Shown here: piece by piece, positions 1 through 64,000 of the stretch
How the letters are laid out: each line of letters begins with the position of its first letter
Position numbering within the stretch: position 1 is the stretch's first letter
NCBI GenBank assembly: GCA_016932505.1
Contig: JAFGCT010000023.1
Location: forward strand, 1-64,000
Direction of reading: 5' to 3'
DNA: 64,000 bases
Source: Candidatus Peregrinibacteria bacterium
GTDB lineage: Bacteria; Patescibacteriota; Gracilibacteria; UM-FILTER-43-11
Program-made: the position numbers and the translations under genes
The notes under the pieces: generated by a model
The model's database searches: none
Seen by the model: the letters and a program-made list of their open reading frames with translations, nothing else
What the model was told of the DNA's origin: nothing

Positions 1-144
1 GACCATTATATTCGGAACGACCAAGATTTTGATTATCATATGGATTATATGATTTGGAATATAGATAAGCATAAAATGCCATACGACTGGGAATATATAT
101 TCACAAATGAGAAGTATGAGGATTTGATGGACGATTCTTTTTAA
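1..144 (+). CDS. REP-associated tyrosine transposase (RAYT), C-terminal fragment
   Basis: The window opens inside a reading frame of 47 residues that ends in TAA. It begins DHYIRNDQDFDYHMDY and continues with MIWNIDKHKMPYDW, which closely matches the C-terminal end of IS200-like RAYT (TnpREP) proteins, typically DHYIRNDEDF...YIxxNPVKHG. The HUH motif lies outside the window, so activity cannot be judged. The stop overlaps the gpmI stop on the other strand, so the two genes converge with no spacer. RAYTs are single-strand DNA transposases linked to REP palindromes, and this window holds two further RAYT sequences (8.2-8.9 kb and 53.2-53.5 kb). The family call is fairly secure; whether the gene is intact is unknown. 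Confidence 0.75.
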   Translation, partial: DHYIRNDQDFDYHMDYMIWNIDKHKMPYDWEYIFTNEKYEDLMDDSF

Positions 145-1649
145 ATCAAACTCTCACATGTCATTTCCTCAGGTTTTGGGAGCCCAATCAATTCCAAAAT
201 TGTCGGTGCTATTTGGCATAAACCACCATTTTTAACTGATTTAATTTTATTTTCAGGGTCAGCGATTAGCAATATAACCGGATTCATGGAATGAGCGGGT
301 TTATCTGACCCATCAGAATATTTCATATCATCAGCATTACCATGGTCGCCCGTAAGAAGCATTGTGTAACCAGATGCCATTGCCTGTTCATACAACTCAC
401 CTACAGCCTTATCAACAGCTTCTACGGCTTTTATAGTGGCCTTTAAATCACCCGAATGACCAACAAGGTCGCAATTAGCAAAATTAACAATTATTACATC
501 ATGCTTTGCTACTGCTAAAGCAGCAATAACTTTATTTGTTACTTCCGGTGCGGACATCTCTGGCTTTTCCGCATAACTTGGAACTTTAGGCGAATGAACA
601 AGAATCCTTTCTTCCCCTTTTACCGGATGCTCTACTTGAGAATTAAAGAAAAAAGTTACATGTGCATATTTCTCGGTTTCCGCACAACGTAATTGAGTTT
701 TGCCATTTTCAGCCAACCAATTTGCAAGATTATTTTTTACTTCTGGAACATCAAATACAATAGGTGCATTTTCAGAATACGGCCCCATACAAACAAATTT
801 AACTTCACCGATAGTTCGTTCAAATTTATCAAAATCAGGGTCAACGAATGCAGAAGTAATTTGACGTGTACGATCAGTACGGTAATTAAAAAATATAACA
901 CCATCCCCTTCTTTTATAAGCCCGGATTCATCCAATAAAATCGGTGGCAAATAGTAATCTGACAAATCGGCATCAGATTTATAGTAATAATCAATTGCAG
1001 AAGAATAGTCGCTGAAATTTTCACCTTCACCAGCTGTCATAAGCCGATATGCTTTTTCCGTTCTATTCCAGTTTGTGTCGCGATCCATAGAATAATAACG
1101 ACCAACGATTGTAGCAATTTTACCAACACCTGTTTCGTTTATTTTTAATTCAATTAGCTTTAAGTAACGGGATGCACTTCTTTCTTCAACATCACGGCCA
1201 TCAGTTATGCAATGAATAAAAACTTTTTCCAATTTTTCTTTTGCCGCCCAATCAAGCAAAGTTATTAAATGGTCTATATGTGAGTGAACTCCTTTGTTGG
1301 ATATCATCCCCATAAGATGTAGTGATTTACCAGATTCCTTAACATATTTAAATACATCGACTAATGGTTTCTTTTGAAAAAAAGAACCATCTTTAATACT
1401 GTTATTTATATCAAGTAAAAACTGGGGAACTATTCTGCCTGCACCAATTGTAAAATGGCCAACCTCCGAACCACCCATTGTCCCTTCTGTTAAACCAACA
1501 GCCTCCCCTGTACATTTTAATTTTCCGTAGGGATATTTAGAACGCAATTTATCGATATTAGGTGTATTAGCAAGCGTAATAGCATTACCGGCACCACTCG
1601 GACCTTCGCCAAATCCATCTAAAATTGTTAACAATACTTTTTTGCTCAT
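141..1649 (-). CDS. gpmI: 2,3-bisphosphoglycerate-independent phosphoglycerate mutase
   Basis: The product interconverts 3- and 2-phosphoglycerate in lower glycolysis using two metal ions and a phosphoserine intermediate. The metal site LDGFG lies near the N terminus. The catalytic serine motif reads GGSEVGHFTIGAGR, where the family usually has GNSEVGH.NIGAGR. The C-terminal metal motif is TGDHGNADD, and FANCDLVGHSGD is also typical. I start at MSKKVLLTILDG because the 15 upstream residues in the ORF track (MLIVMLYYNQHKNIL) look like translated AT-rich spacer. That gives 502 residues, close to the usual length of about 510. It is the only lower-glycolysis gene here and is unlinked to fba-gap-pfk. 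A 56-bp repeat lies just upstream of its start. Confidence 0.95.
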   Translation of the reverse strand: MSKKVLLTILDGFGEGPSGAGNAITLANTPNIDKLRSKYPYGKLKCTGEAVGLTEGTMGGSEVGHFTIGAGRIVPQFLLDINNSIKDGSFFQKKPLVDVFKYVKESGKSLHLMGMISNKGVHSHIDHLITLLDWAAKEKLEKVFIHCITDGRDVEERSASRYLKLIELKINETGVGKIATIVGRYYSMDRDTNWNRTEKAYRLMTAGEGENFSDYSSAIDYYYKSDADLSDYYLPPILLDESGLIKEGDGVIFFNYRTDRTRQITSAFVDPDFDKFERTIGEVKFVCMGPYSENAPIVFDVPEVKNNLANWLAENGKTQLRCAETEKYAHVTFFFNSQVEHPVKGEERILVHSPKVPSYAEKPEMSAPEVTNKVIAALAVAKHDVIIVNFANCDLVGHSGDLKATIKAVEAVDKAVGELYEQAMASGYTMLLTGDHGNADDMKYSDGSDKPAHSMNPVILLIADPENKIKSVKNGGLCQIAPTILELIGLPKPEEMTCESLI

Positions 1650-1699
1650 CAAAATATTTTTATGTTGGTTATAATATAGCATAACAATTAGCATTTTTC

Positions 1700-1755
1700 A
1701 TTTGTGATTTATCATAAGAAAATCATTTCAATCACATAAATCACAGTTCAGACAG
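1700..1755 (-). repeat. 56-bp dispersed repeat, copy A (GTCTGAAC family)
   Basis: This stretch, read on the minus strand, begins CTGTCTGAACTGTGATTT and matches by eye the plus-strand stretch at about 6071-6126 in inverted orientation. The GTCTGAACTGTGATT end recurs at about 14.1-14.24 kb and, in variant form, at 21.46-21.58 kb. It sits just upstream of gpmI. It contains no open reading frame. Confidence 0.8.
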
Positions 1756-1783
1756 AATCATTTAATTACAAATTTAACGTATT

Positions 1784-1821
1784 TAAAAAAGCGGGGGGGA
1801 AGCGCAAGCCTTCCACCCCCA
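1784..1821 (-). terminator. Rho-independent terminator of the GC-rich transcription unit
   Basis: On the minus strand a G-run stem (GGGGGTGGAAG) pairs with CTTCCCCCCC across a 7-nt loop, with one mismatch. It is followed by GCTTTTTTAAA. It lies downstream of the structured minus-strand unit at 1.8-2.24 kb and has the right polarity for it. No gene ends here on the plus strand. Confidence 0.75.
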
Positions 1822-2237
1822 TAATGTACGGAGAAGTTTGAAAATGTGATTGAAAAAAAGAATTTGAAGGAGAAGTGCCCGTTTTAAATTGTGCAAGAGT
1901 GCCTAATACTCCACGATAGCTGCGGAATTAGGCGCGGCCGGCGACGATAGCTTCGATTTTGTTGGAGGCGACGATAACTTCGGCGATGGTCAACGAACCT
2001 CTTCTTTTTTTGTGAAGTGTTGCCGTACTGTTCGCCGCTTTTGCCTTCGATGTGCCCATTCGTTCCGTCATGTCGTCTTGCCAGTGTCTCATCATCCTAC
2101 TCCATTCTTGGTTCAGCACACCTCGTGCACTGCACCGGTTGTGACTATCATCCCCATCAGGGATAACAGTCGTTTCAATTCACACCAAAACAAAAGTATC
2201 GGAAGTCACTTGGACTCTTTCCGCCACTTATGCAAAG
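1786..2237 (-). ncRNA. Unidentified GC-rich structured transcript (about 450 nt)
   Basis: This minus-strand unit stands out from the AT-rich surroundings by its high GC. It has a promoter (TTGTGC, 17-nt spacer, TATAAA) and an intrinsic terminator. Near its 5' end I see nested hairpins. One is CGGAA/UUCCG enclosing GUC/GAC. An 11-bp stem ACUGUUAUCCC pairs with GGGAUGAUAGU through two G-U pairs. CAGUGCAC pairs with GUGUGCUG around a 3-nt loop. The 3' half contains a small ORF with an SD-like GGAG. I looked for RNase P RNA, tmRNA and SRP RNA signatures and did not find them. It may be a structured RNA, or a leader plus small protein. The identity is open. Confidence 0.5.
1928..2095 (-). CDS. Possible 55-residue small protein within the structured transcript
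   Basis: The ORF begins at tandem ATG codons preceded by GGAG, which lies 4 nt from the first ATG and 7 nt from the second. It ends with TAA before the terminator. The product would be basic, with a KKRRGSLTIAEVIVASNK segment and the C terminus IVAGRA. Codon use is strongly GC-ending (ATC GCC, GTC GCC, GGC CGC GCC), unlike every neighbouring gene. Two 16-nt stretches, CGAAGTTATCGTCGCC and CGAAGCTATCGTCGCC, repeat within the 3' part. The unusual composition fits either foreign origin or constraint from RNA structure. I do not recognise the protein; it could be a chance frame in a non-coding RNA. Confidence 0.35.
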   Translation of the reverse strand: MMRHWQDDMTERMGTSKAKAANSTATLHKKRRGSLTIAEVIVASNKIEAIVAGRA

Positions 2238-2243
2238 GTGCTT

Positions 2244-2272
2244 TTTATACGCTCAAAAAAATAAACGCACAA
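2244..2272 (-). promoter_or_regulatory. Sigma70-type promoter of the GC-rich unit
   Basis: Read on the minus strand there is TTGTGC, a 17-nt spacer and TATAAA. Transcription would start near 2237 and run into the structured region towards the terminator near 1786. Confidence 0.55.
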
Positions 2273-2492
2273 AACACACCTTTACTAAAGCTTAATTTTT
2301 AGCAGAAAACATTTTTGTTTTTGGGTGTAAGCCATTTTCAAAGATCATGTACTGAAACGATAATATATAATATTAAAAAAGTGTCAAATTTTTTAACTCA
2401 AATTCAAATTCATAGTCTCAAGTCTCCAATTTCAATCTTGCACCAATCCGCACAATAAAGTATTATTTAAGCTATCAACCACAAAAAAATCT

Positions 2493-4655
2493 ATGCTGGA
2501 TAAAGTCACAATAGGTGAAATTATTAAAGGCGCTAAAAAGTATCTCCCTCATGTGGATGAGAAACGCGTGTTAAAAGCATACGAAATTGCAAAAAAAGCT
2601 CATAAAGGTCAAAAGAGGGCATCGGGTGAACCCTATATTAATCATCCGTTAAATGTAGCAAAAATACTTATAGATTTAAAACCAGATGAAGATTCAATAA
2701 TAGCCGCACTTCTTCACGATGTTATTGAAGATACAGAAATGAAAGTTGATGAGCTAAGTGAAATTTTTGGTGAAAGTATTGTGCCTCTTCTTAATGGCAT
2801 GGAAAAACTTAAAAATGTTTATTATAGAGGTCGTGAAAGGCAAATAGAAAATCTGAGAAAAATGTTCATCGCTATGTCGAATGACATTAGAGTAATTCTT
2901 ATAAAACTTGCGGACAGACTTCATAATATGAGGACATTGGAGTTTTTGAGAGAGGAAAAACAAAAGATTATTGCAAAAGAAACCCTAACTGTTTATTCCC
3001 CTATTGCTGGTAGACTGGGTATTTTCCGCATAAAAAATGAATTGGACAATCTTTCGTTTATGTATCTACATCCTGAGGATTACAAAAGGATAAATGAGGA
3101 TATGAAAAAATATGCGGGCAAACAAATGAACGTAATTAAAAAATGTAAAAACATACTGGCTAAATCTTTAAAAAAAGCAAAAATCGAAGCAAAACTAGAA
3201 GGAAGAGTTAAACACCTGTACAGCATAAGTAAAAAACTTAAAGCAAAGGATAAAAATTATATTTCGGAGCTATATGATATTTTTGCGCTTAGAATAATTG
3301 TAAAAGATGAAGCGACTTGCTATCAGACTTTAGGAATGATTCATAAAAACTGGATGCCTTTACCAAGGCGATTTAAGGATTATATAGGACACCCAAAACC
3401 AAATGGATATCAGAGTCTTCATACAACGGTTATAGGTATTGTTCCAGACCTAAGAAATCAACCTATTGAAATTCAAATTAGATCTGAAGATATGAACGTT
3501 GTAGCGAAATTCGGAATAGCGGCTCACTGGCAATATAAAGAAAAAAGTGGATATTCGATTGCAGTACCTGAAGATAAATTAAAATGGATTCAAAGCCTTG
3601 TAAGCGTTCATGAGCATCTGAAAAACAATACGGAATTTACGGAAGCTCTGAGTATGGATATTTTCCATGACCGTATTTTTGTACTTACACCAAAGGCAGA
3701 TGTATTGGATTTACCAAGTGATGCCACACCAATTGATTTTGCTTACAGTATTCACACTGACATTGGACATAGGTGCAAGGGGGCAAAGGTAAACAACAAA
3801 ATAGTACCCCTTGATTACAAATTAAAAAACGGGGAGGTTATTGAAATTATTACTTCTAATAAATCTGAGCCAAATCGCTACTGGCTTTCTTTTGCAAAAA
3901 CAACACATGCACAAAACAGAATCAAACAATGGTTTAATTCACAAGATAAAGACAATCTGATTAAGATTGGAAAGGAGATGATTAACAAACATTTAAAACG
4001 GTTTGAGCAAAAGCCACTTGGCCCGGGTTTAACTATTTTAAGAAAATACAGCGACAAAAAAATGACCGTAAGGGAACGTGAAGAGCTACTAGAAAAAGTG
4101 GGTAATGGCTCAGTGGATGTTATGGCGGTTATTAACAAAATCATTCCACCAGAAAAGGTAATGAAAAAAACTCCGCAAGCGAAAATGGTAAAAGAAGTTT
4201 TAAGCGAAGGAGTAAAACTGGATAAATCAGCAGAAGTTTTAATTACAGGAGAAAAAGGTTATTTCACGCAAATTGCTACCTGCTGTAAACCTAAGCCACC
4301 TGATAACATTGTAGGCTATGTTACTCGCGGAAGAGGAATTACAATTCATAAAAAAGGATGTAAAGCACTGCTTGGCCATACAGATGATAGATTAATTGGT
4401 GCATCATGGAATATTGAAAAAAATGCCGAATACAACGCCAAATTGCTTATAAAAAGACAATCTCGAATAGGAATGCTTAGGGATATAGCGGACATTTTTG
4501 CGGTTCAGGGCCTTCCTATTATGGATATACAAAATTACAAAGACACATCGGAAATGATGATAGCTGCAAACTTTGATAGCCTTGAAAAACTAGACTTAGT
4601 AATACAGCAATTAGAAGCGATTCCGGGAATATTTAAAGTGAAAGAAGTAAGTTAA
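2493..4655 (+). CDS. rel: Bifunctional (p)ppGpp synthetase/hydrolase Rel
   Basis: The product makes and degrades the alarmone (p)ppGpp in the stringent response. At 720 residues it is full length. The N-terminal HD hydrolase shows HPLNVAKIL and ALLHDVIEDT (the HDxxED signature), then KLADRLHNMRTL. The synthetase domain shows GRVKHLYSISKKLK, YDIFALRIIV, PNGYQSLHTTV and EIQIRSEDM, where the catalytic Glu sits. A TGS domain follows (VLDLPSDATPIDFAYSIHTDIGHRCKGAKVN region, about 395-455) and a C-terminal ACT-like region (about 645-720). Both catalytic sites look intact, so it should be bifunctional. It is followed by tig on the same strand after about 100 bp. Confidence 0.95.
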   Translation: MLDKVTIGEIIKGAKKYLPHVDEKRVLKAYEIAKKAHKGQKRASGEPYINHPLNVAKILIDLKPDEDSIIAALLHDVIEDTEMKVDELSEIFGESIVPLLNGMEKLKNVYYRGRERQIENLRKMFIAMSNDIRVILIKLADRLHNMRTLEFLREEKQKIIAKETLTVYSPIAGRLGIFRIKNELDNLSFMYLHPEDYKRINEDMKKYAGKQMNVIKKCKNILAKSLKKAKIEAKLEGRVKHLYSISKKLKAKDKNYISELYDIFALRIIVKDEATCYQTLGMIHKNWMPLPRRFKDYIGHPKPNGYQSLHTTVIGIVPDLRNQPIEIQIRSEDMNVVAKFGIAAHWQYKEKSGYSIAVPEDKLKWIQSLVSVHEHLKNNTEFTEALSMDIFHDRIFVLTPKADVLDLPSDATPIDFAYSIHTDIGHRCKGAKVNNKIVPLDYKLKNGEVIEIITSNKSEPNRYWLSFAKTTHAQNRIKQWFNSQDKDNLIKIGKEMINKHLKRFEQKPLGPGLTILRKYSDKKMTVREREELLEKVGNGSVDVMAVINKIIPPEKVMKKTPQAKMVKEVLSEGVKLDKSAEVLITGEKGYFTQIATCCKPKPPDNIVGYVTRGRGITIHKKGCKALLGHTDDRLIGASWNIEKNAEYNAKLLIKRQSRIGMLRDIADIFAVQGLPIMDIQNYKDTSEMMIAANFDSLEKLDLVIQQLEAIPGIFKVKEVS

Positions 4656-4756
4656 AGTCACCCCGTCATTTCGTCATCTCATCGTTTCGTCACCCCGTTG
4701 CTACGCGGTTTGATTTATGATAAACTACCTGCACTTGTATTAATTATTATAGACAC

Positions 4757-6046
4757 ATGAAAGCTACAATTAAAAAACTAGAAAAATCTCAAGTTGAGAT
4801 TACTATCACTGTTTCTTACGAAGAATATGAAAAAGGGGAGAAAAAAGCTCTTCAGGAATTGAGTAAGGAAGTAAAGGTGGACGGATTCAGAGCAGGGCAT
4901 ATGCCAGAAGAAATGATAAGAAAGCATGTTGATGAAAAAACTATTCAAGCTGTTACCCTAGAAAACATTATTCCTATTACTTATACGGATGCCGTAAAAG
5001 AACACGATGTTCATGTAATAGCCCAACCTAAAGTGGATATTAAATCACCTATTAAAAAACAAGGTGATGATTTTGTATATACAGCAGTTGTTGCTGTTAT
5101 GCCAGAAGTTAAAGTGGGAGATTATTCAAAGATTAAAGTTGAAAAACCTAAAATAAAAGTTGAAAAAAAACAGGTTGAAGATACTATTAAAATGATTGTC
5201 GACCGTTTTGCTGAATGGGCAGATGTTAAAAGAAAAGCTAAAGAAGGTGATAGGGTAGAAATTACTTTTGAAGGTTTTGATGAAAACGGAAAAGCTATAG
5301 AGAACACAGCAAGTAAAAATCACCCACTAATACTAGGAAGTAAGACAATGGTGCCCGGTTTTGAAGATGCTGTTATAGGTATGGAAATAGGCGAAGAAAA
5401 GGAATTTGAAGTTACTTTCCCAAAGGAATACCATGCACCAGTAATGCAGGGTAAAAAAGTAAAATTTAAATTGAGCCTGGGAAGAGTTGAAGAAAAGAAA
5501 GAGCAGAAATTGGATGAAACAATGATTGAGAAAGTAACTGGTCAAAAACAAAGTGTTGATGAATTTAAAAAACGTGTAGAAGAAGATTTACTTTCAGAAA
5601 TGAGTCAAAGAGCACAACGTGACCACGACAACGCTGTTGTACAGGAAATAATCAAAATAACAAAAGCCGATTTACCCGATGAGCTTGTTAATGATGAAAT
5701 TGAACATATGAAAGAGGAACAAAAAGGAAGAGTGAAACAACAGGGGATTACATGGGAACAATATCTTGAGCACATTAAAAAGAGTGAAGAGGATTTCGCC
5801 AAAGACCATAAAGAAGCTGCTGAACAAAGACTTCTTGCCCGCTTTGGTGTAAGCCATATAATTAAAGATTCAAAAGTAGCTGTTACTGATGAAGAGGTGG
5901 ATAAAAAATTGGAAGAAATGATCGGCAATTATCCTAAAGAACAACATAAAGCATTTAAAGAACACTACAAAAAAGGGTCAGATAATTATGTAAGCCTTAA
6001 AAACAACATGGCCGCAGATAAACTGATTAGTATGCTAACAAAGTAG
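4757..6046 (+). CDS. tig: Trigger factor, ribosome-associated chaperone and prolyl isomerase
   Basis: Trigger factor binds near the ribosome exit tunnel and protects nascent chains. This 429-residue protein has the usual three parts. The N-terminal ribosome-binding domain carries GFRAGHMPEEMIRKHV in place of the usual GFRxGKxP loop. The FKBP-type isomerase domain lies at about 155-245 (GDRVEITFEGFDENGK). A charged helical C-terminal chaperone domain runs from about 250 to 429. The 100-bp gap after rel has near-repeats of a cgtcat/cgttt type and an AT-rich stretch that could carry a promoter. ClpX or ClpP, often found next to tig, are not adjacent here. Confidence 0.95.
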   Translation: MKATIKKLEKSQVEITITVSYEEYEKGEKKALQELSKEVKVDGFRAGHMPEEMIRKHVDEKTIQAVTLENIIPITYTDAVKEHDVHVIAQPKVDIKSPIKKQGDDFVYTAVVAVMPEVKVGDYSKIKVEKPKIKVEKKQVEDTIKMIVDRFAEWADVKRKAKEGDRVEITFEGFDENGKAIENTASKNHPLILGSKTMVPGFEDAVIGMEIGEEKEFEVTFPKEYHAPVMQGKKVKFKLSLGRVEEKKEQKLDETMIEKVTGQKQSVDEFKKRVEEDLLSEMSQRAQRDHDNAVVQEIIKITKADLPDELVNDEIEHMKEEQKGRVKQQGITWEQYLEHIKKSEEDFAKDHKEAAEQRLLARFGVSHIIKDSKVAVTDEEVDKKLEEMIGNYPKEQHKAFKEHYKKGSDNYVSLKNNMAADKLISMLTK

Positions 6047-6070
6047 TGTCTGAACTGTGATGAATTATTA

Positions 6071-6126
6071 CTGTCTGAACTGTGATTTATGTGATTGAAA
6101 TGATTTTCTTATGATAAATCACAAAT
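6071..6126 (+). repeat. 56-bp dispersed repeat, copy B (GTCTGAAC family)
   Basis: This is the inverted partner of the copy at about 1700-1755; the two appear identical over 56 nt by eye. A partial extra copy of the GTCTGAACTGTGAT end lies immediately before it at about 6048-6061. The pair encloses the GC-rich unit, rel and tig in inverted orientation. Confidence 0.8.
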
Positions 6127-6186
6127 CACAAATGATAAATGATAAATGATAAATGATAAATCACAAATCACAAATCACAAATGATA
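6120..6186. repeat. 7-bp tandem repeat array
   Basis: About ten consecutive units of period 7 (caaatca, caaatga, taaatga variants) fill the gap between tig and the convergent lipoprotein gene. The array merges with the end of the 56-bp repeat, which itself ends in aaatcacaaatgat. Confidence 0.8.
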
Positions 6187-6188
6187 AA

Positions 6189-6722
6189 TTACCCCTTCTT
6201 TTCCTCCTCCCTTAATTCCTTAATCGCCTTTTGAATTTGTTCATCAGTTTTTTGGAACTCAAGCTGCCATGCATTAAAGTATTTTTCAGCTTCTTTGCGA
6301 TTACCCGCCTTGATGTGTGACCAAGTAATATTGCGTAAATATTTAGCTTCAAAATATTCATCTACAAGGCGTTGGTACATAGCAATTGCTTTATCGTATT
6401 CCCCTACTTCATCATAAAGCTTGCCAAGATTGTTTAAAATTGCCAGTGTTTTATGGCCTTCAGCCAAAACATCTTCGTATACTTTAATTGCCTTACCTAA
6501 TTCACCTAGTTCCATATAAGAACGTGCTAATTCAACGATTTGATCAGCAGCAATTTGTCCTTCCGATCCTTCAAAATTTTTGATTTCATCCTTTAACTCG
6601 CTAATTCTTGTCTTTGTTGCACTAATTTCATCATTTGATAAATCCACATCGACTTTATACGAAAAACCACATGATGAAAGAAATATAATAGCTGTAATGA
6701 GTAACGGAACTAGTTTTTTCAT
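6189..6722 (-). CDS. TPR-repeat lipoprotein
   Basis: The 177-residue product starts with a lipoprotein signal (MKKLVPLLITAIIFLSSC), where LSSC is the lipobox, so it should be membrane-anchored through Cys18. A short coiled-coil-like stretch follows (about 30-55). Then come two to three TPR-like helix pairs with typical spacing, such as ARSYMELGELGKAIKVYEDV and LGKLYDEVGEYDKAIAMYQRLV. TPRs mediate protein-protein contacts, so a scaffold role at the membrane is plausible, but no partner is evident. It lies downstream of the FN3 surface protein on the same strand, about 90 bp away. The exact function is unknown. Confidence 0.75.
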   Translation of the reverse strand: MKKLVPLLITAIIFLSSCGFSYKVDVDLSNDEISATKTRISELKDEIKNFEGSEGQIAADQIVELARSYMELGELGKAIKVYEDVLAEGHKTLAILNNLGKLYDEVGEYDKAIAMYQRLVDEYFEAKYLRNITWSHIKAGNRKEAEKYFNAWQLEFQKTDEQIQKAIKELREEEKKG

Positions 6723-6813
6723 TTTATTTAATAAAAAATTAAGAGTAACAAGATATAATTATATGGTTTTAAATTTAGGATTTCAAGTTTAGAATTCATT
6801 GGTCATTGAAAAC

Positions 6814-7992
6814 CTAATCAAGAAAATAAGAAACTCTATCAATCGCTTTCCCAAGTGCAGGACAATAACTAGCTGGCTCAGAAGCATTAACACAATTATC
6901 ATCATATCTTTCCTGTGGATACTTTCTGCGTATTTCCATAAGGTGCAAATCATATTCAGTAAGGTTGGTATCAACTTCGGACTTACCTGTAATATCCTGA
7001 GCGTATACAAGGTCTATTCTGGCCCATAGGCAAGCAGAATCATTTATAGCGGCTGGAACACCTCCACGCATACATTTAATGCTATAACGGATTTTATAGT
7101 AGTTTAAAAGACGATTTAACTCAGCAGATTCGGACTCTTCCTCCATCAGCTCCTCAACTGGCTCCTCAACTGGCTCCTCAACTGGCTCCTCAACTGGCTC
7201 CTCAACTGGCTCCTCTGGGTTTAAATCAACCTGCACTGATGTCATTGTGGAATTTCTGCTATCAAGTGTATAAAGCTCATATTTTATAACATCACCCTCT
7301 TGAACATTTGTATCTGTGTATTCAACTGACCCCCAATTTTCAAAAACAAATTCCCCGGAAGTTTTACCGGCTCGAGTTACAAATCTTTTTAAAGTAAAAC
7401 CCGCAAAATCATAATCAATTGGCTCTTCCCATGTTAGAGTAACTGATTTTTTATCATTAGCTACGGTATATTGAAAATTTGGAGCAGCAAAAGGCGGTGT
7501 ATTATCAGATTTAACAATATCATCAGTAACATAATATGTAGAAACATCATAGGCATCCGCTACATAATCACCTGTTAAATCAAGACCAAAAAACTGCTGA
7601 CCTACGGTTTTTTGATAAATTCTCATATGAATACCTGCTATTGTCACTTCTTCATCCTTAGCTAAATCCTCCAGTACAGGAATATGAAGAATTTTATAAC
7701 CATTTATATAGGTAGGGTCTATAACGGCTGATATTTTGCCATTAGTAACAGCCGAACCCGTAGCATTTAAAATTGCGATGTCATCCCACATTACCTCTGG
7801 ATTGGATTCAAGGATAATATTAATCCCATTCTCAGCATTAATTTCACCATCTACATCCGCCTTTAAATAAATTTGATTGATCTCCTTACTTTCATTTATG
7901 TAAAACTTATTGCCATTAGAATTCATAAATATAGCAAAGGTACTTGTCGGGAATACTAGTAAAGCAATTAAAAGTGATATTAGTTTTTTCAT
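6814..7992 (-). CDS. Exported protein with fibronectin type III domain and PVEE-repeat linker
   Basis: The 392-residue product begins with a signal peptide (MKKLISLLIALLVFPTSTFA). Residues about 20-150 form a beta-rich domain reminiscent of cohesin-like folds (not certain). A fibronectin type III-like module follows (about 165-265, with SVTLTWEEP and IKYELYTLDSR). A tandem EEPV/PVEE linker then leads to a C-terminal domain with four cysteines (CMRGG, ACLWARID, DNCVN, SYCPALGKAIDR). The cysteines suggest disulfides outside the cell. There is no LPXTG or SLH domain, so how it is retained is unclear. The linker is encoded by near-perfect 15-bp DNA repeats that could vary in number. Confidence 0.6.
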   Translation of the reverse strand: MKKLISLLIALLVFPTSTFAIFMNSNGNKFYINESKEINQIYLKADVDGEINAENGINIILESNPEVMWDDIAILNATGSAVTNGKISAVIDPTYINGYKILHIPVLEDLAKDEEVTIAGIHMRIYQKTVGQQFFGLDLTGDYVADAYDVSTYYVTDDIVKSDNTPPFAAPNFQYTVANDKKSVTLTWEEPIDYDFAGFTLKRFVTRAGKTSGEFVFENWGSVEYTDTNVQEGDVIKYELYTLDSRNSTMTSVQVDLNPEEPVEEPVEEPVEEPVEEPVEELMEEESESAELNRLLNYYKIRYSIKCMRGGVPAAINDSACLWARIDLVYAQDITGKSEVDTNLTEYDLHLMEIRRKYPQERYDDNCVNASEPASYCPALGKAIDRVSYFLD

Positions 7993-8063
7993 AGGTAGTA
8001 GCGAGTTACGCGTTCCGAATGAAACGCACTCCGATGTTACATCGAAGGAAGTAAAATGAGGAT

Positions 8064-8102
8064 TCCGATGTAAAAATTTCAGAATAAATTTTTATAATCG
8101 GA
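8064..8102 (-). promoter_or_regulatory. Hairpin in the leader of the FN3 gene
   Basis: TCCGAT pairs with ATCGGA, and AAAAATTT with AAATTTTT inside it, upstream of the FN3 gene start. It could be a 5' leader stem. A related CCGATGTTACATCG half-palindrome lies just beside it. Confidence 0.35.
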
Positions 8103-8188
8103 AAGTGTAACCCTATTGGGTGTTTTAGTTAGTGGTTTTATTGTAGCAAAAATATTGACCAAATACCACTTTCTTATTATCTGGATTA

Positions 8189-8878
8189 TTAATGATTATT
8201 CCTATCTCTATCCCACATCTGCGGGTTGTAATAAATATATTCTTGGATTTTGAGTAATTCTTTGTCATTGGTAATTATGTGGTCGTAAAATCGTGATTGC
8301 CATTGGAAGTTTGGGTATTTTTTATGTATTTCAAATACCGTTCGACCTTTAAACCAACGTATAATTTCACCCAATGACCCCTTGCCCATTGGATTATGAC
8401 ATCTTGTGACACCACCCGTAGAGACGCGATTAATCGCGTCTCTACGTTGGATTGACGATGATTGTGGTTTATCAATCGCCTCACCCCAATCACCCGCCCC
8501 CACGATGGATGTTATATCGTTTTGTGGTTTATCAATCGCCTCACCCCAATCACCCGTCCCCACGGTGGATGTTATATCGTTTTGTGGTTTATCAATTATT
8601 ATAATCCCATGAACATGGTTTGGCATTATCACCCATTCGTCCAATCGGACGTTTTTAAAATGATTTGGTATTTCCTGCCAATATTTTGTTGCGATACATC
8701 CAATTTCATTCAACCCCATAACAAAATTCCGCACTTCACCAAAATGATTCACCATTTTTTTGGTGCATATTGTTATAAAATACCAACCATCATTGGAATA
8801 ATCCCAATTCGGTAATCGGGTGGACTTGATACGGAATTTTTCTTTATACAAAATTTTATCTAATTCTTGTTTATACAT
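8189..8878 (-). CDS. REP-associated tyrosine transposase (RAYT) with in-frame REP and duplications
   Basis: This is an IS200-like single-strand transposase of the RAYT group. The N terminus has RLPNWDYSNDGWYFITICT. The HUH metal motif is MPNHVHGIIII, and the C-terminal part is FYDHIITNDKELLKIQEYIYYNPQMW, which includes the likely catalytic Tyr helix. At 229 residues it is longer than usual because of an insert after the HUH strand: two 20-codon tandem copies (DKPQNDIT...WGEAI), then a perfect 28-bp palindrome read as RRDAINRVST. After the insert it resumes with GSLGEIIRWFKGRTVF. The insert keeps the frame. The same palindrome interrupts a RAYT remnant at 53.2 kb at the equivalent site. The protein may be active if the loop tolerates the insert. 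Confidence 0.8.
   Translation of the reverse strand: MYKQELDKILYKEKFRIKSTRLPNWDYSNDGWYFITICTKKMVNHFGEVRNFVMGLNEIGCIATKYWQEIPNHFKNVRLDEWVIMPNHVHGIIIIDKPQNDITSTVGTGDWGEAIDKPQNDITSIVGAGDWGEAIDKPQSSSIQRRDAINRVSTGGVTRCHNPMGKGSLGEIIRWFKGRTVFEIHKKYPNFQWQSRFYDHIITNDKELLKIQEYIYYNPQMWDRDRNNH
8418..8445. repeat. REP-like perfect palindrome inside the RAYT gene
   Basis: A 28-bp perfect palindrome whose half is GTAGAGACGCGATT. It lies in frame within the RAYT coding sequence. The element at 53204-53231 differs by one base in each arm, and the two changes compensate. Confidence 0.9.
8464..8600. repeat. 60-bp direct tandem repeat (about 2.3 copies)
   Basis: The unit begins gtggtttatcaatcgcctca and recurs at about 8464, 8524 and 8584. 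The first two copies are nearly identical over 60 bp; the third is cut short. The period is 20 codons, so the RAYT frame is preserved. Confidence 0.9.
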
Positions 8879-8962
8879 AATAATTCATTTAAATACTACT
8901 TAAGATACACATCTTAATCAGCTTCCAATATATTGTCAAAAAAATAACCAAACCCCCACATA

Positions 8963-9005
8963 ACAAAAAACCCCTCTCTGCCCGCAGGCAGAAAGGGGTT
9001 TTCGT
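8963..9005. terminator. Bidirectional intrinsic terminator downstream of the S-layer gene
   Basis: AACCCCT(C/T)TCTGCC pairs with GGCAGAAAGGGGTT across a short CGC loop. On the minus strand it is followed by TTTTTTGTTA and on the plus strand by TTTTCGTTT. It lies about 55 bp after the stop of the large S-layer gene and would end its transcript. Confidence 0.85.
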
Positions 9006-9057
9006 TTGTAGTTAATTCTCAAATTAATCTACATAACAAATCACTTAGTGACTAATA

Positions 9058-12000
9058 TTAGTCAATTGAATGAGATGTTAATTCGCTTATCTTCAATAGG
9101 TAACCGTTAGCCCAATCAAGTGAGCTTGTATCGATTGTAGTGTTAACACCAGCTATTGTAGTGTAAGCTTTTACGTCAGCTGATCTATCAGACCAAACGA
9201 AATCAGCAGTTGGAGTAGTAGCATCAGCAAGATAGTCATCAGTAGCAACCATTAATGAGCCACTTGTACCACCAACTACAGTAGAGAAGATACCATTTCG
9301 GCTTTCTGTCATAGGAGTTGCATCATCGTCATCAGAAAGTCTGGTAACGATAGTTTCACCGTTAAGAATTGCACCAGTAATATCAGCGTCTAAGTAGAAA
9401 GTAGCACTTGAACCTGCGTCAATGATTTGTTCCTGAAGTAATGCAACGATTACATCAGCAGAACCATTACTCATAGCAGCATCACCCTCAGCTATACTAG
9501 CAGCACCATCTTCATAGATAGTAGCCTTAGCAGCTGTACCGGAAAGTTTAGTACTTCCTTTGTAGAACTTGAATTCATCCAATACACCACCAGCAGATGT
9601 CTCAGAAACATTGAATACCATACGACCTAAAGATATAGGACCGTTAGAATCTGCAGTAATTGTAACACCGAATAGTCTGTTATCTGTAGCAGATGGACTA
9701 GCATTAGTGTTCAAAGAACTAGCTTTTGTAATGATTGGTTTAGATTTGTGAACTACGAATGGATTTATAGAAGCAACACCATTAATCAAATCTGTAGCTA
9801 GAGCACTTTGTACTCCTGCAACAGTATTCATGTTGTTAGTTTCAGAAGAACTAGCACCTACAGCCTCGAAAGTACTGATAGTGTTAGAAATATTCTGTAA
9901 TCCAAGACGGATTGTAGTACCAGTAGCAGTTTCACCACCGGCAGTAACCATAGTGTTGATGTCTGCTTCTACTAAAAGAACAGCATCTTCACCAGCTGGA
10001 ACATAGAAGTCAAGATTAGAGAAAGTAGCAACGCCAGCATTCATAACTTTAGTAGCAGTCTGTGTGTAACCAGTTGCATCTGGATAAGAAATAGTAATTG
10101 ACTTAACAACTGGAGCAGCAGTAACGTTGTCTCCAAAGTCAGCACCGGTAACATCGTTAACGATAGTTAACTTGTTAACATTGTATCCTTCCTGTAATGC
10201 GCTGAATGTGTATTGAGCAATATCAGCACCATCAGAATTAGTTACCAAAATTTCAGAATCTTCACCATCAGATGAAACAGAAAGTGAACCGTTCTGAGCA
10301 ATTGTAGCTAAAGGTGTCTTAGTAGTAGTAGCATTAAGTGCACCACCAACTGGAGTAATTGTGTTTGCATCAGCATCTTCAGCAACCATTGTAGCTGGAT
10401 CCAAATCTACTGCAACATAAGAAACACCAGTCATAGTGTTAAGTAAAGCTACTTTAGCCACTAATGATTTAGTATCTCCTGCTTCAATAGTAAGATTTAA
10501 ATCGTCAAACTGAGAAGTGTATACACCTCCAGAAAGAGAAAGTCCTTTAGGACCTGCAATAACATCATCACCATCGTAAAGAGTTACAGATGAAACAACA
10601 GTATTAGCAGCAATATCACCACCAACAGTACCCCAAACATTTGTAGCACTATTTGCATAAACTTTAATGTTTAAACGTTTAACTGTAATATCACCTGCAT
10701 CACCTGCAGTCATAGCAAATCCAAGAGCTGGAACAGCTAGATCTCCTTTAACATAGTTGTAAGAAGTAGGAGTAGCAGATTTTGCAACAGTAAGACTGTT
10801 AGCAGCAACTGACATCCATTTTCCACCTAATGCACCAATTTCACTAGAAGCACCTACAACATCAGTTCTAGGAACATATTCGTTAGCAGCCATGTCTTTC
10901 ATGTAACTGTTTCCGGAAGCATCAGTAGAATCACCATAAGCAATGCTAGCTTTGATTCTGTAATTTGCAGGAAGGTCCTGGTGAAGATCAACTTCAACAG
11001 CTAAGTGACGAGTGTCACCACCTGTTAGTTCGTAGTCTTCAGAAAGAACTTTACTGTAAGAAGAAGTAGCACCAGCAGTTGCCAAATCAGCACCTGCATT
11101 AGCTGTAGTCAAAGGACCAGCCAAAGTAGAACCACTGTCTACGTCTACCAAACGTACGTTTTTAACGTAATCGTATGGATTAACTTCAGTGATAGTACCG
11201 TTAGCTGTTGGAGTACCATTAAGTGCCTGAACAGTGTATACACCAGCACCAACAACAACAGATATAATAGTGTATTCAGTACCTACAGAAGTAGGAACCT
11301 GAAGCATATCACCAACTGCCCAACTTGCAGAAGCAACACCTACATCGATAGAAGTAGCTGTACTAGCACCAGCGTTTTCAGTACCAGAAGTCATAGCGGC
11401 AGATAGATCTGGTCCAGTAGCGGCACCAAGAGTGTTCTGAACTTCAACCTTTAAGTATGTATCACGTACAGTCAAATCACGACCGGAAGTTAATCCGAAT
11501 GCAAGGATTTGGTTGTTTGTAGTGTTCTGAGCAATTTGAGCGGAAGCAGGGCTGTTGTCTACAACAGTAACTTCACCACCTTTAAGAGTTAAAGGAGTAG
11601 TTGAACCACTAGCGAAGTTATTAGTAACAACTCCACCGAAACCATATTGTTGGTCAACAACAACTAGGTCAGTGTTTTCATCAAGATAAAGTTGGATAGT
11701 ATCAGTAGTTCGTCCACCATCTATATCACAATGTACATAGAAAGTTTTAGATTGACCTTCTGGAATTATATAAGGTGTATCAAGAACGAATGATACACGA
11801 TCACCATCGAAACCGTCAGCAGTAGCAACTTCGTCTGCACTGCGTAGTAAACGGCAGTTAACCATTTTATCACTGTTTAATCCACCAGCCTGAGTAAGAG
11901 AAACTTTGTGAAGAGCGATATCGTTAGTAGAACCTGCAGTTACTTTGAAAGTAGCAATTTCTGCATCCATTTCACCAATTGAAGGCTGAGCTGGAGCAGA

Positions 12001-13191
12001 ACCTGGAGCTATAGTAACTGTGTTAACAGCTGTACCAGTAGCACCAATTGTGAAAGTATTTCCAGCAACTGGGAAGTCACCAGAAGTAGCCATAGCGTTT
12101 GAAGAAACATCAGCAGCAGAAGCTATATAGAAATAATGCTGGTTAGAAGCACCTGCAAAACCAGTGTTTACTAGATCACCAACAAGAGTTAGAGAAGTAG
12201 TAGTACCAGCTTCTACAAGTAGGCTGCTAAGAGCAAAAGTAGCAGTATTTGTATCGCTATTGATTGTGCGACCAGTAGTTAAACGTTTAGCACCATCATA
12301 TAGGTATAGAGCATCCCAATCTGAAGTTAAACCAACACCACCACGAGTAACAACGATTTCAGTAACGTTTACATCGTCATCAGCAGCAGTAATATCGATA
12401 GAAAGAAGATCTACAGAAGAAGCGTATTGAGGAAGAGTAGATGAAGCTGGAGTATCGTCGTTTAGAGATACTTCAAGATCACCTTCACTAGTTTCTTCAC
12501 CTTCACCTTCACCTTCACCTTCACCTTCACCTTCACCTTCTCCGGAAACTCTTTCAACTGGATTCTGAGAATTTACAACAAGTTTTGCAACCTGTGCACG
12601 AGTTACAGCATCAGCAGGACCGAATGAACCGTTTGCGTAACCATCAAGAATTGATTGGTTGTATGCAGTTACTACATAGTCGTAGTACCATGCACCGCTA
12701 GTTACATCAGCGAAAACTGAAGCTGGAGCAAGATCTGTAGGAACGCTGTATGCGTTTACAAGGATTTTAGTTGCAGCAGCACGGTTAACTGTATCTCCAG
12801 GTCCGAACATTCCTGTTAGGTTTCCTGAAGCATCAGTGTATCCGTTTACTATACCAAGTTGTACAGCAGCTTCAACATAATCGTAATACCATGCGTCAAC
12901 AGCAACATCATCGAAAGTTGGAGTAGCAGGAGCTTCGTATCCAGCTAGACCATCGATAGATGTGATTACGATTTTAACTAATTCAGCACGATTAAGTGCA
13001 TCGTTTGGACGATAGTTGTCACTGGCATCAATGACTCCATCATCTACGAGTTGTTCAACATAGTCGAAGTACCAAGCGTCTGTTGATACGTCGTTGAACG
13101 TCTGAGCAATAGCAACAGAAGCTGTAGATGCGAATAACGCAGTAGCAGCAACAGTAGCAAATGCTTTTTTGAATTTAAGAGCAATATCCAT
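9058..13191 (-). CDS. Large S-layer protein with three SLH domains
   Basis: At 1377 residues this is the largest gene here. After a signal peptide (ATALFASTASVAIAQ) come three SLH domains (about 30-75, 90-145, 155-210), with TFNDVSTDAWYFDYVEQL, TFDDVAVDAWYYDYVEAAV and VFADVTSGAWYYDYVVTA. SLH domains bind pyruvylated wall polymer. A Gly-Glu repeat linker (about 217-235), encoded by a 6-bp DNA repeat, leads to over 1100 residues of Thr/Ser/Ala-rich beta sequence typical of S-layer lattices. A region after the linker is clearly homologous to the smaller paralogue at 55-56.5 kb, including a conserved Cys pair (NCRLL and VHCDI). There is no sorting signal. A strong promoter, a long structured leader and a strong terminator suggest high expression. 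It is probably the main S-layer subunit. Confidence 0.85.
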   Translation of the reverse strand: MDIALKFKKAFATVAATALFASTASVAIAQTFNDVSTDAWYFDYVEQLVDDGVIDASDNYRPNDALNRAELVKIVITSIDGLAGYEAPATPTFDDVAVDAWYYDYVEAAVQLGIVNGYTDASGNLTGMFGPGDTVNRAAATKILVNAYSVPTDLAPASVFADVTSGAWYYDYVVTAYNQSILDGYANGSFGPADAVTRAQVAKLVVNSQNPVERVSGEGEGEGEGEGEGEGEETSEGDLEVSLNDDTPASSTLPQYASSVDLLSIDITAADDDVNVTEIVVTRGGVGLTSDWDALYLYDGAKRLTTGRTINSDTNTATFALSSLLVEAGTTTSLTLVGDLVNTGFAGASNQHYFYIASAADVSSNAMATSGDFPVAGNTFTIGATGTAVNTVTIAPGSAPAQPSIGEMDAEIATFKVTAGSTNDIALHKVSLTQAGGLNSDKMVNCRLLRSADEVATADGFDGDRVSFVLDTPYIIPEGQSKTFYVHCDIDGGRTTDTIQLYLDENTDLVVVDQQYGFGGVVTNNFASGSTTPLTLKGGEVTVVDNSPASAQIAQNTTNNQILAFGLTSGRDLTVRDTYLKVEVQNTLGAATGPDLSAAMTSGTENAGASTATSIDVGVASASWAVGDMLQVPTSVGTEYTIISVVVGAGVYTVQALNGTPTANGTITEVNPYDYVKNVRLVDVDSGSTLAGPLTTANAGADLATAGATSSYSKVLSEDYELTGGDTRHLAVEVDLHQDLPANYRIKASIAYGDSTDASGNSYMKDMAANEYVPRTDVVGASSEIGALGGKWMSVAANSLTVAKSATPTSYNYVKGDLAVPALGFAMTAGDAGDITVKRLNIKVYANSATNVWGTVGGDIAANTVVSSVTLYDGDDVIAGPKGLSLSGGVYTSQFDDLNLTIEAGDTKSLVAKVALLNTMTGVSYVAVDLDPATMVAEDADANTITPVGGALNATTTKTPLATIAQNGSLSVSSDGEDSEILVTNSDGADIAQYTFSALQEGYNVNKLTIVNDVTGADFGDNVTAAPVVKSITISYPDATGYTQTATKVMNAGVATFSNLDFYVPAGEDAVLLVEADINTMVTAGGETATGTTIRLGLQNISNTISTFEAVGASSSETNNMNTVAGVQSALATDLINGVASINPFVVHKSKPIITKASSLNTNASPSATDNRLFGVTITADSNGPISLGRMVFNVSETSAGGVLDEFKFYKGSTKLSGTAAKATIYEDGAASIAEGDAAMSNGSADVIVALLQEQIIDAGSSATFYLDADITGAILNGETIVTRLSDDDDATPMTESRNGIFSTVVGGTSGSLMVATDDYLADATTPTADFVWSDRSADVKAYTTIAGVNTTIDTSSLDWANGYLLKISELTSHSID

Positions 13192-13221
13192 AATTTGTAT
13201 GGGTATTAAGAAATAAAAAGT

Positions 13222-13425
13222 GCGCGAAGTAATTTAATATAGTAGGCTCGTTTTTTCCCGCTGAGCGGGATTAGCCTTAAATTCTTCGCAAAAATATAAT
13301 TAGGGAATCCGGGAACTGGAACCCTATCAATCCCGATTAACGGGATTGTAATTGTAGGGGCATTCATAGCCCCGTATTTAGTTTGTTTCGAGATAGACAT
13401 TAGATCCCGTGTCTACCTTCCCCCA
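13222..13425 (-). promoter_or_regulatory. Structured 5' leader of the S-layer gene
   Basis: Read on the minus strand, the 200 nt before the start form several hairpins. TAGACA pairs with TGTCTA, GGGGC with GCCCC, and CAATCCCG with CGGGATTG. A nested structure next to the gene has GCGAAG/CTTCGC, AATTTAA/TTAAATT, GGCT/AGCC and an inner TCCCGCT/AGCGGGA stem. Such leaders often stabilise abundant S-layer mRNAs (known for other S-layer genes; inference here). The ORF-track frame at 13206-13400 spans these palindromes and is probably not a gene. Confidence 0.55.
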
Positions 13426-13631
13426 TGTTGTTAATGAACAGCACGTCAATAGTTGATATGCAGACAGAATTATATATTTGTGATTTTAAATTTGTGATTT
13501 GTGATTTTTCCAACTCAATCACAATTCTCAAATCACAATTCTCAAATCACAATTCTCAAATAATATATAGTTTTGTCTGCAACTCAATGTTTGAAAGAAC
13601 AATTTTGGACAATAATCTCTATCGCTGTTAA

Positions 13632-14089
13632 GCCGGTCGCCAACCTGTCTTTTTGGACAGCACATCTGCATGAAGCACATATATCACTACCCCCGATTTA
13701 AGTAAAATAAATCAAGGGAATCGATATCAATTATTAATGGCTTGCTGTTAAACAAACCGGCGCTTTTTTGGACAACTGCGTTGAAGCAATCAGAGGTATT
13801 GTAATGAACAGTCGTTTTCGTGTCAAACTAAAGGAAATCCGATGTATTTATGACACTGTTTCCGTTAAGCGCTTTTTCTAGCCTAACTTTCAACCTCTAA
13901 AACTATATTATGGACATTTTGTTACACATTTTATGTTGCATAAATTTGTATATGTTGTACGGGTAGTCCTATCGCTAAGAATAAACAAAAAACGCCCCAT
14001 TTAAGACGCTATGTCAAATTAGTCAAAACATACTAGAAAACGTGTCATGTTGGACACAATATTTGTACAAGAAATTTTGTTTGAATTGT
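13632..14089. other. Gene-free region upstream of the S-layer gene with degenerate repeats
   Basis: No convincing ORF is present. A motif ending TTGGACA recurs at about 13605, 13654, 13770 and 14048. Two of these are embedded in a longer similar block (gctgttaa...ccgg...tttttggaca...tgaagca) about 120 bp apart. It also holds the S-layer promoter. I see no tRNA-like structure. Confidence 0.45.
13798..13826 (-). promoter_or_regulatory. Candidate S-layer gene promoter
   Basis: On the minus strand TTGACA is followed by a 17-nt spacer and TACAAT. A start near 13791 would give a leader of about 600 nt before the S-layer gene. No other gene on this strand lies between. Confidence 0.6.
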
Positions 14090-14242
14090 AACTTCTGTTT
14101 GAACTGTGATTTTTTATGATTTAACTTATTAATTTAAATAATTTTAATCCGATTATTAACTGAACATTACAATTTGGAATTTATGGATTGTTGATAATCA
14201 TAGATAGAATCATTCCAATCACATAAATCACAGTTCAGACAA
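14090..14242. repeat. Inverted-repeat element of the GTCTGAAC family
   Basis: A left end (tgtttgaactgtgattttttatgatt) and a right end (aatcacataaatcacagttc followed by agac) face each other about 150 bp apart, with AT-rich non-coding sequence between. The right end nearly matches the 56-bp repeat near 1.7 and 6.1 kb. It abuts the stop codon of the LOG-domain gene. Confidence 0.7.
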
Positions 14243-14247
14243 AAAAA

Positions 14248-16599
14248 TCACATACCTTCCATCACCTTCTCCTTATCAAACCACTTTGGCATAGGAAAAC
14301 CAGTTGTTTTATGAGTTGTAATGGCATTTTGAATAGATACTTCCACCTTATCTTTAGGTACTCCTACAGCCTTATAATAACCAGCTGGATCTTTAACAAA
14401 TTCTTCTATTATATCCCCTGCTGTATCGTATGAATCCACAAAATGACAGAAATTCTTGGCATAGGTTTGCATAAGCGTAATGTTCTCAATACCATTTTCT
14501 GCATCTTTAGCAGATATCTGGTGGGTATCAGAAAGTACTTCAATTAAGTGGTGAAGTTTTTCCCACATATGCTCACCACTATTAACTCCAAGCGGGTCAA
14601 CAAATATAATTGGAGTAGTAATATTTTTGTGAAGTTTCTGGGAGCAAAGTGATATAGCGGCTTCTTCAAGGGTACCGGCTCCACCAATATTGAATATTTT
14701 AAATGTAGATATATCATCCATTATCTTCTGGCGTGGTAAACGATCTGTATCACGAAAATCAACTATAGCAGGCGGTTTAAAATTAGCTTCCTGCATATCC
14801 TTTTGCTCTAAATCAATTCCTACACCCAATCTATAAACATCATTTTCTTCAGCTATTCTATCAGCGATATTCATAACACCAGGGCCTTTTCCATGAGTAA
14901 TTGCAAAACCTTCTCCAAATAAATTCTTCATACGCTTAATAAAAGAACCCAATTGCTCTTTCAGTAAGTTATCAAGTCCGTCAACATGAGAACCATAAAA
15001 AGCAATAACCGTATCAACTTTTTCCATTGCCTCTTTTGTTTCAGGTCGCACCCAAAACCCACGATAGAATTCACGTATATGTTTATCGATTTTTTCAGAA
15101 TCATCGCTTTCATCAAAAGTTTCATGCATTATCATGTGCATCTTTGCACCTCTTCTTTCCAAATTACGAAATAATTCGTATTGAGTACCGGTAAAGTTCA
15201 AATCGTTTCTAGAAACATCAATATTTAACTCAGATACTGTATCTTTTGGTAAACAAGAAGCAGGAAAAGCATCAGTTGGAATATTTAAATCATTAGCAAT
15301 AAACACAGCTACATCTTGCTTAAGTAACTCAGCCATTGTATCGGCAGGCGGAAAAGCACGTGAAAGCAATACCTTTCCTTCATTTTGTCTTCCTCCAACA
15401 AAATTCAAACCTTCTGTAAGCCATTGCAAATTTGCGTCCACATCACCATCAGAAACATAAAAACCTGGCTGTTCACTAACCACCCTTTCGGCAATTTTTA
15501 AAGTATGCGCATGCTGAAAAGCTGATAATTTTTGCCAAGGAATATCAGCCATTCTATCACCTGCTAAAATCTTTGCATAAATACCACCTTCTCTATATTT
15601 CGGTTCAATTCCATCAAGTACAGTTAGAATGCCATTTCCGCTTTCAAGTTGAGCAATATCACGAAAAGCTATTCCTGACTTAATTTTTGCTGGAATATTA
15701 AACTTTTCAGCTTTATCACGCTTATGTCTTGGTGTTGGATATATACGTATTCGTATTCTTAGGTCATTAGTATTAACAGGCTCAGTTCCTCTGTTGTATA
15801 TTTCCACCTGTCTCGGCACATGGATACCGGTAGTACGCATGCCATCTAAAATTTTTGCCGCCAAATGGATAGTAGTTGGGTCATTGGTTTCATTTTCAAT
15901 AACAGCCATATAATTACCCAAAGCAAATTTAATTGCTCCTACATAAAACTCACCACCTTTAATTTCATTGGTCTTATAAGGAACAGATGATTGAAGCCCA
16001 TCAAAAGCATGCTTACCAATTGTAAGCACCTTGCGCTGAACTTCTTCAAACTGAAAATTTTCTTCACAAAATAAGTACTGTAAATCTTCTAATGGAACAC
16101 TTATAAGCCCATCATCCGCAACTTCCGTACCTTCCGAAAGATACAAAAAACCGCCACCTTTAGCCCTTTGAATATCTTGAGCATTAAGCGAATATTCAGG
16201 ATCAGCCAAAATCATTCTACCAATTTCAGGAGGCCTAACCGAAGTTTCGCAAAGACTTTTCAAATTGGAAAGAAGCTCATCATTTTTTGCTCCTCTTAAA
16301 GAAGATAAAAGTATTGGTATCTTAATATCATTTCTGCCAATCTCAGGCGTTATACCTTCCTGCATTTCGATATTGAGTCCAACTCTGGAATGTCCACTCC
16401 TTCCAATTACATGTAACTTTCTTATGCGATCTCCTTTTAAATTATCATAAACCGCACCTCGAACAAAATCACTATTAGGCATAGCTAATTGCATAACAGC
16501 TTCAATAGAAGGTCTGACTAATTCAGCATGATTACTGAGCTCGCCCATATCCCTAAGCACTCCACCTGAAATCAGAATTGGCGATTCACGTAAGGGCAT
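14248..16599 (-). CDS. Large protein with C-terminal LOG/PpnN-like Rossmann domain
   Basis: The 783-residue product has a recognisable C-terminal third. VDTVIAFYGSHVDGLDNL, GFAITHGKGPGVMNIADRI and FKIFNIGGAGTLEEAAISL correspond to the LOG (lysine decarboxylase-like) Rossmann fold, where the usual motif is PGGxGTxxE. In PpnN and LOG enzymes this fold cleaves the N-glycosidic bond of nucleoside monophosphates. Here the first glycine motif reads GGAGTLEE with the Glu kept. The N-terminal 450 residues match no family I recognise. They contain a repeated SPILISGG/VLSRAFPP style of beta-alpha segment and may be a second domain. The stop is TGA, immediately followed by an inverted-repeat element. 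The substrate is unknown. Confidence 0.6.
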   Translation of the reverse strand: MPLRESPILISGGVLRDMGELSNHAELVRPSIEAVMQLAMPNSDFVRGAVYDNLKGDRIRKLHVIGRSGHSRVGLNIEMQEGITPEIGRNDIKIPILLSSLRGAKNDELLSNLKSLCETSVRPPEIGRMILADPEYSLNAQDIQRAKGGGFLYLSEGTEVADDGLISVPLEDLQYLFCEENFQFEEVQRKVLTIGKHAFDGLQSSVPYKTNEIKGGEFYVGAIKFALGNYMAVIENETNDPTTIHLAAKILDGMRTTGIHVPRQVEIYNRGTEPVNTNDLRIRIRIYPTPRHKRDKAEKFNIPAKIKSGIAFRDIAQLESGNGILTVLDGIEPKYREGGIYAKILAGDRMADIPWQKLSAFQHAHTLKIAERVVSEQPGFYVSDGDVDANLQWLTEGLNFVGGRQNEGKVLLSRAFPPADTMAELLKQDVAVFIANDLNIPTDAFPASCLPKDTVSELNIDVSRNDLNFTGTQYELFRNLERRGAKMHMIMHETFDESDDSEKIDKHIREFYRGFWVRPETKEAMEKVDTVIAFYGSHVDGLDNLLKEQLGSFIKRMKNLFGEGFAITHGKGPGVMNIADRIAEENDVYRLGVGIDLEQKDMQEANFKPPAIVDFRDTDRLPRQKIMDDISTFKIFNIGGAGTLEEAAISLCSQKLHKNITTPIIFVDPLGVNSGEHMWEKLHHLIEVLSDTHQISAKDAENGIENITLMQTYAKNFCHFVDSYDTAGDIIEEFVKDPAGYYKAVGVPKDKVEVSIQNAITTHKTTGFPMPKWFDKEKVMEGM

Positions 16600-16689
16600 A
16601 GCAGAAAATAATTAAATAAGGTTAATGAATATACTACTATTTTGGGATAAGGTCAATATATAGTTAATTATCAATAAAACACTTTTTAT

Positions 16690-16717
16690 TTGCATTTTTG
16701 GCTTACTTCCGTATAAT
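16690..16717 (+). promoter_or_regulatory. Promoter of the initiator tRNA
   Basis: TTGCAT, 16-nt spacer, TATAAT. The -10 box ends 6 bp before the tRNA 5' end, so transcription would start at or close to the mature end. Confidence 0.65.
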
Positions 16718-16723
16718 CCCTTT

Positions 16724-16798
16724 TGCGGGATAGAGCAGTGGCAGCTCGTCGGGCTCATAACCCGGAGGTCGTAGGTTCGAATCCTACTCCCGCAACCA
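16724..16798 (+). tRNA. Initiator tRNA-Met (CAT)
   Basis: The cloverleaf folds completely. The acceptor TGCGGGA/TCCCGCA is followed by discriminator A and an encoded CCA. The D stem is GAGC/GCTC, the T arm is GTAGG/CCTAC with loop TTCGAAT, and the anticodon loop is CTCATAA. The anticodon stem carries the three G-C pairs (GGG/CCC) diagnostic of initiator tRNA. Bacterial initiators usually have a mismatch at 1:72 (C-A); here position 1 is U opposite A, a weak pair that formyltransferase is known to tolerate. A promoter precedes it and a terminator follows. Confidence 0.95.
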
Positions 16799-16806
16799 AA
16801 ATAATA

Positions 16807-16829
16807 CTTCAGAGCACTGAGGTTTTTTT
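16807..16829 (+). terminator. Intrinsic terminator after the tRNA
   Basis: CTTCAG pairs with CTGAGG around a 4-nt loop and is followed by TTTTTTT. It lies 9 bp after the tRNA CCA, so the tRNA is probably a single-gene unit. Confidence 0.75.
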
Positions 16830-16935
16830 GTTAATTTAGCTACCATTAAAAAATCAATAACCCCTACGGAGAAAAAGCGACAGCCCCACGCGAAGCAGCC
16901 CCTCGACAACCCCACGCGAGGTAATCCGAGCAGAA

Positions 16936-17415
16936 TCATCCTTCCACCGGCTCAACCACCCTATCTTCAAATGGTTCTACCTTTGGTACAGAAACAGGAC
17001 TTGGGACTTTAACTGAAAGGGTTTGACCAAAAAAATACTCTCGCCATTGCTGAGGATTAGACATTCCTAAAACGGAAGCAGAACCTTTTTTATCGGTCAT
17101 AAGATTAACAGCACCTTTTTCCACCACGCGGTCTTCTTCGGGAATGATTATTAATTTCTCACCAGGATTTAAAAGGTTTAAATTTTCCTTAGCGTATCTG
17201 TCTTTATATTCAACAGAAGCAAAATATTCAACATCTTCCGGTTTTGTATTGGCAAGATCAGCCAGATTATTAATATCAGCTTCAAACTTTTGAATTTCTG
17301 ATTCCAATTTATAATCCCTATATATGGAAGTAGCCAATGCAAAAAACATATAGAAGAAGAAAATAAATCCTCCTATTACGATCATTTGAAATGTAAGAGT
17401 GTTATTTTTGCGCAT
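16936..17415 (-). CDS. FtsB/DivIC-like septum formation protein
   Basis: The 159-residue product has one N-terminal membrane segment (about 10-30, MIVIGGFIFFFYMFFALA), then a short coiled coil (about 35-60). The ending segment YAKENLNLLNPGEKLIII closely fits the FtsB/DivIC family pattern (A+xxlglvkPGExvy). Members link FtsL and FtsQ in the divisome. The C-terminal 60 residues are a low-complexity, Pro/Val-rich tail not typical of the family. It lies divergently from murC, and an FtsQ-like gene is about 10 kb away. The stop is TGA. The gap to the tRNA contains a short GC-rich stretch with CCCCACGCGA repeats. Confidence 0.7.
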   Translation of the reverse strand: MRKNNTLTFQMIVIGGFIFFFYMFFALATSIYRDYKLESEIQKFEADINNLADLANTKPEDVEYFASVEYKDRYAKENLNLLNPGEKLIIIPEEDRVVEKGAVNLMTDKKGSASVLGMSNPQQWREYFFGQTLSVKVPSPVSVPKVEPFEDRVVEPVEG

Positions 17416-17464
17416 TTGACTATTACAAGATTACAAATTTATTTTGTATTATAATTGCATCACT

Positions 17465-17508
17465 TATATTATATTAATCTTGTAATTTTGTAATCTTGTA
17501 ATTTTGTA
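17465..17508. repeat. 16-bp tandem repeat directly before murC
   Basis: The unit cttgtaattttgtaat is repeated about 2.5 times and runs straight into the murC start codon. The last unit supplies the sequence just upstream of ATG. Confidence 0.75.
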
Positions 17509-18810
17509 ATGATAGATAACTACAGGCACATTCATTTCATAGGTATAGGGGGTAGTGGAATTAGTTCAATTGCTTATTTGGCAAAAAGCCACGGTTTAAA
17601 AGTAACAGGTTCCGATAGTGCTCATTCTAATATTACCGATGCGCTTAAAGAAGCAGGTATTGAAGTTGTTATTGGACACAAAAAGGAGAATATCGACGAA
17701 CTTGCAGAATTAGTAATTTTTACCGAAGCTATTGATCAAAAAACAAATCCTGAGTATTTAGAAGCAAAAAGACTAGGAATTAAAATGTTGAATTATTTTG
17801 AAGCTATAGGCGAAATATCACAACATAAAAAAACAATCGTCGTTATAGGAACTCACGGCAAAACCACAGTAACCGCCATGCTTGGAACAGCACTTGTTGC
17901 AGCCAACTACGACCCAATGGTTATTCTAGGTGCACAGGTAAAAGGTTTTGATAATAAGAATATAAAGATTGGACATAGTGAATGGTTTATTGTTGAAGGC
18001 TGTGAATACAGGAGGTCTTTCTTGAGTCTCGTACCTTTTGGGGCAGTGCTTATAAGCTGTGAAGCTGAGCATATGGATTATTACAAAGATGAAGAAGATT
18101 ATATTAATGCCTATATAGAATTTGTAGAAAAAATTCCGGAAAACGGTTTTATTGTTTATAACAAAGAAAATCCGAATTCAGTTAAAGTAAGTGAACATTG
18201 CAAGGGTAGAAAGATTGGCGTTGATGCCACAATGGTTAAAGAGTTAAGTATAAAGCCAATGATTCCGGGAGATTTTAATATGGAAAATACAGCAATTGCA
18301 TTTACAACGGCAAAGACCATTGGTGCGAATGAAGATTTGGTAAAAAAAGAACTGGAGAGCTTCAGGGGGGCAGCCCGCAGAATGGAAGTATTAGGAGAAG
18401 TAAACGGAGTAACGGTAATAAGTGATTACGCACATCATCCAACTGAAATAAAAGCGACGTTAAAAGCATTAAAAAAAGAATATTCAGATAAGCGAATAAT
18501 ATGTGTTTATCAGCCTCATCAATACGCAAGAACTTTGACAATTATGAACGATTTACCAGATTCATTTGATGAAGTTGATTTGCTGATGATTCCTAATATA
18601 TATGCCGCAAGAGATACCGAAGAAACAAAAAGCAAAATAAATGCCAAAAAACTTGTTGAAATGATAAGTGAAAAACATCCAAACGTAATCTGGACTGAAA
18701 ATTTCGACAAAACATTTGAAAAAATAAAGGAAGAAGTAAAGTCAGGCGATCTATTATTAATAATGGGTGCCGGCGACGTATACGAAATAGGCGACAAATA
18801 TATAAAGTAG
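17509..18810 (+). CDS. murC: UDP-N-acetylmuramate--L-alanine ligase (Mur ligase)
   Basis: Mur ligases add amino acids to UDP-MurNAc in the cytosol. The 433-residue protein shows the N-terminal nucleotide-binding motif HFIGIGGSGISSIAYLA and the ATP-binding loop GTHGKTTVTAML (about 117-128). It also has the C-terminal motifs YAHHPTEIKATLKA and QPHQYARTL, which are typical of MurC and its relative Mpl. MurC is the best fit by length and motifs; Mpl is the alternative. No other mur genes are adjacent, so the usual dcw cluster is broken up. A REP-like cluster follows directly after the stop. Confidence 0.85.
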   Translation: MIDNYRHIHFIGIGGSGISSIAYLAKSHGLKVTGSDSAHSNITDALKEAGIEVVIGHKKENIDELAELVIFTEAIDQKTNPEYLEAKRLGIKMLNYFEAIGEISQHKKTIVVIGTHGKTTVTAMLGTALVAANYDPMVILGAQVKGFDNKNIKIGHSEWFIVEGCEYRRSFLSLVPFGAVLISCEAEHMDYYKDEEDYINAYIEFVEKIPENGFIVYNKENPNSVKVSEHCKGRKIGVDATMVKELSIKPMIPGDFNMENTAIAFTTAKTIGANEDLVKKELESFRGAARRMEVLGEVNGVTVISDYAHHPTEIKATLKALKKEYSDKRIICVYQPHQYARTLTIMNDLPDSFDEVDLLMIPNIYAARDTEETKSKINAKKLVEMISEKHPNVIWTENFDKTFEKIKEEVKSGDLLLIMGAGDVYEIGDKYIK

Positions 18811-18905
18811 GGACACGATACATCGCATGGATGTACGGACGCGATAAATGCTGTACGGACGCGATACATCACATGGATGTACGGACGCGATACATCGCGT
18901 CCCTG
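18811..18905. repeat. REP-like palindrome cluster upstream of the DHH gene
   Basis: Four tandem units of the type GTACGGACGCGATACATC are present. The last forms a near-perfect 20-bp palindrome (GGACGCGAT, 2-bp centre, ATCGCGTCC). They begin at the murC stop. The same family occurs at 20874-20968. Confidence 0.85.
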
Positions 18906-18937
18906 TAAAAAACCAAAAACAAAATCATTCAAATTAC

Positions 18938-18966
18938 TTGACAGACTTTTTTTAATATTGTATAAT
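18938..18966 (+). promoter_or_regulatory. Consensus sigma70 promoter of the DHH gene
   Basis: TTGACA, 17-nt spacer, TATAAT: a perfect consensus match. It is about 70 bp upstream of the DHH gene start. Confidence 0.85.
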
Positions 18967-19038
18967 AGTCTAATGACAAAGTTCAGTTTTACAAAACACT
19001 ATAATCTTATATAATATAAAACCCTTACAATAAACGAT

Positions 19039-20871
19039 ATGGAACCAAATACTACAGACCAGATTCTCAACCTAATAGAAAAGAGCCAAAACATATTGCT
19101 TTTAACGCATGCAAGAGCCGATTGTGATGGATTAGGAGCAATGCTGGCTACCTATATAGTACTAAATCAATTAGGAAAAAATGTTACCGCGGTTACAAAC
19201 GATCCAACTCCGGAAAATCTAGCATTTTTACCATCAATTAGCATTGTCCAGAATTCAATGTCTTCATCAAAAGATTTTGTTATTTCGCTGGATATCAGCA
19301 AAGTTCCATTAAATAAGATTAAATATAATATGGAAGGCGGAAGAGTGAATATTATTATCACTCCAAAAGGGGGAATATATACAAAAGAAGACGTTAGTTT
19401 TAATGAAGGACAAAATAATTATGATTTAATTATTGTACTGGATGCAGGCAACCTTGAGCATTTAGGGCCAATATATGATCAAAACTCCGAATTGTTTTTT
19501 GAAACACCTATAATAAATATTGACCACCATTCAAGTAATACTGATTTTGGACAAGTGAATATGGTGGATATGGTAGCAGCATCAACTACAGAAGTGCTTT
19601 TCCATGTTATTAAGGAAATGGAGAAAAAATATGATAAAAAGTTTATTAATGAAGACATAGCCACTCTGCTTCTTGCGGGAATTATTACTGATACTGGAAG
19701 TTTTCAACACGCAAATACATCACCTAAATCCATGGAAGTAGCTGCTCAGCTTTTGGACTTTGGTGCAAGACAACAGGAGATTATCAAAAACATATATAAA
19801 ACTAAAAAACTTAGCACATTAAAACTATGGGGAATTGTACTTTCAAAAGTACAAGTGGATCCGGAATACAGAATGGTATGGTCGACAATTTCAAAAGAAG
19901 ATCTAGCTGAAGCCGATGCCGAATCAAACGAAAGCGAAAGTATTATTGATGACCTACTTACAAATGCTCCGGGAGCAGAAGTAATTATGCTTATTAAATA
20001 TAATGAAGAAGGCTATGTATCAGTTAGTATGCGCTCAACAAGCAATGCAATAGATGTTGGTAAAATTTGTGCCGACATGGGTGGTGGAGGTCACGTTAGA
20101 GCCGCTGGTTATAAAATCAGAGATGGAAAATCTTTCGAACAAGTTGTAAGTGAGGCATTAAGTAAGGTTAGAGAATACCAAGGCGAACGTCTAAATGTTC
20201 ACCCAGAAGATATTCAAATTCCAACACAAGAATTAAAGCCAGAAGATAAACCAGAACCTCAACCTACCCCTCAACCGGAACCACAATCTGCTCCTCAACA
20301 GGAACCACAATCTGCTCCTCAACAGGATTCCAAACCAAAAAATGCAAAATATCTGGAATTCAAAAAACCTGAAAAGGAAAAGAGGGAGGAAAAACCACGA
20401 GAAACAACTCCGCAAAAAAAAGAGGAACCAAAAAGGCAAGATAACGGAAATGATAACGGAAATAATAGAGGAAAACAGCAACATAACCAACAACGACAAA
20501 ATCAACAGCAGAAAAATCAACAACAGCAAAAACCTCCTCAGCTTAAGGCTCAGAATCAAAATGAACAATCAAAACCAAATCCAAAACCAGAGGCAAAACC
20601 TCAAGAGCAACGAAAACCACAACCAAATAATGAGCCTACACCTACTCCAAAACCAGAGCCAAAAGTAGAAGCACCAAAGGTAGAGCCTAAAGTGGAAATG
20701 CCTACACCTCAACCAGAACCACAACCTGCTCCTCAACCAGAACCACAACCTGCTCCTCAACCAGAACCACAACCTGCTCCTCAACCAGAACCACAACCAA
20801 CGGAAACGACAGATTCACCCGATAATGGAACAGAAACCCCAGCAATACCAGACTGGCTAAAATCCGAGTAA
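19039..20871 (+). CDS. DHH/DHHA1 phosphoesterase (NrnA-like) with long disordered tail
   Basis: The N-terminal 380 residues are a DHH-DHHA1 phosphoesterase of the NrnA type, which degrades short oligoribonucleotides or pAp. Motifs in order: THARADCDGLGAM (DxDG), IIVLDAGN, NIDHHSSNTDFG (DHH), LLAGIITDTGSF and DMGGGGHVRAAGYK (DHHA1). The remaining 230 residues are low complexity, rich in Pro, Gln, Asn, Glu and Lys, with basic patches and PQPEPQPAPQ repeats. I know of no standard NrnA with such a tail. It might bind RNA or promote condensation (inference). A strong promoter precedes it and REP clusters bracket it. Confidence 0.8.
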   Translation: MEPNTTDQILNLIEKSQNILLLTHARADCDGLGAMLATYIVLNQLGKNVTAVTNDPTPENLAFLPSISIVQNSMSSSKDFVISLDISKVPLNKIKYNMEGGRVNIIITPKGGIYTKEDVSFNEGQNNYDLIIVLDAGNLEHLGPIYDQNSELFFETPIINIDHHSSNTDFGQVNMVDMVAASTTEVLFHVIKEMEKKYDKKFINEDIATLLLAGIITDTGSFQHANTSPKSMEVAAQLLDFGARQQEIIKNIYKTKKLSTLKLWGIVLSKVQVDPEYRMVWSTISKEDLAEADAESNESESIIDDLLTNAPGAEVIMLIKYNEEGYVSVSMRSTSNAIDVGKICADMGGGGHVRAAGYKIRDGKSFEQVVSEALSKVREYQGERLNVHPEDIQIPTQELKPEDKPEPQPTPQPEPQSAPQQEPQSAPQQDSKPKNAKYLEFKKPEKEKREEKPRETTPQKKEEPKRQDNGNDNGNNRGKQQHNQQRQNQQQKNQQQQKPPQLKAQNQNEQSKPNPKPEAKPQEQRKPQPNNEPTPTPKPEPKVEAPKVEPKVEMPTPQPEPQPAPQPEPQPAPQPEPQPAPQPEPQPTETTDSPDNGTETPAIPDWLKSE

Positions 20872-20873
20872 GT

Positions 20874-20968
20874 AAGGACGCGATACATAGCATAATGACA
20901 CTCAGTGTAAGGACGCGATATAACATCGATTAATGACACTCAGTGTAAGGACGCGATACATCGCGTCC
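20874..20968. repeat. REP-like palindrome cluster downstream of the DHH gene
   Basis: Three tandem units containing GTAAGGACGCGATA separated by AATGACACTCAGTG. The last forms the GGACGCGAT/ATCGCGTCC palindrome. It belongs to the same family as the cluster at 18811-18905, on the other side of the same gene. Confidence 0.85.
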
Positions 20969-21004
20969 GTATAACCCACCAAAAACAAAAAAACAAAAAA
21001 CCAT

Positions 21005-21133
21005 ATGTCCAAAATCTATATAATCAACGACCTACAAGTCCTTGCAGAAGAAATCCAAAATCTTCTCGATGAAATCAACCACATTGTTGCAGAAGACGAC
21101 GCAACTGAAATGCTGGTTAAGCACATAAAATAA
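21005..21133 (+). CDS. Possible 42-residue small protein
   Basis: An ATG-to-TAA frame encodes an acidic, helical-looking peptide (MSKIYIINDLQVLAEEIQNL...). It lies after the REP cluster. There is no clear Shine-Dalgarno sequence. The composition is plausible for a real protein and codons resemble neighbouring genes. No family is recognised. Confidence 0.4.
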   Translation: MSKIYIINDLQVLAEEIQNLLDEINHIVAEDDATEMLVKHIK

Positions 21134-21141
21134 AAAACAAA

Positions 21142-21204
21142 ATGTCTATTTTTGATATCTTAAATGAAGCCATTACAATCCTTGGAGGTAGCTCTGAAGA
21201 TTAA
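21142..21204 (+). CDS. Possible 20-residue micro-ORF
   Basis: It starts 8 bp after the 42-residue ORF and encodes MSIFDILNEAITILGGSSED, an amphipathic-looking peptide. The AAAAACAAA stretch before the start resembles that of the upstream ORF. It is too short for a confident call. Confidence 0.2.
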   Translation: MSIFDILNEAITILGGSSED

Positions 21205-21219
21205 TTCAAACCAAGTTTA

Positions 21220-21477
21220 TTAAGGCAAATCCACTCCCCCATCCGACCACGGATTACACCTCATAATTCTCCACATTCCTTTAAAAGTACCCCTAATAAA
21301 ACCGTACTTTTTTAACGATAAACGAGTATATTCGCTACAAGATGGATGGTATTTGCAGTGCCCATGACTCTTAACCCATTTAGCCCAAAAACTGTGATCC
21401 GGCGAAAAGAATCTTTGATAAAAAACTACAAAACCAATAGCTGTATTTCGAGGTATGTGCCAAATTGTCTGAACCAT
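21220..21477 (-). CDS. yidD: Membrane protein insertion efficiency factor YidD
   Basis: YidD helps insert membrane proteins with YidC. The signature is complete: GFVVFYQRFFSPDH, CKYHPSCSEYTRLSLKKYG and RIMRCNPWSDGGVD. The track ORF begins with 23 residues encoded by an inverted-repeat element, so I place the start at the ATG of MVQTIWHIP (an upstream ATG at 21495 is possible). That gives 85 residues, usual for YidD. Because the repeat end covers this ATG, the element supplies the start codon. It follows the M23 gene on the same strand. yidC, rnpA and rpmH, the common neighbours, are not in the window. Confidence 0.9.
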   Translation of the reverse strand: MVQTIWHIPRNTAIGFVVFYQRFFSPDHSFWAKWVKSHGHCKYHPSCSEYTRLSLKKYGFIRGTFKGMWRIMRCNPWSDGGVDLP

Positions 21478-21577
21478 GATTTTTATGATTTTCATGATTG
21501 CTTGATTTTTATATTGTTTTTTCCTATTTATAATCATGATCATCAAATAATCAAGTGAATCATGGTTCAGACAATTT
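21462..21577. mobile_element. MITE-like element with perfect 20-bp inverted ends
   Basis: AAATTGTCTGAACCATGATT at the left is the exact reverse complement of the right end. The 116-bp element has an AT-rich, non-coding interior. Its right end touches the stop codon of the M23 gene and its left end covers the yidD start. It belongs to the same GTCTGAAC family as the repeats at 1.7, 6.1 and 14.1 kb. No transposase lies inside, so it would need help in trans, perhaps from a RAYT. Confidence 0.7.
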
Positions 21578-22502
21578 AGAAAAAATTCATCGGATTATAC
21601 TTCACTCCATTAATACGCACTTCAAAGTGCAGATGTATTCCTGTTACTCCGTATACACGTCCGGTATTACCCATCCAAGCAATTGTCTGACCTTGTTCTA
21701 CATATTGTCCTACAGTAACATAAAGCTTTTCGTTATGAGCATATAGAGTCTGCATACCATTTCCATGATCAATAATAACCTCATTACCATATCCGCCATT
21801 CCATCCATATGCCGCTTTTATAACCTTTCCACTTGCAGCAGCAAATATAGGACCCTTGTCTCTTGTGGCAATATCAACAGCATAATGCCCACTATGGAAA
21901 CCCTGAGTAAGTTTAGCCTTGCTAAGAGTAGGCCAAATCAAACGACCTGTTGAAGGACCTGAATAATTGTAACCTGCAGCACTAGATGGAGCAGAACTAC
22001 CACCGGTATAAACAGGGGCAGCAGGCATTTCTTTTTTACCACCGGGAATAATCAGAGCAGTACCAACAAGTAACTCATCACTGTCTTCAAGTTGGTTCTG
22101 TTTTATAATTAAATCCTCTTCAACTTTATACTTTTTAGCAATGGAAGAAACCGTATCACCCTTCTTTACAAGATGAGAAACTCCATCCACAGGCAAAATA
22201 TTAATTGTAAGACCCGTACGTACGCTATTAGCATTCCATAAATTATTTTCCATTATCAGAGTTTCTTTTTTAATTCCGAATCTCTGAGCAATGGAAGAAA
22301 GTGTGTCGCCATATTCAACATCATAGGCAAAAATATCACTTGCAGTACTGCGATCACCAACAGTTGTATTTAGCGCGGGTTTAAGCAAAAACCCATCTTC
22401 AGTCATAATTTGATTTAAAGTATTTTCCTTTGCCTCATCGCTAAAATCAAAAATAATATAATCATCCTCCAAATTGCCATTACCCTCTGTAAACTGATAC
22501 AT
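21576..22502 (-). CDS. M23 peptidase with two LysM domains
   Basis: This is a peptidoglycan endopeptidase or amidase activator. Two LysM domains (YDVEYGDTLSSIAQRFGI and HLVKKGDTVSSIAKKYKV) precede an M23 domain with the zinc motifs HSGHYAVDIAT (HxxxD) and GIHLHFEVRING (HxH). The zinc ligands are present, so it should be active. The track starts at an internal ATG. The same frame stays open for 81 more codons to about 22745, with a basic stretch and a hydrophobic segment (KIIAFSTAFFIASSFVP). There is no ATG, GTG or TTG between that and the upstream stop at about 22782, so the real start may be ATT/ATA or a frameshift may be present. The membrane anchor is probably real. Confidence 0.85.
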   Translation of the reverse strand: MYQFTEGNGNLEDDYIIFDFSDEAKENTLNQIMTEDGFLLKPALNTTVGDRSTASDIFAYDVEYGDTLSSIAQRFGIKKETLIMENNLWNANSVRTGLTINILPVDGVSHLVKKGDTVSSIAKKYKVEEDLIIKQNQLEDSDELLVGTALIIPGGKKEMPAAPVYTGGSSAPSSAAGYNYSGPSTGRLIWPTLSKAKLTQGFHSGHYAVDIATRDKGPIFAAASGKVIKAAYGWNGGYGNEVIIDHGNGMQTLYAHNEKLYVTVGQYVEQGQTIAWMGNTGRVYGVTGIHLHFEVRINGVKYNPMNFF

Positions 22503-23024
22503 AGGAACAAAAGAACTTGCAATAAAGAATGCGGTACTAAATGCAATAATTTTTTTTGTTAAACGGTTTGTTACAGGATTATCTAAATCGAGCTTTAGTA
22601 AAGATTGTAATTTACTAGTAATAACTCCAAAAAATGACCTCCGTATAACAACTGGTTTTTCAGCTATTTCGGAAAAATTTTGTTCCTGAAGTCTTGCGTG
22701 TCGTGCCTGTCTCGCCTCTATGTTAACGTCTTCAGTGCTTATAATTGGAGGATAAAAAAGTAAATTTAACTCACAGCATCTTTATCGGGTGGATTTTACA
22801 GAAATACTTAGCGAAATTCAAGTGAATAACATTGACAATATTACACAAACATTATTTAGATATATTGATTCAAATTTACATTAATGGCTTATATATGCCA
22901 TTTTTACAACTATCAACCATTGATTGTATAATAGAATTATGTTATAATTATAAATTAGAAAAGAGCTCGAATAGAGAAGGAAAAAAATTAATTTACAACA
23001 CTCCTGAAAATTCTATTATAAATA

Positions 23025-23243
23025 TTACAGATTTGGCTGAACCTCATCTGATTTTGAAGGCAAGCTTCGTCTTGGCTCTTCAGCTTTTTCATTTTGCTGA
23101 CCACCTGCCATTAAAGCTTTTAAATCCAACCTAAAAGCACCGGCATTTCCTTCTTTCATAAATGCTCTTAAACCTTTTCCCATTTCCATCATTCTGTCAT
23201 CATCTGGTGCCATTATGTCATCTGTTCTTTCTATAGTGCCCAT
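23025..23243 (-). CDS. Hypothetical small protein
   Basis: The frame from MGTIERTDDIMAPDDD encodes 72 residues with an acidic start and a middle like GLRAFMKEGNAGAF. The track ORF starts 14 residues earlier with a hydrophobic stretch (MVYVLVRYNINICT) that I consider less likely. There is a TACAAT-like -10 box about 20 bp upstream. It runs antisense to a weaker plus-strand ORF, which I reject. No family is recognised. It may be regulated with the divergent unknown cluster at 23.4 kb. Confidence 0.45.
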   Translation of the reverse strand: MGTIERTDDIMAPDDDRMMEMGKGLRAFMKEGNAGAFRLDLKALMAGGQQNEKAEEPRRSLPSKSDEVQPNL

Positions 23244-23337
23244 AGTGCAAATATTTATATTGTATCTAACTAAAACGTACACCATTTTTTGTTATTTAGC
23301 AAGCATTTTTAGCTAAAATCAACCTATTGAAATAAAT

Positions 23338-23365
23338 TTGACAATAGACACTCGGCACATATAAA
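23338..23365 (+). promoter_or_regulatory. Promoter of the unknown three-gene cluster
   Basis: TTGACA, 16-nt spacer, TATAAA, about 45 bp before the first gene of the cluster. Confidence 0.65.
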
Positions 23366-23410
23366 GTAAGCTCTTGAAAATAATAAAGTTTAACCTCCAC
23401 AATAAATATC

Positions 23411-24655
23411 ATGAATAAAATACCGACAAAATTCGATAGATTAGAACCTCGATATCAATATCTTCCAGATCTTCTTACGTTAGGCGGATTACAAGTTGAT
23501 CAGGGTATTCTTTCCGATGCAGACACTATAAAAGAATTATGGACAATCCTTGAGCCATTGAATCAAGCTGAAAGAGCCATTGTTTTAGAAAGTGCAAGAA
23601 AAGCTTATAGAGGGCATGGAAAATTATTTGAAAACGCAGTGGGTTTTGATAGAGCACAAAGAGAACTAATTGAAGGGACAAGGTCGTGTGTTGATTTTTC
23701 AGTAGGACAGGTTGATTCTTCCATGAAATATCTTGACCAATATTTGAATGAAAGTGAAGGAAAGCCAACTTTTAGTCATTATAATAGTGGAGTAGTTACA
23801 AGAGCTACAGACCCTGTATATAGACCAAATGTCGATGAACTTGGAAAATTTTCGGGAATCACTGAAGTGGTAGGAGGTACCCAAGCACAATATGACGAAA
23901 TGCTTATTCAGGCAGGGGAGGGAACAACTCCAAAGCACTTAAAAAAGATGTTATCAGGAGGAAAAGTTTCAGGATTGATGGTTGATGAACCAGAATTAAT
24001 AATGAGACATCTACAAAGATCAGCTAATAGATTCAGCACAGGAACTATCGGTAATACAGCGTTAGATATGGCAGTGCATAATCTTCAAACAATGGGGTTA
24101 AATTTATTTTCCACAGAAACTCAATATTCAATTGAAAATTTATATGGTGGATTTTCAACATTTTATGCACAAATTCATAAAAAAGCCCCGGATAGTGCTA
24201 CTTATAATTCAATGAAAGGTTTAATTGATTCAATGTTATCGGGAGAAATTGATGAAAGAGTTTTTAATGAGGAAGTATATAAACTTTTCAAACTGGAATG
24301 TAATTTTGAAGTAGCTGAAACCGCCTTTAATCACAAAACCAAAGCATTTGGAGTTGAGGAAAGAAGAGAGGAATGGGTTAGGACTGTTCAGGAATATATA
24401 CTAAGTACAAAAATATTCCTATTTAAAATGAAGCATATTAACCATAAAAATATGCAAGCCCTAACCGGCAGAGAAAGTATATTTACAACACTTTTAAGAC
24501 CAGATTTATTATTAAAAAACCGCTCAGTATTACCAATACGAAGCCCACGAACAGCAACCGACAAAATTGCCGCTAATATATCTGGGTCACTCGGTATTAA
24601 TGACAGAAATTTTGGAGATTATGATATAAGTGGGCAAAAAGGTGTCTTAAGATAA
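23411..24655 (+). CDS. Hypothetical 414-residue protein, first of an unknown cluster
   Basis: I recognise no family. The product is soluble-looking and mostly helical, without a signal peptide or membrane segment. Visible segments include SCVDFSVGQVDSSMKYLDQY, a Gly-rich stretch near 150-170 and a basic C-terminal part (RPDLLLKNRSVLPIRSPR). It has few cysteines. It is followed by two short genes on the same strand. The promoter just upstream is clear. The composition matches neighbours, so there is no sign of recent transfer. A cytoplasmic structural or regulatory role is possible but unsupported. Confidence 0.65.
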   Translation: MNKIPTKFDRLEPRYQYLPDLLTLGGLQVDQGILSDADTIKELWTILEPLNQAERAIVLESARKAYRGHGKLFENAVGFDRAQRELIEGTRSCVDFSVGQVDSSMKYLDQYLNESEGKPTFSHYNSGVVTRATDPVYRPNVDELGKFSGITEVVGGTQAQYDEMLIQAGEGTTPKHLKKMLSGGKVSGLMVDEPELIMRHLQRSANRFSTGTIGNTALDMAVHNLQTMGLNLFSTETQYSIENLYGGFSTFYAQIHKKAPDSATYNSMKGLIDSMLSGEIDERVFNEEVYKLFKLECNFEVAETAFNHKTKAFGVEERREEWVRTVQEYILSTKIFLFKMKHINHKNMQALTGRESIFTTLLRPDLLLKNRSVLPIRSPRTATDKIAANISGSLGINDRNFGDYDISGQKGVLR

Positions 24656-24730
24656 GAAATTATCAGAAAGCAATATTGTGAATTTTTAGTTTTTAAACTA
24701 TGAATTCCAAGTTTTTTGTGTTATAATAAT

Positions 24731-25024
24731 ATGATGGATAAAAATTCAATATTACAAACATCAAAGGAGTTAGAAGAATTGTTCGAAACAGTAATGAAAG
24801 TCTACTGGGAACAATTAAAAACTATTGAAGTTTATATCAATAAAATCCCCAATTCAGAGGAGGCTTTGCTTGATGAAATGAATAATCTTTTATTAGAGGT
24901 TCAGACATCAATGGAGCATGACATTGGAATTTTTTCTAAAGCGATTAATCAAGATGCTGAAAATATTCACAGCATTCAGGATAAATTAAAAGTAAACGAT
25001 ATTTACGATAAACTTAAAAAATAA
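24731..25024 (+). CDS. Hypothetical helical small protein
   Basis: About 97 residues, acidic and alpha-helical throughout (LEELFETVMKVYWEQLKTIE). It is likely a helical bundle or dimerising coil. The start is uncertain between two adjacent ATG codons. TATAAT lies 3-6 bp upstream, which would give a leaderless message. Its TAA overlaps the next ATG by one base (TAATG), which implies translational coupling. No family is recognised. Confidence 0.55.
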   Translation: MMDKNSILQTSKELEELFETVMKVYWEQLKTIEVYINKIPNSEEALLDEMNNLLLEVQTSMEHDIGIFSKAINQDAENIHSIQDKLKVNDIYDKLKK

Positions 25025-25674
25025 TGTTACCTACTGTAGCAGAATCATTGGTTGAAAGAGTAAGAAGAGCGCCAGGACAAGCAAAAGAAGCTGTGTTAGG
25101 TACTCTAAAAGGTTGTTTTGATGCAGTAAAAGGCTCTGATTCTATTAGAGGAGAAATTGGAAAAACCGCTGGAATGGCACTAAAAACTCCTTTAGAAACT
25201 GGTGCTGGAGTTCTAAGTGCCGGAAAAACACTTTTACAAAAACATCCATATCAGGCTACAAAAGAAATAGCAGGTACTTTTATTGAAACAACAAAAAATA
25301 TCGCAAAACTTGGCGTATCACCAATTTCCGGAGCATCTACCGTTGCAAGATCGGGAATTAGAACATGTGGAAAAATATTAAAATCACCAGGAGCTCTTGC
25401 ATTCGGTGCATTTCACACCGCCCAACGTATAAATGAAAGGCTATTTTTATTAGGAGAACAATTTGATAAATGGAATAAAGAGGGTGTAGAAGAAAAGCCA
25501 CCCACAGATGTTAAAGCACAAGTTGAAGGTAAACCTAAAATAAGCAAAAAAGAAAAACTCGCAAACCTGATGTCAATTCCTGTAGAAAATTCTGATACAG
25601 AACAACCTGCACAACCCGAAGAACAAATTCCTGCAGCAGAAACACCAAAAGAAGAAATAAAACAAGCCGCCTAA
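25024..25674 (+). CDS. Hypothetical 216-residue Ala/Lys-rich protein
   Basis: The start overlaps the previous stop (TAATG). The N-terminal half has repeated small-residue helical stretches (GMALKTPLETGAGVLSAGK, ISGASTVARSGIRTCGK). These could be amphipathic, perhaps membrane-associating. The C-terminal 70 residues are a low-complexity Glu/Pro/Lys tail ending EEIKQAA. Coupling to the helical partner suggests a complex. No enzyme motif is visible and the function is unknown. Confidence 0.55.
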   Translation: MLPTVAESLVERVRRAPGQAKEAVLGTLKGCFDAVKGSDSIRGEIGKTAGMALKTPLETGAGVLSAGKTLLQKHPYQATKEIAGTFIETTKNIAKLGVSPISGASTVARSGIRTCGKILKSPGALAFGAFHTAQRINERLFLLGEQFDKWNKEGVEEKPPTDVKAQVEGKPKISKKEKLANLMSIPVENSDTEQPAQPEEQIPAAETPKEEIKQAA

Positions 25675-25687
25675 ACAAAACCACACG

Positions 25688-25722
25688 TAGTAAATCCACG
25701 CGACGAAGGAGTAGGATTTACC
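25688..25722. terminator. Hairpin between convergent genes
   Basis: GTAAATCC pairs with GGATTTAC across about 16 nt. It lies between the ends of the unknown cluster and dacA. It lacks a T-run, so termination is only a guess. Confidence 0.35.
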
Positions 25723-26611
25723 ACTCAAACGATCGAAAAACCCAATCAATCATACTTTTGTTTTCCTGAAAACGACTTGGACTATTTAGCAAAACAGTAA
25801 TTATTTCATTCCCATATTCATTACGAGCTAGGTTAATTAGGCTTTCACCGGCATTTTCTGTAGTACCTGTTTTAACTCCCTGAATATCTAAATAACTATC
25901 AAGAAGATAATTTGTACTTAAAAATTCATGCTTAATGTTGCCGTCAGTTGATTCAATTGTTGCCCCTTTCATTTTTACGATATTTCTAAATGTCTTATTT
26001 CTAAGGGCATATTTAGTAAGAATTGCCAGGTCAAATGCACTGGAATAGTGCCCATCTGCATCAACCCCTACTGGATTTACAAAATGTGTATCTTTTAGAT
26101 TCAATGCTTTTGCCCTCTCATTCATTTCATTCACAAAAGCCTCGACCGAACCACTGTGATATTTTGCTAAAGCGTATGCAGTATCACCGGCAGATCGAAC
26201 AAGTAATGAAATCATAAGATTACCGACGGTAATTTTTTCACCATTCCTAAGCCATATACGAACACCTAAAACATCTTCACCAAGATTTCCATAATTCTCA
26301 TCAATTGTAACAATTTCATCCAAATCGTGAGATTCCAGTATTATAATTGCAGTCATTATTTTTGTAAGACTAGCCATTGGTAATTGTTCTCTGGCATTTT
26401 TTTCAAAAAGCACAATTCCAGAATCCAAATCCATCGCAATCGCAGCAATTGCTCCGATTTTAGGTTCAATAGCATCATTGTTTATTAAAGGCACTGGGTT
26501 AACATCCAAAAGTGCAACAGGATTAAACTCAGAAGTCGGATCTTCCGCCGGCATAATAGTGCCGGAACTTAAATTCGCCAGTAATAGTAAACTTATTAAA
26601 CTTCTGAACAT
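25718..26611 (-). CDS. dacA: D-alanyl-D-alanine carboxypeptidase (PBP5/S11 family)
   Basis: It trims the terminal D-Ala from peptidoglycan stem peptides outside the cytoplasmic membrane. The three active-site motifs are present: SLTKIMTA (SxxK), SAGDTAY (in the SxN position) and KTGTTENAGES (KTG). An N-terminal hydrophobic segment (SLISLLLLANLSSG) acts as signal. At 297 residues it is short: the family's C-terminal beta domain and amphipathic anchor appear to be missing, so it may be a minimal S11 enzyme. It is 30-70 bp from ftsQ on the same strand and probably shares its transcript. Confidence 0.9.
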   Translation of the reverse strand: MFRSLISLLLLANLSSGTIMPAEDPTSEFNPVALLDVNPVPLINNDAIEPKIGAIAAIAMDLDSGIVLFEKNAREQLPMASLTKIMTAIIILESHDLDEIVTIDENYGNLGEDVLGVRIWLRNGEKITVGNLMISLLVRSAGDTAYALAKYHSGSVEAFVNEMNERAKALNLKDTHFVNPVGVDADGHYSSAFDLAILTKYALRNKTFRNIVKMKGATIESTDGNIKHEFLSTNYLLDSYLDIQGVKTGTTENAGESLINLARNEYGNEIITVLLNSPSRFQENKSMIDWVFRSFEW

Positions 26612-26683
26612 GTTTCGTATAATAATTCGTATTGGGAATCGTATGAATCCATCCGAGCTCCGATTCGATCCTCTATCCGAATT

Positions 26684-27685
26684 TTATTTAGGTGGATTAC
26701 AATTAGACCTCAGGGGACAATATATTACCTTTTCTTTAACTCTTAAATCAATATAAGCGAGTTCCTCCTTGTTAAGCTCAGCTGCTTCATAAATAGTACT
26801 AAGCTTATCTATTTGCTCCTTGAAATCTTTTTCAACTGTTATCCAAATAACAAAACCCGCATCTGTTTTTAAATGGACTTCTCTTGCTATTGGCAAATAT
26901 TCAACTCCAACTATTTCCATTTTAAATAAATTGGAAAAATACTTTATAGAATCAAGAATATAATTCATCTTTTCCTCGGGCACAATAACTTGCCTATCCT
27001 CAATTGGCTGAGAAAGACCCGTAAGAACTATTGTCATCAATTCCAAATCCTGCTCTTTGTCAAAAATTGCTTGTCCTATTTCGTTTATAAGGCATTTTTG
27101 CTCAATGGGTTCAATTTCCTTTTCTGACGATTCGTCTTCATCAAGAACAAATGATTCTTTTAGAGCTTGTTTTATTAAATCATCTGCCTCTTCATCAGGC
27201 ATTGGTTCAACCTCTGGCAATACATAATATGCTCTAATATTTGCAACTATTGGATGACTTTTTAAATCAATTTTTAAAGTGTCCGGTAAAACTTTCTTTA
27301 CATGTACAGAGGCAAATTCAGGAAAGTTTTTTTGTATTTTATCTACTATCTTTCTTCTCTGAAAAAACAAAATATTATTGCCGATATATTCATTGAGCTG
27401 ATTAGATATTTGTGCGGTATCAATATGAAAATCCTGCCTTAAAACTTCTATATGCAAAATTGAAAAATAACTCGAAAATATCATTACCAAAACCATAAAA
27501 ACAATGAACAAACCGGCAATTGCATAATAAAAAGTATTCTTAAATATGCGAGAAACTCGATTTTTAATATTACTCGTCATTGGCCTACGGGTCACCCTTT
27601 TAACCGTTTGTCTCCTAGGCTGAGTATACCAACGTGATTTAGTTGGGTAATAAAGCCTTTTTGGAGATTTTTTTCTTCTAAACAT
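26684..27685 (-). CDS. ftsQ: FtsQ-like cell division protein with POTRA domain
   Basis: The 333-residue product has a very basic cytoplasmic tail (MFRRKKSPKRLYY...), one membrane segment (about 55-75, YYAIAGLFIVFMVLVMIFSS), then a POTRA-like domain (ILHIEVLRQDFHIDTAQI...ILFFQRRKI) and FtsQ beta-strand region (KVLPDTLKIDLKSHPIVANIRA). FtsQ bridges early and late divisome proteins. An acidic insert (DEEADDLIKQAL...DEDESSEKEIEP, about 175-205) is unusual. It precedes dacA, and the neighbouring murC, FtsB-like and M23 genes support a cell-wall context. Sequence identity in this family is low, so the call rests on architecture. Confidence 0.75.
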   Translation of the reverse strand: MFRRKKSPKRLYYPTKSRWYTQPRRQTVKRVTRRPMTSNIKNRVSRIFKNTFYYAIAGLFIVFMVLVMIFSSYFSILHIEVLRQDFHIDTAQISNQLNEYIGNNILFFQRRKIVDKIQKNFPEFASVHVKKVLPDTLKIDLKSHPIVANIRAYYVLPEVEPMPDEEADDLIKQALKESFVLDEDESSEKEIEPIEQKCLINEIGQAIFDKEQDLELMTIVLTGLSQPIEDRQVIVPEEKMNYILDSIKYFSNLFKMEIVGVEYLPIAREVHLKTDAGFVIWITVEKDFKEQIDKLSTIYEAAELNKEELAYIDLRVKEKVIYCPLRSNCNPPK

Positions 27686-27799
27686 ACGTTCTGTTTTCTT
27701 TACGACTATATTACTGATTACATTCAGATGTGTCCACTTAGTCGAAATTTATAAGCAATAATACCAAAATATAAATCTATTTTATAATTAAAAAATTAT

Positions 27800-27955
27800 T
27801 AATTCTTTAGATTTTAGAAATTAAGTTTTAGAAATTAGGATTTAGAAATTAGGATTTAGAAATTAGGATTTAGAAATTAAGTTTTAGAAATTAAGTTTTA
27901 GAAATTAAGTTTTAGAAATTAGGATTTAGAAATTAGGGTTTAGAAATTAGAAATT
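27800..27955. repeat. Tandem repeat array before the epimerase gene
   Basis: At least eight units of 13-15 bp (tttagaaattagga and tttagaaattaag variants) fill the gap between ftsQ and the epimerase, a region of about 300 bp with no gene. It resembles the tandem arrays seen before other starts. Confidence 0.85.
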
Positions 27956-27991
27956 ATGTTGTATCTTAATTCAGCAATATAATTAAACAAT

Positions 27992-28954
27992 ATGGAACGA
28001 ATTTTAGTAACTGGCGGAGCAGGCTTTATTGGCTCAAATTTCTGCAATATTAATAAGAACAAATTCGATGTTACCGCTTTAGATAATTTGTTTTTAGGAG
28101 ACGAAAAAAATCTAGATGAAGATGTTAAATTTGTTAAAGGAGATGCTTGTAACGCAGATGATTTAAACAAAGTTGGACCAGTTGATTATGTGGTGCATCT
28201 TGCAGGTACTTCTTCCGCACCTATGTTTATGGATGATGGATTTGTAAACGGGTATGTGAATTCGATTCAATCATTCGTAACCGTACTGGATTGGGCAAGA
28301 AAAAATGGAGTAAAAAGAGTGCTTTATGCTTCAACTTCATCTCTTTACGGCAACAATCCGTTACCACTTATGGAAACTCAGGAAGTAACACCTATTAATC
28401 ATTATGCTGTAACAAAAAGAATGTATGAATACTGTGCCAAGTGTTATAACAAGGTTTATCCGGAAATGGATATAATTGGTTTTAGATTTATGAGTGTTTA
28501 CGGACCAAACGAAGAGGCAAAAGGTAAATTCGCCAATTTAATTTCTCAATTCTGTTGGGATTTTGCACGAAAAAGAGTACCTGTTATTTACGGTAATGGC
28601 TCACAAACACGTGATTTTACAAATGTAAGAGACGTTGTTCAAGGGCTAACCCTGGCAATAGAATCTGACAAAAAACTTGGTGCTGACGTGTTTAATATTG
28701 GCACTGGTTACTCAGTTTCCGTTCAGGAAATAGCAAATGAACTAGAAAAAGCTTTTGATAATGGAATTAAAGCAAAAAATATTCCAAACCCAGTAAAAGA
28801 AGACTATGTAAAAGGCCAACATGCGGATATTTCAAAAATAAAAACCACGCTTGGTTACGAGCCAAAAGTTAAATTAGCAGATGGAATAAAGGAACAAGTT
28901 GAAAACTTGAGGATGGAAAGAATAAGAGGAACTAGCTCAGATGAATTGCGATAA
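27992..28954 (+). CDS. NAD-dependent sugar-nucleotide epimerase/dehydratase (extended SDR)
   Basis: The 320-residue protein is an extended short-chain dehydrogenase. The NAD loop is TGGAGFIGSNF near the N terminus, the active site is YAVTKRMYEY (YxxxK) preceded by ASTSSLYG, and RDFTNVRDVVQGLTLAIE is typical of UDP-sugar epimerases. It probably acts on a nucleotide sugar for surface glycans. The substrate (UDP-Glc, UDP-GlcA or a dTDP-sugar) cannot be told from sequence alone. It is monocistronic and convergent with the transglutaminase-like gene. Confidence 0.85.
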   Translation: MERILVTGGAGFIGSNFCNINKNKFDVTALDNLFLGDEKNLDEDVKFVKGDACNADDLNKVGPVDYVVHLAGTSSAPMFMDDGFVNGYVNSIQSFVTVLDWARKNGVKRVLYASTSSLYGNNPLPLMETQEVTPINHYAVTKRMYEYCAKCYNKVYPEMDIIGFRFMSVYGPNEEAKGKFANLISQFCWDFARKRVPVIYGNGSQTRDFTNVRDVVQGLTLAIESDKKLGADVFNIGTGYSVSVQEIANELEKAFDNGIKAKNIPNPVKEDYVKGQHADISKIKTTLGYEPKVKLADGIKEQVENLRMERIRGTSSDELR

Positions 28955-29015
28955 ATATCCTAAAAAACTTTCCTTTTATATTATTCTATTTAAAAAGGTT
29001 ACCTTTAACAAACAA

Positions 29016-31139
29016 TTATACTGTTTTATCCATTTGCCCTTCAATTGCTCGACTCGCATATTTCACTTTAGGAATAGGGAAATCGCATTTTTTTAAACGA
29101 GCATACACCTGTTTATAATCTTGATTATCACCAAATAAATCCGCACTGACAACACACAGCTTATCCCATAAATTTTGCAAATATTCTTTTACCTTTGTAA
29201 ATTTAAGATTGTATTCTGATTCAATGGTTGCCCTGTTAATAGGATCAAGCATAGCATTATATACACCAAACAAAGACTTTGTCGCTTCATTTACAACATT
29301 TACTTCACCCTCCCAAGTACTTGGATCAAGGAAAAAAGGTCTATTTTGTTTTGCCAATTGAATTGAATTATCAATACGAACAAATCTAGCTAATTTATTT
29401 CTGTAACCTTCAGTGTTTTTATTACTAAAATCCAAAGCAATCGCAAGATTAACGACCGCCCTTCTTAACTCAGTTGTATCAACAGCACCGTCTAATCCAT
29501 ATATCGACTCAATTTTTAATTGCAGAGAATACATAGATTTTACAGTTGGTTTTGCGCCCCCCTCCTTAATTAATTTAGTCATCTCGTTAATACTTTTAAC
29601 CATTGTCTTAACTAGCTGCTCAGGATTTTTATTTAATTCCAATATAGTTAAATTTATTCTCTCTGGCGTAAAATTGACCCTTTTGCCATTTGCACCTTTC
29701 TGTGAATCCTGAGAACCCCAGTTAGGATCTAAATGCATAACTCCAATTTCACCATTTTTACCAGCCACACTCATTTGAACCCAAGCATGCTCTTTTTGTA
29801 ATCCAGGCGTAGCCGCTTTACCTTCAAACGTTTCTGCAGCTGTAGTTTTAATATGCACTCCTTTTATTTTTAATGCCTTCATATATCCCTCGAAAATTTG
29901 AGCTGAATTTCTGCATACAATTGGTTCATTATTTTTTGAAAGCTCCATAATTGACATGGCATCTGCATTTATATCATTTGGATCATTCATATTCATGGGC
30001 TTCAATTTAGCCACAATTCTATTGCCAAATTTTACCTTCATTAAATATTGAACAAACATAACTGCCTCATTTGGCTTCAAATTTGAAAAATCACTCTCAA
30101 TACCCATTTCTCTTAATATTTTTTCATGTTTTTTAAATTGTTTTTTTAGATATGCATTTAATTTATTCAAACTGGGGTCTTCTTTTAAGGTACTGATCAT
30201 ATTAATAGTTTGCCCCTTAGCTGTATTGGATATATTGTCTTTATCCATTTCTTTTGCTAGTTCCTCGGGAAAATCAACAGTTTCCGTTCTAGACATTGTC
30301 TGGAAGTCAGTTGCAGCCAAGCTGAAATTTTTACCCCCAACAGAAACATCTGTTCTTGATAATGCAACAGTAGCTGGATCTAATTGTTCAGCCTCAGCAT
30401 GCTCTCTTGAAACATCAAAAGCTTCATTATTTGCCATCGATATTTTAAATCCTTCTTTGATTGAATCACCCTGATGAACAACTGCTCTAACAGCTAAATT
30501 ATCAGGTGTTTGATAAACATAATTATCGCCAGCCTTTTTCAACACATAATAATCGCCATCTTTAATTGCATTTTTTGGTATCCGTCTTTTTGTTGCCGAC
30601 CTTTTTGATTCGTTGATTTTAATTTTTAAAGTATGACTTGTGAACATATCCCCTAGTCCAACCTTATTTTCTAACTCCTGAAAACCTCGAAAATTAACCT
30701 CACCGGAATTCTTATCCCAACAATAGCTTTTAATTTGGTTTTTAAAATACCCACTATTTTTATTTTTTGGATTATTTAAACCATTCACTATTCTTAACCA
30801 TCTCGGAGTTGTTCTTTCTTTAATAGCATTAATCAGTGAATCAATTTCTTCTAAATCAACCTTGTCCAAAAAATGATCTCTCAAAAGCTTATTTACTCTA
30901 TTTTGATACATTGTTGCATCTTCCTTACTTAACTTTTGGGTATTCATTGCATCGTAAAATTTGTTCAAAGCATCTTGTGATTTTTCATCCAAATTTATTG
31001 ATTCGGTAACTTCCTGATTTTCATCTGATTCATTAAATTCATCAAAAACAGGCCCAGGTGCTACTTCAGGACTCATATAAACAAGCCTATTGCTAGTGAA
31101 AGAAAATCCCCTATGATTGTTATTTAGTAAAAATATCAT
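29016..31139 (-). CDS. Large protein with transglutaminase-like Cys-His-Asp domain
   Basis: The 707-residue product has a transglutaminase-like core. The segment EPIVCRNSAQIFEGYMKAL supplies Cys409, KEHAWVQM gives His451 and MHLDPNWG gives Asp471, in the order and spacing of the family's catalytic triad. Such enzymes can be peptidases, amidases or cross-linkers. The N-terminal 370 residues are mainly helical and charged, and the C-terminal 200 are helical; neither is recognised. There is no obvious signal peptide. Its ATG overlaps the stop of the upstream gene (TAATG), implying translational coupling and probably a complex. A role in modifying or cleaving peptides or the wall is only inference. 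Confidence 0.6.
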   Translation of the reverse strand: MIFLLNNNHRGFSFTSNRLVYMSPEVAPGPVFDEFNESDENQEVTESINLDEKSQDALNKFYDAMNTQKLSKEDATMYQNRVNKLLRDHFLDKVDLEEIDSLINAIKERTTPRWLRIVNGLNNPKNKNSGYFKNQIKSYCWDKNSGEVNFRGFQELENKVGLGDMFTSHTLKIKINESKRSATKRRIPKNAIKDGDYYVLKKAGDNYVYQTPDNLAVRAVVHQGDSIKEGFKISMANNEAFDVSREHAEAEQLDPATVALSRTDVSVGGKNFSLAATDFQTMSRTETVDFPEELAKEMDKDNISNTAKGQTINMISTLKEDPSLNKLNAYLKKQFKKHEKILREMGIESDFSNLKPNEAVMFVQYLMKVKFGNRIVAKLKPMNMNDPNDINADAMSIMELSKNNEPIVCRNSAQIFEGYMKALKIKGVHIKTTAAETFEGKAATPGLQKEHAWVQMSVAGKNGEIGVMHLDPNWGSQDSQKGANGKRVNFTPERINLTILELNKNPEQLVKTMVKSINEMTKLIKEGGAKPTVKSMYSLQLKIESIYGLDGAVDTTELRRAVVNLAIALDFSNKNTEGYRNKLARFVRIDNSIQLAKQNRPFFLDPSTWEGEVNVVNEATKSLFGVYNAMLDPINRATIESEYNLKFTKVKEYLQNLWDKLCVVSADLFGDNQDYKQVYARLKKCDFPIPKVKYASRAIEGQMDKTV

Positions 31140-31462
31140 TAATCCAGGGAATTAATTTCATTTTCCAAAACCTTTAACTCTGATTTATCCTTTGTTTCTG
31201 ATTCTTTTTCTTCCGTAGCTAATTTTTCTCCTTTTAAAGTTTTCGTCATAAATATAAAGTCTTTATATTTTTGTTCATCAGAAGTAAGCACTTTTTTCAA
31301 AGCGAAATCCTTTTTAGATTCTAAATTCTGAAGCATTTTTAATACTTCTCTTTTTTCAGCTTCATCTACCCCTGAAATGTAATTGATTATTTCAGTCTTT
31401 AAATCTAAATCTATAAATACTGAATCTCTAACCAATGAGTGTATTTTTTGATCTATATCCAT
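31139..31462 (-). CDS. Small helical protein coupled to the transglutaminase-like gene
   Basis: About 107 residues from MDIDQKIHSLV; the track start 10 codons earlier adds a hydrophobic stretch (MVEYIDIILF) that overlaps the promoter. TATAAT lies 8 bp before this ATG, consistent with a leaderless message. The product is helical with a charged Lys/Glu tail (KLATEEKESETKDK). The stop overlaps the next start by one base, as in the 24.7-25.0 kb pair. No family is recognised. Confidence 0.55.
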   Translation of the reverse strand: MDIDQKIHSLVRDSVFIDLDLKTEIINYISGVDEAEKREVLKMLQNLESKKDFALKKVLTSDEQKYKDFIFMTKTLKGEKLATEEKESETKDKSELKVLENEINSLD

Positions 31463-31737
31463 AAATAAAATTATATCTATATATTCTACCATAAAATTAG
31501 ATAATTTTCAATAGATAATGGCTTAATGAAAAGCAAAAATCATAAACAGACTTTTTATTATCAATATTAAAAATTACCTCTCCAAATATAATAAAAAACT
31601 ATTTGATGGTTTATTCTCTAATAATTTTATAAAAACTATAGACAAGCTTTCTAGTTACAATCTCAATAGCCACTTCCAAATAAGTATTTTTTTTGATACA
31701 TTAATTTTGTAACAAAATATTAACTAATCAAAAAAAC

Positions 31738-32658
31738 ATGGCACTTACTATTGCAATTATCCTTGCTCTCGCATTATTTGTAATGATGACCTACAACAGT
31801 ATGGTTACTTTGCGCAATCGCGTAAAAGAAGCTTGGTCCGATATCGACGTTCAATTAAAACGCAGATATAACTTAATTCCTAACATAGTAGAAACTGTTA
31901 AGGGTTATGCTACTCACGAAGAAAGTGTTCTTACACAAGTAACAGAAGCACGTTCACAAGCTATTAACGCAACTAATGTAAAAGATCAAGGACAGGCGGA
32001 AAACATGCTATCTGGTGCATTAAAATCATTATTTGCAGTTGCAGAAAATTACCCTGACTTAAAAGCAAATGAAAACTTTTTACAACTACAAAATGAATTA
32101 GTTGATACAGAAGATAAGATTCAATCATCACGTCGTTTCTATAACGGAGTAGTAAGAGACTTCAATACAAAGATTCAGCAATTCCCTGCTTCAATTATTG
32201 CGGGTATGTTTAAATTTATGGCTGAAGAATTCTTTGAAATTGAAAATGATGAAGAAAAGAAAAACGTAAAAGTAGATTTTAATAAAGAAGCACCAGCTAC
32301 CCCTGCTCCAGTAGCTGTAACTCCAACTGAGCCAACCCCAGAAACACCAACTGAGCCAACCCCAGAAACACCAGCTGAACCAACTCCTGAAACTCCTGCA
32401 GAACCAACTCCTGAAGCTCCAAAAGAAGAACCTGTAGCTGAGACTCCTACTGAAACACCAACTGAACCAACTCCAGAGACACCTGCAGAACCAACTCCTG
32501 AAGCTCCAAAAGAAGAACCTGTAGCTGAGACTCCTGCTGAGACAACGCCTGAGGCTCCAAAAGAAGAACCTGTAGCTGAGACTCCTGCTGAACCAGCTCC
32601 AGAGACTCCAACTGAACCAACACCTGAAACTCCTACTGAGGAAAAACCTCAACAATAA
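31738..32658 (+). CDS. lemA: LemA family protein with Pro/Thr/Glu-rich repeat tail
   Basis: Residues 1-185 are LemA: an N-terminal membrane helix ([18 protein letters not shown]), then [53 protein letters not shown] and [14 protein letters not shown]-like segments, all close to the family consensus. LemA function is poorly defined; it is membrane-bound with a four-helix bundle. The remaining 120 residues are tandem [13 protein letters not shown] repeats, which standard LemA lacks. The orientation is probably N-out, so the tail may lie outside or span the wall. A strong terminator follows. Confidence 0.85.
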
Positions 32659-32670
32659 ATCAAAAAACAA

Positions 32671-32702
32671 AACGGACGAAAGCCCAGCTATCGTCCGTTT
32701 TT
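32671..32702 (+). terminator. Intrinsic terminator after lemA
   Basis: AACGGACGA pairs with TCGTCCGTT around an 11-nt loop and is followed by TTTTT. It separates lemA from fba. Confidence 0.85.
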
Positions 32703-32745
32703 ATATATAGCAATTCATAATTTTTAATTTCTAATTAAATAAAGT

Positions 32746-33672
32746 ATGCTTGTAGATAGTAAAAAGATGTTTGAAGACGCTTACAAAGGCGGATATGCCA
32801 TCGGCGCTTTCAATGTAAACAACATGGAAATTATACAGGGGATAATAGGAGGATGTGCTGAAAAAAAGAGCCCAGTAATAATTCAGGTTTCTGCCGGAGC
32901 ACGTAAATATGCCAATCCGATTTACCTTCGAAAACTAATTGAAGCTGCTGTCGAAGAACATCCAGAAGTTCCAATTTGTATGCATTTAGACCATGGTGCT
33001 GATTTCGACATTTGTAAGCAATGTGTAGATATGGGATTTACTTCTGTAATGATTGATGGTTCACATTATGATTTTGAAGAAAATATTAGAGTTACTAAAG
33101 AAGTTGTAGATTATGCACATAGCAAAGGAGTTGTTGTAGAGGCAGAACTTGGTAAATTAGAAGGCGTTGAAGACGAGGTAAAAGTCGCTTCAGGAGAAGG
33201 TTCTTACACCGACCCTGATCAGGCAGTTGAATTTGTAGAACGAACAGGTTGCGATTCTTTGGCAATTTCTATTGGTACTAGCCACGGAGCGTTTAAGTTT
33301 AAAGGTGACCCAAAATTGGATTTTGAGAGATTAGATATTATAACAAAAAAATTATCCGGATTTCCGCTCGTTTTACACGGCGCATCTACAGTTATTCAGG
33401 AATTTGTAGATAAGTGCAATCAATACGGTGGAGATATTCCAGGTGCAAAAGGTGTACCAGAAGAAATGATTTCTCAGGCAGTAAAATCTGGAGTGTGCAA
33501 AGTAAATATTGATACTGATTTAAGACTCGCAATGACAGCTGAAATAAGAAAAGCTTTCCACGATAACCCAGGTAACTTTGACCCAAGAGGCTACCTTAAG
33601 CCAGCACGTACAGCCATACAAGAAATGGTAATGCATAAGTTGGATATTTTAGGCAATATAAACCGTATTTAA
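32746..33672 (+). CDS. fba: Class II fructose-bisphosphate aldolase
   Basis: It cleaves fructose-1,6-bisphosphate to DHAP and glyceraldehyde-3-phosphate using zinc. The 308-residue protein shows YAIGAFNVNNMEI, the zinc-binding LDHGADFDICKQC, VEAELGKLEGVED and ISIGTSHGAFKF, and LVLHGAST, all typical of class II aldolase. It heads a plus-strand run, followed by gap and pfk. A short inverted AT repeat separates fba and gap. Confidence 0.95.
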   Translation: MLVDSKKMFEDAYKGGYAIGAFNVNNMEIIQGIIGGCAEKKSPVIIQVSAGARKYANPIYLRKLIEAAVEEHPEVPICMHLDHGADFDICKQCVDMGFTSVMIDGSHYDFEENIRVTKEVVDYAHSKGVVVEAELGKLEGVEDEVKVASGEGSYTDPDQAVEFVERTGCDSLAISIGTSHGAFKFKGDPKLDFERLDIITKKLSGFPLVLHGASTVIQEFVDKCNQYGGDIPGAKGVPEEMISQAVKSGVCKVNIDTDLRLAMTAEIRKAFHDNPGNFDPRGYLKPARTAIQEMVMHKLDILGNINRI

Positions 33673-33675
33673 ATT

Positions 33676-33737
33676 GTGATTTTTGATTTCTGGTTTGTGA
33701 TTTAATTCACAAATCTCAAATCTCAAATCACAAATAT
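33676..33737. repeat. Short inverted AT-rich repeat between fba and gap
   Basis: Repeats of ttgtgattt/ttgatttctg face aaatctcaaatcacaaa in the opposite sense. It resembles the aaatcac arrays near 6.1 and 13.5 kb. Confidence 0.5.
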
Positions 33738-33757
33738 AACTTAACCCTCCAAATGTT

Positions 33758-34762
33758 ATGAGAATAGGTTTAAACGGCTACGGCCGAATAGGACGAAACG
33801 TCCACCGCATACTACTAAATCATCCTGATATTGAAGTAGTTGCAATCAATGCAAGAAGTGAAGACAACGTTATGCGTGCTCACTTATTAAAATACGATTC
33901 TCTTCATGGCAAAATTCCAAATGAGATAATACCGAATGGAGATAAAATCACAGTTGATGGGAAACACATAAAATGCTTTTCAATAAAAGACGCTTCAGAA
34001 ATTCCATGGTCAGACGTTGGCGTAGATATTGTTCTTGAGTGTACAGGTAAAGCAAAAACATACGACATCGCCGCCAGACATCTTGCAGGTGGTGTAAAAA
34101 AAGTTCTTGTATCTGCACCAATGAAAGACGACACGCCTACTTTTGTTATTGGAGTTAACGAGCAGGACTTAAAAGCTGAATACAATGTAGTATCAAACGC
34201 TAGCTGTACAACAAACTGCATAGCTCCTCCAATTAAATTAATTCACGAAAAATGGGGAATTAAAAATGCCTCAGTTTCTTCAATTCACTCATTCACTCAT
34301 TCACAAAATCTATTGGATAATTCAGGTACTGATCTTCGCAGATGCCGCAGCGCCGTACAATCTGTTATTCCTACAACAACAGGCGCAGTTCGTGCAACAG
34401 CTCAAATTATTCCTGAACTTAAAGGTAGATTAGATGGTATGGCATATAGGGTTCCAATTGCAACTAGCTCGATTTGTGACATTGTTTTACATCTTGAAAA
34501 ACCAACTACTGCAAACGAAATAAATGAATTCTTCCGTGGTATTGCAAAAGATCCAAAATTTGACGATGTAATTGATGTAAGTGATGAACCTTTGGTTTCA
34601 ATAGACTACAAAACAAATCCTCATTCAAGTATTATTGATTTAGGATTAACACAAGTTACAGGTGATGGTACTTATGTAAAACTATTTGCATGGTATGATA
34701 ATGAATGGGGTTATGCTTGTAGACTTGTTAATATGATGGAATTACTTTCTAAAAACTTTTAA
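33758..34762 (+). CDS. gap: Glyceraldehyde-3-phosphate dehydrogenase, type I
   Basis: It oxidises glyceraldehyde-3-phosphate to 1,3-bisphosphoglycerate with NAD(P)+. At 334 residues the length is standard. The N-terminal motif is LNGYGRIGRNVHRIL. The active site is VSNASCTTNCIAPPIK with catalytic Cys, and SSIHSFTHSQNLLD and WYDNEWGYACRLV complete the family pattern. It follows fba by about 85 bp and precedes pfk by about 80 bp. pgk is absent from the window. Confidence 0.97.
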   Translation: MRIGLNGYGRIGRNVHRILLNHPDIEVVAINARSEDNVMRAHLLKYDSLHGKIPNEIIPNGDKITVDGKHIKCFSIKDASEIPWSDVGVDIVLECTGKAKTYDIAARHLAGGVKKVLVSAPMKDDTPTFVIGVNEQDLKAEYNVVSNASCTTNCIAPPIKLIHEKWGIKNASVSSIHSFTHSQNLLDNSGTDLRRCRSAVQSVIPTTTGAVRATAQIIPELKGRLDGMAYRVPIATSSICDIVLHLEKPTTANEINEFFRGIAKDPKFDDVIDVSDEPLVSIDYKTNPHSSIIDLGLTQVTGDGTYVKLFAWYDNEWGYACRLVNMMELLSKNF

Positions 34763-34841
34763 TAACCGTATTATTTACAAATAGTTCACGAATAATTGAA
34801 CACAGCAATACGTAAACAATACGAATATAATAGCCAAAATT

Positions 34842-36068
34842 ATGGAACAAAAGAAAACAGTAGCAATTCTATGCAGCGGAGGCCCAGCTCCAGGAATTAA
34901 CTCGGTAATAAGCTCAATTGCTAAATCATTTTTAAAAGAGGGATGGCGTGTAATAGGATTCAACGAGGGCACTAAAACAATATTCACAAATCATCCAAAA
35001 ACTGTAGAATTTGATTTTGCTTATGCAGATTATATTTATAATCGCGGAGGAAGTGTTTTACGCATGAGTAGATATAAACCTAAAGATTCTGAATTTAATA
35101 CTGATTTTTTTGTAAAAAATAATGTAAAACTTCTTGTTACAATCGGTGGAGATGACACTGCATCAACTGCAAATCGTATTACCAAATTTTTAAATGAACA
35201 AAAAGTAGATATTAAAAATATCCACGTGCCAAAAACAATTGATAACGATTTACCATTGCCAGATAGATTGCCTACATTTGGTTATCAAACAGCTAAAAAT
35301 GAAGGCACTAGCATTGCTCAAACTGTTTATGAAGATGCGAGAAGTAGTGGAAACTGGTTTGTCGTTTCGGTTATGGGCAGAGAAGCCGGACATTTAGCTT
35401 TTGGCATTGGAACAGCTTGCCATTACCCAATGGTGATAATTCCAGAAATGTTCAGAGGTAAAAAAATCACTTTCGACAAAATCATCAATATGATGATCTC
35501 ATCTATTCTTATTCGAAAAACAATTGGAGTTCATCATGGAGCAATAATTATCAGTGAAGGAGTATTCCATTTTATGGAGGAAGAAGAAATCATTAACTGT
35601 GGAATTAATTTTACATTTGATGAACATGGACACCCTGAACTTGGAACCGTATCTAAGGCTCATATCTTTAGTGTACTGCTCCAAACTAAAATTAAAGAAC
35701 TTGGACTAGATGTAAAAACAAGACCTGTTGAATTGGGATATGAAATAAGATCATGCGCACCTACTGCTTTTGATATGAATTACTGCACAATGTTAGGAAT
35801 GGGGGTTAAAAAATTATTTGATGAAGGTCACACTGGTTGTATTGTAATTTCCAAGGCTAATGGTGAATTCTCTCCGTTATACCTCAAAGATATTGCAGAC
35901 CCTGAAACTGGAAAAGTAAGAACAAGACTTGTTGATGTAGATGCACAGGATTATCAATTAGCTTTTTCAAATATGCATTATCTTAAACCAAAGCATTACG
36001 AAAGTGCTAAGAAGTTTGTAGATAATCCAGAAGATTTTGATCTAGAAAGAATTTTAGCTACAGATTAA
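34842..36068 (+). CDS. Pyrophosphate-dependent 6-phosphofructokinase
   Basis: It phosphorylates fructose-6-phosphate. Two residues separate PPi- from ATP-dependent enzymes (known for the family). The GGDG position reads GGDD (Asp105), and PGTIDND reads PKTIDND (Lys131); both changes indicate pyrophosphate use. The remaining motifs fit: SVMGREAGHLAFGIG and GYEIRSCAPTAFDMNYC. The 408 residues match the longer PPi-PFK group. A TATAAT lies 10 bp upstream, giving a very short leader. It follows gap and probably works reversibly with fba. Use of PPi is a strong inference, not shown. Confidence 0.9.
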   Translation: MEQKKTVAILCSGGPAPGINSVISSIAKSFLKEGWRVIGFNEGTKTIFTNHPKTVEFDFAYADYIYNRGGSVLRMSRYKPKDSEFNTDFFVKNNVKLLVTIGGDDTASTANRITKFLNEQKVDIKNIHVPKTIDNDLPLPDRLPTFGYQTAKNEGTSIAQTVYEDARSSGNWFVVSVMGREAGHLAFGIGTACHYPMVIIPEMFRGKKITFDKIINMMISSILIRKTIGVHHGAIIISEGVFHFMEEEEIINCGINFTFDEHGHPELGTVSKAHIFSVLLQTKIKELGLDVKTRPVELGYEIRSCAPTAFDMNYCTMLGMGVKKLFDEGHTGCIVISKANGEFSPLYLKDIADPETGKVRTRLVDVDAQDYQLAFSNMHYLKPKHYESAKKFVDNPEDFDLERILATD

Positions 36069-36079
36069 GGTAAATAAAT

Positions 36080-36949
36080 ATGAAAAATGAATTAATTTTT
36101 GATGTAGGTATGCATGATGGTCAAGATACCGCTTTTTATTTAAAAATGGGGTTTAGGGTTATTAGCATAGATGCAAATCCTGATTTTATAAATCTCGCAC
36201 AAAAAAAATTTAAAGAATATATCGATAATGGACAATTAATAGTGTTAAATTATGCAATTACAGAAAAGGATAATGATGAAATTACATTCAATATAAGCAA
36301 GCTAAGTGCATGGAGTTCTATTAAAAGTGAAATCGCAGATAGAGAAGACAAACTGGAAAAAACAATCCCCGTAAAAACTCAAAAATTATCAACGATTATT
36401 TCTGAATATGGCACTCCTTATTACTGCAAAATAGATATTGAAGGATATGATAACACTGCTCTGGAATCACTTATAGAATTAAAAAATCTACCTAATTTTA
36501 TATCTGCAGAAACAGAATGCTTAGGTGACAAAGGGGAGATAAGTGAAGAAGAAAGTTTAAAAACCTTAGAAACTCTTTATAAACTAGGTTACAGAAAGTT
36601 TAAACTAATTGATCAGATTTCATTCAAAGTGTTAAATAAAAATACAAATATTCATAAAACCAAGCCATTTTTATTACGTTTTATTGAAAAGCATTTTAGA
36701 ATACATAAGATATTGAAAAAAATCGGATACCCAATTCAGGTAAGAGAAAGATATAACAAAAAATTTAACCATACATTCGAATTCGGTTCATCAGGCCCAT
36801 TCGGAGATGATTTAAATGGCAAATGGAGCAATTATAAAGAAGCCAAGAAAATATTAATAAAAAACAGAAAAGATTATTTCAATACAACTGATGCCAACAA
36901 TTACGGCTTTTGGTGTGATTGGCATGCAAAATTAGATAATGCAGGCTAA
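36080..36949 (+). CDS. FkbM family methyltransferase
   Basis: The 289-residue protein has the SAM-binding motif LIFDVGMHDGQDTAFYLKMGFRVISIDANP and an ending typical of FkbM (YYCKIDIEGYDNTALESL, with KxDxEG). FkbM enzymes O-methylate sugars or antibiotics. The target is unknown here. The C-terminal third (about 195-289, FEFGSSGPFGDDLNGKWSNY) is not part of the usual family and ends WCDWHAKLDNAG. It starts 11 bp after pfk with an AAGG box upstream and may be co-transcribed. It might act on a cell-surface glycan. Confidence 0.8.
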   Translation: MKNELIFDVGMHDGQDTAFYLKMGFRVISIDANPDFINLAQKKFKEYIDNGQLIVLNYAITEKDNDEITFNISKLSAWSSIKSEIADREDKLEKTIPVKTQKLSTIISEYGTPYYCKIDIEGYDNTALESLIELKNLPNFISAETECLGDKGEISEEESLKTLETLYKLGYRKFKLIDQISFKVLNKNTNIHKTKPFLLRFIEKHFRIHKILKKIGYPIQVRERYNKKFNHTFEFGSSGPFGDDLNGKWSNYKEAKKILIKNRKDYFNTTDANNYGFWCDWHAKLDNAG

Positions 36950-36988
36950 GAGTATTACCAAAAGAACAGATAACACTCCCCCTAGTTA

Positions 36989-37010
36989 CCGAAAGCGCGG
37001 ATGGCATCCG
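36989..37010. repeat. GC-rich palindrome before the SLH-rhodanese gene
   Basis: GCGCGGATG and CATCCGCGC flank a single base. It resembles the REP-like palindromes elsewhere but is a different sequence. It could act as a terminator-like hairpin for the pfk/FkbM transcript, without a T-run. Confidence 0.55.
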
Positions 37011-37040
37011 CGCCCTAATTGCCAAGCCACAAACACCAAT

Positions 37041-37070
37041 TTGTACTAAAGGGTTTTTTGGTGTTATAAT
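37041..37070 (+). promoter_or_regulatory. Promoter of the SLH-rhodanese gene
   Basis: TTGTAC, 18-nt spacer, TATAAT, about 30 bp before the start. Confidence 0.5.
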
Positions 37071-37102
37071 TTCTTAGAAAATAAAACATAAAAAAACAAA
37101 TC

Positions 37103-38629
37103 ATGAAAAAAATATATTTATTCATTTTGGGGATAGCAATTTTGAATGTCCTTACGATTTCTGTATATGCGCAAACTACAGCAAATATGGCGCAAGAAGG
37201 ATCAACAGTAGAAGACGAATTACAAAATGAGAATGAAGATGAAAATAATATTTTAGAAACTAATAACGAATCTCAAGTAGGGACAGAATATATCCTGTCC
37301 GATGATGAAAGTGAAGAAAGTAGCGATAATGATGATTCAAATTCATTAAGAGCCAAAATACAGGCAAAATATTCGGATCTAAATATCAGGGAAAAGGCAA
37401 AAGCAGTTGAAGAAATTCGCGACCAGCTTGAAGCTATGAAAAAAGAACGCATTCAGCTACAAAAAGAATTAAATGACGCCAAAGAACTTTTAAATAAAAT
37501 TAATGCCTATAAATTCACTGTATCAACACAAGTTGATGTAGAAGAAGCTTTAGCTAGATTTGAAAACAGAATAAAAAATATTGATGTTAGTGAAGAAGAA
37601 ATAGCACGTCAAAAGGAATTATTACTCGAAAAATTTGAAACATTAAGAAGTCAGGCACGTGAAGAAAAATACCGTATCGGAGCTATACCATTTTTAGATA
37701 CAGATGATGACGAATGGTTTACAGTATATGTAATCGCTGTAAAGAAAAGAAACATAGTATCCGGCTACAAAGATGCTAACGGAAATCTAACAGGAGAATT
37801 TAGACCAAGCAGGGATGTTACCCGCGCAGAAATACTAAAAATGGTTCTTGAGGTAACTGGGTATGGACCCGCAGATACTTCTGCAAATGCTGAACATTGG
37901 GCAGGTAACTATATTCAGCAATCTCAAAATCTGGGATTGGATTTTTATGAATTGGTATCTGCCGAACCAAATAGACACGCAACAAGAGGTGAAGTAATGA
38001 AATTAATTTTGGATGTATTCGGTGAAGAAGTACCTGAGTTCGTTGAATATAAATTAAGTGATTTAGAAGCACCAGAAGGACGTTATATTCAATATGCCGC
38101 AAACCTGGGAATCGTGGATGGATATCCTGATGGAACATTCAAACAAAATGATACAATCAATAGAGCAGAAGTATCGAAGATATTAAAAAATGCCGCAGAT
38201 ATTTTGGAACCTAGAATGCAGGAAAGGGAAGAGCAAGAGGCAACGGAGGCAACGGAGGCAACGGAGGCAGCAGAAGCAGAAGCTGAGGAAGAAGTAATAG
38301 CTGAGGAAGAAACCACATATATGGATATATCTGCTTCAGACGCAAAAGCATTAATTGAAGAAAATTCAGAACTAATCATTATTGATGTTTCCCCAAAGTA
38401 TGACGAAGGTCATTTGCCTGGTGCAATTAATTACTATGTAGGTGATGGGTCATTAGATGAAGCAATCCCAAGCTTAGACCCTGAAGCTACATACTTAGTA
38501 TATTGCCACGTAGATTCAGCCTCGATTCTTGGTTCTGAAAAACTAATTGAAGCAGGCTTTAAAAATGTTTATAGACTTGAAGGCAATTACTCAGCATGGG
38601 TAGATGCAGGTTATAAGGTTGAGATGTAA
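37103..38629 (+). CDS. SLH-domain protein fused to a C-terminal rhodanese domain
   Basis: The 508-residue product has a signal peptide (IYLFILGIAILNVLTISVYAQ), an acidic linker, and a coiled coil (about 95-195, EEIRDQLEAMKKERIQLQKEL). Three SLH-like repeats follow (about 205-375, including GYKDANGNLTGEFRPSRDVTRAEILKM and GYPDGTFKQNDTINRAEVSK), with a Glu/Ala-rich linker (EATEATEAA). Residues about 405-508 are a rhodanese domain (MDISASDAKALIEENSELIIIDVSPKYDEGHLPGAINYY) with active-site Cys468 in VYCHVDSAS. Rhodaneses transfer sulfur. Placing one on an SLH wall anchor outside the cell is unusual. The Cys is kept, so it may be active, perhaps in thiol or sulfide handling (inference). Confidence 0.8.
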   Translation: MKKIYLFILGIAILNVLTISVYAQTTANMAQEGSTVEDELQNENEDENNILETNNESQVGTEYILSDDESEESSDNDDSNSLRAKIQAKYSDLNIREKAKAVEEIRDQLEAMKKERIQLQKELNDAKELLNKINAYKFTVSTQVDVEEALARFENRIKNIDVSEEEIARQKELLLEKFETLRSQAREEKYRIGAIPFLDTDDDEWFTVYVIAVKKRNIVSGYKDANGNLTGEFRPSRDVTRAEILKMVLEVTGYGPADTSANAEHWAGNYIQQSQNLGLDFYELVSAEPNRHATRGEVMKLILDVFGEEVPEFVEYKLSDLEAPEGRYIQYAANLGIVDGYPDGTFKQNDTINRAEVSKILKNAADILEPRMQEREEQEATEATEATEAAEAEAEEEVIAEEETTYMDISASDAKALIEENSELIIIDVSPKYDEGHLPGAINYYVGDGSLDEAIPSLDPEATYLVYCHVDSASILGSEKLIEAGFKNVYRLEGNYSAWVDAGYKVEM

Positions 38630-38703
38630 TATGTTTTTTAAATAAACTATTACTAGAACTATAACAAAGACTTAAATCAATAATAATATTGGTAAAAAAC
38701 TAT

Positions 38704-38731
38704 TTGACTTATTGCATTTTTAAGGTATGAT
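38704..38731 (+). promoter_or_regulatory. Candidate promoter of the 156-residue gene
   Basis: TTGACT, 16-nt spacer, TATGAT, about 30 bp before the start. Confidence 0.45.
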
Positions 38732-38758
38732 AAACTCCTATAATTAATTTTTCATAAC

Positions 38759-39229
38759 ATGGAAAACGAACACAACTATAGCGGAGAACCAGAAGTTTAC
38801 GAAGTCGATTTCGATGCTACAGGTGGTGCTGATGATTGTGCACATTTACCTAATTTAAACGGTATTAAAGCTGAAAATGCAGATACTGCCTTTGGTAAAG
38901 AATTCTTAACATTTGTAACTGACAGCATTGAATCGTTCAGAGATGATTTATGGACTATAATTAATGGTTCTTACGTTTGTAATGCAAAACTAGAGGATGG
39001 AACTCAGATAGGAATTACAATTAATAATGGTAATCTAGTATTTTCAAATACAGATATCCAAATGCCAATCACAGATTATTCAATATTCCTTTCAAAGGAA
39101 AGGTTTGTACAGACCATAGCCAATGAAACTGGTATTAATATAACTGGTGTTTCAGGTGAAAAATCAGATACTGTTAACAGATGGTCAACAATTCCTGAGC
39201 CATATGTTGATGATGAAGAAACTGAATAG
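38759..39229 (+). CDS. Hypothetical acidic 156-residue protein
   Basis: I do not recognise the family. The product is strongly acidic with an acidic N-terminal tail (EPEVYEVDFDATGGADDCAHL), a likely mixed helix/strand middle (FVTDSIESFRDDLWTIINGSY) and an acidic end (DDEETE). It has two Cys and no signal peptide. It appears cytoplasmic. It has its own promoter. It may be an inhibitor or adaptor, but nothing in the sequence supports a specific role. Confidence 0.55.
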   Translation: MENEHNYSGEPEVYEVDFDATGGADDCAHLPNLNGIKAENADTAFGKEFLTFVTDSIESFRDDLWTIINGSYVCNAKLEDGTQIGITINNGNLVFSNTDIQMPITDYSIFLSKERFVQTIANETGINITGVSGEKSDTVNRWSTIPEPYVDDEETE

Positions 39230-39311
39230 CCAGTGAAACTATAAATGTAAAAAAGTAACAACTAGGAACAACTAATATTAATACCTAGTGATAATTTTGA
39301 TATAATTAACA

Positions 39312-39337
39312 ACGAGTCACGAGTCACGAGTCACGAA
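39312..39337. repeat. 7-bp tandem repeat (cgagtca)
   Basis: The unit cgagtca is repeated three times and runs to 6-8 bp before the ATG of the 48-residue ORF. Confidence 0.85.
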
Positions 39338-39342
39338 CCATA

Positions 39343-39489
39343 ATGAAAAAAGACCTCATCGTAATTATAGGAGCACTTATAATAACCGCATTAATTGTTG
39401 GATTCGGTGTGTATCAATGGAATCAGCCCATAAAAGAATTACCAAAAAGCCCCGTTAAACTATTCAACGCGTCAGCTATTTTAGATTAA
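39343..39489 (+). CDS. Small single-pass membrane protein
   Basis: 48 residues: MKKDLIVIIGALIITALIVG is a clear membrane helix, followed by a short polar tail (KELPKSPVKLFNASAILD). It is too short for the ORF track. Its stop overlaps the stop of the RND permease gene on the other strand. A 7-bp repeat array lies directly upstream. There is no visible Shine-Dalgarno sequence. It is plausible but unproven. Confidence 0.45.
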   Translation: MKKDLIVIIGALIITALIVGFGVYQWNQPIKELPKSPVKLFNASAILD

Positions 39490-42400
39490 CAGTATAGTTT
39501 TTTAGCATCCTCATCTCTACCTGCTTTCCTTAAACGTCTGCATTCTCTTTTTGCTTCAAATGAAAAATAGAGAACCGGAATAATTATAAGCGTAAGGATT
39601 GTTGAAAATGCCATTCCGAATACAATAGCCATTCCAAGTGTCAGCCAGAATGGGTCTGTTAGAGATATTGGAAGAACACCGAGTATTGTGGTTACAGATG
39701 TTATTATAATTGGCTGTAAACGTGCAGGCCCAGCTTCTTTAATAGCATCTATTAAATCCATATCCTTAGTACGCCGATTGATATTTATACGATCAATTAG
39801 CACGATTGCATCATTAATTACAATTCCGGAAAGAGCAACGATTCCAATCATAGTTGAAACACCGACATTTAAACGGAAGAAAAAGAACCCATACAGCACA
39901 CCAATTAAAGAAAGTGGTAATGCCATTAATATTACAATTGGCTGTTTAAATGAATTAAATTGAGCAATTAATATTAAAAATATTAATAAAACCGCCAAAC
40001 TCATTGCATTTAGCAAGTCTTTGAATGACTGCATTGTGTCATCATTTCCACCTGCCATTTTATATGAATAACCCACAGGCCACTCATAGCTTTCCAAAAA
40101 AGGATTTAGTTCATCAAGTATATCTGCAGGGACTTGATCTTTTCCGACATCAGCACTAACAGTAACAACCTGATCACCATCAACATGTTTAATGGAAGTA
40201 AGACTCGCTCCAATTGTTGGATTTGCAAGACTTGAAAGTGAAATATATTTTCCTGTAGGATTCTGAATTTGAATGGATTTCACCGCATCGATAGATGAAG
40301 GACGAAAACCATCCCAGTCCCTTTGAACATCAATATCAATCTCCTCATCACCGCGCTTAATTGTAGCAGCTTTTGTTGGATAAACCGCCATACGGACTTC
40401 CTGAGAAACATCCATTACATTTAAACCATAATTACTCAAAACCGCTTTTTTGTATGAATCGCTAAAATCAAATGTGAATTCTGCAGTACCTGTAGATATA
40501 TCATCGTCGACTTGCTGTGCCCCTAATTCGTTCAATTTTGCCCGTATATCGTTTGAAATCTGTTTTAGGACCTTGTAGTCGTCTCCGAATAAACGAACCT
40601 GCACAGCCGAACCTGTTGGTGGACCGGAACGAAGTTCTGGAACTTTAATTTCCGCTTCGGTAATAAATGCCAATTTATCTTTGTAACCTTCTGCAATTTC
40701 ATAACTTTTCTGTGTTCTTTTTTCTGCATTAACAAAATTAATACTCATTGTCGCCAAATGAGTGCTACTAGATGCTGAACCTAGGCTATTACCACCATTA
40801 CCACCTGTACCCATATTAAGCACATAGCTTTCAATATTCGGATCTTCTTGTACAACTTTTTCAATCTTCTTAACAATTGGATCAAGTTTTTCTAAAGTAG
40901 TACCAATTGGAGCTTCAGCATCGATATACATGAAATCAACATCAACAAGTGGGAACCCCTCAATTTTAACAAGACCAAGTGCCGGCAATAAAAGTGCAGA
41001 TATAAAAACAAGAGTTGTAATCGAAAACAAACCTTTTCTTCTTTTCTTCTTTTCCAGAAGAAAATTCAATAGCTCTTGATACTTTGCATTAATTTTTGCA
41101 ATAACTTCTCTTCTTTTATGACGAAGAAAACGTGAGGTATCTGATTCCTTCTTTTCACCAGCTTTACTCATAAAAATAACAGCAAATGCGGGGATAATAA
41201 ATAATCCTATAACTAGCGAGCTAATAAGAACCGCACTAACGGTAATTGGGATGAATTTAAAAAACTGCCCCATAATTCCCGACATCATAAGCATAGGAAC
41301 AAACGCAGCAACAGTAGTAAGCATTCCGGACATAAGGGGATAACGATATGTTTTAATCGCCATCAAAGCAGCATTCACGGGTGACATTTTCTTAATATAC
41401 AAAAACTCATGTATTCCTTCCATAATTACAATCGTCGCATCCACAAGTAATCCAAGACCAAGAATAAGACTAAAAAGCACAAGGAAATTGAATGTATAAC
41501 CGATTTGATTAAGATAGGTAAAGGTAACAAGAAATGTAAAAGGAATTGCGATACCTCCGATCAACGCTTCTTTAAATCCAAGTGCAAGAAAAAGCATTAT
41601 GAAAATTAGTGCGATTGTCTGAAGTGCGTTCTTCATCAGATTATAAAAATCCGTTTTAACATATTCAGACATATCATTGATTTCAAGACATTGCACTTCT
41701 GCGGGAATTTTACCGTTTGCATACATCTCATCAATAATTGCCCTTGCTTCATCCACTGTTTTAATTACATTGTCTCCTGTTTTTTTAACAACACTAATAG
41801 ATATTGCCTGCTTGGAAGGATTACCATTTTCAGAAACCCTACTCATTGTTGTAGCCTCCTGTAATTCTTCAACCACATTTGCTACATCTTTTAAATAAAC
41901 AGTAGCACCATTACGCGTAACAATAGGTATATTTTTTACAAGTTCAACATTTTCCTGCTCAGCTTCAATTCGCACTCTGTATAAGAGTTCATCAATTTCG
42001 ATATTTCCAACGGGGCTATTAGCGTGAAAAGCAGAAATAGCACGACTGATTGTTCGTAAATTTAAACCATATTGCATCATGTCATTTTCACGAACGGCAA
42101 CAAGAATATGCTTTGTCCTTTTTCCAACTACTGTAGCACTTTGTATTCCCGTAATTTTTTCAAGTTCACCTTGAACATCTTCAACAATAGAAAGTAATTG
42201 TTCATAAGGCAAATCTCCATAAAAACCAAAATTGATAATTGGACTACTTGAAAAAGAGAGCTCCTGTACAATTGGATCATTAGCATCACTTGGTAAAGTT
42301 GCCTTAGCTTCATCAACTTTATCTTTAAGCTTTCGAATACTTGTTTCGATATCCGCTTTCGCATCAAATTCAACAAATATGCTAGAAACACCTTCACCGG

Positions 42401-42704
42401 AACTGGATGTCATTTCCTCTAAATCTTCGAGGGATTTAATTTTCTGTTCAATTTTATAAGTAACTTGTTCCGCAACCTCTATGGGGGATGCACCAGGATA
42501 AGTTGTCATTACCATTCCGTATGGCACTTTAACTTCCGGTTCGGACTCAAGTGGCATTTTTAAATAACTATAAACACCGGTAATAAGAAACATCAACCCC
42601 AGCATTATCGCCATTCTTTTGTTGAAAATGAAAAATCCCCAAAACGAATTGGCTATATCTTTAAGTTCCTCAAGCACTTTGCTTTTTTCTTTTTCTACTG
42701 ACAT
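39486..42704 (-). CDS. RND-family efflux permease
   Basis: The 1072-residue protein is an HAE1-like RND transporter: twelve membrane segments with two large periplasm-type loops. The first helix region is NKRMAIMLGLMFLITGVY. TM4 shows ILGLGLLVDATIVIMEG, keeping the first of the two AcrB aspartates (D407) but with Ala in place of D408. The TM10 region reads GIVALSGIVINDAIVLIDR, as in many non-AcrB RNDs that lack AcrB's Lys. It pairs with the adaptor gene just upstream. No TolC-like outer-membrane protein is present, so if the cell has a single membrane the pump must work without one (inference). The substrate is unknown. Confidence 0.85.
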   Translation of the reverse strand: MSVEKEKSKVLEELKDIANSFWGFFIFNKRMAIMLGLMFLITGVYSYLKMPLESEPEVKVPYGMVMTTYPGASPIEVAEQVTYKIEQKIKSLEDLEEMTSSSGEGVSSIFVEFDAKADIETSIRKLKDKVDEAKATLPSDANDPIVQELSFSSSPIINFGFYGDLPYEQLLSIVEDVQGELEKITGIQSATVVGKRTKHILVAVRENDMMQYGLNLRTISRAISAFHANSPVGNIEIDELLYRVRIEAEQENVELVKNIPIVTRNGATVYLKDVANVVEELQEATTMSRVSENGNPSKQAISISVVKKTGDNVIKTVDEARAIIDEMYANGKIPAEVQCLEINDMSEYVKTDFYNLMKNALQTIALIFIMLFLALGFKEALIGGIAIPFTFLVTFTYLNQIGYTFNFLVLFSLILGLGLLVDATIVIMEGIHEFLYIKKMSPVNAALMAIKTYRYPLMSGMLTTVAAFVPMLMMSGIMGQFFKFIPITVSAVLISSLVIGLFIIPAFAVIFMSKAGEKKESDTSRFLRHKRREVIAKINAKYQELLNFLLEKKKRRKGLFSITTLVFISALLLPALGLVKIEGFPLVDVDFMYIDAEAPIGTTLEKLDPIVKKIEKVVQEDPNIESYVLNMGTGGNGGNSLGSASSSTHLATMSINFVNAEKRTQKSYEIAEGYKDKLAFITEAEIKVPELRSGPPTGSAVQVRLFGDDYKVLKQISNDIRAKLNELGAQQVDDDISTGTAEFTFDFSDSYKKAVLSNYGLNVMDVSQEVRMAVYPTKAATIKRGDEEIDIDVQRDWDGFRPSSIDAVKSIQIQNPTGKYISLSSLANPTIGASLTSIKHVDGDQVVTVSADVGKDQVPADILDELNPFLESYEWPVGYSYKMAGGNDDTMQSFKDLLNAMSLAVLLIFLILIAQFNSFKQPIVILMALPLSLIGVLYGFFFFRLNVGVSTMIGIVALSGIVINDAIVLIDRININRRTKDMDLIDAIKEAGPARLQPIIITSVTTILGVLPISLTDPFWLTLGMAIVFGMAFSTILTLIIIPVLYFSFEAKRECRRLRKAGRDEDAKKLYC

Positions 42705-42712
42705 TATATTTA

Positions 42713-42770
42713 ATTAAACTATAACTATAACTAAGACTAAGACTATAACTAAGACTATAACTAAGACTAG
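42713..42770. repeat. 6-bp tandem repeat between adaptor and RND genes
   Basis: Units of aactat, aactaa, gactaa and gactat alternate for about nine periods just before the RND start, overlapping the adaptor stop codon (TAG). Confidence 0.8.
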
Positions 42771-44683
42771 TTTAGATATTGTATCTCCTCTCCATCCACC
42801 AAACTTCTATGACCTTCAACAATAACTTTGTCGGATGGCTGAAGTCCGGATTCTACTGTCACCCACTTATCAAAAACCTTACCCATCACTATATCTTTTT
42901 GAATCGCCTTTCCTTCTTCCGCTACAAAAACAAATTGCTCATTTTGACCAACTATTACTGAATTAAGAGGTATATATATTTTATTATTATCAAACACGCT
43001 TTCACTGATATCAATTGAAACATTAACAAATGACTCAGGTTTTAAAAGAAGCTCTTTGTTAAATGCAATCCCCTCCACCAAGAATTTTTTTGTAACATTA
43101 TCAGCAGAAGGTGAAATTTTAGATATCACTCCAAAATAATCACTTTCTTCACCACCAGAAAGATTGAATTCAATCATCTGATTAATAAAAAGATTGTTAG
43201 CAATTTCTTCAGAAACATTTAAAACAATTTTTACTTGTTCATATTGAATAACCTTACCAATATAAGTTCCGGGTGATACATAATCACCTTCATCTACAGC
43301 AAGCTCACTAATAACTCCGTTTATTGAAGATGTGATTTTATTGTCAGAAAGTGACTTCTGAGCTAGTTTTAATTGATTTCCCAATGTGTTTACTTCTAGA
43401 TTTTTTGCACCACTTTGAATCTGAAGATTACGCTGTGATGTATATACATTTTCCTGGGCAGAAAGAAGGTCATTCTCCATTTGAATTATCTGAGATTCCA
43501 AATCCTTTTTTGATGATTCATTAGTAATTAAAAATCTATTAAGAGCATTTTTTGCATCACTTAATTGATTATTTGCAACAGTTAAATTGTTATTCGCCAC
43601 AGAAAGCTCCGTTGTTTCACTTAATTTAAGACTTTGAAAAGTATTTGAAAGCTGATTAAGATTAGCTATATCAGCTGACGATTTATTTACCGCCCCAGTA
43701 ATTGTTCCCAAATATGCACTAAGTGCTGATTCTGTAATGCCATTACCCGGAATAGAATTAACAAGTAATGTTTGAACAGCTCTGCTCATATCATAAACAA
43801 GAGAAGAAAGTTCACTACCTATTTGTAAAATTTGTGCGATATTATCAGAATTTAAAGAAACTCCATTTAAAAATAAATCTTCATTACTATCAATAAAAGA
43901 CGTAACTTGATTATAAATATTAACCGTTGCATTTTTCTGAATTGAATCCCTTGCCCCAAAAACATTTGGTAAATCGGAACGAGAAAGTACGGTTTCGTTT
44001 TTAGAATTCAATATACTTGAAGCAGTATCATAATTTGTTATCCCGCTATTTAAAACTGAATTTACAGCAACTTCTGCACTCGAATAAAAATCCTTCCATG
44101 ACTGTTTGAATTTATCCAACATAGCATTATAGGATATTTGTGCATTGTTTGCGCCTATTTGTGCATTTTCAACTTGCAGTTCAAGTGTTTTAAGAGTGCT
44201 TTCATTAGTATCTTCAAGTTCACCTAAATTACGATTCATACGGCTAATGGAACTTTCCAGGCTAGCGACCCTAAGCTCAGCCTGCTGTACCAGACTTTGA
44301 TTATTTGCATAAATTTCATCCGCATTTGATTGCGCGTTATTATACTGCAATGACACATTATCCAGATTCAAACGCGCCGTATTATCAGGGCTATTAAAAT
44401 CCACAGTAGCCAGAACTTGTCCTGCCTTTACCTGCTGTCCAATAACTGCAAAAAGTTGATCGATTGTGCCTGCAGATTTACTTATTATCTCAATTTCCTG
44501 CACAGGTTTTATAACACCAATTTCAGAAATAATATATTCAGGCTTTTGATTCAAATCCAGTATTTCTACAGTTGGCACAGGTGCGGATATATCCACAATC
44601 AAATCACCATTACCACAACCAGACATAGTTAATACAAAGAAAAAAACAAAGATAAAGGTGAAAATTCGTAATTTATAATTCAT
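42767..44683 (-). CDS. RND adaptor lipoprotein with very long coiled coil
   Basis: The product is a membrane-fusion adaptor. I start at MNYKLRIFTFIFVFFFVLTMSGC, a lipoprotein signal with lipobox MSGC. The track's extra N-terminal residues (MTYELNTMNYELQS) are translated tandem repeat. The biotinyl-lipoyl hairpin halves are GTIDQLFAVIGQQVKAGQVLATVD and GVISELAVDEGDYVSPGTYIGKVI. A coiled-coil hairpin between them runs about 100-450, longer than in common HlyD adaptors. Beta-barrel and membrane-proximal parts follow (IYIPLNSVIVGQNEQFVFVAEEG). It sits directly upstream of the RND permease, so the two should form one pump. Confidence 0.8.
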   Translation of the reverse strand: MNYKLRIFTFIFVFFFVLTMSGCGNGDLIVDISAPVPTVEILDLNQKPEYIISEIGVIKPVQEIEIISKSAGTIDQLFAVIGQQVKAGQVLATVDFNSPDNTARLNLDNVSLQYNNAQSNADEIYANNQSLVQQAELRVASLESSISRMNRNLGELEDTNESTLKTLELQVENAQIGANNAQISYNAMLDKFKQSWKDFYSSAEVAVNSVLNSGITNYDTASSILNSKNETVLSRSDLPNVFGARDSIQKNATVNIYNQVTSFIDSNEDLFLNGVSLNSDNIAQILQIGSELSSLVYDMSRAVQTLLVNSIPGNGITESALSAYLGTITGAVNKSSADIANLNQLSNTFQSLKLSETTELSVANNNLTVANNQLSDAKNALNRFLITNESSKKDLESQIIQMENDLLSAQENVYTSQRNLQIQSGAKNLEVNTLGNQLKLAQKSLSDNKITSSINGVISELAVDEGDYVSPGTYIGKVIQYEQVKIVLNVSEEIANNLFINQMIEFNLSGGEESDYFGVISKISPSADNVTKKFLVEGIAFNKELLLKPESFVNVSIDISESVFDNNKIYIPLNSVIVGQNEQFVFVAEEGKAIQKDIVMGKVFDKWVTVESGLQPSDKVIVEGHRSLVDGEEIQYLN

Positions 44684-44825
44684 AGATTGTAATTCGTAAT
44701 TCATAGTATTTAATTCATATGTCACCCAAACAAGAATTATTTAGGAATACAAGGATGAGATACTACACCAAAAAAACATATAAAGCAATACATTTATAGG
44801 TAGTTGTCAAAATATTTCTTATTTA

Positions 44826-45122
44826 TTAATTTTCTATATTTTTTAGTTGCTTAATTACTTCTTCTGCAACAAGAGCGCCATATACCTGACTAGATCTAAT
44901 TCCAAATCTGTTTAGTAGTATTGCAAAATCACCAGCAGTATCCACATCCAATACAATATGAATTGTATTATCTAATTCAAGCCTCTGTCCTAAAACAAGC
45001 TGATCAATTGCTGTTCGCATTTTTAAAGTACTTTGTACCATATTAGTAAAAACTTCTCCGTTAAGACCTTGTTTTTCAATTTGAATTACAACACAACCGA
45101 CCTGTTTTTTCTTTTCAGACAT
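44826..45122 (-). CDS. Hypothetical 98-residue protein in the RND group
   Basis: No family is recognised. The product reads as a small alpha/beta protein with a cytoplasmic composition (VGCVVIQIEKQGLNGEVFTN and LDVDTAGDFAILLNRFGIR). It begins MSEKKKQVG with Lys-rich residues and ends in a helix (EVIKQLKNIEN). It lies between the eIF2B-like gene and the RND adaptor in the minus-strand group, 83 bp and 142 bp from them. It might be unrelated to the pump. Confidence 0.55.
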   Translation of the reverse strand: MSEKKKQVGCVVIQIEKQGLNGEVFTNMVQSTLKMRTAIDQLVLGQRLELDNTIHIVLDVDTAGDFAILLNRFGIRSSQVYGALVAEEVIKQLKNIEN

Positions 45123-45205
45123 AATTTAGAATTAATAAAAAAGCAATTTACACAAAAGAATGCAATTGTAAATGAATTACACAATTAAGTCAAACAAATG
45201 AAAAA

Positions 45206-46132
45206 TTACCCCAAATATTTACGTCTTTCTTTTTTTCTCTTCTTAAACATATCATCATACACATCCTTCAGTTCATCGGGGGTAAAAATTCCCTTCTCTG
45301 TAACAATATAATCTACTAAATCTACCGATACCCTATCATGCGAAAATTTAAGCAGGCTAAATTTAATTTCTTGTTGAAGACGATGGCTCTTTTGCATTTG
45401 ATTATAGTAAGATTCCTGTGATTTATCCGTTAAAGGCCAAAGAGAAAATTTTGAAGTGGTTAAAAACACATAAATAGGCTTTTTTTCTAGTTTAAATTGC
45501 GAAATAATGCCCCTACTTCCCGGATCCATAATAAAATTATAATTTTGCTGAATTGTAACTGCTCCTAAAAACACCATATCAACAACTTTTTCCACATGAG
45601 AGAGCATATGAGAAGGTACTACTTTGTGATCAATATTATGATTATAAAGAAAGACAATATTACTTTCAGTTTTTTCGGCATCCTGGCCGGCTACAATTAC
45701 AGAAAAATTATCACTTTGCTGTTTCATAGCATCAAGTGTACTACGAACCGCAGAACTCTGATCGTGAATTAAAATATGCTTATTGTGAACATCGATTTCT
45801 TGGGCATTGCGCACTAACTGTAGCTTCTCAAGCTGATAAGATGCACTAATTCTATCAATAGTTTTAACTAGTTCGCTAATTTTTGATTTATAATTCGTTT
45901 TATCATTTACTTCCAGAATTTTATAAAAACTATTAAGTAAAATTGCATACCTTGGCCTTGTCATCTGCAAAAGCTGAAAAATATTGAGTAATTGCTTTTT
46001 AAACTGCGTGGAATTACGAAATTCATACTGAAGCAATGCGTCTTTAAGAGCATCAAGCACAAGCAAGGAAAACTTATGAGTCCCCAAATCCGCTTCAATA
46101 TCCCTAAATAGTTTTGATAAAACCGTTTGCAT
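45206..46132 (-). CDS. eIF2B/ribose-1,5-bisphosphate isomerase-like protein
   Basis: The 308-residue protein has the fold of the eIF2B-alpha/MtnA/R15P isomerase superfamily: HKHILIHDQSSAVRSTLDAM, then VVPSHMLSHVEKVVDMVFLGAVTIQQNY and KPIYVFLTTSKFSLW. In active isomerases the VxGAD motif carries a catalytic Asp; here it reads FLGAVTI, with Val in its place. The catalytic Cys region is also not evident. The N-terminal 100 residues are helical as in regulatory eIF2B subunits. It may therefore be a non-enzymatic member that binds a nucleotide or sugar phosphate. This is inference. It follows the ArsB/NhaD gene by 32 bp. Confidence 0.65.
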   Translation of the reverse strand: MQTVLSKLFRDIEADLGTHKFSLLVLDALKDALLQYEFRNSTQFKKQLLNIFQLLQMTRPRYAILLNSFYKILEVNDKTNYKSKISELVKTIDRISASYQLEKLQLVRNAQEIDVHNKHILIHDQSSAVRSTLDAMKQQSDNFSVIVAGQDAEKTESNIVFLYNHNIDHKVVPSHMLSHVEKVVDMVFLGAVTIQQNYNFIMDPGSRGIISQFKLEKKPIYVFLTTSKFSLWPLTDKSQESYYNQMQKSHRLQQEIKFSLLKFSHDRVSVDLVDYIVTEKGIFTPDELKDVYDDMFKKRKKERRKYLG

Positions 46133-46164
46133 AAATGTTAAGAGCCCAGACTCCTATTAAAACT

Positions 46165-47496
46165 TTAAAAATAAAAATACCAAACCATTAAATACACAGA
46201 AGATACAGTTAAAGCCATTAGCGTTAAAGGAAGGCTGTATTTTAGATATGAGAGAAAAGTAATTGGAATACCGTGTTTCCTGGCTAAATCCACTCCTATT
46301 ACATTAGCGGATGCACCAATTATAGTTCCATTACCACCAAGACACGCACCAAGAACGAGTGCCCACCAAAGGAGGCTAAAATGTGGATCAGAACCAAGTG
46401 TTGTTTGAATGGTAAAAATAACCGGAATCATTACTGTAACAAATGGAATGTTATCTACAACCATGGATAGTATTCCTGCACTCCATAACACAATTAAAAT
46501 AAGAAGTGCAAAATTATTAGTAGTTCCAATTAAAGAGTGACCAATAATCTCAAGTACGCCAACGCTTTCAAGCCCTCTTACAAGAACAAAAAGCCCCGCA
46601 AAAAAACCAAGGGTGGGCCATTCAACCCTACTGAAAACATTATGGACTTCAATTTTTTTATTTACGATGATCATCAATAAAAACGCACCGCTACAAGCAA
46701 TAACAGCAAGTGGTAAATCAATTATAAATTGAAGTAAAAAACCGATAATAGTAAGAACAATGACAGTCGCAACTGTAATCATGTATGCGGTATTAAGATT
46801 TGTTCGGCAGTATTGATAATGAATTTTTTTAAGCAGAAGATTGCTAAGAAACAGCTTTGATAAATTATGACGAATTGGTTTTAGGTCTTTCCAATTAATT
46901 ACATAAAAAGTGGTAAGAGTAAGAAGAATAATTAAAATTATAGGTAAGCTTAAATGAGCAATAAAACTATTAAAAGATATGCCTGCCATTGTGCCGATTA
47001 AGATATTAGGAGGGTCACCAACTAGCGTTAAAGCACCACCGATATTGGAAAATAAAATTTCCGCAATAACATAAGGAAAAGGGTTATATCCCATTCCGGA
47101 AACAAGAGCAATTGTAATTGGAACTACAATTAAAATCGTAGTTACGTTGTCTAAAAAGGCAGATGCAAATGCGGTCACCAACATAAAAAACAGAAATATA
47201 AGAAAAGGATTACCTTTGGAAAAACTTGCAAGATGAGAATTAATAAGCGCAAAAAGCCCGGATTCCTTGGCAATTTCAACCAAAATCATCATACCCGCAA
47301 GAAGTGCAATTATCTCAAAATTAATAGATTCTACCGCCTCTTCAAAAGTTAAAATTCTGGTCACAATCAAAAGAGTGGCACCCGCAATAGCAACAACCGA
47401 TTTATTCAAAACCTCAAAAACAATTGCAATAAAAGCAAGTACAAATACGCCAACGGCAATTGCAATATCCCAATGATTAATTAGTGTTGATAGCAT
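46165..47496 (-). CDS. ArsB/NhaD-type anion or Na+/H+ permease
   Basis: The 443-residue membrane protein has about eleven or twelve hydrophobic segments. Conserved motifs are FLDNVTTILIVVPITIALV and LVGDPPNILIGTMAGISF, with the second-half counterpart VDNIPFVTVMIPVIF and LGACLGGNGTIIGASANVIG. These fit the ion transporter superfamily containing ArsB, NhaD and the P protein. The substrate (arsenite, Na+, or organic anion) is not decided by these motifs, and no arsR or arsA is nearby. It heads the minus-strand group and is divergent from lysS. Confidence 0.8.
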   Translation of the reverse strand: MLSTLINHWDIAIAVGVFVLAFIAIVFEVLNKSVVAIAGATLLIVTRILTFEEAVESINFEIIALLAGMMILVEIAKESGLFALINSHLASFSKGNPFLIFLFFMLVTAFASAFLDNVTTILIVVPITIALVSGMGYNPFPYVIAEILFSNIGGALTLVGDPPNILIGTMAGISFNSFIAHLSLPIILIILLTLTTFYVINWKDLKPIRHNLSKLFLSNLLLKKIHYQYCRTNLNTAYMITVATVIVLTIIGFLLQFIIDLPLAVIACSGAFLLMIIVNKKIEVHNVFSRVEWPTLGFFAGLFVLVRGLESVGVLEIIGHSLIGTTNNFALLILIVLWSAGILSMVVDNIPFVTVMIPVIFTIQTTLGSDPHFSLLWWALVLGACLGGNGTIIGASANVIGVDLARKHGIPITFLSYLKYSLPLTLMALTVSSVYLMVWYFYF

Positions 47497-47646
47497 TTTT
47501 TATTTGTCTTATTCTAGACTCTTTTTATAATGTAAATCAAGAAAATCGCTTTGTAATCTCTTTTGCCAACTGCTATGCTGACTTATGCAGTTTTTAAAGA
47601 ATTCGATTTAAAAAATTGTAAATTATAAATTTAAATTTAATTAGCT

Positions 47647-49230
47647 ATGTTCTGGGTAGACGAAATTGTAGATAAAATAATCGAAACATATCCAAATTTG
47701 GATGAATTTATAATACGTGATGAAAAAACCTTATCCGGTCCCGTTCATGTTGGTTCACTTAGAGGTGTAGTTATTCATGGAATAATCACGCAAGTTCTTA
47801 ATGAACGTGGTAAAAAAGCCAAATTCGTATTTGAGTTTAATGATTTTGACCCAATGGATGGTATGCCTAAAGAACTCGAAGGAAAAGGGTTCGATGAACA
47901 TATGGGAAAACCTCTATATACGGTTCCTGCACCGGATGGTAATGCTGAAAATTTTGCGGAATATTACGGACAGACTTTTTTGGGTGTAATTAATGAAATC
48001 GGATTTAGACCGGAAGTCCCACATGCAAAAGATGCCTACAAAAGCGGAAAAATGAATAAATGGATTGAGATCGGACTTACAAAAAACAATGAGATACGAG
48101 AAATTTACAAACGAATATCCGGCTCAGAAAAACCGGAACACTGGTCACCGGTAGCAGTAGTATGCGAAAAATGTGGAAAAATAGGCTCAACTGATGTTAT
48201 TTCATTTGACGGTGAAAAAGTTAAATATGTTTGTGCTAAACATAAAGTTAAATGGGCAATTGGTTGTGAACATGAAGGTGAAATATCACCTTATAACGGC
48301 AATGCAAAACTAACATGGAAAGTTGAATGGCCAGCTAAATGGGATGTATATAATGTTACAATTGAAGGAAGCGGAAAAGACCATAATGCCGCAGGAGGTT
48401 CACATAATATCGGCGAAGCAATTTGCAAAGAAATCTCGCATACAAATATTCCATTTAATGTTCCATATGAATTCTTTTTGATTGGAGGAAAAAAGATGAG
48501 TGCTTCAAAAGGCCTTGGTCAATCAGCCAGAGATATTGCAAACTTAGTACCACCAGAGATTCTTAGATATTTAATGATTGCTAAAAAGCCAAATCAACCT
48601 ATTGAATTTGACCCAGAAGGCGATACTATTCCAAGATTATTTGACCAACATGATTCAGCTGCAAAATGGTATTTTGAAAAAGGTGAAAAAGACGTTATGC
48701 AAACAGATTTAGCACGTTCCTTTGAGTTATGCCAGTTATCAGACAAAAAACCAACAGAAAGATATCTTCCAAGATTTTCACAACTTGTATTCATTATGCA
48801 AATTCCAAGGCTTGATGTGTATGAAGAAATGGCTAAAATTAAAGGCTCAGAACTTTCAGATGCAGATAAAGAAGAAATTGATTTACGTATGAAATATGCA
48901 AAAATATGGCTAGAAAGTTTTGCTCCAGATAAATACAAATATGAATTACAAGATGCTCTTCCTGAAATGGCAAAAGAACTAACAGATCTTCAAAAACAAT
49001 TCATTAAAGCACTTTCAGACAAACTTGAATCAGTGGAATGGGATGGAGAATTAATTCATGGAAATATTCATGAAATAGTAAAAGGAAATGAAGATTACAC
49101 ACCAAAAGATTGCTTTCAGGCAGTATACAAACTGTTTCTTGCAAAAGAATATGGTCCTCAGGTAGGTTGGTTTTTATCTGCATTGGATAAGGATTTTGTT
49201 ATAAACCGTTTACAAGAAGCTGTTAAATAA
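47647..49230 (+). CDS. lysS: Class I lysyl-tRNA synthetase
   Basis: It charges tRNA-Lys. This is the class I (Rossmann) form, not the common class II enzyme. The HIGH-like signature is GPVHVGSLRGVV near the N terminus and the KMSKS-like loop is KKMSASKGLG (about 275-290). A zinc-binding pattern (VCEKCGKIGS...YVCAKHK, about 172-200) lies in the insert. At 527 residues it fits the family. Class I LysRS is typical of archaea and scattered bacteria, including spirochaetes and alphaproteobacteria. The origin is probably ancient transfer; codon use looks native. Confidence 0.95.
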   Translation: MFWVDEIVDKIIETYPNLDEFIIRDEKTLSGPVHVGSLRGVVIHGIITQVLNERGKKAKFVFEFNDFDPMDGMPKELEGKGFDEHMGKPLYTVPAPDGNAENFAEYYGQTFLGVINEIGFRPEVPHAKDAYKSGKMNKWIEIGLTKNNEIREIYKRISGSEKPEHWSPVAVVCEKCGKIGSTDVISFDGEKVKYVCAKHKVKWAIGCEHEGEISPYNGNAKLTWKVEWPAKWDVYNVTIEGSGKDHNAAGGSHNIGEAICKEISHTNIPFNVPYEFFLIGGKKMSASKGLGQSARDIANLVPPEILRYLMIAKKPNQPIEFDPEGDTIPRLFDQHDSAAKWYFEKGEKDVMQTDLARSFELCQLSDKKPTERYLPRFSQLVFIMQIPRLDVYEEMAKIKGSELSDADKEEIDLRMKYAKIWLESFAPDKYKYELQDALPEMAKELTDLQKQFIKALSDKLESVEWDGELIHGNIHEIVKGNEDYTPKDCFQAVYKLFLAKEYGPQVGWFLSALDKDFVINRLQEAVK

Positions 49231-49232
49231 CA

Positions 49233-49721
49233 CTATAAATCTTCCTCATATTTTTCACCTATCAGATGTTTAATAGAATCCTTAACCTTTTTGTGTAGCC
49301 CTGAAATAGCGGCAATCATAAGTGTTTTTTGTGTAATTAATTGCATTTTACGAGGCTCGGAGCTTTCAAGTAATTTACCATTTTTATCTCTTGGTAAAGT
49401 TTTTATATTACCTGAAGCAAATTGAAGAGTAACCAATTCGATTGATTCATCTAATAATGATGAAGGTTCAACCATTGCAAGATTAAAATTAATAATACCT
49501 GGCTTCAGTGGAGTCATATTATACACACAGTCATTTTCAGTTTCTAACTCAGATACAGCTAGAGCCTCACAAATAACCTTTCGTAAATAATTTGTTAATT
49601 CTTTTTTGTTTTGAAAGCCGAAGTTAACAAATATTTTGTCTCTAATAGTCTCAAAATTGAACCTTTCTCTTGCTTCTATACCACCCGCAAAAAATTTTGA
49701 ACCGGTTTTTCTTACTTTCAT
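49233..49721 (-). CDS. Hypothetical 162-residue protein
   Basis: No family is recognised. It is soluble, mixed helix/strand, without signal. The start MKVRKTGSKFFAGG is basic and the middle is INFNLAMVEPSSLLDESIELVTLQF. The end is KKVKDSIKHLIGEKYEEDL. It is convergent with lysS, separated by only 2 bp. It may be a nucleic-acid-binding protein by its charge, but there is no real evidence. Confidence 0.55.
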   Translation of the reverse strand: MKVRKTGSKFFAGGIEARERFNFETIRDKIFVNFGFQNKKELTNYLRKVICEALAVSELETENDCVYNMTPLKPGIINFNLAMVEPSSLLDESIELVTLQFASGNIKTLPRDKNGKLLESSEPRKMQLITQKTLMIAAISGLHKKVKDSIKHLIGEKYEEDL

Positions 49722-49832
49722 TAATGCTTATTTAGAATAATAAAGAGGATATTAATAACATATAAACATTTTATACTCAAATATCTTGTTTTTTTACAAT
49801 TAATGAATAAATGAAAAAATGCTTTGTAGTAC

Positions 49833-49861
49833 TTGCTTTTTTATTGAAAATTTGATATAAT
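49833..49861 (+). promoter_or_regulatory. Promoter of the LPXTG surface protein gene
   Basis: TTGCTT, 17-nt spacer, TATAAT, about 25 bp before the start. Confidence 0.6.
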
Positions 49862-49886
49862 GTAATGATTTAATAAAAAATTAATC

Positions 49887-51194
49887 ATGAAAACTAATAC
49901 AAAGAAATCAATATTTGCATTAATCATAGCCACAGCATTGGCTATTCCAACCGTATTTGGTGCGGACTACCCTGAGGATGTAACTGGTGTTACAGCTACA
50001 GCAGTAGATTCAACATCAATCGGTGTATCATGGGATTCTGCAACAGATTCCGTAGGCGGACTTGTTGATCATTATCGTATTTACTATAGTGACAATTCAG
50101 TTCAATCAGCCGGAACAGGTGACTATGAATCACAAATAGATACTCCTAATAATAATACTTCATATGTTGTTACAGGGCTTATGCCAGGTGAAGATTACTT
50201 CTTTTCTGTAACTGCATTTGATACATTGGGTGAAGAAAGTGAATCATATAGCTCTGAGGGAAGTGCTTCTACACCAGCCGAAACAGACACAGAAGAAGAA
50301 ACAGCAGGAGTGGTAACATCTCCTATTGTTGTTGATGTCACAGTAATAGATAGTACCCATATAGAGATTGAATTCTCTGAAAACATTGTGCTTCCTGAAT
50401 TACTTCCTGAGGCATCCTTTAGCATTGAAGAACAAATCAATCCTTCAGCAACATTAGAAGTAACAAGTGCAATGGTTGATCCTGCAAATCCGATGTCAGT
50501 GATTCTTGAAACAGAAGAACAAACATACGGTGTAAATTACATCGTTACAGTCGGAGTAAGTGTTAAAGGTGAAAACAACAATCCTATTATAAGTGGAAGT
50601 ACTGATTCTGGATTATTTGTTGGCTCAGACGTTGTTGCAGATTCTGAGGTAACACCAGTAGTAGAAGAAACTACTCCGGTAGAACCAGAGGAAACAGTAA
50701 CTGTTGAAGAAAGTATTTGTGGAAACGGTATATTAGAAAACGAAGAAGAATGTGATGATGGAAACTTAATAAATAACGATGGATGTGCAGAAACATGTGT
50801 AATAGATGAAGACACAACTCCTCCTGAAGATATTACAAGTCTACTTCTTTCATTTAAGGAACAAGTTGAATCATTCATTGTATTAATGGATTGGACAGCA
50901 AGTGTTGATTCTGCGAAAGATCTTGTAGACCAAATTATCTATCAGAGTATGGATAGAGGAACTACATACGACACAGGTACAGCATTAGGTGCTGAAGCAA
51001 CTCATTACGAACTTCCAAATATGGAAGGTGGTAAGGAATATACATTCAAAATTGCAACTAAAGACGATAATGGAAATGAGTCAGTTGGTGTAGTTAAATC
51101 TATCAGACTTCCTCAAACAGGTCTTGGAATCGGATTCCTATTATTAGGTAGTGCAGTTGCCGCAGGTTCTGCATTAAGACGACGCAAACGATAA
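49887..51194 (+). CDS. Sortase-anchored surface protein with FN3 and Cys-rich repeats
   Basis: The 435-residue product starts with a signal peptide (ALIIATALAIPTVFGA). An FN3-like domain follows (about 28-125, VTGVTATAVDSTSIGVSWDS), then an Ig-like domain (about 140-245). A DUF4215/myxococcal Cys-rich repeat follows (CGNGILENEEECDDGN and NNDGCAETC), then another FN3-like domain (about 310-405). The C terminus is a sorting signal: LPQTG at 408-412, hydrophobic LGIGFLLLGSAVAAGSAL and RRRKR. This would be cut by sortase between T and G. The only sortase in the window is the SLH-sortase fusion at 57.4-58.4 kb, which is a candidate partner. Confidence 0.85.
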   Translation: MKTNTKKSIFALIIATALAIPTVFGADYPEDVTGVTATAVDSTSIGVSWDSATDSVGGLVDHYRIYYSDNSVQSAGTGDYESQIDTPNNNTSYVVTGLMPGEDYFFSVTAFDTLGEESESYSSEGSASTPAETDTEEETAGVVTSPIVVDVTVIDSTHIEIEFSENIVLPELLPEASFSIEEQINPSATLEVTSAMVDPANPMSVILETEEQTYGVNYIVTVGVSVKGENNNPIISGSTDSGLFVGSDVVADSEVTPVVEETTPVEPEETVTVEESICGNGILENEEECDDGNLINNDGCAETCVIDEDTTPPEDITSLLLSFKEQVESFIVLMDWTASVDSAKDLVDQIIYQSMDRGTTYDTGTALGAEATHYELPNMEGGKEYTFKIATKDDNGNESVGVVKSIRLPQTGLGIGFLLLGSAVAAGSALRRRKR

Positions 51195-51213
51195 AATGAA
51201 TTATAAACAAAGA

Positions 51214-51248
51214 GCTCACTCAGCACTATTAGTTGGGTGAGCATTTTT
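51214..51248 (+). terminator. Intrinsic terminator after the LPXTG gene
   Basis: GCTCACTCA pairs with TGGGTGAGC (one G-U) with a 10-nt loop and is followed by ATTTTTG. Confidence 0.8.
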
Positions 51249-51287
51249 GAATCTAGTATCAGTTGACATATCCTATATATATGTTAT

Positions 51288-52133
51288 TTATACCCTAAGA
51301 TACTTTAATAGCTCCTGAATACTAAAACGAAGAAATTCAATTTTAGACCTATCTATTATATCAATACCACCAGACATATTTACGCTTCGACTCACAGCTT
51401 CCGCCTCAGACATAGCAGATAAAGCAGATAGCTCTTCAGGTGTTGGCTGACCGTATTCTGCAAAAAAACCATAACACCCGTTTATATTTGCAAGTCCCAT
51501 ATCCTTTTTCCAGTTATCACCAACAACTCCTACTCTTTTTGGAATTTCTTTTTGGGGAATGTGTAAATATCTGGATAAATCTAGATTTGGCTTAGTATTG
51601 GGTAAGGTCGCGAGATTGTATTCATCATGATAGTGCATATTTACTAATGCTCTGCTATATGGCGATTGAAGTGTCGGATCTTTTTGCACAAACACATTAT
51701 CAAAATATTTACCTAACCCAGCCGCACTTAACCGCCAAACAGCCCTTGTGAGTGGCGCATCGGTAAAAACATGCATATTTATTCCTCTTTGCTGGATTTC
51801 TTCAAGCGTACTATGGACATTTGAATAAGGAATAAATGTTTCTGCACATACACCATCGAATACTGCCTTTGAACCCATAGCTAAATCCATTGAATTTGGC
51901 CCATGCAGAATTGGAATATTTTGTACCACAAAAGGATAATCAAGCGTTCCTGCATTACTTTTGACCTGTCTTATCTCATTTTCGATAACAGACTGGGGAT
52001 AACCGGATTCATTAACCAAAAACTCAACCATAGCTCTTTGAGCTTTAACAAACATATTGGTAAACGACCAAGTAGTGTTATCTAAATCAAAAATCAAATC
52101 TGTGATGTCAAACGTGCTAGCTTTATTTAACAT
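51288..52133 (-). CDS. HAD-family hydrolase
   Basis: The 281-residue protein shows HAD motif I as LIFDLDNTTWSF (DxDxT), motif II near VFTDAPLTRAV, and motif IV near VGVVGDNWKKDMGLAN (GDxxxxD). These suggest a phosphatase of the haloacid dehalogenase superfamily. Motif III Lys is likely in RVGVVGD surroundings. The cap region (about 30-130) suggests a C1-cap enzyme. The substrate is unknown. It is convergent with the LPXTG gene and divergent from the ComEC-like gene. Confidence 0.75.
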   Translation of the reverse strand: MLNKASTFDITDLIFDLDNTTWSFTNMFVKAQRAMVEFLVNESGYPQSVIENEIRQVKSNAGTLDYPFVVQNIPILHGPNSMDLAMGSKAVFDGVCAETFIPYSNVHSTLEEIQQRGINMHVFTDAPLTRAVWRLSAAGLGKYFDNVFVQKDPTLQSPYSRALVNMHYHDEYNLATLPNTKPNLDLSRYLHIPQKEIPKRVGVVGDNWKKDMGLANINGCYGFFAEYGQPTPEELSALSAMSEAEAVSRSVNMSGGIDIIDRSKIEFLRFSIQELLKYLRV

Positions 52134-52226
52134 GTATTTAAAATGGAGGTAATCTTAATACAATTTAATAAAAAAAGCGAACCATATAGTAATGTGATGC
52201 TATTCATTACATCAAACGGATTAAAT

Positions 52227-52256
52227 TTGACAATTTATAAAAAATTATGATATAAA
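52227..52256 (+). promoter_or_regulatory. Promoter of the ComEC-like gene
   Basis: TTGACA, 18-nt spacer, TATAAA, about 28 bp before the TTG start. Confidence 0.55.
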
Positions 52257-52284
52257 CACTATCCAGCACATCACTTTTTGAATT

Positions 52285-53127
52285 TTGGAATTTGTAAATT
52301 GGAATTTACATAAGTGGGTGCTCTCCCACACTATTCTATTTGGAGTTTTATTGCTTGTAACACTTCAATTATTTTCGATTAAGCATTCAGAACTATCTGT
52401 TAGTATTTTGAACGTAGGTCAGGGTGACTCAATTTTAATTCAAACACCTGAATACAAAAATATACTTATCGACGCAGGAGAAAATAGTCAGGTTATTGAT
52501 GAACTAGGTAGCAAGATAAACTTCTTCGACCAAACAATCGATCTAGCTATAATCACACACCCTCACCGTGACCATTTTGGGGGATTTTTGGACGTTATGC
52601 AGAAGTATCCAATCAAACGATTTATGCTTACTGGAGCCTCTGCAAGTGACCCAATGTACACCGCATTATTAGATGCAATCAAAACACAAAAAATCCCAAT
52701 CATTTTTCCCAACAACGACAAAGACCTGCAAATCGGCAAAAATTCATATCTAGATATTATTTATCCACTAAAAGATCAAAATTTACTTGGGCAGAATGTT
52801 GATAATAAAAATAACACTTCAATCGTAGCCAATCTTATAACCAATAATAAGTCACAAATTTTACTAACAGGGGACGCAGAACATGAGGAGGAAAGAGAAA
52901 TCTTACTTAGCGGACAAAATATTCAAAGCCCAATCCTCAAACTCGGCCATCACGGCAGTCGCACCGCGACGTCAAACGAATTCCTTTCTGCGGTTAGCCC
53001 ACAAACCGCCATAATATCCGCAGGAATTAATAATAAATTTGACCATCCTCATCAGGAAACATTAGATAAATTATCAGATATCGAAATATTGCAAACAATT
53101 AATGGAACGATTGAATTTAGTTTTTAG
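52285..53127 (+). CDS. ComEC-type metallo-beta-lactamase-fold hydrolase
   Basis: The 280-residue product matches the hydrolase domain of ComEC/Rec2 DNA uptake proteins: LNVGQGDSILIQTPEYKNILIDAG, then the metal motif THPHRDHFGGFLDV (HxHxDH). Later motifs are ILLTGDAEHEEEREIL and LKLGHHGSRTATSNEFL. There is one N-terminal hydrophobic segment (TILFGVLLLVTLQLF), so it is anchored or exported. The ComEC channel domain is absent, so it is a stand-alone form. The TTG start is weak; a GTG about 10 codons on would remove AT-rich repeat-like sequence. The role may be extracellular nuclease activity. Confidence 0.8.
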   Translation: MEFVNWNLHKWVLSHTILFGVLLLVTLQLFSIKHSELSVSILNVGQGDSILIQTPEYKNILIDAGENSQVIDELGSKINFFDQTIDLAIITHPHRDHFGGFLDVMQKYPIKRFMLTGASASDPMYTALLDAIKTQKIPIIFPNNDKDLQIGKNSYLDIIYPLKDQNLLGQNVDNKNNTSIVANLITNNKSQILLTGDAEHEEEREILLSGQNIQSPILKLGHHGSRTATSNEFLSAVSPQTAIISAGINNKFDHPHQETLDKLSDIEILQTINGTIEFSF

Positions 53128-53152
53128 TTTCATGACATTATATAAAGAAAAA

Positions 53153-53458
53153 TATGGAATATTGATTATAAATAATAAGTACGACAACATTACCCCATAC
53201 CCCGTAGAGACACGATTAATCGTGTCTCTACATAATGAATGTTTAAATAAATTTAGACCACTAAACCCCAATTCCCTTTCATCAATTATTAACCAATTCA
53301 AGGGTGCGGTTAAACACTAGTGTAATAAAAACGGATACCCAAACTTCCAATGGCAATCGCGTTTTTACGACCACATAATTACCAATGACAAAGAATTACT
53401 CAAAATCCAAGAATATATTTATTATAACCCACAAATGTGGGATAGGAATAAAAAATAA
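53153..53458 (+). pseudogene. RAYT transposase remnant with embedded REP palindrome
   Basis: In one frame the sequence reads YGILIINNKYDNIT, resembling HGIIIIDKPQNDIT just after the HUH motif of the 8.2-kb RAYT. A REP palindrome read as PVETRLIVSLH follows. Next comes NSLSSIINQFKGAVKH, then an in-frame TAG, then YPNFQWQSRFYDHIITNDKE and IYYNPQMWDRNKK, nearly identical to the other gene. The N-terminal half and HUH motif are missing and a stop interrupts the frame, so it is dead. It fills most of the gap between the ComEC-like gene and the nucleotidyltransferase. Confidence 0.85.
53204..53231. repeat. REP-like perfect palindrome in the RAYT remnant
   Basis: 28-bp perfect palindrome with half GTAGAGACACGATT. 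It differs from the one at 8418-8445 by a G-to-A change in one arm and the matching change in the other. Confidence 0.9.
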
Positions 53459-53545
53459 AAAATAAAAACTATAAATTGCTTTATTATGGTAAAATAGATT
53501 AAACAAAAGTAATTTTGTAATTTTAAAAATTGTAATAATAAAACC

Positions 53546-54865
53546 ATGCAAGTAATATTACTAGCTGCCGGCCAATCAACAAGACTGGATCCTATTTCTG
53601 ATAAAAATACATTGGAGTTCGCAGGCAAAACTTTAATCGAACACCAAATTGCCGCACTAAAACACGCAAATATGCGGGATATTGCAGTAGTGGCAGGTGC
53701 ACATAATATTAAAAAAATTGAGGAAATTTTGGCGAAACAAAAGAATGTTGTTGTTATGGAACAAACCGATTTAAAAACTGGAATGGCAGGCGGTGTTCTG
53801 GCAGGCGCAAAGGTTGTTAAACACAAAAACATTCTTGTTATGAGCACTAATGACGTTTTTGAAGAAAAATTATTTGAAGACATAATCCAAACATCCAAAA
53901 CAAAAGACATTGATGGTGTAATTGCAGGTAAAGATGTCGATTCTTATTTTCCGGGTGGTTACCTTAAATTTGGAAAAGACAAATTAATTACACAAATTAT
54001 AGAAAAACCAGGGGAGGGAAAAGAGCCAAGCAAGTTTGTAAATCTTGTATGTCATGTTTATAACGATTTCCCTGCATTTGTGGATTTCTTGAAAAAATCG
54101 AAAGCAAAAGCAGATGGAAGATATGAAGACGCATTGAATATTTACATCAAAAAAGGTAAAGCAAAGATAATGCTTCAAAAATACCATGGAAGCTGGCAGG
54201 CAATTAAATACCCATGGGATATTTTAAAATTAATGAATAACTTCCTAAATCAGCTTGAACGAAAAATCGACAAAACCGCTACCATCGCAAAAAATGCAAT
54301 AGTAGAAGGTAATGTAGTTATAGGACCTAATGTAAAAGTATTTGATAACGCAGTAATTCATGGACCTGCTTATATTGGCGAAGGTTCAATTATCGCTACA
54401 AACGCTCTTGTACGCAGTAGTATGATAGGTAGCAGATGCGTTGTCGGCTTTTCAACAGAAGTAGGTCGCAGCTACTTAAATAACGACGTATGGTGCCATT
54501 CCAATTACATCGGCGACAGTATTATCGATGAAAATGTTTCATTTGGATCAGGAACTGTTCTTGGCAACCTACGCTTTGATGAAGAAAATGTAAAAGTGGA
54601 TATAAAAGGCAAACGAATAGACAGTAGAACAAACAAACTTGGTGCAATAATAGGCAAAGGAACAAGAATAGGCATAAATGCTAGCACAAACCCGGGTGTA
54701 AAAATCGGTCAAAATTGCTTCATCGGCGGAAGTATGTATGTAGATAAAGATATTCCCGATAACAAAATGGCACTAGTAGAACAAAAAGTGAAACTTATTC
54801 CCAATAAAAAAACTATCAGCATTGAAGACAGGAAGGAGATGATGAAAAAGTTAAATAAGAAATAA
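53546..54865 (+). CDS. Sugar-1-phosphate nucleotidyltransferase with LbH domain (GlmU-like)
   Basis: The 439-residue protein has an N-terminal nucleotidyltransferase domain (MQVILLAAGQSTRLDPISD; the usual motif is LAAGxGTRL) and a C-terminal left-handed beta-helix (about 240-420). The helix has hexapeptide repeats (AIVEGNVVIGPNVKVFDNAVI and ATNALVRSSMIGSRCVVG). The architecture resembles GlmU or archaeal bifunctional enzymes making UDP-GlcNAc or an NDP-sugar. The catalytic loop has Q in place of G, and the substrate is not certain. It probably supplies sugar nucleotides for surface polymers. Confidence 0.8.
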   Translation: MQVILLAAGQSTRLDPISDKNTLEFAGKTLIEHQIAALKHANMRDIAVVAGAHNIKKIEEILAKQKNVVVMEQTDLKTGMAGGVLAGAKVVKHKNILVMSTNDVFEEKLFEDIIQTSKTKDIDGVIAGKDVDSYFPGGYLKFGKDKLITQIIEKPGEGKEPSKFVNLVCHVYNDFPAFVDFLKKSKAKADGRYEDALNIYIKKGKAKIMLQKYHGSWQAIKYPWDILKLMNNFLNQLERKIDKTATIAKNAIVEGNVVIGPNVKVFDNAVIHGPAYIGEGSIIATNALVRSSMIGSRCVVGFSTEVGRSYLNNDVWCHSNYIGDSIIDENVSFGSGTVLGNLRFDEENVKVDIKGKRIDSRTNKLGAIIGKGTRIGINASTNPGVKIGQNCFIGGSMYVDKDIPDNKMALVEQKVKLIPNKKTISIEDRKEMMKKLNKK

Positions 54866-54877
54866 GCCAAACCACAT

Positions 54878-54936
54878 CTCGTTTCTGGCCATGTAAAACA
54901 AATTTTAAAATTGATTTTATGTCCGTTAGAAACGAG
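54878..54936. terminator. Hairpin between convergent genes
   Basis: CTCGTTTCT pairs with AGAAACGAG, enclosing an AT-rich inner stem. It lies between the nucleotidyltransferase gene and the S-layer paralogue, which end towards each other. There is no T-run, so it may be a structural barrier. Confidence 0.45.
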
Positions 54937-54971
54937 TTACACGTAGCCACAATATAAAGAAGACAAACAAT

Positions 54972-56564
54972 CTACTGAATAATCACACTCACACCCCTAA
55001 GATTAATAGCAGGGGATGTTGTTATTGTATAACCATTCAAAGGGGTTGCAGGAAATCCAAAGCGCATATCAATAGTCGGCAAATCATAAATCGAATCTAA
55101 ATAAAGCTTAATTGTGTCGGTTGTGCGCCCACCATTAATATAACACTTAACATAAAAATTTCTTTTTTGGTCATTCTTAATTATGTAAGGAGATGGAAAC
55201 GCAAATATCAATTTATCTCCATAAAAACCTTCTGCAGTAGAAATTAAATCTCCATTATCCAATAAACTGCAATCGGTCATTTTATCTGAACTAAAGGTGC
55301 CACCCTGAGTTAACATTACCGCTCTTAGTGCAATATCACCCGGTGAACCTGCTTCAAGTCTAAATGCTGCTATTTCCGAATAGTCATCTCTTCTAGGGGC
55401 TACAGGAGTTAATCCAGGAGTTACAGTTATGGTATTCGCATATATATTGCCAATATTAACCGCATTGCCAGACATTGGGAAATCTCCAATTACCGATGAA
55501 GCGCTGGAAGAAATATCGGATGCAGAAGCTAGAGAGAAAAAATGTTCATTAGTAGGTGTAGCATATGGGTGAACATCACCATATGCTGCAATGTTTACCG
55601 TTTGACCTGCACCTACAAATACATTAAGTGGTATTGTTACCTTATTTGTATCTGCGCTAATTGTGAACTCTGAAGGAGTAATTTTAAACATACCCTGATA
55701 TACATATATACCAATCCAATCAGAAGAAGCCCCAACTCCTGAGCGAGTTAATGATATTTCAGAAACTAAAACATCAGCATCTGTAGCAGTTAAATCCAAA
55801 TTGATTAGATGTCCTGTGCTTAAAAGTGGAACGGTTATAGGGGGATACTGAGATTGCCCTAAAGACACAATTAATCCATTTTCCTCCATTATTACTTCAT
55901 CAGATGCCACATTCCTGAGTTCGCTTTCTCTATCATCAATCTGCTTAGAATTAGCAATAAGTTTTGCAATTTGAGAACGTGTAATAGGATCAGCAGGCCC
56001 AAAATTACCATCTGCATAACCATCTAATATTCCATTATTAAAAGCGGTAACTACATAATCGTAATACCACATATCTTTTATTACATCTGGGAAAATTGAT
56101 TCGGTCTCGGTATTTATTGGAATATTAAAAGCTGTGATAAGAATTTTCGTTGCAGCATCACGCGTTACAAAATCATTATACCCAAATATATCAGTTGGAT
56201 TGTCATCAACATCCGTATAACCACCAATAATATTTAACTGAACGGCAGCCTCAATGTAATCAAAGTACTCAGAATTGGCAGGAACATCACTAAATGTAGG
56301 ATTTTCCGGAGATTCATAATCAGATAATCCATCAACTGCCTTAACAATCATTTTAGCTAGCTCTGCTCTGGTAAGATTATCATTTGGACGATACTCATCG
56401 CCAAATTCAATTACTCCACCCTGCACAAGCTCCTCAACATAATTATAATACCAAGAATCTACCGGCACATCATTAAAAGTTTGAGCAAAAACAAATTGAG
56501 TATTTACTACAAACAAAGCTACTGCAGAAAAAACAACAAAAGCTTTTTTTATATCTTCAAACAT
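54972..56564 (-). CDS. Smaller S-layer-like protein with three SLH domains
   Basis: This 530-residue protein is a paralogue of the N-terminal part of the 1377-residue S-layer protein. It has a signal peptide (VFSAVALFVVNTQFVFAQ), three SLH domains (about 30-205, with TFNDVPVDSWYYNYVEEL and VFPDVIKDMWYYDYVVTA-like segments) and a following domain with the same pattern (SGVGASSDWIGIYVYQG). The Cys pair (DCSLL and VKCYI) is also shared. It lacks the Gly-Glu linker and the long C-terminal repeats. It may be a minor S-layer subunit or a switchable variant. The leader region upstream is AT-rich without the hairpins of the large gene. Confidence 0.85.
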   Translation of the reverse strand: MFEDIKKAFVVFSAVALFVVNTQFVFAQTFNDVPVDSWYYNYVEELVQGGVIEFGDEYRPNDNLTRAELAKMIVKAVDGLSDYESPENPTFSDVPANSEYFDYIEAAVQLNIIGGYTDVDDNPTDIFGYNDFVTRDAATKILITAFNIPINTETESIFPDVIKDMWYYDYVVTAFNNGILDGYADGNFGPADPITRSQIAKLIANSKQIDDRESELRNVASDEVIMEENGLIVSLGQSQYPPITVPLLSTGHLINLDLTATDADVLVSEISLTRSGVGASSDWIGIYVYQGMFKITPSEFTISADTNKVTIPLNVFVGAGQTVNIAAYGDVHPYATPTNEHFFSLASASDISSSASSVIGDFPMSGNAVNIGNIYANTITVTPGLTPVAPRRDDYSEIAAFRLEAGSPGDIALRAVMLTQGGTFSSDKMTDCSLLDNGDLISTAEGFYGDKLIFAFPSPYIIKNDQKRNFYVKCYINGGRTTDTIKLYLDSIYDLPTIDMRFGFPATPLNGYTITTSPAINLRGVSVIIQ

Positions 56565-56757
56565 AATATTTTTATTTTAGAATGTGAATTTTATTTTATG
56601 ACCATGATGATAGTAGCAAATTAAGAATTTAAATTCCATATTTAGTTCAATAATTTTGAAAATTAAAATAAAATAGACATAACATTAAATATAGTATATA
56701 ATTTAAAACCTTTATAAAATAATTATCTAAATGGAAAAAGATTGAATAAAAGACGTA

Positions 56758-56921
56758 ACCTGCCATTCACTATCTTGCTCAAGATTGGTGAAAGGCGGAT
56801 TTGTTCTTTTAAGTCGTTAGTGGTGAATTTCTTAACAATTCAAGTTCATTTCCAAATTGTTGGAGGTGATAAGAATTGTTAAGATTGTAGGCAATTGTGC
56901 CTTGGCTCAATAGGGGAAATT
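56758..56921 (+). promoter_or_regulatory. Structured leader RNA before the small membrane protein
   Basis: Three hairpins are visible. GCC-TTCAC-ATCTTG pairs with CAAGAT-GTGAA-GGC (small bulges). TCTTAACAATTC pairs perfectly with GAATTGTTAAGA across about 30 nt. AGGCA-ATTG-TGCCT precedes the SD AGGGGA. The whole unit lies on the plus strand before the gene at 56922. It could be a riboswitch or protein-binding leader; I matched it to no known class. Confidence 0.5.
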
Positions 56922-57239
56922 ATGGATAAATTCATTCACGAATGTATTCAGGGTGAACACCTGGCAATTGTAGGGATAATACTGCTTGGAATAGCAGTTT
57001 CGTTACTAACCCTATATGCATTCGCCAGTCGAAAAAGAATTAGAAAGTTAGAAGAAAGGCAGGCTAAAAACAATGAAAGACTGAAAAAGATGCCATATAA
57101 TCGTTGGACAGACCCACAATGGAAAGAGAATAGTGTTGTAAAAAAAAGGAAATCAAGAACAGCTTCAGAAAAAAGAATGATGCAAGCATGGCTTGCATAC
57201 ACTCCAAAAAAACCCAAAAATTCAGACCCTAACCACTAA
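56922..57239 (+). CDS. Small single-pass membrane protein
   Basis: 105 residues from MDKFIHECIQGEHLAIVG, with a good SD (AGGGGA) 6 nt before the ATG; the track start at TTG 9 codons earlier is less likely. The first third is a membrane helix (LAIVGIILLGIAVSLLTLYAF). The rest is very basic (SRKRIRKLEERQAKNNERLKK and VVKKRKSRTASEKR). The topology is probably N-out, C-in. The basic cytoplasmic tail may bind nucleic acid or lipid. It follows a structured leader, which suggests regulation. No family is recognised. Confidence 0.6.
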   Translation: MDKFIHECIQGEHLAIVGIILLGIAVSLLTLYAFASRKRIRKLEERQAKNNERLKKMPYNRWTDPQWKENSVVKKRKSRTASEKRMMQAWLAYTPKKPKNSDPNH

Positions 57240-57245
57240 CGCTTC

Positions 57246-57283
57246 AACCGCTCCTCCTTGTAATAAAAAAACAGGGAGGGGCA
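57246..57283 (+). terminator. Hairpin after the small membrane protein gene
   Basis: GCTCCTCCTTG pairs with CAGGGAGGGGC through two G-U pairs around an A-rich loop. There is no T-run, so it may be a weak terminator. Confidence 0.4.
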
Positions 57284-57306
57284 CACTATTAAATTCAAAT
57301 AACACA

Positions 57307-57334
57307 TTGACAAAAGATGTATCAATGATATAAT
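57307..57334 (+). promoter_or_regulatory. Promoter of the SLH-sortase gene
   Basis: TTGACA, 16-nt spacer, TATAAT, about 25 bp before the start. Confidence 0.7.
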
Positions 57335-57357
57335 TCAAACCTTTCAGAGAGTATATA

Positions 57358-58449
57358 ATGAAATTTGTTCGTTTAGTAACCATAGTTCTGGCTTTAAATA
57401 TTCTATTTTCGGGTACAGTTTTTGCCAAAAGTTATTCCGATGTACCTAGCAATTATAAATACCTTAAATCAATATCCGCTCTATCCGACGGTGGCGTTGT
57501 TAAGGGTTATGCAGATGGTAGCTTTAAGCCGGAAAAACAAATCAACCGTGCGGAAGCAATAAAGATTCTAATAGAATCACAATATGAAGATAATGTAATA
57601 AACTCAGCACTTCTTTCCAATCACTCAGCAACCATTAGGTTTCCAGATGTAAAAGTAGGACAATGGTACGATAAATACGTTGAAATAGCCTACTTAAACA
57701 AAATTATTAAAGGCTACCCAGATGGAACCTTCCGTCCATCGGATAAAATTAATTTTGCCGAAGCCTTAAAAGTAATTTTAGAAAGCTACAATATCACACC
57801 TAGATATACATCATTTGAAGAAAATAAACTTCTGTATGTAAACAATGGAGATTGGTTTAAAAATTACTTTACATATGCCAGCAAGCACAATTTGATTAAT
57901 CAAAATAAATTTTATCACCCATCTCAATTAATCACCCGCGGAGAATTTGCAGAAATTATTTATAGATTGGAATCAATGTTAGAATCTGGACTTTCTGAAT
58001 ATACGACATCAACTAATCCAACATCTAACGAATACACTGTTACTATTCCAAAGTTAAAAATTATTAACCTACCTGTATTCTTCGCAGATCCACACAACGA
58101 ACAATCGGCATTAGAAATTCTGAAAAAGGGAATTGGGCACTATTTGGCAGAGCCTGGCGGTGGTAAGAAATTAGTTCTATTTGGACATTCATCAGGTTAC
58201 TCATGGGATAATTCACCATATAAAACAATATTAAAGAGCATTGATAAACTGAATAACGGAGATCGGATATATCTAAATTACAAAGAAAAGGGATATGTTT
58301 ATGAGATATTTAAATCAGATATTATTCCTCAATCTCAGGATTTAAAAATAGTAGAAAATCCAAATGCGAACGAACTTGCACTTTACACTTGTTGGCCACC
58401 AAATTCAATCAGCCAGAGATATGTAGTTTATGGTAAACCAGTACTATAA
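57358..58449 (+). CDS. Sortase fused to N-terminal SLH domains
   Basis: The 363-residue product begins with a signal peptide (VTIVLALNILFSGTVFA). Two clear SLH domains and a third, weaker one span about 25-205 (GGVVKGYADGSFKPEKQINRAEAIK and KGYPDGTFRPSDKINFAEALK). The C-terminal 145 residues are a sortase: TVTIPKLKIINLPV, His277 in LFGHSSGYSW, Cys345 in LALYTCWPP and Arg354 in ISQRYVVYG. These are the sortase catalytic residues. Sortases join LPXTG proteins to the wall. Normally they are held by a membrane helix; here SLH domains would hold the enzyme in the wall layer. A matching LPQTG protein lies 7 kb upstream. The fusion looks unusual to me. Confidence 0.85.
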   Translation: MKFVRLVTIVLALNILFSGTVFAKSYSDVPSNYKYLKSISALSDGGVVKGYADGSFKPEKQINRAEAIKILIESQYEDNVINSALLSNHSATIRFPDVKVGQWYDKYVEIAYLNKIIKGYPDGTFRPSDKINFAEALKVILESYNITPRYTSFEENKLLYVNNGDWFKNYFTYASKHNLINQNKFYHPSQLITRGEFAEIIYRLESMLESGLSEYTTSTNPTSNEYTVTIPKLKIINLPVFFADPHNEQSALEILKKGIGHYLAEPGGGKKLVLFGHSSGYSWDNSPYKTILKSIDKLNNGDRIYLNYKEKGYVYEIFKSDIIPQSQDLKIVENPNANELALYTCWPPNSISQRYVVYGKPVL

Positions 58450-59097
58450 ATTGTCTACTTATACACATAAACAAACTTATCAAAATTCTTTGCACATTTA
58501 TGCACATTGTAAAAACTCAGTAATAAAAAGAATTCTTTTTTTTCCACACCAATTTTAAAAATACCCAACAAACAAGCCTTTAAAAATTTTAGCTTAGACA
58601 AGCTGTCTACAAAAAGTTATCCAAAAGTTATCCAAAAGTTTTGCACATTTTATCAACCGTTTTGTCTATTTAAACTGTCCATAATTTTTATTCATTTATT
58701 TTAGCAATTACTAGCTTATAAGTCTGATTCACAAAAAAATAATCAGCTCTAAATTGACTCCACTAAAAGACTTGAATAATCGTAACAATATTAAACTATA
58801 TATTTTAATCAATAAACCGCTAAAAACAGCCATTAAATAAATATAATCAAATAACACAATTTTTATTCATATGGTCTCGTTTAGTTTATAGAGCAATCCT
58901 TAACTTCAAAAATAATTCTCATATGTTACTTTCCATTTTAGACACCAAAGGTCAACCCCTTTATACTACGTCTATTAAATATATTTAATTAATAAAACAT
59001 TAGAAAAACGTTTGCTAAACAAATAAAAAATCAATATTATAGACATGTAATAAATTTGATTACAAAAACTTTTTAACAAAAATTCAGACAACCAAAT
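58450..59097. other. Probable replication origin (oriC) with DnaA-box cluster
   Basis: The 648-bp gene-free gap before dnaN holds four perfect TTWTNCACA sites: TTATACACA (58459), TTATGCACA (58498), TTTTCCACA (58540) and TTTTGCACA (58639). Two TTATCCAAA near-sites (58617, 58628) are in tandem. All face the same way over about 190 bp. The rest, up to dnaN, is very AT-rich and could be the unwinding element. dnaA is not in the window. Boxes beside dnaN are typical of bacterial origins. Confidence 0.7.
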
Positions 59098-60198
59098 ATG
59101 CGCTTATCCTGTTCTCAAAAAGATCTTTTTAATGCATTGGCTATAACAAACAAGGCGGTAGATGTTAACAATACACTACCGGTTCTTAACAATGTGTTGC
59201 TGAAAGCCGAAGGAAAAAGGCTTTATTTTACAGCTACAAATTTGGAAATAGCCATTACATACTGGATTGAAACTGATGTAAAAAATGAGGGTGAGGTTAC
59301 AGTTCCTTCAAAAATATTCACAAATTACATAAATTATCTGAAAGATGAAAAGGTTGATATAAATGCTGAAGAAGGAGATGTTGTAATTAAAACCGAAGAT
59401 TCAAAGACTAAAATTAAAGGCATTCCTGCAACTGAATTTCCACCAATTCCTACAGTTGAAAAAGAAGGAAGCATTAAACTAAAAGCAAAAGACCTAAAAG
59501 AAGCTATTCATCAGGTTGTTTTTGCGGCTGCAATCAACACAACAAGACCAATACTTGCTGGTGTTTATTTTAGTATTGGAGGGGGTGAGTTAAAAATGGT
59601 TGCTACAGATAGTTATAGATTAGCCGAAAAAACAATCAAAGTATCTGAAGCTAGTGGTGATATTAAGTGTATAATTCCCGCAAAAACAATATTGGAACTT
59701 GGTGGTATTTTGGATACTTTTAAGGGTGACGACGAAATTGAAATAGTAATTTCAAAAAACCAAGTGTTGTTCTCTGTTGGAGAAGTTAAACTAATATCAA
59801 GATTAATTGAAGGACAATTCCCTAATTACGAGCAGATTATTCCAAAAGATACAAAAACAGAAATTACTTTTGATATCCATGCTTTAACTCTTGTTCTAAA
59901 AAGAATTAATATTTTCGCAAAAGAAAATAATAATAAGATTATTCTAAAAACCTCCGATGGAATTGTAAATGTTACTACTGATTCAACCCAGTATGGTGAG
60001 GGTGAAGTTCAATTAAAAACAAAGACAACCGGTAGTGATGGAGAAATAGCCCTTAATTCACAGTTTATTTTAGACGTTTTGGGAAATATTGGAGGAGAGG
60101 AAATTAAATTTAAAATTGGAGAAAAAATTACACCTGTAATTATATCCCCAAAAGAAAAGAGTGATTATACCCACATAATAATGCCACTTAAAATCTAA
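59098..60198 (+). CDS. dnaN: DNA polymerase III sliding clamp (beta)
   Basis: The ring-shaped clamp tethers the replicative polymerase. At 366 residues the length is standard and the three-domain repeat is visible. Landmarks are MRLSCSQKDLFNALAITNKAVD, LPVLNNVLLKAE, FAAAINTTRPILAGVYFSI, and LISRLIEGQFPNYEQIIPKDT, with the family ending YTHIIMPLKI (usual MPMRL). It lies next to the putative oriC, with mfd downstream. In many bacteria dnaA precedes dnaN; here an SLH-sortase gene takes that place. Confidence 0.97.
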   Translation: MRLSCSQKDLFNALAITNKAVDVNNTLPVLNNVLLKAEGKRLYFTATNLEIAITYWIETDVKNEGEVTVPSKIFTNYINYLKDEKVDINAEEGDVVIKTEDSKTKIKGIPATEFPPIPTVEKEGSIKLKAKDLKEAIHQVVFAAAINTTRPILAGVYFSIGGGELKMVATDSYRLAEKTIKVSEASGDIKCIIPAKTILELGGILDTFKGDDEIEIVISKNQVLFSVGEVKLISRLIEGQFPNYEQIIPKDTKTEITFDIHALTLVLKRINIFAKENNNKIILKTSDGIVNVTTDSTQYGEGEVQLKTKTTGSDGEIALNSQFILDVLGNIGGEEIKFKIGEKITPVIISPKEKSDYTHIIMPLKI

Positions 60199-60237
60199 TA
60201 ACGGTGTAACGAAACAACGTCATAACACTTTTTGAAT

Positions 60238-60280
60238 ATGTTATTGCGTTATAGCGTTACGACGTTATCGCGTTGTTATA
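60238..60280. repeat. 8-bp tandem repeat before mfd
   Basis: Units ttattgcg, ttatagcg, ttacgacg and ttatcgcg follow each other, ending just before the mfd ATG. The track ORF is extended backward through the array. Confidence 0.8.
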
Positions 60281-60282
60281 AA

Positions 60283-63200
60283 ATGAACATTTACCCATAT
60301 TTCCCCAAATCGGTTCATAGTGATATTTTCAATGCACTAAAACCAGATGTACCTCTGGTTATTTCTGGTGTCAGTAATGTTACCGCAAAAAGCTACCTTT
60401 TGGGCGACTTATTAGCTACCAGAAAAATCAACAATATATTTTGGGTGGTTAATGACAACAAGGATATATATGACATAAAAAACAGTATTCCATTCTGGAC
60501 AGATAAAACGGGGGTTGCATTAGACAGTCTGATGTCCAAAGACCAACATGATTATCGCATCACGGAAACAGTTGCCAGAATTCACAGTGATGAAAAGAAG
60601 GTTTACGTAATAAGTAGTGAGGGGATAACTGTTCCAGTGCCTACACTTAATGAAGTAATGGAGGCAGGAGTTGTAATAATGAACAAGCAGGACATTAGAA
60701 CTGTTGAGTTCTTTAATAAACTTATACAATTGGGATACCAGCCGAGCGCTGATGTAAGCCTAAAAAAAGGAGAATATAGAAGGTCAGGAGGTGTTGTTAA
60801 TATTTATCCGCCAAATTATGATTCTTTAATTAAAATTGAAGTAGATTATGATAAAGTGTCTGGTATTTGGCTATATAATCAGGAAACAAAACAACTTGGC
60901 AAGACATTGGATAAAATTGACATCCTACCGATAAGCGTTGAAGGTGGTCAGGGTACTTTTTTAGATCATGTGGAAAAAGATGATTTAATTATTACAGATG
61001 ATCTTGATGAAACTGAGGATATTTTGTTGGACAACATAAGCAAATCACATTGTTATAAAATTAATTTCACATCATTTCCAAGAAGTGATGAAGATTATTT
61101 TCACCTAAGATATCTATCTGTTCTTAAGTATTATAATATTTTTGATCTTTTAAACGATTTACGAGATAAAATACAAAGAGATTGGAAAATTAATATTTTT
61201 ACAAAAAGAGTTAAGGAAATTTCAAATATTTTAAATGAAGAAAAGATTCAGTTTTCCTTAAAAAATGATCCAAAGGCAAAAATTACCATCATAGATGCTG
61301 GTGAGCTGGAAAATGTACCAACATCATTCCAAAACCCTCAATTAAAAATCCAATTACTTACAGATAAAGAAATTTTTAATTTAAGTCGGACGGTAAAAAG
61401 TAATGGGGCACAAAAAATTAATCTCGACTTTTTAACAGGGCTTCGTGTGGGGGATTTGGTTGTTCATATGGATCACGGAATCGGCCGTTTCTTAGGGGTT
61501 GTACCAAAAACAATAGACGAAATAAAACGTGAGTATTTAGAAATAGGATATGCAGAAAACGACAGATTATTCATTCCAATTGACCAAGCGGATAAAATTA
61601 GTAAATATGTCGGAGGAGAGGAAAATGAGCCACAATTAAGCCGTTTAGGAGCTACTGAATGGAAAACGGTCAGTCAGAAAATCAAAAAAGATACTCAGAA
61701 AATTGCCAAGGAACTACTTGAGCTATATGCAAAACGCGCACAGTTAAAGGGGCACAATTATGGTCCTGATACCGAAGATCAGAAAAAATTTGATGCTGCA
61801 TTTCCTTATGAGGAAACTCCCGGTCAAATGAAGGCGATTCTGGATGTAAAATCTGATATGGAATCAGATCAACCAATGGATAGACTGGTTTGTGGTGATG
61901 TTGGATTTGGTAAAACCGAAGTTGCGATGCGTGCAGCATTTAAGGCGGTACAGGGTGGAAAACAAGTCGCATTTATCGCACCAATCACAATTCTTGCCGA
62001 CCAGCATTTAAAATCCTTCCAAAAAAGAGCCAAAGGGTTCAATGTAAGAGTGGAAATGTTGAGTCGATTCAGGTCTGCAAAAGAACAAAAAAATACTCTT
62101 GAAAGATTAAGAAAAGGAGATGTAGATATATTAATAGGTACACACCGTCTTTTGCAGGATGATGTTAAATTTTTCAATCTTGGTTTAATAATAATTGATG
62201 AAGAACAAAGGTTTGGGGTTAAGCAAAAGGAAAAATTTAAACAAATAAGAAATCAAGTCGATATTCTCACTATGACAGCCACACCTATTCCGCGTACTCT
62301 CAATCTAGCGCTTAATAAATTACGCGACATATCCACAATCACAACACCTCCACCAGGGCGTCTGCCAATTGTTACAGAGGTGAGAAGATATGGAGATCGA
62401 TTGGTAATTGATGCTATAGATAACGAAATTAGCAGAGGCGGACAAGTTTACTTTTTGCATAACCGCGTTGAAACAATTGAAAGTATTGCAGAAAAACTTA
62501 GGAAAATGCTTCCACATGTAAAATTTATTGTTGCACATGGTCAGTTACAACCGCTGGATCTAGAAGCGCGTATTTTAAAATTTAAGAATAAAGAATGTGA
62601 TGTTCTTATTTCTTCAACCATAATCGAAAACGGAATTGATTTGCCTAATGCGAATACGTTAATTGTAGATGATGCTGAAAACTTCGGACTATCTCAACTA
62701 TATCAATTACGTGGTCGTATTGGTCGAAGTAAAACACAAGCTTATGCATATTTTCTTTACAAATCACGCCAGCTCCGTCTTGATGCCAAAAAACGTCTTA
62801 AGGCAATCGTAGATGCTTCCGAGCTTGGTTCGGGTTTTCAGGTTGCAATGCGTGACTTAGAAATTCGTGGTGCCGGTGACATTCTTGGTATAAGTCAGCA
62901 CGGAACAATTCGAGTGGTAGGGGCTAATCACTTTTTGAGAATGTTAAATAAAACTATTGATGAAATGCGTGCCGGTCAAAAAACTTCAGTTGGTGAATAC
63001 AGGCAAGATGTTTCGATAGAACTTCCAATGGAAGCCTATATTCCAGATAGTTTCATTCCTGACACAAAAGACAAAATCAATGCTTACCAAAAATTATCTT
63101 CAGTCGGCAGTCTTGAGCTACTTGAAGAATTCCGTGAAGATTTGATTACCGAATATGGTCACTTCCCCGTTCAGGTGGGTAATTTATTCCAAATTCTTCA

Positions 63201-63477
63201 AATAAAGATTTTGGCAAAAATGGCAGGTTTAATTAATATCAAATCTATTCCAATGGGTAATGCCGGTCGCCAGATTGTAATGCATATGAGCACTTCAGTA
63301 ACAGCAGAGCAGATAATGAATCTTCTTAAATTTAATACAAAATGGTTAATAAGTGGCGATAAATTGAAAATTGATTTAAAGAATTTAGGATTTAATTGGT
63401 CGGAAAAATTGAAAGAAAATGTTAAACTACTTGTGCCGAAAAATAAGGAAGATAAAATTGACGGCGATGAAGCTTAA
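60283..63477 (+). CDS. mfd: Transcription-repair coupling factor
   Basis: Mfd removes stalled RNA polymerase and recruits UvrA. I start at [14 protein letters not shown]; the track's upstream residues are translated tandem repeat. That gives 1064 residues. The RNAP-interaction (CarD-like) domain shows [17 protein letters not shown]. The RecG-like motor follows: [21 protein letters not shown] (Walker A), [15 protein letters not shown] (DEEQ box), [15 protein letters not shown] and [17 protein letters not shown], then [11 protein letters not shown]. The C-terminal TRCF domain is present ([21 protein letters not shown]). The UvrB-like N-terminal part is present but divergent. Confidence 0.95.
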   Translation: [1064 protein letters not shown]

Positions 63478-63502
63478 TTGTCTCAAAACTCAATAAATAG
63501 TT

Positions 63503-64000
63503 ATGAAAAAGCATTTATTACAATTGTGGTTACTCGCAAAAAAAAAGAAATCAGATTTTATGAACAGTGAGTATGCCACTAGCGCAAAAATACGCAAAAT
63601 ATTAATTGCAATTATCGCTTTTTTTATTATATTCCCGTTATTATTTTTAGCTATACTATACCCTACCTTACCGGATATTGATGACATTCAAAGTCTAGTG
63701 GCTGCCGAATCAAGTGTAATTTTAGATAGAGATGGAGAAGTCTTATACACAATTCATGGAGACGAAAACAGAAAAAATGTCACACTAGATAAAATTTCAC
63801 CCTATGCTCCTCAGGCAATTATGGCTATCGAAGATGATGAATTTTACAATCACTCAGGAGTTGATTTTAAAGCATTTCTACTAGCTGTTTGTGGCGAATT
63901 CGGTTTATGTAATACTGCTCGCGGTGGTTCAACTCTAACTCAGCAATTTGTTAAAAACGCCTTTCTTAGCCCAGAACGTAGTTATACACGTAAGGCTAAA
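63503..64000 (+). CDS. Class A penicillin-binding protein (PBP1A-like), 5' part
   Basis: The gene runs off the window end; 166 codons are visible. It begins MKKHLLQLWLLAKKKK, with a cytoplasmic basic stretch, a membrane helix (ILIAIIAFFIIFPLLFLAIL) and then the GT51 transglycosylase start: LDRDGEVLYTIHGDENR, APQAIMAIEDDEFYNHSGVD (catalytic Glu in EDD.F) and RGGSTLTQQFVKNAFLS. These are the classic motifs of bifunctional PBPs that polymerise and cross-link peptidoglycan. It follows mfd by 25 bp. The transpeptidase half lies beyond the window. Confidence 0.92.
   Translation, partial: MKKHLLQLWLLAKKKKSDFMNSEYATSAKIRKILIAIIAFFIIFPLLFLAILYPTLPDIDDIQSLVAAESSVILDRDGEVLYTIHGDENRKNVTLDKISPYAPQAIMAIEDDEFYNHSGVDFKAFLLAVCGEFGLCNTARGGSTLTQQFVKNAFLSPERSYTRKAK

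Follow-up and report, generated by a model that had tools for sequence, protein, structure and literature searches.

Gene and domain organization

Within the window, the 64,000-nucleotide stretch of DNA analyzed here, a forward-strand open reading frame encodes a protein of 363 amino acids in which a signal peptide is followed by SLH repeats and then by a C-terminal sortase domain (Table 1). Pfam matched SLH in this protein with an E value of 1.2e-28 and the sortase family PF04203 with an E value of 6.7e-18, the latter at 65.1 bits against a cut-off of 26.6, over residues 228 to 362 and profile positions 1 to 125 of 125. The SLH repeats are three in number, two being reported by Pfam and the third recognized from the structural model and the W166/TRGE motif. 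An AlphaFold2 model built from a 15-sequence family alignment reached a pLDDT of 84.5 and a pTM of 0.83. Foldseek searches of the PDB matched its SLH part to the SLH trimer of Bacillus anthracis Sap (3pyw, TMt 0.79) and its sortase part to many class A, C, D and E sortases (E about 1e-8), and phmmer against PDB sequences agreed. None of the NCBIfam sortase class cut-offs was reached, the best being class D with 54.7 of 165 bits. The preliminary description of this DNA had proposed a sortase domain with His277, Cys345 and Arg354 fused to SLH domains, which Pfam, the alignments and the model confirm, and the C-terminal domain is a sortase. The protein is predicted to be a catalytically intact sortase in an exported, wall-tethered form, and its activity is very likely.

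Table 1. Features of the SLH-sortase region, in window positions
Feature	Position	Strand	Basis or remark
Candidate substrate: fn3/DUF4215 protein that has a signal peptide and ends in an LPQTG-hydrophobic-RRRKR sorting signal	49887..51194	+	Pfam, tail inspection, syntenic orthologs
Neighboring SLH-trimer surface protein, 530 aa	54972..56564	-	One of about 18 SLH proteins
Predicted sigma-70-type promoter, TTGACA-16-TATAAT (12/12)	57307..57334	+	Consensus match alone; 24 nt before the sortase-gene ATG
SLH-sortase gene	57358..58449	+	
Signal peptide, residues 1-23, cleavage-type site VFA/KSY	57358..57426	+	Ala at -1 in 14/14 family orthologs having the N-terminus
SLH trimer, residues 24-212 (SLH1 INRAE, SLH2 INFAE, SLH3 ITRGE)	57427..57993	+	Pfam, phmmer, model, SpaA mapping
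Sortase domain, residues 228-363 (His277; Cys345 in TCWPP; Arg354)	58039..58446	+	Pfam, alignments, AlphaFold2, Foldseek
Probable origin of replication (intergenic, sortase gene to dnaN)	58450..59097		

Conservation and evolution of the fusion

A protein search recovered the full-length fusion from 15 of the 18 genomes of the window's family at 47 to 61% identity, one ortholog being cut by a contig end and the three genomes without it being 81 to 89% complete. Scanning GTDB species genomes gave 79 loci, some from genomes already in the family set, that judged by their titles fall mostly in Peregrinibacteria and Peribacteria and cover dozens of species; all except one (L170) look like relatives of the SLH-sortase, including L168, which is cut by a contig end. 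L170 was rejected as a member and is an unfused sortase, to which an SLH profile made from the family gave no match. The 53-sequence alignment consists of 52 fused proteins and L170. PF04203 matched all 53 sequences and Pfam SLH 50 of them, and the family-made SLH profile matched every sequence except L170. His277, Cys345 and Arg354 are invariant in the 15 family orthologs and in all 53 aligned sequences, 52 of these fused, and the TCWP segment is strictly conserved among the aligned SLH-sortases.

A tree built from 98 sortase domains groups the fused CWPP-type proteins in a single clade, whose 53 rows contain one duplicate and hence represent 52 fused proteins; the clade splits into the window's family and Peribacteria. 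Its support of 100/97 is a rough value, since the tree carried a long-branch warning and the bootstrap was unsettled; one further entry (L280) is in the wrong reading frame. The simplest reading is that the CWPP-type fusion has a single origin and was then inherited mainly vertically. Profile searches at class and phylum level added few further cases, and these counts are too low because only 5 to 8 candidates were scored per genome. The SLH-sortase had no match among viral contigs. The search for SLH plus sortase in CPR genomes showed the fusion to be widespread in Peregrinibacteria and Peribacteria. As for whether the architecture is common and characterized, it is common within one clade, and no characterization was found in the literature searched.

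Two side observations concern the distribution of such proteins. A Peribacteria-type SLH-sortase (L139) lies on a contig labeled Kiritimatiellales, which is probably mis-binned. A second type of fusion (L192 on G003:C92 and L193 on G002:C7) likewise places a sortase domain after SLH repeats, but that domain is class-F-like (117 to 120 bits against a class F cut-off of 166) and falls outside the CWPP clade. This second fusion is consequently probably independent, and the combination of SLH and sortase probably arose at least twice.

Predicted export and wall tethering

The signal peptide of the window protein ends in an AxA-type cleavage site, and most members of the 53-sequence alignment show a similar one. 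No other strong hydrophobic segment is present in the window protein, where mean hydropathy over 19 residues reaches at most 0.85. Judged by these sequence features, the SLH-sortase looks not to be membrane-anchored, in line with the earlier reading that SLH domains stand in for a membrane anchor.

In structures of SpaA, the residues that bind pyruvylated ManNAc are Arg43 (SLH1), Gly29 (SLH2) and Trp13 (SLH3), and SLH2 is without the Arg (PMC6081394). The residues mapped by motif to these ligand positions are R64, G119 and W166, kept in 53, 52 and 48 of the 53 aligned sequences, respectively. SLH2 of the SLH-sortase (INFAE) is likewise without the Arg, and the three residues together with this loss match the G2 site of SpaA. 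Furthermore, the source genome encodes about 18 SLH proteins and a PF04230 pyruvyltransferase (L286, G000:C2:21043-21876; 142 bits), whose gene immediately follows that of a 222-residue SLH protein; L286, submitted as a partial sequence, scored 165 bits against the CsaB model TIGR03609, whose cut-off is 213. Since the ligand-binding residues are kept and a putative CsaB-like enzyme is encoded, the predicted location of the transpeptidase in the S-layer/wall zone, as first suggested, is likely. On this sequence evidence, there is a high probability that the SLH trimer tethers the sortase to the wall.

A candidate substrate and a second sortase

The preliminary description placed an LPQTG protein 7 kb from the sortase gene, and the two genes are indeed 6.2 kb apart, or 7.5 kb when measured from start to start. 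The C-terminus of this protein, LPQTGLGIGFLLLGSAVAAGSALRRRKR, combines an LPxTG motif with a hydrophobic segment and a basic end, an arrangement kept in 14/14 orthologs. These orthologs come from 14 of the 18 family genomes, and in all of them the motif reads LP[QSK]TG ahead of the hydrophobic and basic parts. Across the source genome, which is 91% complete, the [LF]PxTG pattern is not enriched, as its 22 DNA matches are fewer than the 30 of a reversed control; by inspection, only one of the 22, that of the LPQTG gene, stands at the end of an open reading frame and is followed by hydrophobic and then basic residues. This result applies to sorting signals of the [LF]PxTG pattern, as distinct from LPxTA, LAxTG and other motifs. 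The Pfam Gram_pos_anchor model was rejected as a substrate detector because it is too insensitive, the LPQTG tail scoring 12.8 bits.

In eight genomes (G000, G002, G004, G005, G006, G007, G008 and G014), the LPQTG gene and the SLH-sortase share a contig, 2 to 23 kb apart, and in G016 they are on different contigs. The synteny extends to ComEC-like, nucleotidyltransferase, dnaN and mfd genes, and since the whole block is syntenic, the linkage is weak evidence for a functional pair. That the LPQTG protein is a substrate of the SLH-sortase is plausible, with about an even chance.

The source genome also encodes a conventional membrane sortase (G000:C6:60763) of the L001 type, 257 amino acids long and with the motif TCTPVGT. 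L001 has an N-terminal cytoplasmic stretch and a transmembrane helix, the usual membrane topology. A pair of sortases, the SLH type and the conventional type, is present in most family genomes. The SLH type alone was found in G001, G005 and G010 and the conventional type alone in G013 and G015, all of them less than 90% complete. Since both kinds are nearly universal, co-occurrence cannot pair the LPQTG protein with either. Ahead of the membrane helix, the conventional sortases of Peribacteria (L253-L274) carry an extended N-terminal part, in open frames of about 400 to 490 residues.

It is important to consider that the membrane sortase, which is equally available, may anchor the LPQTG protein and that the SLH-sortase may recognize a different motif or serve different substrates, for example S-layer or SLH proteins. 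The usual membrane topology of the conventional enzyme speaks for this division of labor, as does its presence together with the SLH type in most family genomes. Each of 20 Peribacteria genomes tested likewise has at least two sortases, and no LPxTG tail was seen near Peribacteria SLH-sortases. However, the eight linked genomes carry the LPQTG gene on the SLH-sortase contig and the conventional sortase, where found, on another, and G005 (88% complete) has the LPQTG protein and the SLH-sortase without a conventional sortase being found. The reverse case is G015 (81% complete), with the LPQTG protein and the conventional sortase and no SLH-sortase found. Anchoring by the membrane sortase is a serious alternative to which we give roughly one chance in three.

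Proposed mechanism and alternatives

The account that we favor, and hold to be moderately probable as a whole, is that of an exported, intact sortase, held in the wall by its SLH domains, that most likely joins the LPQTG protein to an amine. The signal peptide would be cleaved and the sortase exported, and the SLH trimer would bind a pyruvylated secondary wall polymer and so keep the enzyme in the cell-wall zone. Following the general sortase mechanism (PMC3297441), Cys345 would attack between the Thr and Gly of LPQTG on the surface protein encoded nearby. An amine of peptidoglycan or of a wall or S-layer protein would then resolve the thioester and be joined to the LPQT end.

Pyruvylated polysaccharide normally carries no suitable amine. 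The sortase reaction needs an amine acceptor (PMC3297441), so the suggestion that the enzyme could attach proteins to an S-layer-type polymer is not supported, and lysines of wall proteins or stem amines of peptidoglycan are likelier acceptors. Given activity, the acceptor is probably an amine of peptidoglycan or protein. It speaks against this account that the tail of the candidate substrate is membrane-borne and that a wall-tethered enzyme would have to reach it; a thin wall would help.

Beyond this account, a clade-wide pathway can be imagined for Peregrinibacteria and Peribacteria, in which a sortase shifted from the membrane to the S-layer zone would link an LPxTG protein dedicated to it with proteins of the S-layer or wall, in parallel to the membrane sortase; we regard this extension as rather unlikely. 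The enzyme might instead act at the outer surface, in the S-layer zone, joining proteins to S-layer proteins or to a neighboring cell. Its tether is to the wall rather than to the membrane, and the many SLH proteins of the genome would be possible acceptors, but the sole sorting signal known here is the membrane-borne tail of a protein of the same cell, and such outer-surface action has a slim chance of being correct. Equally improbable is that the domain, although it has a sortase fold, acts as a hydrolase and trims surface proteins or sets them free instead of anchoring them. The domain does score below every sortase-class cut-off, and sortase thioesters can undergo hydrolysis; yet neither the catalytic triad nor the TCWP segment varies in the alignments, and the tail of the candidate substrate is a canonical sorting signal. 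An artefact of chimeric assembly or a chance fusion was rejected and can practically be dismissed, as the same uninterrupted open reading frame occurs in independent genomes from many studies and the proteins form one clade.

Relation to known systems

Sortases are described as membrane-anchored enzymes that act on lipid II beside the membrane. The window protein shares with the sortase family (PF04203, classes A to F) its fold, the His/Cys/Arg triad and the TCxP motif, and a protein with a canonical LPxTG sorting signal is encoded in the source genome as well. It differs in having a cleavable-type signal peptide and an SLH trimer where family members are usually membrane-anchored, and in scoring below all NCBIfam class cut-offs. 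The conventional L001-type enzyme has a sortase domain in common with it and co-occurs with it, but has a transmembrane helix, is without SLH and holds a separate position in the tree. With Sap of B. anthracis, SpaA of P. alvei and Cel5I of R. cellulolyticum, the SLH-sortase shares a signal peptide and an SLH trimer with a conserved pyruvate-binding groove, and the putative CsaB-like gene of the source genome would fit this kind of anchoring. In those proteins the cargo is a glycoside hydrolase or forms an S-layer lattice; here it is a transpeptidase.

The literature searched, beyond whose reach most subscription papers lie, yielded no description of an SLH-sortase fusion. The Peribacteria genome paper mentions S-layer genes and sortase A separately (PMC4736985), and in a CPR survey more than half of the genomes were found to have sortases (PMC6744442). 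The fusion is real, conserved and undescribed in the literature searched, and it is a variant of the sortase system. A conserved wall-tethered sortase raises the question of where, and to what, a substrate gets joined. Such an enzyme and one conserved LPQTG protein, both of which a laboratory host could express, offer a testable way into the surface biology of bacteria that are uncultured and presumably symbiotic.

Probable replication origin beside the sortase gene

The intergenic region between the sortase gene and dnaN is a probable replication origin. DnaA-box-like sites (TTWTNCACA) number 14 in the window, a count not above chance, and 4 of them, all on the forward strand, lie within 58459-58647. 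Near position 59000, negative GC skew gives way to positive, and the intergenic region has a GC content of 28% and contains the 11-bp repeat AAAAGTTATCC.
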